Positions 1 through 37,552 of a stretch of 37,552 nt of DNA are shown piece by piece. Each line of letters begins with the position of its first letter. Within the stretch, counting starts at the first letter, position 1. This DNA comes from a virus, in IMG/VR virus record IMGVR_UViG_3300025889_000357, positions 1-37,552 of that record, one strand, 5' to 3'. The notes beneath the pieces are model-generated. The model was not told the DNA's origin and made no database searches. It worked only from the letters and a program-made list of their open reading frames with translations. The position numbers were made by a program, and so were the translations under genes.

Positions 1-161
1 GGAATGTCAAGGTAGTCTAGCTCCTCACGACTGATACCACGGTCCTTTAGGTTCCTTCCAATACCAATGGTATCAATACCAAGACTATCTTTATAAACAG
101 TTAAGACCATACCTTCATGGTCTATTAGCTTATCAAGAAAGTTTGAACGGTTGTACTTCAT
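1..161 (-). CDS. Phage lysozyme, GH24/T4-type endolysin (N-terminal part, cut by window edge)
   Basis: This is the muralytic enzyme that would cut peptidoglycan to release progeny. The 53 codons present start at the ATG at 161 and run off the window at base 1. They read MKYNRSNFLDKLIDHEG and then KDSLGIDTIGIGRNL. E16, D25 and T31 have the same spacing as the catalytic Glu11, Asp20 and Thr26 of T4 lysozyme, and TIGIG matches the family motif after the Thr. The start overlaps the stop of the upstream holin-like gene in an ATGA junction, so the two are probably translationally coupled as a lysis cassette. No signal peptide or membrane anchor is seen, so export would depend on the holin. The family call is firm for so short a piece; the rest of the protein lies outside the window. 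Confidence 0.88.
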   Translation of the reverse strand, partial: MKYNRSNFLDKLIDHEGMVLTVYKDSLGIDTIGIGRNLKDRGISREELDYLDI

Positions 162-403
162 TTTGTGGTCCTTGATTCTGTAATTCTGTGGTTAGATGTA
201 CCGGGATTTTTACCTTCATGGTTCATCCACACAGCAAAGGCTCCTGTCATTGCACCAGTTACTACAGACACAAGACCTGCTTGCGCTGCGCTTGGGTCAG
301 GCAAAGACATAAACCATTCTACCACACGCCAACTCATTAATGTCATAATCAACATCATAAATCGTGGCAGTAATTTCCATTCTAATATTTTTTCTGCAGC
401 CAT
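158..403 (-). CDS. Putative holin (81 aa, two membrane segments)
   Basis: A short protein with two hydrophobic stretches, at about residues 11-33 (LLPRFMMLIMTLMSW...) and 42-60 (AGLVSVVTGAMTGAFAVW), and a charged polar tail. Size, topology and its place directly before the lysozyme gene support a holin that permeabilises the inner membrane so that the endolysin can reach the wall. The gene starts in a TAATG junction with the 419-aa gene upstream, and its own stop overlaps the lysozyme start (ATGA). Holins are very divergent, so the call rests on topology and context more than on sequence. The N-terminal basic residues and a weaker first segment leave the exact membrane topology open. Confidence 0.7.
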   Translation of the reverse strand: MAAEKILEWKLLPRFMMLIMTLMSWRVVEWFMSLPDPSAAQAGLVSVVTGAMTGAFAVWMNHEGKNPGTSNHRITESRTTK

Positions 404-1662
404 TACGAAACTGTACTTACTGGTTTAAAGATATCTAGTCCACGTAAACGTGTTCTTGATTTAGCATTCTTTTTAGAACCCGGCATTGAGTAAGAAGAAG
501 TTGCTGCATCATATGTAGCACCAATAGGACTAGGTGTAATACCATAAAGTGACGCTAGATAAGGGTCAATCTTTGTAGGGTCATACAAATTAGTTGTAGC
601 TGTGCCTACACCCTGACCATAATAAGAAGGGTCTGATGTAGGTACTGCAGACACTGCAGCATCTGTAACCGTAACAACAACTTTCTTTTCTTGTCCACCA
701 TCACCATCATCGCGTCCACCGCCTGTATCAAATGGATTATATTCATTACGACCTGTATAAACTGCATCAAAAAGGTCACTAGGTTGATAAGCTTTATCAC
801 CAAGGCGTTGTCCACCTGTACCCATAACTTTATCAATAATAGACCCAAGACCTCTTGCAAGAGAACCCGGAAGACCTTTGGCAGGGGAAGTTACACCTAC
901 AATATTACCTTTATTATCAGTAATAATATCATATACACCTTCTTTTAACCTGTCTTGTATTGCTCTTGAAAGAAAACTATCACGTGCTTCAAGTTCTTGC
1001 ATCTGTGCTTGGGTATAACCTGCCTGTCCTCTTTCACCACCAAACAATCTTTGGTCACGAGGGGCAGCACTTTTAGGTCCATATGAAACAGGACCCCTAT
1101 CACTACTTTGTCCACCGCCTTTAATATCATTATAACCTTTCCAGCTACCAAAGCCTGTACCTACACCAGCTTTATAGGTATCACTTACATCTACACCGGG
1201 TGTATAATCATCACTTGTCTCAGCATCAATACCAGTGTCAGCATCAATACCGCTGTCATTTTTACTACTACTAGAAGAACTAGCAGCATCACGAGCTTCT
1301 GATTCACCTTCACTACCACCACCGCTATAGCTTCCACCACTCATGTCTCCCTGTAAGGACATTAAACCACCGGGTCCACGGTTAGGTACACCATCTAAAG
1401 AACCATAAAGGTTGGCTTCAAGAAGTATCTTTTGTTCAGCGGGTGTAATGTATGCAAGTTCAGCAACCACGTGGTCAGGAGAAGACAACCATTGTTTAGG
1501 AACGGTAACTGTTTCTACTTCACCAAGATAGTTAGGACCTCCACCTTGATTAGCAGGTTTAACTTTTTTGTTTAACCGTATGTCTTTACCAGATGCAGCA
1601 GACTTACCATACTCAATAACCCCTGCTAATCCTTTGGTATCCTTTGTTTTTTTCTTAGCCAT
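403..1662 (-). CDS. Hypothetical virion-region protein, low complexity (419 aa)
   Basis: Function not recognised. The N-terminus is lysine-rich (MAKKKTKDTKG). Residues about 75-100 contain a more ordered stretch (ITPAEQKILLEANLYGSLDG), and residues about 100-190 are dominated by Gly, Ser and Asp, including a run of serines and alternating D/T/G. The last 20 residues are basic. It lies between the 1240-aa internal-type protein and the lysis genes, joined to both by TAATG junctions, so it should be made late and may be a virion component or tail-associated factor. A linker-like disordered protein is the most that can be inferred. No catalytic motif or membrane segment is visible. Confidence 0.75.
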   Translation of the reverse strand: MAKKKTKDTKGLAGVIEYGKSAASGKDIRLNKKVKPANQGGGPNYLGEVETVTVPKQWLSSPDHVVAELAYITPAEQKILLEANLYGSLDGVPNRGPGGLMSLQGDMSGGSYSGGGSEGESEARDAASSSSSSKNDSGIDADTGIDAETSDDYTPGVDVSDTYKAGVGTGFGSWKGYNDIKGGGQSSDRGPVSYGPKSAAPRDQRLFGGERGQAGYTQAQMQELEARDSFLSRAIQDRLKEGVYDIITDNKGNIVGVTSPAKGLPGSLARGLGSIIDKVMGTGGQRLGDKAYQPSDLFDAVYTGRNEYNPFDTGGGRDDGDGGQEKKVVVTVTDAAVSAVPTSDPSYYGQGVGTATTNLYDPTKIDPYLASLYGITPSPIGATYDAATSSYSMPGSKKNAKSRTRLRGLDIFKPVSTVS

Positions 1663-4600
1663 TAGTCTAGTCCTTTTCCATATAGTGTTTGGTAACCTTG
1701 ATACATTTCATTCCAAGGAACAATTTCCTTATTAGCATATGATTCTCTAGTTTCTTTAGGCATATAAGGAACAAACATATTTTTACTTGCAGCATTTAAA
1801 GCTTCTAAATCTTGACTACTAATATCAGATTTTTCACCATTCATAGATATACCATTAGCAATATCTTCTAAATCAAAACCCATTCCCTTATATAATTGTA
1901 TCATATCTTTTATATTTCTAAAAGCATTCAACCTAATTCTTTGAGTATCTTTAAAATTATCAAAGATTTCTTCTCTTGATGTATTGGGTGATTTTAATTG
2001 TTCATCAACTTGATATTTTGACTGTCTTATTTTTTTAAACTCACGTCCAAAATTATAATACATACTTGCAGTTAAGTCTGCTCTTTGTTTTTTTAGTCCT
2101 AGTATTGCATCTACATCTACAGAAGAAGGGTCAATTGTAGACCTATAATCAGTCATCCCACTTTGCTCATAGTTTTTTCTATTTTCCCACCATTTATAAA
2201 ATCCGGGGTCAACAATATCAAAAATTTGCTTTGATACTTCTTGAAGTTGTCCTTTTGTAGTAGGTTCATTGCTATAATCTTTACCGTTTGATAAATCAAA
2301 CAATGCTTCAGTAAGCATAGACGCACCAAGAAATGGTCCTATTGTTTGGTCCATAAGAGCAGCCGCAGTTTTATTAAATTCATAGTTTGTTTTTTGTGGG
2401 TCCATTCCAGTACCCATAAGAATTAAATCATGTGTATTATTTCCAAAAGCTTTTATAAAATTAAATGGGTCCCACGCACCTATGTTAAAATAATCTACAC
2501 CTTTATGACCATTAGCGTCTTCGTTAATACCACTCATAAATAATTTGTCAGAACCTACTTCATACACAGGTCCTGCCATTTCTATATTATCTGCTTCATC
2601 AGCATCAATATTATGAACCATCATACTTGTATCCATAACTATTGATGGACCAGCACCTATAATAGTCATACCTGCTAAACGCTTTGCACCTTCTTCTGCC
2701 ATACGTGCATTTCCAGATACCAAATCTTGCATAGTATACTTGGCTAAGTTTTTACTAATTCGTGTCATTTCTGCAGGGAAAGACACAAAGTCACCTGTTG
2801 GTGCATATCTTAAAAGTTTAATAGCAGTAGGAACAAGATTATAGTTAGGCATTAAATCTCTTGTTCTTTGTGCTGCCATTTCTTTTAAAGCTTCTTCATT
2901 AATATCTGGATAAGCTTCTTTTAAATAATTTAAAGTTTTTTCAAAGTGTGTAATTTTAAACAAATCATCTTCTGCTTGGTAAAGATTAGTTATCCATTCA
3001 TCTGTTCTTCTTGCACCATTAACTACTTTACCAACAACACGTTTATCATTTGTGGTTCTATCCAACCAATCATTAACATCTTGTCCAATTCTTTTTAAGT
3101 TTACTTTTGTTTCTCCTAAACCTAAGTTAGAATTTGTAAGACCTAGTCTACTATACTCAGATAATTTTTTTCCAAGTTCTTTATTACTTTTCTTTCCCAA
3201 ACTAACAGCAACTGATTCTAAAGCTTTAGACGCAGATTCTCCCATAGGAAGCATACCATTTGCCCCTAGCATAACCATATTACCAGCAACATTTTTTCCA
3301 TGAGTAGCAGGGTTATATACTGTTTTTACTTTTTGAGATAATCCCTTTGCTGTTGTCCAATATTTTAAAACATCATCAGCCCAACGAGGATTTAATCCCT
3401 CTTCAAAAAGTTTTGCGTAAGCTTCATCAGCATATACATTTTGTAATGGACTCTTGATTGCTTTCTCTGCTATTTTTTGACCACCTATAATACTGCCTAA
3501 ACCCTTTGAACCTAGTTCAGACATATCAACCATGTTTGATTGTCTTCTAACTTGGTTTTCAGCCAAATCTCTAGTAAGGGTTGGGTCTTTTGTCATAGCC
3601 TCTTGAACCATTTCATCAAACTTACCCTTTAAAGTTAATGCCATTTGTTCTTGAAATTTATTTTCTGCATTTATTTGTGCAAGCTTTACATAAGATTTTG
3701 CAAAATTTTTAGCAGGGTCTTTAATTTCTCCAAACAACTCTCTAATTTCTATAGGCACATCTTTTCTTTTGTATAGTACTTTATTATTATACTTCATAAA
3801 ATTTTTATTAGCCGCGTCTTCAAGCATATCATAGAATACATTTTTATCTGTAGTGCCTACTAATTCTTCTAAAGCATCTTGAACATAAGGGTCATTCTTA
3901 GATTTCTGAAGTTTGTTAGCTATGAATTCTGCAGCGTTATCAATAATTTCAACATCTAAATTACCATCAACATCCATCATATCTTTACGCTGTTTAATAC
4001 GGTTTTGAAGTTCTTTTCTAAAGGTAGGGTTCTCATAAAATTCATATGAACGTGTAAGCCATACTCCTTTTGAATCGTCAATAATAGCTTTTAATTCAGG
4101 AGAAGTACCAGAATAAGAACTTAATGCTGTTTGTTCCGCATCTATAATTTTACGCATTTCTTCTGTAAGATTTGCAACATCAGGTGAATCTGCTCTTAAT
4201 ATGTTTTTAGCTGCTTCATCACCATTTAATGCAGGATTAATAATATCAGAAATATATCTTTCATTCTGTTGTATTTTAGTAGATAAGTCTCTTTTTATAA
4301 GTTCTGTTAATTCATCTGCATATCCAGTAGCAAGTTTATGTGCAGATTCAACAGCATTATCTCTAGCAATTGCTCTTGCTAAAGTTACATCATCTGTTCC
4401 TCTGCGTGATGTCATATACATTGCAGTTTTTTTACCAAATTTACTTTTTCTTAGCGGCTCAGTAATACTATTAAGTTTAGTTGCAGTTGTTTTAACACCG
4501 CTTCTAATTTTATTAAGATGTTTAGATGCTAAAACTTTTCCAATTACAGGAGCAGATGCCAGCAAACCTGCACCAATTAAACCTTCAAGTGCCATGTTTT

Positions 4601-5384
4601 GAATTAAAGCATTAAAATAATCCGACAACTCAGGGCTATCAGGGTTTAATGCAAACTCATCTAATTTTTTTAAAGCTTCTTCATCTTGTGTAATTGCTGC
4701 ATATAAGTATTCAACAGGGTTTTGTCTAGGGTCACTAATAACTGTTGTCCCAACAGCAGTAGACACCCCAAGCGCACCTCCCTTTACAGCAAGCTTGCTT
4801 TTACGTCCAAGTTTATTTAATTGTTGTACAACACGTGGCTCCAATTTACTAAGTTTAAGTCCAATTTGTCCTAGCTGTTGCGTTTTATTAGCTGTCCAAA
4901 TCAAAGACCCAATATCCGCACCAAGTTCTATTGCTGTGGCAATTGCGCCATCGCCATGATAAGGGTCACGTACCGCGTTATATGTTTCAGAAAGTTTTTC
5001 AGGAATAACATTATCAATTGTTTGTTTTAATTTAGAATAATTTTCATCTGATAAAGCAGCTTCCGCACCTGCATCTGCAACAGTACCAACAAATTCTGCT
5101 GTTCCTAAAAGAATATTAGATACCAAACGAGTAGGTGCTAAAAAAATAGAATCTAATAATGTAGGTTCTGTTGGGTCTATACCACGTTCTATTAAAGCTT
5201 TTACATTAGGTTGGTTTTTAAAAGCTTTAAATTTTTTATTTGCCTCCCTAAACTCTTCCGGTCTTATTCCTTCCTTCCTAATAATTTCAGCAGTAACATC
5301 AGGCGTAAGATTACCCTGCTTTGAAATTTCTTCCAAAGTATTATAAGTTTTTTGAAAAGTTGCAGAACGAAAATCTAAAGGCAT
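1662..5384 (-). CDS. Large putative internal virion / DNA-ejection protein (1240 aa)
   Basis: The longest protein in the window. It is rich in helix-forming, Lys/Glu/Asn-rich sequence, with hydrophobic stretches around residues 75-110 (LVSNILLGTAEFVGTVADAG), 255-275 (ALEGLIGAGLLASAPVIG) and in the second half (AGMTIIGAGPSIVMDTSM). This layout, and its position after the tail genes and before lysis, fit the big internal core proteins of podoviruses, which are packaged in the head and ejected to form a channel for DNA. The assignment is by size, composition and order; I do not recognise a specific family. No transglycosylase motif was seen, unlike T7 gp16. The ATG at 5384 is 9 nt after the stop of the 562-aa gene, and the stop overlaps the next start. 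Confidence 0.6.
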   Translation of the reverse strand: MPLDFRSATFQKTYNTLEEISKQGNLTPDVTAEIIRKEGIRPEEFREANKKFKAFKNQPNVKALIERGIDPTEPTLLDSIFLAPTRLVSNILLGTAEFVGTVADAGAEAALSDENYSKLKQTIDNVIPEKLSETYNAVRDPYHGDGAIATAIELGADIGSLIWTANKTQQLGQIGLKLSKLEPRVVQQLNKLGRKSKLAVKGGALGVSTAVGTTVISDPRQNPVEYLYAAITQDEEALKKLDEFALNPDSPELSDYFNALIQNMALEGLIGAGLLASAPVIGKVLASKHLNKIRSGVKTTATKLNSITEPLRKSKFGKKTAMYMTSRRGTDDVTLARAIARDNAVESAHKLATGYADELTELIKRDLSTKIQQNERYISDIINPALNGDEAAKNILRADSPDVANLTEEMRKIIDAEQTALSSYSGTSPELKAIIDDSKGVWLTRSYEFYENPTFRKELQNRIKQRKDMMDVDGNLDVEIIDNAAEFIANKLQKSKNDPYVQDALEELVGTTDKNVFYDMLEDAANKNFMKYNNKVLYKRKDVPIEIRELFGEIKDPAKNFAKSYVKLAQINAENKFQEQMALTLKGKFDEMVQEAMTKDPTLTRDLAENQVRRQSNMVDMSELGSKGLGSIIGGQKIAEKAIKSPLQNVYADEAYAKLFEEGLNPRWADDVLKYWTTAKGLSQKVKTVYNPATHGKNVAGNMVMLGANGMLPMGESASKALESVAVSLGKKSNKELGKKLSEYSRLGLTNSNLGLGETKVNLKRIGQDVNDWLDRTTNDKRVVGKVVNGARRTDEWITNLYQAEDDLFKITHFEKTLNYLKEAYPDINEEALKEMAAQRTRDLMPNYNLVPTAIKLLRYAPTGDFVSFPAEMTRISKNLAKYTMQDLVSGNARMAEEGAKRLAGMTIIGAGPSIVMDTSMMVHNIDADEADNIEMAGPVYEVGSDKLFMSGINEDANGHKGVDYFNIGAWDPFNFIKAFGNNTHDLILMGTGMDPQKTNYEFNKTAAALMDQTIGPFLGASMLTEALFDLSNGKDYSNEPTTKGQLQEVSKQIFDIVDPGFYKWWENRKNYEQSGMTDYRSTIDPSSVDVDAILGLKKQRADLTASMYYNFGREFKKIRQSKYQVDEQLKSPNTSREEIFDNFKDTQRIRLNAFRNIKDMIQLYKGMGFDLEDIANGISMNGEKSDISSQDLEALNAASKNMFVPYMPKETRESYANKEIVPWNEMYQGYQTLYGKGLD

Positions 5385-5392
5385 TATTATTA

Positions 5393-7081
5393 TTATCCTA
5401 CTGGTTTAGGAGGAAGTACCATATCATCTATATTTTTATCTACACTACCCTCAACACTGTTTGGAACTGTGTTTTTATTTTCTACTTCATTTACTTTTTC
5501 TGGATTTTTTGCTTCTTCTGCTTTCCTTCTAAGAATTTCTTCTACTAATTTCTTTTTACTACTTTTTGTTTTATATAAAGAAGGATTTTCTGAAACAATT
5601 TCGTCTGCTTCATCTTTAGATTCTTCTATTAATCTTGGAACAAGCCCTTCATTTGTAGGTAAATTAACAAACGTATTTCCTAAAATATCTTTTATCATAG
5701 TTGACATTTGTGTATAGCTAGGATATTCCATTGTAGGTACTGTATAATCATACATGGATTCAGCAGATTCAAATCCAAGTTTAGCAAGTTTAACTTTTGC
5801 TTCTGCCTGACTAATCTTTCCCGCTGCTACTTCTTGTTGTATTTTTGTAATTTCATCTCTTGCCGTTTTCTTTTGTTCTTCTGCATATGTAGCAGCACCA
5901 CCTAGTTGTGCGCCAAGCCCAGCTTCAGGGTCAGCGGCAGCATATCCAATAAGTAAATCACTAATATAATTTACAGGAGAAGAAGATTTTTCTAATTCTT
6001 TTTGCCTATCCTCAAAGAGCTTTTGTTGTTCTGCCATTGCTTCATCGGCAGATGTTCCATAAGATGTTAAAGCTTCTTGTTGTTGAGTTAAAGCTTTAAG
6101 AACTTTATCAAGTGCTGATTCTTGTTCTTCAGCTTGAGCCAATGGAGATGTATCTTTACTGCCTACACCCATGCCTGCAGCCAGCTTCTGTACCATACCA
6201 GACAAGCCACCACCAGACTGATAGGCCACACGCCCACCTGAGTTAAAGAAACCAAAGCTACTACCAATCTTACCAGCAGCACCTAAGATACCTGCAAGGT
6301 TTTGTGCCGAAGAAGGTTGAGCAGTAGGTTGGAACTGTCCATAAGCTTGATAAGGATACCCATAAAGAGTAGATTGATATTGACCAAGAGCCTGATAAGG
6401 GAATTGCTTTTGTGCTTCGGCTTCCTGATATGCAATGTCCAGCCCTGCTTGCGTCATGCCACGTTGTGCTTCACCAATACCAGACAATGCAGTAAGTTCT
6501 GTAAGAGCCTGACGAGGAGCGACTTGACCAAGGGCAGATAGCCCAGAAGCTGCCGCACGTTCACGTTCCTTTTGTGCCTCAAAAGAACGTAGCCCTGTTT
6601 CATATGCAGCCTGTGAACCTCTAGTTTGAATATCACCTAAACGGCCTTGAAGATTTCGTTGTGATTCTGCCTCAAGAATGGCCTGACGAGAGCCACCATA
6701 TCCACCCGCACCTGCAGCTTGTTGGCGAATCTGCTGCATAGGTACTTGTGCTTGACGTACTGCTTCACGCTTTTCTACATCTACAACTGCTTGCTGATAT
6801 GGCGACATATACTGAGCAGCCGTAGCAGGGTCAAAGCGTTGTGTTTGTCCTAAAGTAAGAGCAGCGGCAGGATTAAAATATTGTTGACCCATACCAACAA
6901 GACCTGCAATGCCTTGCATAGCTGCCTGTTCATCAGGACTAAATCCTGCAATACGTGGACCACCATAGGTCTGATAACCCAAACCTTTCTGTGTTTCATA
7001 AATATTTTTTGCTTCCGCAAGAACATCTTTAAGTCCAGACTTATAATCCTCTGGTACTGTATATGTAGGTGTAACCGCCAT
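5393..7081 (-). CDS. Putative virion protein with Ala/Gln-rich helical region (562 aa)
   Basis: The N-terminal half has MSPYQQAVVDVEKREAVRQ followed by a Gly-rich turn (AAGAGGYGGSRQ) and long Ala/Gln/Arg helices (ERERAAASGLSALGQ). I know this pattern from many marine-phage structural genes, but the function is uncertain. The middle (about residues 280-310) is Gly-rich, and the C-terminal half is charged and coiled-coil-like (EEQKKTARDEITKIQQEVAAGKISQAEAKVKL). It probably belongs with the 258-aa and 1240-aa neighbours in an internal-virion or tail-interior set. The gene follows the 258-aa gene with one intervening base and is followed by the 1240-aa gene after 8 nt. An injection or internal core protein is the preferred reading. 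Confidence 0.6.
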   Translation of the reverse strand: MAVTPTYTVPEDYKSGLKDVLAEAKNIYETQKGLGYQTYGGPRIAGFSPDEQAAMQGIAGLVGMGQQYFNPAAALTLGQTQRFDPATAAQYMSPYQQAVVDVEKREAVRQAQVPMQQIRQQAAGAGGYGGSRQAILEAESQRNLQGRLGDIQTRGSQAAYETGLRSFEAQKERERAAASGLSALGQVAPRQALTELTALSGIGEAQRGMTQAGLDIAYQEAEAQKQFPYQALGQYQSTLYGYPYQAYGQFQPTAQPSSAQNLAGILGAAGKIGSSFGFFNSGGRVAYQSGGGLSGMVQKLAAGMGVGSKDTSPLAQAEEQESALDKVLKALTQQQEALTSYGTSADEAMAEQQKLFEDRQKELEKSSSPVNYISDLLIGYAAADPEAGLGAQLGGAATYAEEQKKTARDEITKIQQEVAAGKISQAEAKVKLAKLGFESAESMYDYTVPTMEYPSYTQMSTMIKDILGNTFVNLPTNEGLVPRLIEESKDEADEIVSENPSLYKTKSSKKKLVEEILRRKAEEAKNPEKVNEVENKNTVPNSVEGSVDKNIDDMVLPPKPVG

Positions 7082-7082
7082 C

Positions 7083-7859
7083 TTACCTTAACTCCTCAAG
7101 TTTCTTATCGCCATTAATTTGTTTTATCTGTTTAGTTGTACCAGTTGAATCTTTACGAACATCGTTTAAAAATTTATCTAGTTTTTCCGCACCTGAATCA
7201 GATGAGCCATTACCTAAATTAGATACTACATCTGCAGGAATTACATACTCATCTCTACTAAGAAGTGCATTCTTAATTACAGGGTCACCCTGTACTTTAA
7301 AAGGAATATCATCTGACATTCCATTACCACCATTATTATCTACATCAATCATACCTTCAAACGCACCATCAGGTCCTGTTCTTCCTATCTCTGCAACTGG
7401 TCCACCAACTGTCTTACCTGCAGCTAACATCGCTGGTAATCCACTCATGTCGTCCATAGGCGGCTGTTGAGGGGGCATAGGTGGTTGGATAGCCATTTCC
7501 TGTTGAGGCGGCTGTATGGGCATTGTAGGCTGTTCTATAGGCATTTCTATTTCTTCAGGCCCTGCATTGTAGTCAGCAATCTTATTACGTCCAAAGTTCA
7601 TTAACTCCTGCATAGCTTCTTTACCAGAGGTAATGGTAGGTTGCTGCATAAGACCTGAGATACCCCGGAATATTTCTTCAAGATTAAAAGCTTCAGGCAA
7701 TCCGGTACGTGGATTAACAGTCAACTGCCCCATAGACTTTAACATATTAATCTCTGGCTTAGACATATGTACAAGTTCAGAATCTCCTTGCCTACCCTTT
7801 AGTGCAAGAAGTCCTGAGATGCCACTCATTGGGGCTTGTCTATTAATAAAGTATGCCAT
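7083..7859 (-). CDS. Putative virion-associated protein, Pro/Gln/Met-rich centre (258 aa)
   Basis: Residues 1-85 look folded (SKPEINMLKSMGQLTVNPRTGLPEAF). Residues about 100-140 are an extended linker of Pro, Gln and Met, and the C-terminal third contains ALLSRDEYVIPADVVSNLGNG, a motif I have seen repeatedly in uncultured marine-phage genes next to tail and internal proteins. No enzyme motif was found. It overlaps the 71-codon gene by one base (TAATG at 7859) and precedes the 562-aa gene by one base, so it is part of a tightly coupled trio. A structural role is inferred from context only. Confidence 0.6.
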   Translation of the reverse strand: MAYFINRQAPMSGISGLLALKGRQGDSELVHMSKPEINMLKSMGQLTVNPRTGLPEAFNLEEIFRGISGLMQQPTITSGKEAMQELMNFGRNKIADYNAGPEEIEMPIEQPTMPIQPPQQEMAIQPPMPPQQPPMDDMSGLPAMLAAGKTVGGPVAEIGRTGPDGAFEGMIDVDNNGGNGMSDDIPFKVQGDPVIKNALLSRDEYVIPADVVSNLGNGSSDSGAEKLDKFLNDVRKDSTGTTKQIKQINGDKKLEELR

Positions 7860-8074
7860 TACGTGTTTACCTTGTTTGGTGACATATAGTTAGATTGTGC
7901 CTTAGTCATGTCTGCATGGAAGTTACTGCTCTTATTATACAACGAACCAAGGTTTAATGCCATACCCTGTGTTGTTTTTGTTCCAAAATAATCATTAGTT
8001 TGTACGACACCCTGATTAACATTTGTAATATAAGTACCGTTATTTAACATATCAAAATATTGTTTACTGTTCAT
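7859..8074 (-). CDS. Small hypothetical late protein (71 aa)
   Basis: Polar, Asn/Tyr/Thr-rich protein with no membrane segment, Cys pair or known motif. Both ends sit in TAATG junctions: it starts on the stop of the 90-aa gene and stops on the start of the 258-aa gene. That, with the continuous reading frame, is the main reason to call it real. Its position between nozzle-like and internal-type genes suggests a minor virion or assembly role. Function unknown. Confidence 0.6.
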   Translation of the reverse strand: MNSKQYFDMLNNGTYITNVNQGVVQTNDYFGTKTTQGMALNLGSLYNKSSNFHADMTKAQSNYMSPNKVNT

Positions 8075-8346
8075 TAGTTAAAATCCACCCATCCAGTTCC
8101 TTCAACATAACCTTTAAACTTACCTTCTCCTGAAGAAAAAGCAACGTCACCATTCTTAGGTCTTCCAATATCTGCCACAGTTACCACTGTATATATATTT
8201 TTAGCAGGTGCAGAATCTACCTGCTTATCTCTTGTGTCTAGTTCATACCCTAATAAATCAGCAAACTGTCTAATTTCAACATATAGCTCTTCAGGTGTTA
8301 AAGTAGAAGCTAATGTATAAGAAGGTAGTTTAGGATAGTTAGCCAT
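8074..8346 (-). CDS. Small hypothetical late protein (90 aa)
   Basis: The first half is acidic and helical (TPEELYVEIRQFADLLGYELD). The second half is beta-rich and ends GYVEGTGWVDFN, with a Gly/Trp/Asp tail resembling short phage proteins that pack against fibres or nozzles. It starts in a TAATG junction with the 611-aa gene and ends in another with the 71-aa gene. No function is recognised. The conserved-looking hydrophobic pattern and the tight coupling support a real gene. Confidence 0.6.
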   Translation of the reverse strand: MANYPKLPSYTLASTLTPEELYVEIRQFADLLGYELDTRDKQVDSAPAKNIYTVVTVADIGRPKNGDVAFSSGEGKFKGYVEGTGWVDFN

Positions 8347-10181
8347 TATCTCATACCGTCTGGTTGAATGTTAGCACGTACCGAACCCCAACGCCATGAA
8401 CTATCAGAGTTTGCAGACACAATAATTTTTGCTTGTCTACCTCTACCACGTAGGTCTACTTTCTTAGTAGTCTGTTGAATAGTATAAGGTCCTTTAGTTA
8501 TGACAGGACTGTTAGGATATTCTTGGAACTGCAGTGTTAATTGAATATTACCATTGTTTGTAATAGTATAGTCTGGAATAATACGGTCAATAAACAAAAG
8601 ACTATTACCATCTTCAATATCAAATTCGGCAGATTCTAAGTAAGACGATAATATTTTACCGTCACCTGTATATACATTTTTAGGTTCATTATTCCATACG
8701 TAATTATTTGCAGTTGCGGATACCTTACCTGTACCTATTGTATCTTCAAAAATACTATGGTCTGAAAAAGTAGAATAGAATGAACTACCAAACGCCCAAG
8801 TGTTTTCTTTATAATTAAAAATAATATAACTATTAGGTTCAGTAGAATTTTGGTCAGGATATAACCAGATAATTTCATTAAACTCTGAGTTAATACCTGC
8901 AAATACTTTATCTTTATTTACTTCATTAAAGCTATCATATAAATATCTACGTACAGTACATGGAAGATTTCTTACACGTCCATCAAAAGCATAGAAGTTA
9001 TTTTCACCCATCCAATAAGCAATGCCATCAACATCAATAGCTGCATGAGGTGCAATCAAACCACAGTTAGTACCTACCTGTTGAAAGTTAAATACAAAAG
9101 GCGGTCCTACAAATTGCTGTGTATACATTGAACTATCTGTCCAAACAAAGATAGCATTTCGTGAACGGATTGCTCCTCTGATTTCTGTACCACCTGCAAG
9201 AATTACTTCACCAGATGTAGAAGAAATAGAAGGTGTCCAGTTATTAAAGTTTTCTTGGTCTGACCAACGAACAAGTAATGGATTATATTCAGATGTTCCA
9301 AATTCTTGTGAACCATACGAAATAAGATGTCTATCATTAGGAGACACACGAATATAATTATTTATGGAAGGGGCTGCCGAAACAACAACGGCTCTTTCAG
9401 GCGTAATAGATGCATCTACATTAAGATAAAATATTTTACCGCCACGTCTACAGGCTACTAAATCCTCACCCCAATTATCTAAAGTCCATTGAGAACTTTG
9501 GAAAGTAATGGCACCAGCGGCGGCTGGTTGGTTCCATGCTCTTGCTCCAGTGGTAGACACACCTGCGTTATACCTAGATGCACCATAACCAGTTCCTTGA
9601 ATAGGTACAGTATTTTCAATAGGAAGAATAAAATTAATATCTGCAGTACCACCATCTACATATGTAGCAACTGCCGAAGTGGTAGCAGATATTGTAAAGT
9701 TATTAATACCATTGGTTGAAACAACAGAATATTCACCTGATAATAAAATACCACTATTACCAATAGTAGTTGCAGAACTAATAAAAATTCTGTCATTGAC
9801 AGATACACCGTGATTTGTTATACTTATACTTACAAGAGGAGAGTTAATTTGTGTACTCATTACACTTGTTAAAGTGGCCGCAGAAACAAAAGGTGTACTA
9901 TCATAAAGTTCATTTGATAATACTACATATAAATATTTTTCAGTACCAAAAGATATTAACTTTTTAGTATCATTATCTGACCATGTTAAAATGTCACGAG
10001 CAATTCCATAGTAAGTAGCTTGAAAAGCTTTCTCATAACCACGAAAGTTTTCTGGCTTTCCTTCACGAAAGCGTACACGATTACCGTCATACCACTTTCC
10101 ATCTTCAGCATATTGCGTAGATTCCCTATGAAACCCCGGAAGAAACTCAAGCTTAGAAAGTCTACCTGTTGTAGAAGCCAT
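8346..10181 (-). CDS. Putative tail nozzle / beta-propeller-like tail protein (611 aa)
   Basis: A beta-rich protein with repeated short strands and turns. It begins with a well-conserved-looking segment (LEFLPGFHRESTQYAEDGKWYDGNRVRF), and later has blocks such as CRRGGKIFYLNVD, SPNDRHLISYGSQEFG, RWSDQENFNNWTP and MGENNFYAFDGRVR. Repeated D/N-G-x-aromatic turns spaced along the chain are typical of propeller-like nozzle or stabilisation proteins such as P22 gp10 and T7 gp12, which close the tail tip. I infer that role from fold pattern and gene order; sequence identity to P22 gp10 is not evident to me. Its gene lies after the fibre genes and 7 nt from the 353-aa fibre-like gene. Confidence 0.6.
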   Translation of the reverse strand: MASTTGRLSKLEFLPGFHRESTQYAEDGKWYDGNRVRFREGKPENFRGYEKAFQATYYGIARDILTWSDNDTKKLISFGTEKYLYVVLSNELYDSTPFVSAATLTSVMSTQINSPLVSISITNHGVSVNDRIFISSATTIGNSGILLSGEYSVVSTNGINNFTISATTSAVATYVDGGTADINFILPIENTVPIQGTGYGASRYNAGVSTTGARAWNQPAAAGAITFQSSQWTLDNWGEDLVACRRGGKIFYLNVDASITPERAVVVSAAPSINNYIRVSPNDRHLISYGSQEFGTSEYNPLLVRWSDQENFNNWTPSISSTSGEVILAGGTEIRGAIRSRNAIFVWTDSSMYTQQFVGPPFVFNFQQVGTNCGLIAPHAAIDVDGIAYWMGENNFYAFDGRVRNLPCTVRRYLYDSFNEVNKDKVFAGINSEFNEIIWLYPDQNSTEPNSYIIFNYKENTWAFGSSFYSTFSDHSIFEDTIGTGKVSATANNYVWNNEPKNVYTGDGKILSSYLESAEFDIEDGNSLLFIDRIIPDYTITNNGNIQLTLQFQEYPNSPVITKGPYTIQQTTKKVDLRGRGRQAKIIVSANSDSSWRWGSVRANIQPDGMR

Positions 10182-10188
10182 CTAATAT

Positions 10189-11250
10189 CTACCTTGTCAT
10201 ATTTTTTATGTAAGCACAATCAATAACTGCAGTTGTAACACTTGCAGTAACAGAAACATTTCTAACACTGTAAGCCATTACATCAACAGCGGTTGTTGCA
10301 GTATTTGTAGGGGCTGTTCCGTTACTAAATTTAAAATCATTTGCAAAAGATAATGTATGTGCAGCACTTGTAAGTGCAAAATAAATAAGACCTTGCTGCC
10401 CAACATTAATATTGTCTGGTTGTCTTAGTGTGCTATCAGCGGCTACACTTACAATAAAGTTATTACCTGAATTTAAATTCATAGCAACAATACTTGTATC
10501 AGAAACTGCAATAGTTACAATAGGTGAGTAAGAATATCCACCACTTACTGCAACCTTACCTGCAAAAGTATTATCAGAACCTATTGTATTAGCATATCCA
10601 ATACTTGAATTAACATAACGAATATCTGTAGTTGATAGTGCTAATAAAGCAGGGTCTACAGTAGTTGTATTGGCAATAAATACAAGATTACCTGTTGCGG
10701 TTACAGATGTAATAGGGTCTACAGTTGTCGTTTCAATCTCACCAACACTTGTAAGAACTGTTCGTGATGCTCCCCCACCTGTTGGAATATTTAAACCTTG
10801 AGTATCAAGACCACGAACATTAGTACCATCTGTTGTAATCATAAATGTTTGACTAGTGCCTACGGTGCTTGTTGGAATAGTAAAGCCTGTGGCAGTAGCA
10901 CCAGTATTAATAATTTTAACAGTTCCTGTTGCAGATGTTTGATAGATTTTATTATGTACTACGTATGTTTTAGAAGTGGTAGGTAAAACAATATTAACTG
11001 CAGATGCACTTACAATAACTCCTTGAAGTTCTAAAGTAGCCGCACGTGCCTCATCCCCTGTACCATCGTTTGTTGTAAGGGTTGTATTTAAAGGCATAGC
11101 AGCACCAGAAGTTCCTACTGTTACGTAAGAACCAACGGCATCATCAAGCAAGTCAATAACATTTTGATTTAGAATAGCACCCCAAGAGTTTGGATTTTCC
11201 CCATCTCCTTGTTTTTCTAATCTAATTCTACTGGTATAAGTTGAAGGCAT
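10189..11250 (-). CDS. Putative tail fibre / appendage protein (353 aa)
   Basis: The N-terminus (TSRIRLEKQGDGENPNSWGAILNQNVIDLLDDAVG) is a block I have often seen at the head of marine-phage fibre-like proteins and probably anchors it to the particle. The rest is Thr/Val/Ala-rich beta sequence with many TTS and TTT tracts, typical of trimeric appendages. The C-terminus ends NVSVTASVTTAVIDCAYIKN. A good sigma70-like promoter lies just upstream at 11283-11311, unusual inside this operon, and suggests that this gene and those beyond it can be transcribed separately. Receptor binding versus structural collar cannot be told apart from sequence. Confidence 0.6.
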   Translation of the reverse strand: MPSTYTSRIRLEKQGDGENPNSWGAILNQNVIDLLDDAVGSYVTVGTSGAAMPLNTTLTTNDGTGDEARAATLELQGVIVSASAVNIVLPTTSKTYVVHNKIYQTSATGTVKIINTGATATGFTIPTSTVGTSQTFMITTDGTNVRGLDTQGLNIPTGGGASRTVLTSVGEIETTTVDPITSVTATGNLVFIANTTTVDPALLALSTTDIRYVNSSIGYANTIGSDNTFAGKVAVSGGYSYSPIVTIAVSDTSIVAMNLNSGNNFIVSVAADSTLRQPDNINVGQQGLIYFALTSAAHTLSFANDFKFSNGTAPTNTATTAVDVMAYSVRNVSVTASVTTAVIDCAYIKNMTR

Positions 11251-11282
11251 ATCTTTATTCCTATCATTAAACTGTTGTGCTT

Positions 11283-11311
11283 ATTATATACTATAAACGG
11301 TCAGAAGACAA
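11283..11311 (-). promoter_or_regulatory. Candidate sigma70-type promoter before the 353-aa gene
   Basis: On the minus strand, TTGTCT (11306-11311) is followed by a 17-nt spacer and a perfect TATAAT (11283-11288), about 33 nt before the start codon at 11250. The -35 box matches four of six consensus bases. The -35 lies at the 3' end of the 76-aa gene (stop at 11291), with the -10 in the gap. It would drive leftward transcription of the nozzle, internal-protein and lysis genes. Confidence 0.5.
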
Positions 11312-11521
11312 TATACGGTCTAACTTATCTTCTACTCTGTGCAAAGCTTCCATCACCCTATTCATATCTTCTTTAAGTTCACCACGAGTTGCATAATCTT
11401 CTCTTGTTCTATTAAGAAGTATCTCAAGACGCTTAACTTCTTTGGTAGTGTTATTAGCCCACCATCCAAAGCCAGCGGCAATAAACATAAGAAGCATATC
11501 AATAAGGTTTGTCATATCCAT
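11291..11521 (-). CDS. Small membrane-anchored coiled-coil protein (76 aa), spanin- or holin-like
   Basis: One N-terminal hydrophobic segment (about residues 5-23, LIDMLLMFIAAGFGWWA) is followed by a charged helical tail with heptad-like spacing (EVKRLEILLNRTREDYATRGELKEDMNRVMEALHRVEDKLDRIL). That architecture matches inner-membrane spanins (Rz-like) and XhlA-type lysis accessories. It is separated from the holin/lysozyme pair by 11 kb, and no lipoprotein partner (o-spanin) was found nested in it, so a lysis role is only inferred. It starts one base after the 187-aa gene ends. A membrane scaffold for virion assembly is another option. Confidence 0.6.
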   Translation of the reverse strand: MDMTNLIDMLLMFIAAGFGWWANNTTKEVKRLEILLNRTREDYATRGELKEDMNRVMEALHRVEDKLDRILSSDRL

Positions 11522-12085
11522 TTAAAATTCTCTTCTGTCAGGCCATGCATGAATAGGTGCGGGTCCTTCAACAACAATGTCTTCACCTGTTCCTGAAGTA
11601 GGTGATTCAAACAAAGTAATAAACTCACCAATAGAAGTACAAGCAGTAATGTTTGTTTTAATAACATCACAACAAGATACAACTGCTGCACGATAGTTAG
11701 TTACACTTGTAGGAATAACACGACTACGTTCTGCATTTGCAATAATCATCCAATCAGTTGGAGTTAGCAAAGAGTTGGCAGTTTCATTAGTTTGATTTTT
11801 ATACTGTGTTTTTAAACCAAAAGAATATACTGGATTACCTAAGTCATCTGTTATAGTTACAGATGTTTCTGTATTAATTTGTAATTCATCTTCTAAATTT
11901 TTAGGAATATCTGTATCCCAATAAAACCTTGTATCTACTGGCACAGGGTCATCTTCCCATACCAAACCACGGCTTACCTTTTCAGCATCATCCCAAATCA
12001 TCCAGTTAGAAGGATGTTGTATACCATTGTCATCTGACCAAGCCCTACCTGCTCTGATAACTCTGTCATTATATTTCCAAGGCAT
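11522..12085 (-). CDS. Hypothetical protein next to fibre genes (187 aa), possible fibre chaperone
   Basis: The N-terminal half is aromatic (WSDDNGIQHPSNWMIWDDAEKVSRGLVWEDD) and the C-terminal half carries LLTPTDWMIIANAERSRVIPTSVTNYRAAVV. The latter resembles, from memory, the helical tail-fibre-assembly segments with TDWM..R.AE found after fibre genes. Two adjacent Cys (VVSCCD) are present. It lies directly downstream of the 825-aa adhesin, with an 18-nt gap, and directly upstream of the 76-aa gene. Chaperone or collar function is a context-based guess. Confidence 0.5.
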   Translation of the reverse strand: MPWKYNDRVIRAGRAWSDDNGIQHPSNWMIWDDAEKVSRGLVWEDDPVPVDTRFYWDTDIPKNLEDELQINTETSVTITDDLGNPVYSFGLKTQYKNQTNETANSLLTPTDWMIIANAERSRVIPTSVTNYRAAVVSCCDVIKTNITACTSIGEFITLFESPTSGTGEDIVVEGPAPIHAWPDRREF

Positions 12086-12103
12086 TTTTATATTCTCCTA
12101 AAA

Positions 12104-14581
12104 TTATCTGGCGTTAGCATATTTAAATGGGTTTTCTGCAAAGGCTATGTAGATATATCTTGGACTGCCGCTGTCATTTAATCGTGTCCAATTTGTTCTA
12201 ATTTTAAAACCATTAGAAAGAATATCTACGTTCTCACCAGTTGAAGTGTCTTCTGTAAGTGCTTGGTCAGGTGATAACCACGCCTGACTTCCATTGTAAG
12301 CGGTTCGTGTACTGTCCATCATATACCACGAATAACCAGTAGTGACCGCAGACTTGATAATAATAAACGCTGGCTTGAACCCTGTGTAAACGAATGGTCC
12401 ATTGACGGAATTATTTCCTATATATTGGCCTATCTTGCTGTAGCCATCAACAGAGTGAAAACAATACGCAATTATGTCATTGCCACTGGTGTTGTTCCAA
12501 GAGGAAGTTCCAAGAGAAAACACATTTGAAGTTGGCGCAGTTGAGTTAAAAATAAACGTGTCGCCTGTTTCAGCGGTAGATTCGTTCAATTGTATGCGTT
12601 CATCTTCTGGATTTACACCGTTGTTTAACTTAAAATGGTAAGAACCCCACGGTCTCCCAGTAGGATAATCTCTGTCTTTTATGGTAATAAATTCAGGGGT
12701 ACTAGACAGGCCGTGATAAACTGTGCCAGCCACACCTGTGCCAACGTAAGACACTATAGAAAACCCTGCGTCCGTATTTACCAAACCGCTTGAGGCTATT
12801 GTTGCACCGTTTGTTCCTGCGCTATTACTGAACGCTGTGCCAGCTTTCCAGTTCCATGCGACCTGAGTGCCGCCGTTATTCCAGCTTCCATAAGTAGCGT
12901 CTGCACCTAAAGTAAATCCATCGCTATCAAATGAGCTTAAGCCATCTGTAGTTGTTATTTCAGCGTAAGTGTCATCTGATATAAGCCATTTTTGAGTACC
13001 TCTAACATTGTCCCATAAAGCATGAGCCGCAGCGTTGGGAGTACGTTTTTTTATCCAGACGAGTGACGGCTCAAACCCAACGCCAGTAATGCTTTGGTTT
13101 GCACCAGTGCCACTATAAAGCACAGTATTGAAATTCTCATCACTAAGTGAATTACCAAGTGGACCTACAACTGGCTCTGGAAGATTAGCTGTACACAAGG
13201 CAAGGTAGCCAGACGGCACAGAATACTTGAAGTCACCCACGCCGTTACCATCAGCGTTGCCGCCAGCGGTTGTTGCGCCAGCAAAGGTGCTGTCTTGACC
13301 GAAATTGAATGTAACAGTGCTTCCATTGTAAACGCCAACCATCGGGTTATGCAGAAGGTCAGACACACCAGTAATAACAGGACTACCAGAATTTTGTGCA
13401 GTACCGTTGTGGTAAAAGTAAACATTGCCATTATCTAGGTCTATCGCAAATCCTAGAACATCACCAGCACTGGGGGCAGTGACAGAACTGACCGCTTTTG
13501 TTCCTGTGCCAATAAGATTTATTGTGCCATCACCTTCCCAAGACCAACCGTTTATACCAGCGACTACTGATGGAATTTGTGAATTAGTAGATGTATGAAC
13601 AAGATTACTTTCACCTGTTGCTGCACCTACAAAATTATAATAATTGGTGCCAGCAGTTACCTCACTATTTACATAAACTTCCCAATACCACTTGCCAGAA
13701 GATTGTTCAAAGGTGGATGTTATTCCTCCAGAATAGCTTACTGTGGTTCCTACGGCTTTTAGATTACCTTCTGAAAGCGTTACAGATGTCCCACTAGAAG
13801 GCTCAATTGAGTTCATTACAGAAAAGTTATTTGTAGGTGTGTCAATCATTTGGTCAGTTGTTGCAATATTATTAACAGACCAGTTATTACTATTACCTGA
13901 ACTATCTAAACCTAAATTAGTAGCTGTTGAGTTATCTGAAAAATCAAGATAAAAACCATTTGTACCGTATGAACCACCGTAAGATTTTGGAATCCATACG
14001 CCTGACTTAGTTTCGCCAAAGCTGGTAGGGTCTAGGGCTTGACCGTCAATAAAATTAATTTCTGTCATATAGCCGTCAAAATACTGTGAGCCTGATGTAA
14101 ATCTCCCAATATTATGAGCATTGGTGCTGTTAAAATAACCATTTCCGCTAACTCTTGCTCCAATATTTAAAGCTTGCTGAATACCGTTAACATAAATCTC
14201 AGAACTTGAGCCACTCCGTTGAACAAGGATGTGATACCAAGAGCTTGTGTCTCTGAATTTACCAGATGTACTAAGTAAATTTTGCTGAGACCCACTAACA
14301 TAAAATGTGTATCTTATAGTGTCATCACTATCAAATCTTATATATTCAAAATCATTTGCCCCAGAATATGCAATAAACATATTTGAAGACTGACTTATGT
14401 TGCCACGTTTTACCCACGCACTCCAAGTCCACGTTGTTCTGTTTGTTGCAGATGATGGTGTGCGGCTTAGATATGCGCTGTCATTGTCATTAAAGCGTAA
14501 GCTATCGTTGATTTCATAATCATAGAAACCACCACCTGTTGCACCTGACCCAAACCATATAGGACTATTTGTTAAAGACAT
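12104..14581 (-). CDS. Putative receptor-binding adhesin with LamG-like and SPRY-like domains (825 aa)
   Basis: After a short N-terminal anchor, residues about 30-205 have the beta-sandwich pattern of a LamG/concanavalin-A-like domain (WTWSAWVKRGN..., WYHILVQRSGSSSEIYVNG). Residues about 280-430 look like a SPRY/B30.2 domain (SGKWYWEVYVNS..., GDVLGFAIDLDNGNVYFYHNG). The remaining half has repeated W/G-rich units (VGFEPSLVWIKKR, YVGTGVAG, GFKPAFIIIK), which fits a second carbohydrate-binding or fibre-tip region. Such proteins recognise host surface glycans. The middle of the gene is visibly more GC-rich than its neighbours (33 of 60 bases are G or C at 13201-13260, against 18 of 60 at 10201-10260 in a nearby gene; two hand-counted lines only), suggesting exchange by recombination. 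Confidence 0.65.
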   Translation of the reverse strand: MSLTNSPIWFGSGATGGGFYDYEINDSLRFNDNDSAYLSRTPSSATNRTTWTWSAWVKRGNISQSSNMFIAYSGANDFEYIRFDSDDTIRYTFYVSGSQQNLLSTSGKFRDTSSWYHILVQRSGSSSEIYVNGIQQALNIGARVSGNGYFNSTNAHNIGRFTSGSQYFDGYMTEINFIDGQALDPTSFGETKSGVWIPKSYGGSYGTNGFYLDFSDNSTATNLGLDSSGNSNNWSVNNIATTDQMIDTPTNNFSVMNSIEPSSGTSVTLSEGNLKAVGTTVSYSGGITSTFEQSSGKWYWEVYVNSEVTAGTNYYNFVGAATGESNLVHTSTNSQIPSVVAGINGWSWEGDGTINLIGTGTKAVSSVTAPSAGDVLGFAIDLDNGNVYFYHNGTAQNSGSPVITGVSDLLHNPMVGVYNGSTVTFNFGQDSTFAGATTAGGNADGNGVGDFKYSVPSGYLALCTANLPEPVVGPLGNSLSDENFNTVLYSGTGANQSITGVGFEPSLVWIKKRTPNAAAHALWDNVRGTQKWLISDDTYAEITTTDGLSSFDSDGFTLGADATYGSWNNGGTQVAWNWKAGTAFSNSAGTNGATIASSGLVNTDAGFSIVSYVGTGVAGTVYHGLSSTPEFITIKDRDYPTGRPWGSYHFKLNNGVNPEDERIQLNESTAETGDTFIFNSTAPTSNVFSLGTSSWNNTSGNDIIAYCFHSVDGYSKIGQYIGNNSVNGPFVYTGFKPAFIIIKSAVTTGYSWYMMDSTRTAYNGSQAWLSPDQALTEDTSTGENVDILSNGFKIRTNWTRLNDSGSPRYIYIAFAENPFKYANAR

Positions 14582-14600
14582 ATTATTGTTACTCCGTTAA

Positions 14601-17600
14601 TTATGAGAATGCAAGCATAGGTGTGCCAAGAAGAATACTACCAGTTGCTTTAACAAAGTAAGGAACTATATCTACAGCACCTGCCGTGCTTGATAATGTA
14701 AGTCCAGCAGCACCTGCAGTTTCATAGTCACTACTTAAAGACACAGTTCTACCAGCACCACTATGCGTAAAGATAAATACCCCTGACATTCCAGCTATTT
14801 CTGTTGTTGGATTACCAAGTGTTATATTTCCAGTAAGCGTCCACACAAAACTGTTGTAGTTTTGGAAGTCTGGTGTATGTGTTCCTGTGCCTTGGTTTGT
14901 ATCTGTATGAACAGAACCAACTACGTTTTCATAGGCTTGTAAGTAATTTTGATAAAGAACTAAACCAGTAGAACCACCTGTGACTAAACTGATTGTATTT
15001 GAACTGAACCCAAAATAGGTATCGGTATCTGCATCGTGAAATAATTTATCCCTAAGATAAATATCCTCAACGTCATTGATAACATTAGCACCAAGCGTTA
15101 GTGTGCCAGTTAACGTGCCGCCAGACAAGGGTAAATGATTAGCAATTGAAGTTGCTAATGTAGCAGATACCGCAGCTAACTCTGCGTCTGTTGCAAATCC
15201 ACTACCATCACCTAAAACAGCATTAATAGAAGTAATGGCATTTGTATTGGTTGTAATATTAGTATTACTATTTCCAATAGAGGTTGCTAGTGCTAAAGAT
15301 GTGGCAGCAATTAAAGTATTTGTATTACCAATAGATGTTGCTAATGCCGCAGATACAGCAGCTAGTTCAGCATCGGTAGCAAACCCACTACCATCACCTA
15401 AAACAGCATTAATAGAAGTAATGGCATTTGTATTGGTTGTTACATTACTATTTGTATTACCAATAGATGTAGCCAATGCTGCAGATACTGCAGCTAGTTC
15501 GGCATCAGTAGCAAAACCAGTTCCATCACCTAATATAGAATTAATAGATGTAATGGCATTAATGTTTGTTGTTACATTGGCATTAGTGTTACCAATAGAA
15601 GTAGCAAGTGCGGCTGATGTTGCTGCAATTAACGTGTTACTATTACCAATGCTAGTAGCAAGTGTGGCAGACAAAGCTGTAAGAGCAGCATCTGTAGCTA
15701 CACCTGACGTAGAAATAACACGGCTGGTATTAATGTCAATACCTGTACCCGCAGTATAACTAAGAGCAGAACTAAACTGAATAAATGTAATATTAGTTGT
15801 ACCAAAAGTAATTGTTCCTTGTGTATTACATACATAAGATTCACCTGCTCCTGTATCACCTTCTGATACAAAGAAATAAGAACCTTCATCAAGTGAGTTA
15901 GCATCGCTGTCACCAGAAGTATCTGTGTCTGAAGAACGTGTAAGCACCCAATTTGTAGAACCAGAACCAATATCAGTTACAACATATACACCATTTTGCG
16001 TCTGGTCAGTTTGTTGGTAAATAAGAACACGGTCAGCAACTACTGCAGCTACACCATCAATAACAAGAGCAGCTTGTGTACCTGCATTAGTAAGAGTTGC
16101 ACCTACACCTGCAGTGCCGTTGTTATAAGTAGCATTAAGATTAACAGGACTTTCAAGACGAACTGCTTCGTGAAAATGCAACGCAGCCGCTGTAAGATTG
16201 TCTACATATTGTTTTGTTGCTGGTTGTAAGTTTGTTGCTGGGTCTGCGTTAAGTGTAACTGCGCCAGTAAATGTACCACCTGCAAGAGGCATATGATTAG
16301 CAATACTAGTTGCCATTGTTGCTGATAGGGCAGTAAGATTTGTATTAGTATTGTCAATAGATGTTGCCATTGTTGCTGACAAGGCAGTAATAGCATTAGC
16401 ATTAGCAGTTATATTTGTATTACTATTATTAATACTCGTAGCCATAGTTGCTGACAAGGCAGTCACCAAAGCTGTCGCACTTGTGTCAGTAATAAGCGCA
16501 CCTGAACCAGACAGTACAAAAGAAGTTGCACTTACAGTTCCAAATGACTGGTCAGCATTAAGGGCAAGAGTACCACTAGCAGTAATAGGATTAGTTGTGG
16601 TTGTACCGTTAAGAGTTACATGAATACCTGTACCAGCTTTTACAAAGTTTACAGTACCACCTTGTTGTGAAGGTACATTAAATAGACCTGCACCATTTCC
16701 ATAAATAATACCACCTGCAATAATATTACCTGCAGAGACATCTCCAATAACTTTAATACCACCACCAACAGATACCTGACCGCCTATAGTAAGTGTACCA
16801 TTTGCCGAAACATTGCCACTTACAAAAAGACTTGAAGCAGATACGTCACCAATATTAGCTGTGCTTGTTTGTACTACACCACCATAGTTTACAGTAATGG
16901 CAGTTGTAGCATTTGTAGCTGAAGAAGCAAATACTGCAGATACAGCATTCGTAGCATTAGTTGCGCTTGTTGCAAAAACAGCAGACACTGCATTAGTAGC
17001 ATTTGTAGCTGAAGAAGCAAACTGAGCAGTATTAGCACTTGTTGCGTGATGTGCGCTAACAGCAACAGCGGCTTCACCCGCAGACGCTGCATAGCTTGCA
17101 TTGGTAGCAGAGGCCGCAACAATATTTGTAAGATTAGAACCATCACCATAATAAGCAATAGCTGATACATTACCGTTTACAGTGAGATTATTAATAGTGG
17201 CTACATTTGCAGCAATATTAGTTGCGCTTACAATACTTGTAGAAATATTTGTTGGTTGAAAAGAACCAGTAACTCTTAGTTGACCACCTACAGATACATC
17301 AGTAGTAAAGTTACCAAACTGTGCATTAACATTAGAACCTTCAAAAGTTGTTGCAGAAATGACTGCAGTAGTGTCTGTTGAAATTACACGACCAGTTGAA
17401 TCAATATTCAACATAGTAGTTGGTCCATATGTTGCAGAGGTTACACCACTATCAGCTAGTGAAAATGTAGGATTACCTGATGTTCCATTTGCATTAGAAA
17501 TACTTACACCAGTTGAAGCTGTAAGTGTACGACCAAATGACTGTGTGCCATCTTGTGCAACAATACCATTTACAAAAGAACCAGCATTTGCTACGGCTGT

Positions 17601-17819
17601 ATTTAACTGCGAACCTGTTCCAGTAAACTGGCTACCTTGAATGTTAATAGTACCAGTTAGTGCAACACCTGACTGAGATAAAGCAAGCCCTGAACCATTA
17701 CCAGAACCATCCTGAATGGTAATAGATTGTCCACTTGCAAGACCGTCATTATTAGGACCCGGTGCTTGTAAAAGATTTCTATAACTATTTGCTATTAATT
17801 TACCTGTTAAATCTGCCAT
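14601..17819 (-). CDS. Long tail fibre with repeated coiled units (1072 aa)
   Basis: Chosen start is the ATG at 17819 (MADLTGKLIANSY), which forms a TAATG junction with the gene before it; a start 15 nt earlier would overlap that gene. The first third is Gly/Ser/Thr beta sequence (SGQSITIQDGSGNGSG). The centre and C-terminal half carry many copies of a helical unit of the type LSATMATSIxNTN and AELAAVSAALATSIGNTN, separated by INAVLGDGSGF linkers, like trimeric shaft repeats. A segment with YVDNLTAAALHFHEAVRLESPV sits between repeat blocks and looks like an interspersed globular domain. The C-terminal 150 residues are beta-rich and likely form the tip. The gene contains long DNA-level direct repeats. 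Confidence 0.65.
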   Translation of the reverse strand: MADLTGKLIANSYRNLLQAPGPNNDGLASGQSITIQDGSGNGSGLALSQSGVALTGTINIQGSQFTGTGSQLNTAVANAGSFVNGIVAQDGTQSFGRTLTASTGVSISNANGTSGNPTFSLADSGVTSATYGPTTMLNIDSTGRVISTDTTAVISATTFEGSNVNAQFGNFTTDVSVGGQLRVTGSFQPTNISTSIVSATNIAANVATINNLTVNGNVSAIAYYGDGSNLTNIVAASATNASYAASAGEAAVAVSAHHATSANTAQFASSATNATNAVSAVFATSATNATNAVSAVFASSATNATTAITVNYGGVVQTSTANIGDVSASSLFVSGNVSANGTLTIGGQVSVGGGIKVIGDVSAGNIIAGGIIYGNGAGLFNVPSQQGGTVNFVKAGTGIHVTLNGTTTTNPITASGTLALNADQSFGTVSATSFVLSGSGALITDTSATALVTALSATMATSINNSNTNITANANAITALSATMATSIDNTNTNLTALSATMATSIANHMPLAGGTFTGAVTLNADPATNLQPATKQYVDNLTAAALHFHEAVRLESPVNLNATYNNGTAGVGATLTNAGTQAALVIDGVAAVVADRVLIYQQTDQTQNGVYVVTDIGSGSTNWVLTRSSDTDTSGDSDANSLDEGSYFFVSEGDTGAGESYVCNTQGTITFGTTNITFIQFSSALSYTAGTGIDINTSRVISTSGVATDAALTALSATLATSIGNSNTLIAATSAALATSIGNTNANVTTNINAITSINSILGDGTGFATDAELAAVSAALATSIGNTNSNVTTNTNAITSINAVLGDGSGFATDAELAAVSAALATSIGNTNTLIAATSLALATSIGNSNTNITTNTNAITSINAVLGDGSGFATDAELAAVSATLATSIANHLPLSGGTLTGTLTLGANVINDVEDIYLRDKLFHDADTDTYFGFSSNTISLVTGGSTGLVLYQNYLQAYENVVGSVHTDTNQGTGTHTPDFQNYNSFVWTLTGNITLGNPTTEIAGMSGVFIFTHSGAGRTVSLSSDYETAGAAGLTLSSTAGAVDIVPYFVKATGSILLGTPMLAFS
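15199..15254. repeat. 56-bp direct repeat in the fibre gene, copy 1
   Basis: Positions 15199-15254 and 15385-15440 read the same 56 bases in the same orientation. Both encode the linker between helical units (NAITSINAVLGDGSG). A diverged third copy lies further right around 15520-15560. Perfect identity over 56 bases in protein-coding sequence suggests recent duplication or gene conversion. Confidence 0.8.
15385..15440. repeat. 56-bp direct repeat in the fibre gene, copy 2
   Basis: Second perfect copy of the repeat at 15199-15254, 186 bp away. Recombination between the two would delete or add 62 codons in frame, changing fibre length. Confidence 0.8.
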
Positions 17820-18097
17820 TATATCAAATTCCAATATTGAAGTGTTGCATTAAATGCAGTGGTTTGTGCTACCCAAGTACCATTACGGTCATTGTTAGGG
17901 TCAGGACGAATGTCTTTAATAAAATTTCTTTCATCAATACGTGCAGATTTATTTTGAGGATGATTTTTTAAATCATATCCAGCATCCCAATCATTACTAC
18001 AAACCATCATACCATAGCTATTTTTTCTTAGCTGGTTTAGTTTGTAACGAAATCCACAAGTATCACACAAACCATATACATTTTTTTGTGAAGCCAT
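17819..18097 (-). CDS. Small protein with a Cys-x2-Cys zinc-ribbon-like half (92 aa)
   Basis: It begins MASQKNVYGLCDTCGFRYKLNQL and has a third Cys 18 residues after the second (MMVCSNDWDAGYDLKNHPQ). That gives CxxC plus one Cys, with His further on, reminiscent of a treble-clef or ribbon zinc site in phage accessory proteins. The second half is polar and ends with the tail-like WNLI. It overlaps the gp4-like gene by one base (TAATG at 18097) and the fibre gene by one base (17819), so it is coupled to both and may assist fibre or neck assembly. Metal binding is inferred from spacing only. Confidence 0.65.
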   Translation of the reverse strand: MASQKNVYGLCDTCGFRYKLNQLRKNSYGMMVCSNDWDAGYDLKNHPQNKSARIDERNFIKDIRPDPNNDRNGTWVAQTTAFNATLQYWNLI

Positions 18098-18768
18098 TAA
18101 ACAGTTACCTTTGGTTTAAAGAAAATACTTACACGTTCACGGTCTTCCTCCATTGCACGTCCTAGTCTTTCTTCATATTCTTGTTTAATAATTTGAATAC
18201 GATTAAGGTCTACGCCCGGACGTTTCATTGCCATATGGTAAGACAGTCCTGCAGTTAAGCATGGAAGAAAACGCCGTGAGATATCTGCATTTTGAAAAGC
18301 AGATTTGTTTACATCTTCCATATAACGTACTAATTCTAACTTAACTTCGTCAGTAGAGTTTTCTGGAATAGGCCAAAGATGAACAACAGGATTACTACGC
18401 TCATGTCTTACAGCATATTGAGTCGGTCTTCCTGTTTGTCCTTTAGTTGGTATTTTCAAATACTCTTGCATTGAAATACGTTCTAGCTGTACATCTGTAC
18501 CATCACGGTTTGCTACAGCCTCAAGAACATCAATTGTTGCAGAGCCAAGAGCAAAGGTAGTTACACTTGTTGCAAGCGTAACAACAGATGTATTAGCAGT
18601 CCATAGCATAACACCACGGTTCTGCCAATCTTGAAGAATAAGATTAATAGAACGCCGTGCAGATTTAGGTTCATGGCCTAGAGTTTCCTCACCACCAATC
18701 ATCTCTAAAGCTTCTTGAATAATCTCATCAATATCCATTGAGAAATTATATGTACCTGAAGTAGCCAT
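18097..18768 (-). CDS. Head-tail adaptor, P22 gp4-like (223 aa)
   Basis: It starts with a helical block (DIDEIIQEALEMIGGEETLGHEPKSARRSINLILQDWQNRG). Then comes beta-rich sequence with a domain signature I associate with gp4-like adaptors (YAVRHERSNPVVHLWPIPENSTDEVKLELVRYMEDV) and a C-terminal helix (IKQEYEERLGRAMEEDRERVSIF). Such proteins sit below the portal and bind the tail nozzle in P22-type phages. The call agrees with the P22-type portal found upstream. The start follows immediately after the TAA of the 45-aa gene. Confidence 0.7.
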   Translation of the reverse strand: MATSGTYNFSMDIDEIIQEALEMIGGEETLGHEPKSARRSINLILQDWQNRGVMLWTANTSVVTLATSVTTFALGSATIDVLEAVANRDGTDVQLERISMQEYLKIPTKGQTGRPTQYAVRHERSNPVVHLWPIPENSTDEVKLELVRYMEDVNKSAFQNADISRRFLPCLTAGLSYHMAMKRPGVDLNRIQIIKQEYEERLGRAMEEDRERVSIFFKPKVTV

Positions 18769-18906
18769 TTAATATAACCTATTCTTTCTCTGCTTTGATT
18801 GGGCTGTAGACTTTTTCCCATTCTTCTTTATAGAAGTCTTGGTCAATCTTTTGATTAATCCGGGCTTCATAACCTGTTGACCCACTGCGCCACGATTTAT
18901 AGCCAT
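18769..18906 (-). CDS. Short basic protein (45 aa), not visible at a 60-aa cutoff
   Basis: An ATG at 18906 overlaps the TGA of the 65-aa gene (ATGA), and the frame ends in TAA at 18769, directly against the ATG of the gp4-like gene. The product (MAINRGAVGQQVMKPGLIKR..., ending KQRKNRLY) is Lys/Arg-rich like its neighbours. A longer open frame in another phase at 18779-19087 covers this stretch, but it ignores the start/stop coupling seen at almost every other junction here. Function unknown; a basic DNA-binding or virion protein is plausible. Confidence 0.7.
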   Translation of the reverse strand: MAINRGAVGQQVMKPGLIKRLTKTSIKKNGKKSTAQSKQRKNRLY

Positions 18907-19103
18907 CAGTAAAGCCTGTTACAACCTGACCCAATTTTACCACCAGCCTTTTTACGTTGGGCTTTAGGTTTTGATTTAGGTAGAGGGATATTTGCACTCT
19001 TACCTTCAAGAACCATATATCCATCAACAACTTTGTAACGCGGAGCGTCTGCGCCACCTGCCATACCTGCTTCATTAATATCACCAATCTTTACTTTAGC
19101 CAT
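18906..19103 (-). CDS. Small basic protein ending in GGKIGSGC motif (65 aa)
   Basis: The N-terminal part is ordered (MAKVKIGDINEAGMAGGADAPRY), and the tail is basic and ends KKAGGKIGSGCNRLY. The last residues resemble the Gly/Cys C-terminal motif shared by four other genes at 20858-23604. A stop at codon 66 (TGA) overlaps the next ATG. Interestingly this protein and the next both end in NRLY. Function unknown. Confidence 0.7.
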   Translation of the reverse strand: MAKVKIGDINEAGMAGGADAPRYKVVDGYMVLEGKSANIPLPKSKPKAQRKKAGGKIGSGCNRLY

Positions 19104-19106
19104 TAC

Positions 19107-19469
19107 TTACTTCCCCTTACCATACTTCTTATGTTTCTGAGCTTTTGGTGGACTTTTTTTAGACTTGCCCGGTCCAGCCCATAATACTTTATCGGCCCAA
19201 TAAGCAGCACTAAGCTTACCCTTACTAATATTTTTTCCATGGCGGCTTTTAAAAGATGCCCTAGCCGTTGGAGAATAGTTATGCCCATATCCTTTTGCTC
19301 CGTAATGAATAAGTTTAATTGTGTCTCCCTCTTTTGCAAGAACCATTCCTTTCTTTTCTGGACGGTCTGACTTACGAGGTTTATTAAATCCTGTAAATTT
19401 TTTACCACGATACTCTATGCCTCCTGATGGCAGACGCTTAACTCCGGGATATTTAGAAGAAGGTGCCAT
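19107..19469 (-). CDS. Conserved-type basic phage protein (120 aa)
   Basis: It reads like a family I recognise from marine phages: a YRGKKFTGFNKP segment, then GMVLAKEGDTIKLIHYGAKGYGHNYS, then a small basic domain and a Lys-rich tail (KSKKSPPKAQKHKKYGKGK). The central region looks folded, with an alternating beta pattern, and the ends look disordered. It might bind DNA or RNA in the virion. It starts one base into the end of the gene before it (TAATG at 19469) and ends 3 nt before the next ATG. The alternative frame 19103-19408 is a shadow. No function is established. Confidence 0.65.
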   Translation of the reverse strand: MAPSSKYPGVKRLPSGGIEYRGKKFTGFNKPRKSDRPEKKGMVLAKEGDTIKLIHYGAKGYGHNYSPTARASFKSRHGKNISKGKLSAAYWADKVLWAGPGKSKKSPPKAQKHKKYGKGK

Positions 19470-19729
19470 TACTTTACTTTCCTATATTTTCTTACTTTCT
19501 TTGCAACAGTTTTAGGCTGCTTAACAAATTGCTTTCCTGCTTTTGTTCCTGCTCTTTTTGCTGCCGTAGTTTTTTGGTATTCCTTGGCTGATAATGCTTT
19601 AACTGCCTTTGCTGGTAAGTACCGTTCTCCGGTAGCCTTTGAACCCTGAGTAGACGGTTTACCACTCTTGGTAGTCCACTTCTGTTTTGTCCAAGCCTTC
19701 AAACTCCTCTGTGGTTTTTTTAAAGCCAT
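19469..19729 (-). CDS. Small Lys/Arg-rich protein (86 aa)
   Basis: Start chosen at the ATG at 19729 (MALKKPQRSLKAWTKQ), with AAGGA about 10 nt upstream; a longer reading frame would start at TTG at 19735, much closer to that AAGGA. The protein is strongly basic (SGKPSTQGSKATGERYLPAKAVKALSAKEYQKTTAAKRAGTKAGKQ), with a KQPKTVAKKVRKYRKVK tail. The ordered middle with Y/L/P residues suggests a small fold that binds nucleic acid. It is one of a series of basic proteins packed between the two adaptors. Function unknown. Confidence 0.65.
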   Translation of the reverse strand: MALKKPQRSLKAWTKQKWTTKSGKPSTQGSKATGERYLPAKAVKALSAKEYQKTTAAKRAGTKAGKQFVKQPKTVAKKVRKYRKVK

Positions 19730-19753
19730 ATTCAAACATTCCTTATTATATCA

Positions 19754-20242
19754 TTACATTAAAGCATTCGCAACAGAAACCATAACCATAATAATTAAAC
19801 CAGCACCTAGTGCTACAATACCTGCAATAATAACACCTATTTTTATATTATCCATTAATTCATTATGTTTTTTTATTGCTTCTCTTTTAGCTGCTAATGT
19901 TGCTTCTTTAGCTTCTTGTATTCTTCTAGCCCTTTCTTCTACAATACTTTTCCAAGTACCCGGACCAAAACGTAAATCAATTAATGTTGCAACCTCTTGC
20001 ATTTTTTCTTTAGCAATACGTGCATCTATTGTTTCTCTGGCTACATTACTAACATTAAACTGGTCTACCACACCTACGCCAGATTTTTTAGACCTTTGTT
20101 GTTGTACTTGTTTTTCACCATCAAACAACTTATCTACATAGTTAGCAATGTCACCAATATCATTGGCTGTTCCTATTGCAGTTTTAATTCCATCTACTGC
20201 ACTTTTTACTAACGCAATACCTGCTAAAGTTTCTGCAATCAT
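19754..20242 (-). CDS. Coiled-coil protein with C-terminal membrane segment (162 aa)
   Basis: A helical N-terminal region with Ala/Gly-rich segments (LVKSAVDGIKTAIGTANDIGDIANYVDKLFDG) is followed by a polar RSKKS stretch. A charged helix (about residues 75-130, ARRIQEAKEATLAAKREAIKKHN) leads to a hydrophobic end (IGVIIAGIVALGAGLIIMVMVSVANAL). This looks like a tail-anchored protein. I recall similar sequences in T4-like cyanophages without an assigned role. It may be a virion protein that meets the membrane during ejection. It lies 1 nt after the 62-aa gene. Confidence 0.6.
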   Translation of the reverse strand: MIAETLAGIALVKSAVDGIKTAIGTANDIGDIANYVDKLFDGEKQVQQQRSKKSGVGVVDQFNVSNVARETIDARIAKEKMQEVATLIDLRFGPGTWKSIVEERARRIQEAKEATLAAKREAIKKHNELMDNIKIGVIIAGIVALGAGLIIMVMVSVANALM

Positions 20243-20243
20243 A

Positions 20244-20432
20244 TTACTTTCCTAACTTAGGTATTGGTTTACAAACTGCCGTTATGTTTAATTTTATATT
20301 ATCTCCTGCAGGTACAGAGCGTTGGTTGGATAATCTTTCTGCAAAATATAAACACCTGTCTACATCTATAAATCTTTGTGTTTCATCTATCTTTGTTGCC
20401 CCTATATAGACAACAAGGACAAACTCTATCAC
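20244..20432 (-). CDS. Small exported-like protein (62 aa), relative of the 66-aa gene before terL
   Basis: Hydrophobic N-terminus ([15 protein letters not shown]), a single central Cys in [14 protein letters not shown], and a late Cys in [12 protein letters not shown]. It has the same plan as the 66-aa protein at 32696-32896, with a hydrophobic start, a Cys inside an amphipathic helix, and a Cys near the C-terminus. The N-terminus could be a signal or anchor. The 4-nt overlap with the preceding gene (ATGA) supports its start. Function unknown. Confidence 0.55.
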
Positions 20433-20845
20433 TTATAGCCGCCACCTGCGGCTTTATATTCTTTAGCTAACATCTGTGCTTTACGTGCAGACCATTGCCC
20501 AGATGCACCGCCCTTACTTCCAGATTTAATCTTTTCAAATAATCTTTTACGCATAGTAGGTTTAGTATAGTTACCTGCTTTATTAACAGTAGACTTAGCA
20601 ACAGAACGTCCAGCAGAAAGAATAGAGGTTTTACCCTTTCTTGTGTAAGACCCCTTACCTTTTTTTGGTTTAACAATTTTAGGACTAAATTGTTTTTCCT
20701 GCAAAGTTTTAGCTATAAGATTTTTAGACTTACCAGCTTTGGATAAGGAGATAGCCACAGCTTGTTTCTGTGGCTTACCTTCTTTTTTAAGAGTACGAAT
20801 GTTTTTGCTAATGGTTTTAGCTGAACGTCCTTTTGCTAATGGCAT
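20429..20845 (-). CDS. Basic protein, probably of two modules (138 aa)
   Basis: The first 40 residues ([33 protein letters not shown]) and the last 35 ([42 protein letters not shown]) are each patterns I have seen in phage and bacterial short basic proteins, separated here by a Lys/Ser/Thr linker. So it looks like a fusion of two small nucleic-acid-type modules. No enzyme motif is seen. It overlaps the 62-aa gene by 4 nt. It belongs to the basic-protein cluster. Confidence 0.55.
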
Positions 20846-20857
20846 TGTAAAGTTCCT

Positions 20858-21844
20858 TTATTTTTTAGGAGGTCTACGTGCTGCACCAAAACCTTTAACT
20901 TGCCTTGCACAGCCGCTTCCAACTTTACCACCATGTTTACGTTCTACAGGTTTACTAAGACGTTTCTTTTTAGCAGCATCTAGTTCCTTACGACCAGCTT
21001 CCATGTTACCCTGCTTACCTGCCATAGCAGCTCTAGCAGCGGCTGAACCAGTACCACCATACATTTTCATATAGGCAGCACGTTCTTCAGAAGAACCCGG
21101 AAAGATATTACCCTTTGGTCCAAAACCTGTATTAGGACCTGCACTAATACGTTTGGTTGCACCTTTCTTAGCTGACCCACGAGTAGATGGTCCAGAAGAT
21201 TTAGGCATTACTTTTGGTGTAGCTTTTGGTGTAGCTTTTGGTGTAGCTTTTGGTTTAGAGGGAGGTGTAGGTTTTGACTTAGGCAAGAGCGTAGCAGCCT
21301 GTGGCTTGTCTTTTTTGTTAAGCATATAACCACCAAGTCCAGTTGCACCAGCAGCAGCTAACAATGCCATAATACGCTTGTTAATTGCTGCTTTAGAAGC
21401 AGGGGTTTTTGGTGGAGTTATATTACTACTTTTAGGTGTTGTTTTAGTAGAAGGTTTAGAAACAAAAGCATTTCTAGCAGGACCAGCTTTACGTGAACCT
21501 GCACCCGCAATAGGAGTAAAAGGTTTCATAGGAATTTTTTTTCTACCTACTGTCCTAGTTGTTCTTGGTTTAGCTGTAACATCTATTGGTTTAGCTTTAA
21601 CATCTACACGTTGTGCTTTAATAGGTGGTGTAGTTTTTTTAACAGTTGCACGACCCTTACCTGCAGTAGGAACACCCTCACCAATCTTACGGCCCGGCTG
21701 ACGTGAACCTGCACCTGCAATAGGTTCAAACTTACGCGCACCCTTTAAAGAACGGCGACCTGCTCTAACAGAAGGTGTCTTTGATTTAACACCTCCAATT
21801 CCAAGACGTTTTAAAATTTCTGTTAATGTTTTTATTTTAGCCAT
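20858..21844 (-). CDS. Low-complexity basic protein with repeats and GGKVGSGC tail (328 aa)
   Basis: Highly basic and mostly disordered. Two diverged repeats of the form FEPIAGAGSRQPGRK and FTPIAGAGSRKAGPA lie about 70 residues apart in the N-terminal half. One hydrophobic segment sits at about residue 160 (MALLAAAGATGLGGYML), and a PKAT tandem run follows in the middle. The C-terminus (HGGKVGSGCARQVKGFGAARRPPKK) carries the Cys/Gly/Arg motif of the cluster. Probably a virion DNA-associated or membrane-contacting protein; function unknown. The hydrophobic patch could be a membrane anchor. Confidence 0.55.
   Translation of the reverse strand: MAKIKTLTEILKRLGIGGVKSKTPSVRAGRRSLKGARKFEPIAGAGSRQPGRKIGEGVPTAGKGRATVKKTTPPIKAQRVDVKAKPIDVTAKPRTTRTVGRKKIPMKPFTPIAGAGSRKAGPARNAFVSKPSTKTTPKSSNITPPKTPASKAAINKRIMALLAAAGATGLGGYMLNKKDKPQAATLLPKSKPTPPSKPKATPKATPKATPKVMPKSSGPSTRGSAKKGATKRISAGPNTGFGPKGNIFPGSSEERAAYMKMYGGTGSAAARAAMAGKQGNMEAGRKELDAAKKKRLSKPVERKHGGKVGSGCARQVKGFGAARRPPKK
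21211..21255. repeat. Tandem 12-bp repeat (PKAT units)
   Basis: Within the 328-aa gene the unit GGTGTAGCTTTT (plus strand) occurs three times in a row with a diverged flank, giving the peptide PKATPKATPKAT. Slipped-strand expansion is likely here, so copy number may vary between relatives. Confidence 0.7.
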
Positions 21845-21848
21845 TGTC

Positions 21849-22379
21849 TTAGCCTTTCTTTGTCATAGCCTTGCCATAACCACGTAGTGCTGCACCGCAA
21901 CCTACACGTTTACCAGATTTCATCATCTGTTGTTTTGGCATTATAATGTCCATTTGCTTTTCAAGCATAGACTTTGGTTTCTTTTTAGGTGCAGGTTTTG
22001 TATAAGGCATATTTTTAGTACCTACTTTTTTACCTTCTTTACGGCGAACACCTGTCTTAGGGTCACGCTTAGTAAGGCCAAGCAAATCTGCAATCTCTGA
22101 TTTAGATAGGCCAAGTTCCTTTACCATTTTTTCAAAATCTGTTTTACCGCCCTTTACGGTTTTACCAGATGCCATTTTCTTTTTGTACATTGTACTTTTT
22201 CCTTTCGTACTCTTAGGACTCCCGCCCTTTTGCATTGTTAGTTTAATTCCAAGTTCAGCTAAATCTACCATGTCCATTAAGTTAGCAGGACTAAGTCCAT
22301 AACCGATACCTATTTTTTTAAGCGTATCTTTTACTTTTTTTGTATCATATGTTTTAGTTTTATATGTCTTACCAGCCAT
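21849..22379 (-). CDS. Basic protein with GCGAALRGYGKAM tail (176 aa)
   Basis: Lys/Thr-rich N-terminus (KTYKTKTYDTKKVKDTLKKIGIGYGLSPANLM), then a helical part (FEKMVKELGLSKSEIADLLGLTKRDPKTG) that resembles a small helix-turn-helix or SAM-like segment, and a tail SGKRVGCGAALRGYGKAMTKKG. The tail is shared with two flanking genes. The N-terminus may be disordered and DNA-binding. Coupled by TAATG (22379) to the 127-aa gene. Function unknown. Confidence 0.55.
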   Translation of the reverse strand: MAGKTYKTKTYDTKKVKDTLKKIGIGYGLSPANLMDMVDLAELGIKLTMQKGGSPKSTKGKSTMYKKKMASGKTVKGGKTDFEKMVKELGLSKSEIADLLGLTKRDPKTGVRRKEGKKVGTKNMPYTKPAPKKKPKSMLEKQMDIIMPKQQMMKSGKRVGCGAALRGYGKAMTKKG

Positions 22380-22762
22380 TACTTCATAGCCTTTCCAAAT
22401 CCACGCAAAGCTTTACCACAACCACGAGGTGAACTTACCTTACCACCTTTTTTAAATTGTTTATTTTTAACAGTTTCGTTTTGTTTGTACAACTCATTTA
22501 ATTTTTGAACAGAAGGATTAGAAGAAAACTTTTCTTTATAAGTTTTTAAGTTCATTCCTTGTTGTTTAGCTTCTTGTCTAACTTTATCTTGTTGACGAGT
22601 TAATGCTTTAACTGTTGCTGTACGATGATGCCTAGATTTAGCTGCGCTTTCTGCAGGTGTTTTAGGATTTTTCTTTAATTTACTTGCTTCTTTTTTAGCT
22701 AAGTTTTTTGAAGCTAATTTTCTTGACGCATCTAAAGCTTTAAGTATTTTTGTAACAGACAT
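22379..22762 (-). CDS. Basic helical protein with GCGKALRGFGKAMK tail (127 aa)
   Basis: Start set at the ATG at 22762 (MSVTKILKALDASRKLASKNLAKKE), which overlaps the stop of the previous gene (TAATG). A longer frame from 22804 begins in the shared tail region of that gene and is a shadow. The body is Lys/Gln/Ala-rich helix (NPKTPAESAAKSRHH...). The last residues, GCGKALRGFGKAMK, are nearly identical to those of the 280-aa gene upstream. Function unknown. Confidence 0.6.
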   Translation of the reverse strand: MSVTKILKALDASRKLASKNLAKKEASKLKKNPKTPAESAAKSRHHRTATVKALTRQQDKVRQEAKQQGMNLKTYKEKFSSNPSVQKLNELYKQNETVKNKQFKKGGKVSSPRGCGKALRGFGKAMK

Positions 22763-23604
22763 TATTTCATAGCCTTTCCAAATCCACGAAGGGCTGCACC
22801 ACATCCACGTACACGTCCACCCTTTTTATATTTACGTCCTTGTCCACTTGGCTTTGACATACCGGGACGTTTTTTCTGCGCTTCTTTAAGTTTGCTTAGA
22901 GAAGAAGGATAGCCCTGACGTGAAAGCTTACGTACAGTAGAAGCAATGTTCTGTTGCTTTGGTAATTTAGGAATACCTTCTCCTTGACCAAGAACCTCAG
23001 AGATTTGTTTGCTTGTAAGCTTTGGTGTAATATTCTTCTGGATAAAATCCATTCTTTCGCCCGGAGACATTTCTTTAAACGCCTCACGCAAGTCTTTACG
23101 TGTAGCAAACTCTGTTCCTGCATCTTTAGAAATTAATGGAGCATCTGCACCTTCATACATATATTTCTTAGGATTTTTAATAATCTTATTGATATCGCCT
23201 TTTTCAACCAAACGTCTACCTTCGGCAGTAAGAGTTTGTTTACGAGTACCTGTTGCAGTGCCGCCTTTACCTGTTGCACGTGCTTCACGAATTACACGAG
23301 CCATCAATGAACGGCGTTCTTTCTTTTCATCTGGGGAAAGTCCTGAAGTATCTACCTTACCTTTTTCACGCTTTAGCTTTTGACCAAGAGTGAGTTTAGG
23401 TTTGGCTGCTTCTGTTTTAAGAAGCTTCTGACCACGATGTTGTGGACCACGAGTACCAGCAAGCTTTGCACGTGACTCTCTAGCTTTTAAATTTTTAGCT
23501 GCACGTTGCGCTGCGGTCTTACGTCCACGTTTACGGCCTTTAGGTTTTGCTTTTACAGCACCCTCTACAACTTTACTTATGCCTTTAATGATTTGTTTTT
23601 TCAT
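22762..23604 (-). CDS. Basic protein with GCGAALRGFGKAMK tail (280 aa)
   Basis: Very Lys/Arg-rich start (KAKPKGRKRGRKTAAQRAAKNLKARESRAK), a more ordered middle (residues about 115-220: EGRRLVEKGDINKIIKNPKKYMYEGADAPLISKDAGTEFATRKDLR), and the tail GGRVRGCGAALRGFGKAMK. The N-terminal half resembles histone- or protamine-like DNA-binding sequence, so packaging or condensation of virion DNA is possible but unproven. Start in a TAATG junction with the 219-aa adaptor gene. Confidence 0.55.
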   Translation of the reverse strand: MKKQIIKGISKVVEGAVKAKPKGRKRGRKTAAQRAAKNLKARESRAKLAGTRGPQHRGQKLLKTEAAKPKLTLGQKLKREKGKVDTSGLSPDEKKERRSLMARVIREARATGKGGTATGTRKQTLTAEGRRLVEKGDINKIIKNPKKYMYEGADAPLISKDAGTEFATRKDLREAFKEMSPGERMDFIQKNITPKLTSKQISEVLGQGEGIPKLPKQQNIASTVRKLSRQGYPSSLSKLKEAQKKRPGMSKPSGQGRKYKKGGRVRGCGAALRGFGKAMK

Positions 23605-24263
23605 TAGTTACTCCCCGGAATGACTGGATTGTCTGCACCTGCAGGACTTGTTGCAGTTTCCATATCGTCCCTTCTAGTGCGTCTTGCTTGGTTACGAAGT
23701 GATTCAACTGATTGCTGATAGCGTTGTTCAAACAGTTGACTGGTTTGATAGTCTTTCATAAAGACCAATGCTTCTACCATAGAAGCATTAAACAAAGCAT
23801 CATAACAATAATCACTAAAATAATTATTTTGTGTTGCTGATGTCAATGGTGTAGGCTGCGCTACATATACAATACTAGCACTAACAGTTTGTGCAGGTGT
23901 AGGTGCTAAAAGAATTTTTGTATTATCTACTCTTGCATAATAATTTACAATATCATTTGTACTTGCACTTACAGGCCAGTAGTCACGAATAAACTCATCT
24001 GTTCTTTGAAGAACTTGAAATGTTTCTCCACCTAAATTATAATTAATATTTTTAATTGTACGTGTACCTACTGGTAAAGTAAAACTATTATCATTAATAT
24101 TAAAGGTAACAGCGGTGGTTTGCACTAGACCATAGTCATCTAGTACACGTGTCAGACGTTCCTCTGCTCTACCTACAATTTTAGGGATATAGTTTAAAAA
24201 CTCAGTGCCATCATTTTCTGTGGCAGCAATTAAGTCTTCAACCAAATAAGTATAATTAGCCAT
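23604..24263 (-). CDS. Putative head-tail connector/adaptor (219 aa)
   Basis: Begins MANYTYLVEDLIAATENDGTEFLNYIPKIVGRAEERLTRVLDDYGL, a helix typical of portal-bound adaptors. Then come beta strands (FTLPVGTRTIKNINYNLGG, YYARVDNTKILLAPTPAQT) and a C-terminal helix (YQTSQLFEQRYQQSVESLRNQARRTRRDD). Length and pattern fit a neck protein. It lies directly behind the capsid gene, the usual place for a connector. It overlaps the 101-aa gene by 8 nt. The second adaptor-like gene (18097-18768) suggests a two-layer neck. Confidence 0.6.
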   Translation of the reverse strand: MANYTYLVEDLIAATENDGTEFLNYIPKIVGRAEERLTRVLDDYGLVQTTAVTFNINDNSFTLPVGTRTIKNINYNLGGETFQVLQRTDEFIRDYWPVSASTNDIVNYYARVDNTKILLAPTPAQTVSASIVYVAQPTPLTSATQNNYFSDYCYDALFNASMVEALVFMKDYQTSQLFEQRYQQSVESLRNQARRTRRDDMETATSPAGADNPVIPGSN

Positions 24264-24561
24264 AATAGATTGCTACCGTTGCTGTTGATGTAGGAGCAGA
24301 AACTTTTACTGGTCCTACTACACGGATACCAAAATCAGGAATATAAATATCACTTGCATCTACTGCCGCAGTACCAACAAATTTAATATTGCTTCCACGC
24401 ACATTTCCATAAGCATCTGTTTCATTTCCTGTAATTAAAAAAGTTCCTACACCAGAGTAAGTCACTCCTTTAATACGAGTATCTGCAACCGTAGTATTTG
24501 TGGTTGTATCCAATACAGCACCGCTGCCTGTTACAAACCCTTGACGAATATTTGTAGCCAT
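24256..24561 (-). CDS. Small beta-rich head-region protein (101 aa)
   Basis: Gly/Thr/Val-rich, with alternating hydrophobic residues (DTTTNTTVADTRIKGVTYSGVGTFLITGN... YIPDFGIRVVGPVKVSAP) and no helix-forming stretch, so it should be a small beta barrel. Such proteins often decorate capsids or plug the neck. The gene follows the capsid gene's terminator and is overlapped by 8 nt with the connector gene. Its start has a GAGGT-like site about 7 nt upstream. Role inferred from fold type and position. Confidence 0.55.
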   Translation of the reverse strand: MATNIRQGFVTGSGAVLDTTTNTTVADTRIKGVTYSGVGTFLITGNETDAYGNVRGSNIKFVGTAAVDASDIYIPDFGIRVVGPVKVSAPTSTATVAIYYG

Positions 24562-24620
24562 TGTAACCTCATGTTGTTAATTAGTTAGTTATTAGTTTTT
24601 TTGACTATTCCTATTATACA

Positions 24621-24662
24621 TAAAAAAAGAGGAATACGAAATAGTATCCCTCTTCTTTTTTT
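24621..24662 (-). terminator. Rho-independent terminator behind the capsid gene
   Basis: On the minus strand GAAGAGGGATAC, then a short loop, then GTATTCCTCTT, followed by a run of T. The stem tolerates one unpaired base. It lies 22 nt after the capsid stop codon, a usual place to limit read-through from a strongly transcribed gene. The plus strand also has a T run after the hairpin, so it may act in both directions. A TATAAT at 24613-24618 (minus) just past it is a weak restart candidate for the connector gene; its -35 is poor. Confidence 0.7.
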
Positions 24663-24684
24663 AAGTTTTTAGATTTTTATTCTT

Positions 24685-25623
24685 TTAGCCATCTGAACCA
24701 AAGAATGAACGCCAGTCAGACCAACCGAATGAATAACGCTCACGTGCCTTGAACCGGAGGTTACCAGTGTCAAAATCAGGCTCCATTTTAGTTTGGAGGC
24801 CAGCACGTACAAACATCTTCGCACCGTTTGGACAATCGGTTTTTAGGAACCAAGCGTCAGTATCTGTAAAGCGGCGGTTCACGTAGAAGCCACCCGGTAC
24901 AAGACCCTGATTACGGATTGAGTTGATGTTGTTTACATTGGTTGCACCATTGGCAGCAGTAGTTGGGTTTACCCCAATTGTTGTTGACATTGTGCTGTTC
25001 AGAATCTGGTCAGCAGTAAATGCGAGGTCTGAAGGAATATGCAAAGACTTAGCTTGCAGACCAATCAGAATACCACGGTCATCTTTTGCTTTTGAGATTG
25101 AAATCAATGCAGACTCAAGTGAAGCTTCTGACAAGTCAGTAGCACCAATGTAGTTTGACTGATTACCAGCACCAATGGTTGGGTGTGATGCAGAGAACAA
25201 TGGAACACCATCGCCACCTACATATGTAGCATTAAAGCCGTTGTTGAACACGTCTGCAGCTTTAACCTGCTTGGTGTTCGCCATTGCACGTGCAAGACCA
25301 CGCGCACGAAGCTTTGCAAATGTGTCATAGAGGTTGTCTTCCATTGCCTCTTCTGTCACTGCAAATGCAAGTGCGATAGTTTCATGTGTGTAACGTGCTG
25401 TGTAGCTTTCTTGTGCATCGTCATAGGATACAGCGGCACCTTCACCTTTAGTAGGTGCAGTACCAAATCCTGTGAACAATACTTCTTCTTCAAACGCACG
25501 GTCTGAATTTTCTGTTTCAAACAGAGGTGCGTGTTCGTCACTAACTTCTCCATACTCCATACCGAAAACGGCATTAAGACCGGGGAGAAGCTCTTTTGCA
25601 ATACTTGCTCTATTAATAGCCAT
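24685..25623 (-). CDS. Major capsid protein, HK97-fold, Mu gpT-like (312 aa)
   Basis: The shell protein. It has an N-terminal arm (MAINRASIAKELLPGLNAVFGMEYGE), a segment like the Mu gpT head protein (PLFSASHPTIGAGNQSN..., ESALISISKAKDDRGILIGLQAKSLHIPSDLAF), and a C-terminal YSFGWSDWRSFFGSDG. Length is right for this group and position is right: downstream of scaffold and portal, followed by a terminator. The start ATG at 25623 has a GGAG-type site. The gene has more balanced codon use and less AT bias than neighbours, as expected for a highly expressed gene. Fold assignment is from pattern memory. Confidence 0.8.
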   Translation of the reverse strand: MAINRASIAKELLPGLNAVFGMEYGEVSDEHAPLFETENSDRAFEEEVLFTGFGTAPTKGEGAAVSYDDAQESYTARYTHETIALAFAVTEEAMEDNLYDTFAKLRARGLARAMANTKQVKAADVFNNGFNATYVGGDGVPLFSASHPTIGAGNQSNYIGATDLSEASLESALISISKAKDDRGILIGLQAKSLHIPSDLAFTADQILNSTMSTTIGVNPTTAANGATNVNNINSIRNQGLVPGGFYVNRRFTDTDAWFLKTDCPNGAKMFVRAGLQTKMEPDFDTGNLRFKARERYSFGWSDWRSFFGSDG

Positions 25624-25639
25624 GATTTAATCTCCCTTA

Positions 25640-26254
25640 TTAACCTAGTAGGTAAGCTGTGATTGTTGCTGGTGCAGTAACGGCAGCAGTCAAGAAGTTA
25701 TCTGTATGCTGAATGAGTTGTACATTCAACTTTAGATAAGCATTCTCAGCAGCATTAGCTACATCATTGCCCGGTTCATCTACTGAATCCAAAGGACGAC
25801 ACATTGCGATACCTGTGGTGCGAGTAGCAGCGGCAATACCATGACCAGAAATACCTGTAAAGGTAGAACCTGAACCAAGGGTTACAGCAAAGTTTAGAGA
25901 ACCATGAAGGTCACCTGCGGTTACAGACGCATCGGCCTGTACTTCAAATACTGCACGTGAGTCATCAGCAATCATAGCTTTCGCATTTGTTGCGGATGTA
26001 CCTGAAGGCCAGTATTTGCTCCATTTTTGTTCACCATTTGCAACATACTGACAGCCCATGAATACACCTTGGGCTATTTCTGTTACAGTGGTTATAGCTT
26101 CCACATTCCCTGCATTAATACGGACAAGGTCGCCTGTAAAAATATTAGCAGCGTAGCCTGAAGCAATTGGGTACTCATTAGTGCCTTGATTGTTCGGATT
26201 ACTACCACGTTTACGAGAAGGTCGGAAGCCGTTCAACGCTTTAGTTGAAGTCAT
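25640..26254 (-). CDS. Putative head decoration/accessory protein (204 aa)
   Basis: A Gly/Ala/Thr-rich beta protein (YAANIFTGDLVRINAGNVEAITTVTEIAQGVFMGCQYV) with a small polar N-terminus. It lies between the scaffold-side 164-aa gene and the major capsid gene, 16 nt from the capsid start. Such small beta proteins in this slot are often decoration proteins that stabilise the capsid. The start at 26254 follows a strong GGGAGAAA site. No sequence proof of decoration, so the role is inferred. Confidence 0.6.
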   Translation of the reverse strand: MTSTKALNGFRPSRKRGSNPNNQGTNEYPIASGYAANIFTGDLVRINAGNVEAITTVTEIAQGVFMGCQYVANGEQKWSKYWPSGTSATNAKAMIADDSRAVFEVQADASVTAGDLHGSLNFAVTLGSGSTFTGISGHGIAAATRTTGIAMCRPLDSVDEPGNDVANAAENAYLKLNVQLIQHTDNFLTAAVTAPATITAYLLG

Positions 26255-26293
26255 ATTATTTCTCCCATTTTAAAATTGCACTTACCAAATTAT

Positions 26294-26788
26294 TTAATCC
26301 TGAAATTTAGGAGTACGTCCTTTGGTAACACTAGATTTACTTGTATTACGAATTGGCATACGAGAATCATTTTGACCCATAAGCTGTTGATTAACTGCAT
26401 CAACCATCTCATGGCTTTTATTCTCATAGTACCGTTGACGACTTTGCGCTTTAGCCAGTGGCATTTTCGCTAGGGCCAAGTCTCCACGACAGACTGCTCC
26501 CATGTATCGTCCTTCTTCCCTCACGAAGGAAGTGTGTTGCATCTCAGGAACTTCATCTACGGATACAAACTGCCAGCCTTCTTGGACTTTTTTGCCAACA
26601 TTTTTGTAATCGTCTTGCCCACGAAGATTAATACGAATCCAACGTAAGGCCAAGCCCTCGTTAGCAAAACGGATTCTAGTTTCGTCTGGAATATCAAGCA
26701 TATTAGGCTCACGATATTCTTCAAACTGTTCCCTTGTATTGAGTTCACGAGACTCTACACTACGTGATGTTGTGGTATTACGTGCCAT
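26294..26788 (-). CDS. Hypothetical head-region protein (164 aa)
   Basis: Start set at the ATG at 26788 (MARNTTTSRSVESRELNTREQFEEYREPN), preceded by GGAGGAAA; a longer frame would run into the scaffold gene. The protein is charged, with LALRWIRINLRGQDDYKNVGKKVQEGWQFV, KSHEMVDAVNQQLMGQNDSR and a basic end. No membrane segment or catalytic motif was found. Position between scaffold and decoration-type genes hints at a capsid assembly factor. I have seen similar sequences in marine-phage head modules but cannot name a role. Confidence 0.6.
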   Translation of the reverse strand: MARNTTTSRSVESRELNTREQFEEYREPNMLDIPDETRIRFANEGLALRWIRINLRGQDDYKNVGKKVQEGWQFVSVDEVPEMQHTSFVREEGRYMGAVCRGDLALAKMPLAKAQSRQRYYENKSHEMVDAVNQQLMGQNDSRMPIRNTSKSSVTKGRTPKFQD

Positions 26789-26807
26789 TTTAATTTCCTC
26801 CACGCTA

Positions 26808-27788
26808 TTAACTGTAAACTGTAGTATATTCACCATCAGCTTTTTCGACTTTAAGCTTTTCGGCTGCATACTTATCCAGTGATATACCCCACTTTTCAGC
26901 AAGTCGGATGTCTTCTTTAGTAAGACGTACCTTCTTACCAGATGAGGCTGATGAAGTGCGTGATGCTCCACCTACCACTTGGGCAGGAGTTGACGCTTCC
27001 TGCTGGCGTTGTACTGTTTCAGTCTGCGTAGCAAACCGTTCTGGAAACTTACTACGAAGACGTGAATCAATCTCTTGATAAAAATCTTCATCAGAAGGGT
27101 CATACCCCTCCGCTTTTAATTCCGCGTCTGTTTCAAGAGCAAGCGTAGTCATTACGTTGTCTTGTCCAAACCAAGGATTTCGTCCAGCCCATTCAACAGC
27201 CATTCTATCGTACTGAGCAGCTTGTTGTGGGTGCTGCCCCTGTGGTTGCTGTTGAGGTCTTTGGACCTCCTGCTGTGGTTGTCTATATTGCTTTTCAAAC
27301 TTTAGTGATGCTGAATCGTTTTGTGCGTTGCTCAAAAATTCTTGAGCCTGTACAATACGGTCAGTATCTCCTGACTCAAGTGCTTGTCTATAAGCATCTT
27401 TAGCCATAGCAATACGACTATTAATTTGTTCTTCAGCAGATTCAAAACTTTTTTCTAATGAAGTTCTTAGTTCCTGCTGTTGAGCCTTTAGTCGTTCTTC
27501 AAGTTCTTGTTGACGTGCAACCAGATTCTGAATCTGTTCTTCACGTTCCTTCTTCTGTTTTACGAGTTGTCGGATTCGTTTTTGTGCGCCAGACTGATGT
27601 TCTTCTTGCTCCGGGCTTCCACCTGTTTCAGGCGCAGCCGATGCTTTAGTCTCTTCAGTTTTTTCAACTTGTAGTTGAACTTCAATAGGAGCATCTACTT
27701 GTTCCTCTTGACCTTCAATTTCAAACTCAACTTTTTCTTCCTCTTTTACGGCGGGGGAAGTGTCAACCGTTGTCCATTCTTCAGACAT
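26808..27788 (-). CDS. Scaffolding protein (326 aa)
   Basis: Acidic N-terminus (EEEKVEFEIEGQEEQVDAPIEVQ), a long charged coiled coil at about residues 70-150 (KKEREEQIQNLVARQQELEERLKAQQQ), a Pro/Gln-rich linker, and a basic C-terminal helical tail (KKVRLTKEDIRLAEKWGISLDKYAAEKL). The latter is the type that binds capsid subunits. This acidic-coil-basic layout is classic for scaffolds, and the gene sits between portal and capsid genes. A protease is not evident. Start at 27788 has AAAGGAG upstream. Confidence 0.7.
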   Translation of the reverse strand: MSEEWTTVDTSPAVKEEEKVEFEIEGQEEQVDAPIEVQLQVEKTEETKASAAPETGGSPEQEEHQSGAQKRIRQLVKQKKEREEQIQNLVARQQELEERLKAQQQELRTSLEKSFESAEEQINSRIAMAKDAYRQALESGDTDRIVQAQEFLSNAQNDSASLKFEKQYRQPQQEVQRPQQQPQGQHPQQAAQYDRMAVEWAGRNPWFGQDNVMTTLALETDAELKAEGYDPSDEDFYQEIDSRLRSKFPERFATQTETVQRQQEASTPAQVVGGASRTSSASSGKKVRLTKEDIRLAEKWGISLDKYAAEKLKVEKADGEYTTVYS

Positions 27789-27873
27789 TTAATACTCCTT
27801 TTACGTCAGTTGCGAATATGACGAATTACGCAATTGATTTATAATACATTATAAGCAAAGCATACGCAATAGT
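27789..27873. promoter_or_regulatory. Gap before scaffold gene: possible weak -10 box only
   Basis: On the minus strand TATAAT occurs at 27848-27853, about 60 nt before the scaffold start, but no good -35 is placed 16-18 nt upstream. No strong hairpin with a T run is seen. An internal promoter for scaffold and capsid genes is possible but weakly supported. Confidence 0.25.
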
Positions 27874-27993
27874 TTACCCAAAGAAATTTTTAGGTTTATT
27901 ACGTTTATTAACATTTTTCTTATGTACACCGGGTCTACGCTTCTTAGGGCGTTCAAAAGACTTAGTGATTAAAGGATTGTTATTCTTTGCCAT
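27874..27993 (-). CDS. Tiny basic protein (39 aa)
   Basis: The ATG at 27993 overlaps the stop of the co-chaperonin gene (TAATG) and the frame ends in TAA at 27874. The product (MAKNNNPLITKSFERPKKRR, then PGVHKKNVNKRNKPKNFFG) is strongly basic and resembles very short Lys-rich genes I have seen in marine phages. Its tight coupling supports a real gene. Possibly a nucleic-acid or chaperone partner; function unknown. Confidence 0.65.
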   Translation of the reverse strand: MAKNNNPLITKSFERPKKRRPGVHKKNVNKRNKPKNFFG

Positions 27994-28409
27994 TAGTGTG
28001 CTAGATTATAGGTAGGGTCCAGTTCTTTAGGGTCAGAGACAACCATAGAAATCTGGTCATCTAACAATAGAATAAGACGTACACCCTTATAAAGAAACTT
28101 TTGACCAGAGTGTTTACCATAACACACATAGTCACCTTCCTGACACCACGCACCGTTTGGATAACGCTTTTCATCAGCATAGGCATCCTTACCAATACGA
28201 AGTACTTTACCTACAGTAGTAAGGTAAGAGATATCTTCTCTGGTAGAATCTGGTAGAATAATACCACCTTTAGTTTCTGCTTTAACAGAAACAGGCCGTA
28301 CTAAAATATGATAACCCGGAATAATAGGAAGTACATCTGGGTCTGGTATTCCTTCGTGATTATTCCAAGCATCGTTAAGAATTGATTTACTCATATGAAC
28401 TTGTTGCAT
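27993..28409 (-). CDS. GroES-like co-chaperonin (138 aa)
   Basis: Start set at the ATG at 28409, where GAGGAG at the end of the previous gene serves as ribosome site; an ATG 21 nt earlier lacks this. Residues about 30-58 (PGYHILVRPVSVKAETKGGIILPDST) match the Cpn10 fold, with GGIIL at the mobile loop that binds GroEL. Residues about 65-130 (TVGKVLRIGKDAY, EGDYVCYGKHSG, LILLLDDQISMVV) fit the rest of the barrel. Phage co-chaperonins such as T4 gp31 replace GroES to fold capsid proteins. It sits next to scaffold and portal, which suits a role in capsid folding. Confidence 0.8.
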   Translation of the reverse strand: MQQVHMSKSILNDAWNNHEGIPDPDVLPIIPGYHILVRPVSVKAETKGGIILPDSTREDISYLTTVGKVLRIGKDAYADEKRYPNGAWCQEGDYVCYGKHSGQKFLYKGVRLILLLDDQISMVVSDPKELDPTYNLAH

Positions 28410-28410
28410 T

Positions 28411-28602
28411 TTACTCCTCATCGTCTTCATATATCATTTGATTAACTACATTTTTGATTTCTGCTCTTGCCCATTCCAATCCAGAAATACGCCCAACAGA
28501 ATTCATATATGAAGAATAATCCGAAGCGGCTCCAGATGCAAGCGAATTCTTTGCTGCATCCATTTCTTTTTGCAATATTCTATCAATTTCTTCCCAGAGC
28601 AT
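28411..28602 (-). CDS. Small acidic hypothetical protein (63 aa)
   Basis: A short helical protein (EEIDRILQKEMDAAKNSLASG) ending in EDDEE. It starts in a TAATG junction at 28602 with the portal gene, and its end supplies the GAGGAG that starts the co-chaperonin, so translation of the three is likely linked. Function unknown; a small assembly factor is plausible. Confidence 0.65.
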   Translation of the reverse strand: MLWEEIDRILQKEMDAAKNSLASGAASDYSSYMNSVGRISGLEWARAEIKNVVNQMIYEDDEE

Positions 28603-31100
28603 TATACACCCTTCTTAGCGTCAGAGATAAGTTTAGTAATCATGTCTGCCGCTTTAAGCGTTTCGGTGTTTTTGGCACCTTCTTCTTGCTTGATAAGGTC
28701 TGCAAGGACTTCAACTGCCTTGATAGCCGCTTTTGAATTTCTATCTTTCTCTTTTTCATCAGCCTTCAGAGTATTCTCTGCTCCTACTTTATATGCATCC
28801 AGTGCCAGCTTTTGTTCTTTTAAGTCAAGGTCACGGTTTTTAAGCGCACCCTCTGTTGCTTCTTTAGCAAGCTGTGCCTGAATTTTTTGTTTTTCAATAT
28901 TCAACCTTTCAGCTTCTATCTGAACCATAGCTTGTTCTGGTGATGGTCCTGCTTGTGCAGCGGCTTGATTAGCTTGCATAACTTGTTGTGCAGCGGCTAC
29001 CATTACCTGCTCAATGACTGCAGGATTCTGAGCATTCGGGTCACCTTCTGGGGCTTCTGCCATCATTTGTCTTGTTACACCATTGACTTGCTCCTGATAT
29101 TTCATTACTACGTGTTCCTGAATATTAGCTTGTAGAATAGGTGCTACACGCTGCATAATAGGATTACCACCATTTGCAGGGTCTTGCATAAACATAGTTT
29201 TAATTTGAATGTGGGCATCATGGTTCTGTCCTGCAAACGCTTTAATAGGCAAGCCTTTAGTTGCTGCTTCAATATCTGTAACAGGGTCAAGAGGCTGTGC
29301 CTGTGGTTTGTCAGGTAGAATTTTATCAAGGTTAGGAATGTTAGCCGCATTAAGTAATGTACGGTTTAGTTCTTCCATATTAAACATTCCCGGAGGAGAT
29401 GTCTGTGCTAACTGCATTGCCATCTGTGTCATCATAAGGCGGTGAGCAGAAGACGGAATGTTAGGGTCACTAACCGGAACAACGTCTACACGTCCATCAA
29501 AGTCTTTACGGAATACATTCTCAGATATACCCGGAACATCATAAGGATATTCATTAGGTAAGCTTTCATAATTAATACGTGCAAGGATTTTAAATTCATC
29601 CTTTTGAGATTTATGTAGACGTTTATGAATAGCTGAGAAAAACTTACTAGAAGCTTCTAGCAACGCCATAGTTGTACCTACTGGTCCATAGTTAGAACCT
29701 TCGGTAATTACTTGTTCTGTTGTATCAGCAAACTTCTGACCCGCTGCTGCAGTAAACTGCATCATCTGGAATAGTGTGCTTGATGGTTCTTTGTACGGTA
29801 AAGGTACAATGGACTTAGACAAGTCCATACCTGTTGCTTCTACTTCTTTAAACTCACCCGGTGCAATAGGGTCATTGTCTCCTACTACACGAACACCTTT
29901 AGCTTTAAAGCCGCCGGGAAGGTTAGCAAACTGACCTGCATCAATAAGGCTACGCATAGCTGCAGTGGCAGACATAGTAAGGTTACCAAGGAAGTGGATA
30001 AGACCAAGACCGTAGAAACCAAAGCCCGGAACAAAACGATAATGAGTAAAGAACATTTTCTTTTCTTTATTCTTATCTTCTTCATTCCAGTTACGTCTGA
30101 TAGATAATACTTTTTGTGAACTTTCTTCAATAGTTACAATGTACGGACAAGCAGTAGGATAGTCTTCTAGTTCAAGATAACAATGCTGTTCTAGTAGTAC
30201 ATACTGTTGGTCAAGGTCTGAAGAAGGAGACAACCCAAGAACCGTGTCCATCTTTTCAGTCAAAGCGGATTGTTCTGGGTTGTAAGGGTCTGGAAGGTCT
30301 ATGTCTGCATACATACCAGATACCATGCCTTGTGCTATTTCTCTTGGACTACGGTATAGTACATGGGTATAGCGGTCAGCACGGCGTAGGTCTGTAGCAT
30401 AGTAAGACACATAGAACTGGTCAATAGGTACAAACTCACTTACTGGTCTGTCTACTGAGCCATCAAAATATACTTTCTTAAATGCAGAGCCTATCAACGG
30501 CAGGTGAAACAGCATACGTTCAAACTCATCAAAGTACTCAGGCATTTGCTCAGTAAGTTGATAGTTCATAAAGTTTTGTACACGGTTACCTTGCCGTTGA
30601 CGCTCCACGGTAGCATCTCCAAGAACTTGGGTTTTGACTGGACCACTGGAAGGAAAGAGTTCTTGGGATGCACGTGACTGGAATTTAACTGCTGACTCAA
30701 TCAGCAAAGGATGGACAGCGGTTGCTGCACCTTCAAAAGGTTCTGTAGTTTCTTCAAGTTTTAGGCCAAGCAAGTCAAATCCTCTTTCAAACATGGACTC
30801 CCACTCTGAACGAGATGCTTTATCTGCTTCAAACTTTTCATAGACTTCTGCGCCAATTTGAATAAGAGTGTCTTCATCAAGAGTATCAACTAGATTATCG
30901 TAGAAACCTTCTACATCAAAACCTACTTCCATCTCCATTTCAAACATTTCACCTTCTGGACTAAAAGAAACTTCTACTTCTCCTGTCTCAGGGTCAACTT
31001 CATAACTGACATTGTCTTCTGATTTTTGATTAATATTTAATTGAATGATGTTGTCCATGCCTTCAGGCATCACATCATTAGGATTTTTTTCTATTGCCAT
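28602..31100 (-). CDS. Portal protein, P22-type (832 aa)
   Basis: The dodecameric DNA gate at the capsid vertex. After an acidic N-terminal extension, residues about 105-320 carry the recognisable portal core (ADKASRSEWESMFERGFDLLGLK..., VHPLLIESAVKFQSRASQELFPSSG, SEFVPIDQFYVSYYATDLRRADR). Then there is a long helical region (ALIDAGQFANLPG..., TTEQVITEGSNYGPVGTTMALLEAS) and a C-terminal Ala/Gln/Lys helix (residues about 690-832), as in P22 gp1, whose C-terminus forms a barrel. Length fits that family. It lies directly downstream of the terminase large subunit, as expected. A promoter candidate is at 31134-31162. Confidence 0.82.
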   Translation of the reverse strand: MAIEKNPNDVMPEGMDNIIQLNINQKSEDNVSYEVDPETGEVEVSFSPEGEMFEMEMEVGFDVEGFYDNLVDTLDEDTLIQIGAEVYEKFEADKASRSEWESMFERGFDLLGLKLEETTEPFEGAATAVHPLLIESAVKFQSRASQELFPSSGPVKTQVLGDATVERQRQGNRVQNFMNYQLTEQMPEYFDEFERMLFHLPLIGSAFKKVYFDGSVDRPVSEFVPIDQFYVSYYATDLRRADRYTHVLYRSPREIAQGMVSGMYADIDLPDPYNPEQSALTEKMDTVLGLSPSSDLDQQYVLLEQHCYLELEDYPTACPYIVTIEESSQKVLSIRRNWNEEDKNKEKKMFFTHYRFVPGFGFYGLGLIHFLGNLTMSATAAMRSLIDAGQFANLPGGFKAKGVRVVGDNDPIAPGEFKEVEATGMDLSKSIVPLPYKEPSSTLFQMMQFTAAAGQKFADTTEQVITEGSNYGPVGTTMALLEASSKFFSAIHKRLHKSQKDEFKILARINYESLPNEYPYDVPGISENVFRKDFDGRVDVVPVSDPNIPSSAHRLMMTQMAMQLAQTSPPGMFNMEELNRTLLNAANIPNLDKILPDKPQAQPLDPVTDIEAATKGLPIKAFAGQNHDAHIQIKTMFMQDPANGGNPIMQRVAPILQANIQEHVVMKYQEQVNGVTRQMMAEAPEGDPNAQNPAVIEQVMVAAAQQVMQANQAAAQAGPSPEQAMVQIEAERLNIEKQKIQAQLAKEATEGALKNRDLDLKEQKLALDAYKVGAENTLKADEKEKDRNSKAAIKAVEVLADLIKQEEGAKNTETLKAADMITKLISDAKKGV

Positions 31101-31133
31101 TATCTTTCCTACCAGTTAAATTAAGATTTTTAT

Positions 31134-31162
31134 ATTATAGCTTTAAGTTCTCCAATATGCAA
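31134..31162 (-). promoter_or_regulatory. Candidate promoter before the portal gene
   Basis: Minus strand TTGCAT (31157-31162), a 17-nt spacer, and a perfect TATAAT (31134-31139), about 34 nt before the portal ATG at 31100. The -35 lies inside the end of the terminase gene. It would allow separate high-level transcription of the head genes. Confidence 0.45.
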
Positions 31163-32696
31163 CCCTCTTTCTTGTTCTTGGTTCATCTTCCCATGAAGGG
31201 TCTTCAGGGTGAATAAGGTTCCAACTGTCTTTCATATAATGAATAGCCATAGTCATACAGTCCACTTGGTCATCGTGTGCGCCATTAGGAAAAGACATAC
31301 ACTCAGAGTACACATCATCTGCCCATATTTTATCTGCAGGTAACCATACACGACCCGCCTCCATCATTGGAGTTGCTGCATACACACGCGACACTTTGTC
31401 TCTATCAGGAAGGTAGTCTAGTACAGGAAGCCCCGCCCTACGCATATCCTGCAGCAAAGACTGACCGGATGCCTTCTTTTCAATAATACATACATCAGGT
31501 CTAAAGTCTGCATAAAGTTCCTGTGCTTTACGTCTTAGTTCAGGATATTCAAATCTACCTCTTGTATTACCTAATAATATAATATTACTTTGTCCTTCTT
31601 CTATACCATATTCATTCTGCTCAAACGTGTAGAAGATACCCCATGTTTGTATTACACTGTAGTCAGCAGTTCTAGCTGTACTAAAAGCTGTATCATATGT
31701 TTGTAGTATAAAGTCACATGGTGGTGGTTCATCATCTTCCCACACCTGTATCCATTTCTTTTTAATAATACCACCGTCATCAGGAGAAGGGTCCTGCATA
31801 TATAATGCATTCCAGTACCTACTACCATTTGCTCCTCTGATTTCTTGCTCATCAATACGTAGTAACTCATCTGGCTTCCACTCAGGAAAGTAAGATGTAC
31901 CCTCTGGTAGCCCTAGTAACTCTGCAGCTTCTTCATTTAGCCACGCAGGAATACTAATTACTTCCCAAGGATATGCTGTTGTTTCTGTATTTGATTCTTG
32001 TTTTAACAACCACCCACATAAATCATCATAGTGGTATCTGGTATTAATAATAATAATTGCACCATTAGGCATGATACGAGTTCTAAGACCTGCGGGCCAC
32101 CATTCCTTAATGTACCTTCTACCTGCTTCTGAGATGGCATCTTCTTCAGACATAACGTCATCTAGTAGGGCTACGTGTGCGCCACGTCCTGCCACCTGAC
32201 TTCGTACACCTGCAGCATAGTAAGAACCATTCTTATTCGTCTTCCACTTACCTGCGGCCTTAACATCACTCCTCAAACTAATATCACGAAAAATCCGCTG
32301 GAACCTTGCGGTTCCGACTACGTCACGCACTGTACGTCCAAAGTCACTTGCAAGCTGCTCTGAGTGTGATAGAGACATAATCTCATGGTTACCATTATTA
32401 CCTATATACCAAGCAGGGAATAACTTACTACAGATTACAGACTTAGAAGAACGCGGTGGTAGGAATACCATCAATCTCTTTACATCCCCATCTACTACAC
32501 CCTGTAGCTTCTGACACAGTAATTCAATATGTTTACCCATCTTAAATTCAGATATAAGAGTAGGTGCAAATATCTTTACAAAGGTAAGGAAGTCTGTCCT
32601 TGCCATCATATCTGCATATTCATTTAATTTATCTTTAAGTGTTATGTAAGGAGCAGATTGTCTATTGTCTTCTTCTTCTGTATTACCATCTAACAT
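31143..32696 (-). CDS. Terminase large subunit (517 aa)
   Basis: The packaging motor ATPase and nuclease. Walker A-like residues 80-86 (PPRSSKS), Walker B 176-187 (ALLDDVMSEEDA), and a coupling segment at 217-226 (INTRYHYDDL) mark the ATPase. The nuclease half has D335 (YDTAFST), E406 (IIEKKASG) and D475/D476 (GAHDDQ), a spacing like RNase-H fold terminases of the psiM2-ORF9 type. The Walker A is degenerate (no GKT), as in that family. It starts in a TAATG overlap with the 66-aa gene. No small terminase subunit is recognisable here. Confidence 0.88.
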   Translation of the reverse strand: MLDGNTEEEDNRQSAPYITLKDKLNEYADMMARTDFLTFVKIFAPTLISEFKMGKHIELLCQKLQGVVDGDVKRLMVFLPPRSSKSVICSKLFPAWYIGNNGNHEIMSLSHSEQLASDFGRTVRDVVGTARFQRIFRDISLRSDVKAAGKWKTNKNGSYYAAGVRSQVAGRGAHVALLDDVMSEEDAISEAGRRYIKEWWPAGLRTRIMPNGAIIIINTRYHYDDLCGWLLKQESNTETTAYPWEVISIPAWLNEEAAELLGLPEGTSYFPEWKPDELLRIDEQEIRGANGSRYWNALYMQDPSPDDGGIIKKKWIQVWEDDEPPPCDFILQTYDTAFSTARTADYSVIQTWGIFYTFEQNEYGIEEGQSNIILLGNTRGRFEYPELRRKAQELYADFRPDVCIIEKKASGQSLLQDMRRAGLPVLDYLPDRDKVSRVYAATPMMEAGRVWLPADKIWADDVYSECMSFPNGAHDDQVDCMTMAIHYMKDSWNLIHPEDPSWEDEPRTRKRVAYWRT

Positions 32697-32896
32697 TAAG
32701 TATTAATTCCTTCTGTCTTTGTACATTTAAACTGTAATACTACAACTGGTGGTGTCCTTTCATCAGTAACAAAGTCACGCATCATTTCTGCTGCACGTGC
32801 TTTACATTCTAATTCTGTTTTATAAGGTCCACGTCTATCTTGTAATTCTATACAATCTTTATCTAATAGGCAAGCCAATACTAATGCCTCAAACAT
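32696..32896 (-). CDS. Small exported-like protein before terL (66 aa)
   Basis: Start set at the ATG at 32896, with AAGGAAGG upstream (a longer frame at 32935 lacks this). The protein starts hydrophobic (MFEALVLACLLDKDCIELQDRRG), has Cys in TELECKARAAEMM and near the end in LQFKCTKTEG. Plan and length match the 62-aa protein at 20244-20432. It is the first gene of the late block. Small Cys proteins of this type occur in other marine phages; function unknown. It is not a recognisable terminase small subunit. Confidence 0.6.
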   Translation of the reverse strand: MFEALVLACLLDKDCIELQDRRGPYKTELECKARAAEMMRDFVTDERTPPVVVLQFKCTKTEGINT

Positions 32897-32952
32897 TTTA
32901 ATACCTTCCTTAATAAAGTGTGACATATTTATCACACCTACAATGAAATCGT

Positions 32953-32961
32953 ATTATATCA
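32953..32961 (-). promoter_or_regulatory. Candidate extended -10 for the late block
   Basis: Minus strand TGATATAAT (TG-n-TATAAT), 57 nt before the start of the 66-aa gene. No good -35 at 16-18 nt upstream, but extended -10 promoters can act without one. This is the nearest good box to the late operon start. Confidence 0.4.
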
Positions 32962-33091
32962 TATTGCATAGTTATAAGAAATATGTTATTTTCTACTTAG
33001 TCCCACCGGGGTAAATATATACCTCCCCAAGACCCGACACACCCCTAGTTAGTGTTCCTAATAGACATCAGAGACAACAACAAAGCTAGTA

Positions 33092-33107
33092 AATTGTTTA
33101 CACAATT
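33092..33107. promoter_or_regulatory. Palindrome AATTGT-TTAC-ACAATT
   Basis: Perfect 6-4-6 inverted repeat, the same geometry as the TGTCAA boxes but a different sequence, located between the late promoter candidate and the divergent box. It could bind a second regulator. Confidence 0.4.
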
Positions 33108-33157
33108 AGTCATAACTAGGAAGCCCCCGGAGTAATACTATTTATTTTATAATATTT

Positions 33158-33177
33158 ATTATAACATTTGTTATAAT
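33158..33177. promoter_or_regulatory. 20-bp palindrome carrying divergent extended -10 boxes
   Basis: ATTATAACA-TT-TGTTATAAT, nine-base arms around two bases. Read either way it gives TGTTATAAT, an extended -10 (TG-n-TATAAT). It could therefore serve both leftward and rightward transcription, or simply be a hairpin or operator. Confidence 0.4.
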
Positions 33178-33322
33178 ATGAAAGACCCTTGTTTTTTTGT
33201 AAGTATATCTCAGGGGTATATTATATATATAAATGTCAAGTAGTTTTTTTGGTGGGGGTTCTCTAAAGAGTCTACCTAATCTACCAGAATTTTGACAGAA
33301 GAATCCTTTTCCCAACACAAAG

Positions 33323-33340
33323 TGTTGCATAAATGTCACA
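33323..33340. repeat. 18-bp direct repeat, copy 1
   Basis: TGTTGCATAAATGTCACA, identical to 33376-33393. It contains TGTCA, a half-site-like part of the nearby palindromes. Confidence 0.75.
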
Positions 33341-33375
33341 GTCAATCAAAATCTTTAGAGATTTTGTTAGACAAC

Positions 33376-33393
33376 TGTTGCATAAATGTCACA
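33376..33393. repeat. 18-bp direct repeat, copy 2
   Basis: Second perfect copy, 53 bp from copy 1. It ends about 24 bp before the first TGTCAA-N4-TTGACA box, so the repeat may be a binding site for the same or a partner protein. Confidence 0.75.
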
Positions 33394-33416
33394 CTTCATA
33401 GCGTATACATAGCCCC

Positions 33417-33432
33417 TGTCAATTCCTTGACA
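33417..33432. promoter_or_regulatory. Operator-like palindrome A
   Basis: TGTCAA-TTCC-TTGACA, perfect six-base arms. It is followed by GACACCTACCCA, which recurs at 33545-33556 after palindrome D. TTGACA equals the sigma70 -35 consensus, so binding here could block a promoter, though no good -10 follows at the right distance. Confidence 0.6.
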
Positions 33433-33448
33433 CCTACCCACCCCCATA

Positions 33449-33464
33449 TGTCAATTAATTGACA
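33449..33464. promoter_or_regulatory. Operator-like palindrome B
   Basis: TGTCAA-TTAA-TTGACA, perfect arms, fully palindromic across all 16 bases. 32 bp from palindrome A centre to centre, about three helical turns. Confidence 0.6.
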
Positions 33465-33471
33465 CTCTTAG

Positions 33472-33487
33472 TGTCAAAACTTTGACA
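33472..33487. promoter_or_regulatory. Operator-like palindrome C
   Basis: TGTCAA-AACT-TTGACA, perfect arms, 23 bp from palindrome B centre to centre, about two helical turns. Confidence 0.6.
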
Positions 33488-33532
33488 GTTCTATGAAGAT
33501 TCTAAGGAATCTTTGTAAGAGGATGTGTATAG

Positions 33533-33548
33533 TGTCAATTTCCTGACA
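33533..33548. promoter_or_regulatory. Operator-like palindrome D
   Basis: TGTCAA-TTTC-CTGACA, one mismatch in the arms. Followed by the same GACACCTACCCA as palindrome A. Confidence 0.55.
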
Positions 33549-33597
33549 CCTACCCAAACCCACACAATCCAATCACATACCTGCAAGTAATTGATAA

Positions 33598-33625
33598 ATC
33601 TTATTATTATTTATGATAATAAGAT
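33598..33625 (+). repeat. Hairpin related to the early-region element
   Basis: Stem ATCTTATTAT with GATAATAAGAT, loop TATTTAT, the same loop sequence as in the element at 37304. It lacks the TTAAG tail, so it is a diverged or ancestral copy. Confidence 0.5.
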
Positions 33626-33656
33626 ATATCAAGCTTCGGTTTTCCAAAGCAGCAAT

Positions 33657-33672
33657 CGTCAATTTTTTGACA
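33657..33672. promoter_or_regulatory. Operator-like palindrome E
   Basis: CGTCAA-TTTT-TTGACA, one arm mismatch. Lies just upstream of the second micro-ORF. Confidence 0.5.
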
Positions 33673-33743
33673 GTTTGATGAGCCAATCCTGTGCTGCATT
33701 ATGCGACATGATGAGGCATACGATGAGCAGTAATACTGCTTAG

Positions 33744-33759
33744 TGTCAAAATTTTGACG
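33744..33759. promoter_or_regulatory. Operator-like palindrome F
   Basis: TGTCAA-AATT-TTGACG, one arm mismatch, about 85 bp before the first early gene. A likely site to control early transcription. Confidence 0.55.
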
Positions 33760-33774
33760 AACCTTTTAGTATAG

Positions 33775-33800
33775 CCATTGTGAGTTCTTACGAACAATGG
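33775..33800 (+). repeat. Hairpin before the first early gene
   Basis: CCATT with AATGG enclosing GTTC-TTAC-GAAC, with a four-base bulge on the left. It is followed by AAGAT and then GGTTTTGGAGG before the gene, as in later elements. A diverged member of the series, or an independent hairpin. Confidence 0.4.
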
Positions 33801-33835
33801 CGTAACTAAGATAGCGGTTTTGGAGGCCGAATGAA

Positions 33836-34069
33836 ATGGAAAAGCTTTACACATTGCTGAACACCAAAGCGGATAAGATTGCATCACTATCACAAGAGGC
33901 TGCAGAGGCTCACTTGTATGCAATTTGCCTTGTCTCTCAAGGCAAGACACGCGATAGAACTTGTTCTGATATAGAACAAGTTGAGTTTGAATCACTTTGT
34001 GATTTGGCGTTTGAATGGTTCTGTCAAAAGTTTGACGTTCCATACTTTGGCGCATATTATGGTGAGTAA
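33836..34069 (+). CDS. First presumed early protein (77 aa)
   Basis: Start at the ATG at 33836, with GGAGG about 9 nt upstream; an ATG at 33831 is out of frame and closes after nine codons. A helical, fairly acidic protein (MEKLYTLLNTKADKIASLSQEAAEAHLYAICLVSQG...) ending VPYFGAYYGE. Small acidic helical early proteins of phages often bind and inhibit host factors, but no family was recognised. It contains palindrome G (34022-34037). The hairpin element at 34091 follows its stop. Confidence 0.65.
   Translation: MEKLYTLLNTKADKIASLSQEAAEAHLYAICLVSQGKTRDRTCSDIEQVEFESLCDLAFEWFCQKFDVPYFGAYYGE
34022..34037. promoter_or_regulatory. Operator-like palindrome G, inside the first early gene
   Basis: TGTCAA-AAGT-TTGACG, one arm mismatch. 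The codons (CQKFDV) accommodate it, so it may be a true internal site or chance; the match in spacing to the others makes chance less likely. Confidence 0.4.
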
Positions 34070-34090
34070 TACTCACTGGAATTTGCAGGG

Positions 34091-34136
34091 TTTAATATAT
34101 ATCTCTCTCTCTTTATGAGAGAGATATATGTTAAGA
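34091..34136 (+). repeat. Early-region hairpin element 1
   Basis: TTTAAT, then a 13-bp perfect stem (ATATATCTCTCTC with GAGAGAGATATAT), loop TCTTTAT, then TTAAGA. The next ATG is 29 nt after the TTAAG, with GGAGGG between. Confidence 0.8.
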
Positions 34137-34159
34137 TATGGCTTTTGGAGGGCTAAACA

Positions 34160-34249
34160 ATGGATGAAGATTTTGAAATTGACTATTGGTATCATGACGA
34201 CAGTCATGAAGGTTTCCAGCAATGGGATGAGGCTGGAAGCGAGGATTAG
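34160..34249 (+). CDS. Tiny acidic early protein (29 aa)
   Basis: ATG at 34160 is preceded by GGAGGG, with TAG at 34249. The product MDEDFEIDYWYHDDSHEGFQ, then QWDEAGSED, is very acidic, with aromatic and His residues. It is shorter than common ORF cutoffs but fits the one-gene-per-hairpin pattern on both sides. Function unknown; a decoy-like or inhibitor role is speculative. Confidence 0.55.
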   Translation: MDEDFEIDYWYHDDSHEGFQQWDEAGSED

Positions 34250-34250
34250 G

Positions 34251-34298
34251 TTTAAATATATATCTACTACTACTTATGTAGTAGATATATTTTAAGAT
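34251..34298 (+). repeat. Early-region hairpin element 2
   Basis: Perfect 13-bp stem (ATATATCTACTAC with GTAGTAGATATAT), loop TACTTAT, then TTAAGAT. Positions 34253-34298 are identical over 46 bases to 34441-34486. Confidence 0.85.
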
Positions 34299-34316
34299 AA
34301 CGATTTTGGAGGCTGA

Positions 34317-34421
34317 ATGAAAACACAACACTAGCTTTATGCTAGACATACAGAGCCAGCTATAGCTGGTCACTGCGTACTGCCTGAGAGTGCTTGGCAT
34401 GGCAATCAATTAGCACTATAA
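34317..34421 (+). pseudogene. Short early ORF interrupted by an amber codon
   Basis: Behind hairpin element 2 and GGAGG, ATG at 34317 reads MKTQH and then TAG at codon 6. If read through, the frame continues LYARHTEPAIAGHCVLPESA and ends in TAA at 34421 (34 codons). The ribosome site and spacing match other genes, so this looks like a gene broken by a stop, or a short leader peptide. Small inverted repeats CTAGC-TTTAT-GCTAG (34331-34345) and CCAGC-TATA-GCTGG (34356-34369) suggest that a structured RNA is an alternative. TAG is used as an ordinary stop elsewhere here, so general recoding is unlikely. Confidence 0.4.
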
Positions 34422-34439
34422 ACTGCCAGTTACGAGGTA

Positions 34440-34486
34440 TTAAATATATATCTACTACTACTTATGTAGTAGATATATTTTAAGAT
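34440..34486 (+). repeat. Early-region hairpin element 3
   Basis: Same 13-bp stem and loop as element 2, TTAAGAT after it. Identical to element 2 across 46 bases, so the pair brackets the amber-interrupted ORF and could recombine it out. Confidence 0.85.
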
Positions 34487-34498
34487 GGGGATTTTGGA

Positions 34499-34753
34499 AT
34501 GAGGAAATGTTGTTGTTGTGATACCAACATAGACCTATTCTATGTTGATAGTGCTGATGATTATTTTTGTGGATTTTGTCATGGTGAACAGTTTTATCGT
34601 GCTGAATTTGATAATGGTTATCAAATGGCAAAATCTGAAATAGACAATGGTGATATAGATGCTGAGATGGCTATCTTGTCATTTGAACAAGACCCACCTG
34701 TCTATGCTAGACACTGGGGGTTTTTGAAAGCTTGTATTGACGAAATTAACTAG
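34499..34753 (+). CDS. Cys-rich early protein, zinc-ribbon-like (84 aa)
   Basis: Begins MRKCCCCDTNIDLFYVDSADDYFCGFCHGEQFY. Four Cys at residues 4-7 and a CGFCH pair later suggest a two-knuckle zinc ribbon (CxxC ... CxxC). The rest is acidic and helical (YQMAKSEIDNGDIDAEMAILSFEQD). Small zinc-ribbon proteins in phage early regions often bind host RNA polymerase or regulators, but this is inference. The ribosome site seen elsewhere is disturbed here: the ATG comes directly after GGA, and the nearest usable purine run is GGGGA about 9 nt upstream. Confidence 0.65.
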   Translation: MRKCCCCDTNIDLFYVDSADDYFCGFCHGEQFYRAEFDNGYQMAKSEIDNGDIDAEMAILSFEQDPPVYARHWGFLKACIDEIN

Positions 34754-34754
34754 G

Positions 34755-34800
34755 TTTTAATATACTTATCTCTCTCTTGTGAGAGATAAGTTTATTAAGT
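34755..34800 (+). repeat. Early-region hairpin element 4
   Basis: 11-bp stem (ACTTATCTCTC with GAGAGATAAGT), loop TCTTGT (6 nt), then TTTATTAAGT. Next ATG is 28 nt after TTAAG. Confidence 0.8.
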
Positions 34801-34822
34801 AAACAGTTTGGAGGCCGAAAAA

Positions 34823-34993
34823 ATGCAGATAGATATTGACGTAGTCAACTGGGAAATCCAGAATGAAGAACCACTGTTTGAAGTATCAACAACTGATGGC
34901 GAGGTGCTGGCAGTTGTGGATGCACAAGAGGTTCAAGACATAGTGTCTTGGGGCTTTGTCCATAAAGGACAAACACTTTGGTTGAAAGACTAA
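34823..34993 (+). CDS. Small acidic early protein (56 aa)
   Basis: Start at the ATG at 34823 (MQIDIDVVNWEIQNEEP), with GGAGG 8-9 nt before; the TTG start at 34808 would sit on the ribosome site. Beta-rich (LFEVSTTDGEVLAVVDAQEVQDIVSWGFVHKGQTLWLKD) and acidic. It looks like a small barrel. Function unknown. Confidence 0.6.
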   Translation: MQIDIDVVNWEIQNEEPLFEVSTTDGEVLAVVDAQEVQDIVSWGFVHKGQTLWLKD

Positions 34994-35002
34994 CAGCCAA
35001 GG

Positions 35003-35048
35003 TTTTAATATACATATCTCTCTCTTTATGAGAGATATGTTTATTAAG
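35003..35048 (+). repeat. Early-region hairpin element 5
   Basis: 11-bp stem (ACATATCTCTC with GAGAGATATGT), loop TCTTTAT, then TTTATTAAG. Here the next start (35103) is 59 nt away, farther than in most copies. Confidence 0.8.
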
Positions 35049-35102
35049 CATATCGGTTTGGCAATCTCGCCAAGCCAAAACAGCCAACAATGGAGGGTTC
35101 CA

Positions 35103-35363
35103 ATGGCTTTCAGAAACGCTTTTCATCTTTCATCTTCAACTCTTGCAGCTATGGTATTAGCTAGAGTAAGGCATGAAGATGCTTTAGAACAAGATGCAAA
35201 CGACTTATTCAGTCGTCTGTTTATCAAATCGGTTGACCAAATGGGCATTGACCTGATTGGTGAAAAGATTTGGAACATTCTTGTTGAGAAAGAATGTTTT
35301 GAACCGCATCAAGTAAGACTAATGATTCGGCATATAAATGCCGGATGGTTTGAAGCGGCCTAA
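35103..35363 (+). CDS. Small helical early protein (86 aa)
   Basis: Start at the ATG at 35103 (MAFRNAFHLSSSTLAAMVLARVRHEDALEQDAN), with GGAGG about 6 nt before; the frame open from 35028 lies in the hairpin element and is not a gene start. Helical (LFSRLFIKSVDQMGIDLIGEKIWNILVEKECF). Function unknown. Confidence 0.6.
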   Translation: MAFRNAFHLSSSTLAAMVLARVRHEDALEQDANDLFSRLFIKSVDQMGIDLIGEKIWNILVEKECFEPHQVRLMIRHINAGWFEAA

Positions 35364-35365
35364 AC

Positions 35366-35413
35366 ATTAAATAAACAGTGTATATACTTTAGTGTATACA
35401 CTGTTTTTTAAGA
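35366..35413 (+). repeat. Early-region hairpin element 6
   Basis: ATTAAATA, then 15-bp stem (AAACAGTGTATATAC with GTGTATACACTGTTT, one G-U-type pair), loop TTTA (4 nt), six T and TTAAGA. Compare element 7: the same except one paired change. Confidence 0.85.
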
Positions 35414-35425
35414 AGGGATTTTGAA

Positions 35426-35602
35426 ATGACCTATGAACAGTATGTAAAAACCTATGAAGGTATGCTTACTGAATACCTTAACAACTACAAGCCAACAAAC
35501 GTACCATCTGAAGTTAAGAAGATGGTAGCAGCGGCAGATAAGCTTGTAGATTTTGAAGAAATCTATCCTGAGTATGCTGCAAAATACGAAGCACAATTCT
35601 AA
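35426..35602 (+). CDS. Small early protein (58 aa)
   Basis: ATG at 35426, AGGGA about 8 nt before, TAA at 35602. Tyr/Glu-rich, helical (MTYEQYVKTYEGMLTEYLNN..., KKMVAAADKLVDFEEIYPEY). Just under the usual length cutoff but fits the element-gene-element pattern. Function unknown. Confidence 0.6.
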   Translation: MTYEQYVKTYEGMLTEYLNNYKPTNVPSEVKKMVAAADKLVDFEEIYPEYAAKYEAQF

Positions 35603-35605
35603 ACT

Positions 35606-35653
35606 ATTAAATAAATAGTGTATATACTTTAGTGTATACACTATTTTTTAAGA
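35606..35653 (+). repeat. Early-region hairpin element 7
   Basis: Same geometry as element 6 (15-bp stem, loop TTTA, T run, TTAAGA). Compared with it, the pair C-G at stem position 4 is T-A here, a compensatory change. Confidence 0.85.
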
Positions 35654-35674
35654 TAGCAATTTGGAGATTGAAAA

Positions 35675-35899
35675 ATGAAACAGGTTACTGATAAGTATGG
35701 TGATGTAATGAATGAGATTGCCTTGCGTCATGTTGGCAATGGTGATTTGGTTAAGAGAAAGCCAGATGCCAAGGCAGTCTATGTCGTAAATCATTACGAC
35801 AGAGCCAGTAAAACTTACAGTCTTTCAGACTGGAACGATATGAACAGAGAGATTTTCCTTAAACCATCTACAATGGTTTATGTCGGATTTACTTTCTAA
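35675..35899 (+). CDS. Small early protein (74 aa)
   Basis: ATG at 35675 with GGAG about 9 nt before. Lys/Asp/Tyr-rich mix with a beta-like C-terminal half (KAVYVVNHYDRASKTYSLSDWNDMNREIFLKPSTMVYVGFTF). Function unknown. The stop is followed by hairpin element 8. Confidence 0.6.
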   Translation: MKQVTDKYGDVMNEIALRHVGNGDLVKRKPDAKAVYVVNHYDRASKTYSLSDWNDMNREIFLKPSTMVYVGFTF

Positions 35900-35903
35900 A
35901 CTA

Positions 35904-35950
35904 TTAAATAAATACTACCTACTACTTATGTAGGTAGTATTTTTTAAGAC
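35904..35950 (+). repeat. Early-region hairpin element 8
   Basis: 13-bp stem (AAATACTACCTAC with GTAGGTAGTATTT), loop TACTTAT, T run and TTAAGA. After it no ribosome-site-plus-ATG appears at the usual distance. Confidence 0.8.
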
Positions 35951-36116
35951 TAAATTCAAAAGCCAATGAGGGGTTTTGTTGTAGTGAATTGATAACCCAT
36001 TGCAATATACCTATTGCTAATGAAGCCAAGCCTTATCACCTTGCTTTGTTAGGAAATACGCCACCTATTGGGGGCAGCATTGGTTTTTGAATATAGTCTT
36101 AATATGGAGATTTGAG
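35951..36116 (+). other. Non-coding or decayed slot between elements and the next gene
   Basis: About 165 bases with no good ATG gene. One frame stays open to the TGA at 36090, with only a TTG at 35989 as a start (33 codons, MITHCNIPIANEAKPYHLAL...), so it may be a gene that lost its start. A 6-4-6 palindrome GCAATA-TACC-TATTGC lies at 36002-36017. A small RNA or a leader is an alternative. Confidence 0.35.
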
Positions 36117-36281
36117 ATGGATGTTGAAATTTATAAATCGCTTTCAATGTATGACTTTGCAATGGATGTATATCAAAAAGCTATGCATATGAAAGTAAAC
36201 CAAAATGCTGAACATTATGATGTTCAGGAAATTATTAACCATCTACAATTCATTGTAGATACAGACAAGTCGGAGTCTTAA
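36117..36281 (+). CDS. Small early protein (54 aa)
   Basis: ATG at 36117 (MDVEIYKSLSMYDFAMDVYQKAMHMKVNQNAEH), with GGAG about 9 nt before. Acidic helical protein. Its stop directly precedes the next ATG. Function unknown. Confidence 0.6.
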   Translation: MDVEIYKSLSMYDFAMDVYQKAMHMKVNQNAEHYDVQEIINHLQFIVDTDKSES

Positions 36282-36443
36282 ATGGTAAATTTTCTAATAT
36301 GTTTGTATATGGTTTGCACTGGCATGATTGTATTTGTCATGGCATCTTTAGATGGCAATGGGCTGTTTGTCTTTGGTTCATTGGCTTTAATTGTCGGCGG
36401 TATCATGTTAATGATACAGGAAATCTCAGAAGGGAATGTGTAA
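36282..36443 (+). CDS. Small membrane protein (53 aa)
   Basis: ATG at 36282 directly after the stop before it (TAAATG); ends TAA at 36443. Two hydrophobic stretches (VNFLICLYMVCTGMIVFVM and LFVFGSLALIVGGIMLMI) with a short turn between, so a two-helix membrane protein. It could be an anti-host or superinfection factor, which is a guess. Too short for usual cutoffs. Confidence 0.55.
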   Translation: MVNFLICLYMVCTGMIVFVMASLDGNGLFVFGSLALIVGGIMLMIQEISEGNV

Positions 36444-36444
36444 A

Positions 36445-37068
36445 ATGTTTGTAAAACATCAGTCAAAGATTATGAAATGGGCAATGAAAAATGCTGATAA
36501 CATTTTTCTTTTAATCCTGATGGTATCGTTGTCTATCCGGCAGCCTTGGGCTGTAATTGGTAAGCAATTACAAGACGTTCAGGAAAATGGCATGGCATCC
36601 AAGTTCCTATTTGGTTCAAAGAAAGAACTATATGCTTACATGATGGACAACAAACAAGATATCTTTGATATCTTGAAAGCAACCAAAGCTGGTAAAGTTT
36701 CACAAGCTGACTGCTTGTATAAACTTACACAAATACCCGGACTTGGCCTTGCCAAGGCTGGATTTGTGATGCAGCTTGCCATCGGAATGGCTGGCTGTAT
36801 TGATAGTCACAATGTGACTATGTATGGTGTCAATCCTAATGCCTTGAAGATGGGCAAGGTCAAGGCTGAGAAAGCCTTGGAGAAAGCCAAGATGTATCTT
36901 GAACTGTGCGATAAGCTTGGCGGCACTGAGAAGCTATGGGATAACTGGTGCAACTTTGTTGCAACAAGACATCCAAAACATTTTGAAGATGGGTATGATG
37001 TATCTGCAAGGCATTGCTCATACCTTGGAATTAAACCTCAGTCTTTTATGGAAAGACTGTTTAGCTAG
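36445..37068 (+). CDS. Helix-hairpin-helix protein, DNA glycosylase-like (207 aa)
   Basis: Start at the ATG at 36445, one base after the previous TAA, with AAGGGA upstream; a 3-codon longer start overlaps that site. Residues 97-107 read IPGLGLAKAGF, a helix-hairpin-helix DNA-binding motif (hPGxGxxxA), and D120 (GCIDSHNV) sits where endonuclease III-type glycosylases have their catalytic Asp. No iron-sulphur Cys cluster at the end. I recall similar phage genes in cyanophages. It likely binds DNA and may act in base repair or nuclease work. The first 35 residues contain a hydrophobic stretch. Enzyme activity is inferred only. Confidence 0.65.
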   Translation: MFVKHQSKIMKWAMKNADNIFLLILMVSLSIRQPWAVIGKQLQDVQENGMASKFLFGSKKELYAYMMDNKQDIFDILKATKAGKVSQADCLYKLTQIPGLGLAKAGFVMQLAIGMAGCIDSHNVTMYGVNPNALKMGKVKAEKALEKAKMYLELCDKLGGTEKLWDNWCNFVATRHPKHFEDGYDVSARHCSYLGIKPQSFMERLFS

Positions 37069-37078
37069 GAGAAAAGCT

Positions 37079-37294
37079 ATGAAAATTTGGAAACCTGAAG
37101 AAATTAAATGGCGTGATGAAGGCAACGATACATTTGTATCGGAGCCTTTGGTCATGGCTTCAAATGCTGGCTGGTATATCGGAGAGATATACAAGGAGTC
37201 AGATGGTTTTGTCATGCCTTATGACAGGCTGTCTGATTACCATTCCACACCTGAAGAGGTGGCACAACTCATTGAAGAGTTGGGCTGGAATTAA
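37079..37294 (+). CDS. Small early protein (71 aa)
   Basis: ATG at 37079 with AGGAG about 8 nt before; the long open frame from 36899 overlaps the previous gene and is not used. Trp/Glu-rich with a helical end (TPEEVAQLIEELGWN) and GWYIGEIYKESDGF, a small mixed fold. I recall related short genes in marine phages without function. Confidence 0.6.
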   Translation: MKIWKPEEIKWRDEGNDTFVSEPLVMASNAGWYIGEIYKESDGFVMPYDRLSDYHSTPEEVAQLIEELGWN

Positions 37295-37303
37295 CCAGCA
37301 AAC

Positions 37304-37350
37304 ATTAAATATATATAACCCTTATTTATGAGGGTTATATATTTTAAGAT
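37304..37350 (+). repeat. Early-region hairpin element 9
   Basis: 12-bp stem (ATATATAACCCT with AGGGTTATATAT), loop TATTTATG, then TTTTAAGAT. Next ATG is 28 nt after TTAAG. It is 1.4 kb from element 8; the genes between are not preceded by elements. Confidence 0.8.
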
Positions 37351-37371
37351 ACCAAAAATGGAGATTTGAAA

Positions 37372-37552
37372 ATGTGTGTGAGATATGATGTAGATAAAAT
37401 GACCTTTGACATTGTCAAAGATGGTTTGATTGAAGCCTTGGAAGAAAGCAAAGATGAAATCTTTGGCAGTCAATATCCAGAGGATATGTTGCATGAAATT
37501 GTGGACAGTAATGTCCCAATTTATCACAGTGATTTGGCAGACATTCTGTCTG
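37372..37552 (+). CDS. Early protein, N-terminal part (cut by window edge)
   Basis: ATG at 37372 after hairpin element 9, with a GGAG site. The 60 codons present (MCVRYDVDKMTFDIVKDGLI, EALEESKDEIFGSQYPEDML, HEIVDSNVPIYHSDLADILS) are acidic and helical. No family recognised, and the rest lies outside the window. Confidence 0.55.
   Translation, partial: MCVRYDVDKMTFDIVKDGLIEALEESKDEIFGSQYPEDMLHEIVDSNVPIYHSDLADILS

Follow-up and report, generated by a model that had tools for sequence, protein, structure and literature searches.

The DNA analysed here (the window) comes from an uncultured marine phage and forms a 37552-base virus record in IMG/VR. Its large terminase has its closest matches, with 38-39% identity, in phage DSL-LC04 and in two pelagiphages, HTVC023P and HTVC027P; a DNA search of a phage collection returned no near relatives of the window among deposited phages, and a terL search of genome contigs for a host gave no match. 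The structural genes occupy the minus strand up to 32935. Next to them lies a control region rich in TGTCAA..TTGACA palindromes, and beyond it are small genes on the plus strand, which we term early on the basis of their size and position. Nine AT-rich hairpins are present among these genes between 34091 and 37351, at the positions claimed in an earlier note on this DNA; all nine are intergenic, lie on the plus strand and have the sense orientation of the early genes. They are given below with two elements of the leader.

33591..33632, + strand: leader hairpin in the divergent control region; 16 bp with one A·A mismatch, loop containing TTATG; weak covariance-model match
33775..33800, + strand: short irregular hairpin before the first early gene; CCATT..GTTC-TTAC-GAAC-AATGG, then TAAGATAG and a Shine-Dalgarno sequence (SD); read from the sequence
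34091..34138, + strand: hairpin 1, CTCTC type, before a 29-aa gene with its start at about 34160; model match, E=1.8e-10
34252..34299, + strand: hairpin 2, CTACTA type, before a 5-codon ORF and a non-coding cassette; folding, model match
34440..34487, + strand: hairpin 3, CTACTA type, before the 84-aa gene 34499-34753; model match, comparison with the L084 ortholog
34756..34802, + strand: hairpin 4, CTCTC type with a 1x1 mismatch at the base, before gene 34823-34993; inverted-repeat scan, model match
35004..35048, + strand: hairpin 5, CTCTC type with a 1x1 mismatch at the base, before gene 35103-35363 with a 54-nt spacer; folding, model match
35367..35415, + strand: hairpin 6, GTGTATA type, before gene 35426-35602; folding, model match
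35607..35655, + strand: hairpin 7, GTGTATA type, before gene 35675-35899; folding, model match
35904..35951, + strand: hairpin 8, CTACCTA type, before a 168-nt conserved non-coding stretch and gene 36117-36281; folding, model match
37305..37351, + strand: hairpin 9, AACCC type, before a gene starting at 37372; model match

According to RNA folding, the nine stems consist of 11-13 perfect Watson-Crick pairs with loops of 6-10 nt; if a U·G wobble is counted, the GTGTATA type has 15 bp and a UUUA loop. Nine inverted repeats with a stem of at least 11 lie in 33501-37552, whereas 300 dinucleotide shuffles of that region gave 0.03 on average and never more than 2, which places the pairing well beyond the level of shuffled AT-rich sequence. 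The whole window holds only 12 inverted repeats with a stem of at least 10. None of the nine hairpins overlaps coding sequence, although ~75% of the region is coding by a rough gene list. The elements begin 1-21 nt after the previous stop codon, except for one copy behind a non-coding segment (104 nt), and end 13-25 nt before the next start in seven copies, 54 nt in one and 168 nt in one. Almost every separately started early gene of the window is preceded by a hairpin, and the genes that overlap or closely trail the preceding gene (36282, 36436, 37079) have none. Two further, diverged copies had been proposed for the leader. The element at 33591-33632 is a good hairpin of 16-17 bp, with a perfect 17-bp counterpart in the related contigs L083 and L085, whereas that at 33775-33800 shares the general architecture only.

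The outer TTAA boxes pair as well, forming a basal helix of 5-6 bp that is separated from the 11-13 perfect pairs above it by a small irregularity: a 1-nt bulge in the TTAAATA types and a 1x1 mismatch in the TTTTAATATAC types. In copies that combine CTCTC with GTTAAG (34091, and 7813 in L085), a U·G wobble closes the gap, so that there is no true bulge. Counted from the loop, the irregularity comes after 11-15 bp in most copies of the window, after 10-12 bp in hairpin families 2 and 3, and after 16 bp in the relative L018. Constraint outside the stem falls on T.AATA at the left, TTAA(G) at the right and a loop core of (Y)UUA. The spacing of the two boxes is constrained too, at 38-40 nt in 28 elements, and the SD follows TTAAG after 9-11 nt in most copies; the loops are variable in the distal hairpins of L083, L084 and L085. 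A conservation profile contained no strongly conserved base outside the hairpin and the SD region, and no base 5′ of the left box with at least 1 bit other than the adjacent T. The downstream leader, about TTTTGGAGG, has low conservation.

The earlier note had asked whether related phages carry such elements. The 80 best terminase relatives in IMG/VR were kept, and three contigs of this set (L005/L083, L006/L084 and L009/L085; terminase identity 88-97%) reach far enough into the early operon to show the array, and copies are present in matching places in all three. Several of the contigs of uncultured phages appear to end in the hairpin or early region. In a 57321-bp contig (G001), 11 of the 12 inverted repeats found with a stem of at least 10 fall within 29448-34495, directly 3′ of the control region, and ten of these 11 have the window architecture, that at 30406 being different; the twelfth, at 22699, came from a piece-wise scan of the remaining genome. 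A covariance model of the kind suggested earlier was built from 20 copies and searched against 950 kb of mostly related phage sequence. It gave 28 strong matches (E<=2e-7), all on the sense strand and confined to four early operons, those of the window, L083, L084 and L087; the same sites score 25-33 bits on the opposite strand compared with 55-70 bits in sense. Scans of IMG/VR with degenerate DNA patterns gave mostly chance matches, and a hairpin filter left, among the matches listed, only contigs that were already known. A DNA search of the phage collection with the elements returned weak chance matches only, and Rfam returned no convincing match and nothing above threshold.

Across an alignment of 20 elements and 13 upper-stem pairs (260 cells), 98.7% of the cells are paired, compared with 68.7% after shuffling and at most 69% in slid registers, and the co-variation score of the alignment is 0.845 versus 0.25. 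Double changes, affecting both sides, occur at 10 of the 13 pairs; because the sequences form about seven stem types, the independent events are fewer than the cells. Stronger evidence than this alignment-wide co-variation is given by an ortholog comparison between the window and L084. At the hairpin before gene 34499, both arms have been exchanged while the pairing, the loop and the boxes are unchanged, and yet the downstream 271 nt are 99.3% identical, the upstream flank shown has few differences, and the flanks around 34440-34487 are mostly >95% identical, up to 97-99%. Comparable stem swaps are found at the hairpins before segments s2, s3, s5, s7 and s8, with one orthologous flank only in most cases. 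This is direct evidence that the structure is kept and the stem letters are not. Only 4 of the 260 cells hold a G·U pair, all in one type, and it therefore seems that stems are replaced block-wise, probably with one repeat serving as the template for another; several copies within one genome are identical to each other.

The segments bounded by hairpins are themselves reshuffled, gained and lost as modules among the four contigs compared. Segment s5 of the window corresponds to s3 of L083, which there directly follows s2, and in L084 a foreign s2 sits between the shared s1 and s3. In the window a hairpin stands at 37305 behind a different upstream gene, whereas three relatives have another gene, tightly spaced to the same downstream gene, and no hairpin. 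The pattern among these four contigs suggests that the hairpins are probably also recombination junctions for early-gene cassettes, the elements acting as homology patches because they are repeated.

More distant marine phages have repeated bulged hairpins of their own with different letters: two in L011, three in L018 (24 bp, bulged) and two each in L057, L073 and L078. Some copies in L018 and L011 lie inside the control region rather than directly before a gene. Elements of the form GTAACTCT..ACTACTACTTAGTAGTAGT..AGAGTTAC occur two or three times each in L305, L310, L312, L314-L316, L318, L319 and L322, and once each in L320, L323 and L324; they precede primase/helicase and other genes, and at about equal height the helix is interrupted by a bulge on the 3′ or the 5′ side or by a 1x1 mismatch. 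These contigs comprise helicase relatives and contigs found by pattern, some of them under two locus ids. Another family, (A)GTGTATCA..CACGAAGTG..TGATACAC(T), is present five times in L273 and has further members in L269 and L272; it also co-varies, with 100% of cells paired and double changes at 6 pairs. In L018 and L327/L328 the upper helix is at least 16 bp, and thus not about one helical turn. In the stretches examined of HTVC023P, HTVC027P, HTVC103P, HTVC104P, HTVC115P, CRP-125 and DSL-LC04, there was no hairpin of at least 15 pairs near a start.

The placement between stop codon and SD, the fixed strand, the kept pairing and the helix irregularity all point to RNA. Each hairpin would be a cis-acting element on a polycistronic early transcript, closely following one stop codon and ending just short of the area that a ribosome covers at the next start. 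The folded RNA may be recognised by host RNase III, or by a similar RNase specific for double strands, and cut at or near the irregularity, which would separate the early cistrons and let each downstream message begin just ahead of its own ribosome site. In a milder version, the hairpin would stay uncut, protect RNA ends and insulate adjacent translation units. We prefer this explanation, RNase-type processing or the protection of ends at the borders of cistrons, because the early sites of T7 are the best parallel, and our confidence in it is about even. The RNase III or stability sites proposed in the earlier note are thus plausible, with cleavage itself as the presumptive part.

When the T7 record was folded at the R0.3, R0.5, R1, R1.1 and R1.3 cut positions, irregular hairpins containing RNase III sites appeared before genes 0.3, 0.5, 1 and 1.3. 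Those at R0.3, R0.5, R1 and R1.3 end about 27-35 nt before the next start; in T7 and the window alike, the hairpin lies roughly 13-35 nt ahead of the start. The T7 sites are likewise irregular hairpins, each serving a single early gene or a pair of genes, with similar stems among copies and an upper helix of ~9-13 bp followed by an irregularity and then a lower helix. The window elements have this inter-cistron arrangement with the irregularity about one helical turn from the loop, allowing for the U·G wobble at 34091 and the 16-bp distance in L018. The T7 sites differ in their larger internal loops and GC-richer stems; the window element is AU-rich, often has a single bulge, and has a conserved UUA loop and TTAA boxes. 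Further differences are that the stems of orthologs are fully replaced, that a relative has no T7-type RNA polymerase and that processing is here inferred. A point for processing is that the irregularity recurs in other lineages as a 5′ bulge, a 1x1 mismatch or a 3′ bulge. Against it, RNase III needs less sequence specificity than the loop core and boxes display, the irregularity does not reach the size of the T7 internal loops and is no true bulge in the U·G-closed copies, the upper helix is 16 bp or more in L018 and L327/L328, and G·U pairs are fewer than a slowly drifting RNA helix is expected to show.

The main rival to processing is a shared regulator: one phage or host RNA-binding protein that reads the bulge and the UUA loop and sets translation of all early genes jointly. 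The coat-protein and gp43 operators exert such translational control on single genes. Conservation of the loop core and boxes beside variable stems fits this explanation, as does the end of the element 9-11 nt 5′ of the SD in most copies; however, related phage families do not share one loop (CACGAAGTG in L273, and the variable distal hairpins of L083, L084 and L085), two window copies are 54 and 168 nt from the next start, and no candidate protein emerged. We regard a joint operator as rather improbable. A function of the DNA itself, in which a single-stranded or cruciform hairpin serves recombination or a nuclease or transposase (REP/IS200- or attC-like) and placement at gene boundaries is a by-product, is very unlikely. 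The shortage of G·U intermediates, which suggests that block-wise copying or a DNA-level function may contribute, is on its side, together with the identical copies in one genome and the module exchange at hairpins. The constant orientation and tight stop-to-SD placement fit a role in mRNA, and no such transposase or integrase was noticed among the G001 genes searched, which were part of the gene set.

Signals for transcription have also to be considered. Leaky or attenuating intrinsic terminators behind each gene, one proposal of the earlier note, find some basis in the 4-6 T that follow or lie inside the 3′ arm in several copies, and in 19 terminator-like matches versus 2.5 in shuffled sequence, most of which are not these plus-strand hairpins. 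The proposal is weak, because conservation extends to the pairing TTAA box but not to a U-run behind the stem (ATATGTTAAG, AAGTTTATTAAG). Folding and the conservation profile show no GC-rich stem with an immediate U tract: the stems are AT-rich, the CTCTC types have no U-run, and the TTAA box pairs with the base and leaves no free U tract. Nine terminators in series would silence the operon unless there were antitermination, and we consider this explanation quite unlikely. Promoters for a phage polymerase, also suggested earlier, are not borne out, in that PF00940 (single-subunit RNA polymerase) is absent from G001, the 57-kb relative, and no promoter-like bases are conserved outside the hairpin. 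The family was absent from G010 too and was not found in the incomplete window; the same search detects it in T7 and CRP-125. An N4-like virion polymerase was judged unlikely because the largest G001 gene found encodes 1267 aa, the N4 enzyme having ~3500 aa. A sigma-70 promoter was likewise rejected: promoter-like sites in the region number 18, against 18.5 in shuffles, and no other flanking position stands out in the conservation profile. The ATG in the loop was dropped as a leader-peptide start, since the CTACTA types read ATG TAG.

The earlier note held one hairpin per gene to be an uncommon layout, which is incorrect: in addition to T7, it is known from the PeSLs of T4-type phages and from HGTV-1. 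The PeSLs and the HGTV-1 motif are short repeated stem-loop cassettes between small early genes, associated with module shuffling, and in HGTV-1 an inverted-repeat motif precedes most left-arm genes (PMC4503421, PMC3950731). The window shares with them the repeated stem-loop between small early genes and the exchange of gene modules at the element, the segments being exchanged, gained and lost as described for those systems. It is unlikely, though, that each window element is such a cassette, with an early promoter and a terminator that drive the shuffling. The PeSLs and HGTV-1 motif carry a promoter or TATA-like box and none is evident at the window hairpins, where promoter-like sites equal the shuffles, no base 5′ of the left box reaches 1 bit except the adjacent T, and the U-run past the stem is not conserved. 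The parallel fails on the promoter, and its shuffling part fits. In cluster K mycobacteriophages, an inverted repeat (ESAS) lies 5′ of a conserved ribosome-site sequence (SAS) at many genes, and its authors find little support for the repeats as mRNA hairpins (PMC3203893); in the window, by contrast, pairing is strongly kept by double changes. A 17-bp inverted-repeat pair beside a 13-bp start-associated sequence related to GGGATAGGAGCCC is not present here.

A layout of one hairpin per early gene is therefore not new, and a literature search found nothing on it in HMO-2011-type phages. What is new is its presence in this phage group and the replacement of stems with pairing retained, together with the coincidence of hairpins with module borders and the recurrence in several lineages with unrelated letters. 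We tentatively suggest, as a possible but doubtful generalisation, that these hairpins may represent a widespread cistron-boundary RNA element of marine podoviruses, in which constraint falls on the base, the irregularity, the length of the helix and the loop core. The stem letters would turn over rapidly through compensated replacement of whole blocks, and a dedicated factor of the phage or host would recognise the irregularity together with the UUA loop, thereby controlling and delimiting interchangeable early-gene cassettes. The hairpin set amounts to a collection of natural compensatory mutants from which the needs of a processing enzyme or binding protein might be learned, and it offers a way to locate early-gene cassette boundaries in uncultured phages. 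If the interpretation is true, the T7 principle that every boundary between early genes carries a structured RNA signal would extend to marine phages that have no T7-type polymerase.

In the segment at window 34317-34439, a strong SD sequence is followed by an ORF of merely five codons (MKTQH) and then by ~105 nt of conserved non-coding sequence, the whole being flanked by two hairpins. The non-coding stretch is ~91-93% identical in L084 and L085, two related contigs with the same hairpin array, and the segment resembles a small cassette of structured RNA. Another structured RNA is possibly present at window 35949-36116, where ~168 nt of non-coding sequence, extending from hairpin 8 to the gene at 36117, show ~94% identity to L083, a third such contig. 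Metagenome contigs of this phage group (L003, L004, L011, L229-L238) frequently break off within the hairpin region or close to it, as if assembly were interrupted by the hairpin repeats.

Among the early genes, window 36436-37068 encodes a protein of 210 aa with a relative in the related phage G001 (L087:11816-12439); neither protein has a PHROG match. Relatives with ~30% identity occur in Roseobacter-type, Paracoccus and Microcystis phages, and apparent homologs are found in the early operons of the more distant relatives L018 and L273. G001 also carries a 772-aa gene (L088:7583-9901) that combines methyltransferase-like and MptE-like domains.

Finally, the divergent control region contains numerous TGTCAA-N-TTGACA palindromes and the repeated sequence TGTTGCATAAATGTCACA (window 33240-33780). 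Similar motifs are present in L018 and in another distant relative, L011, and the window's palindromes and repeats are probably operators of an early regulator.
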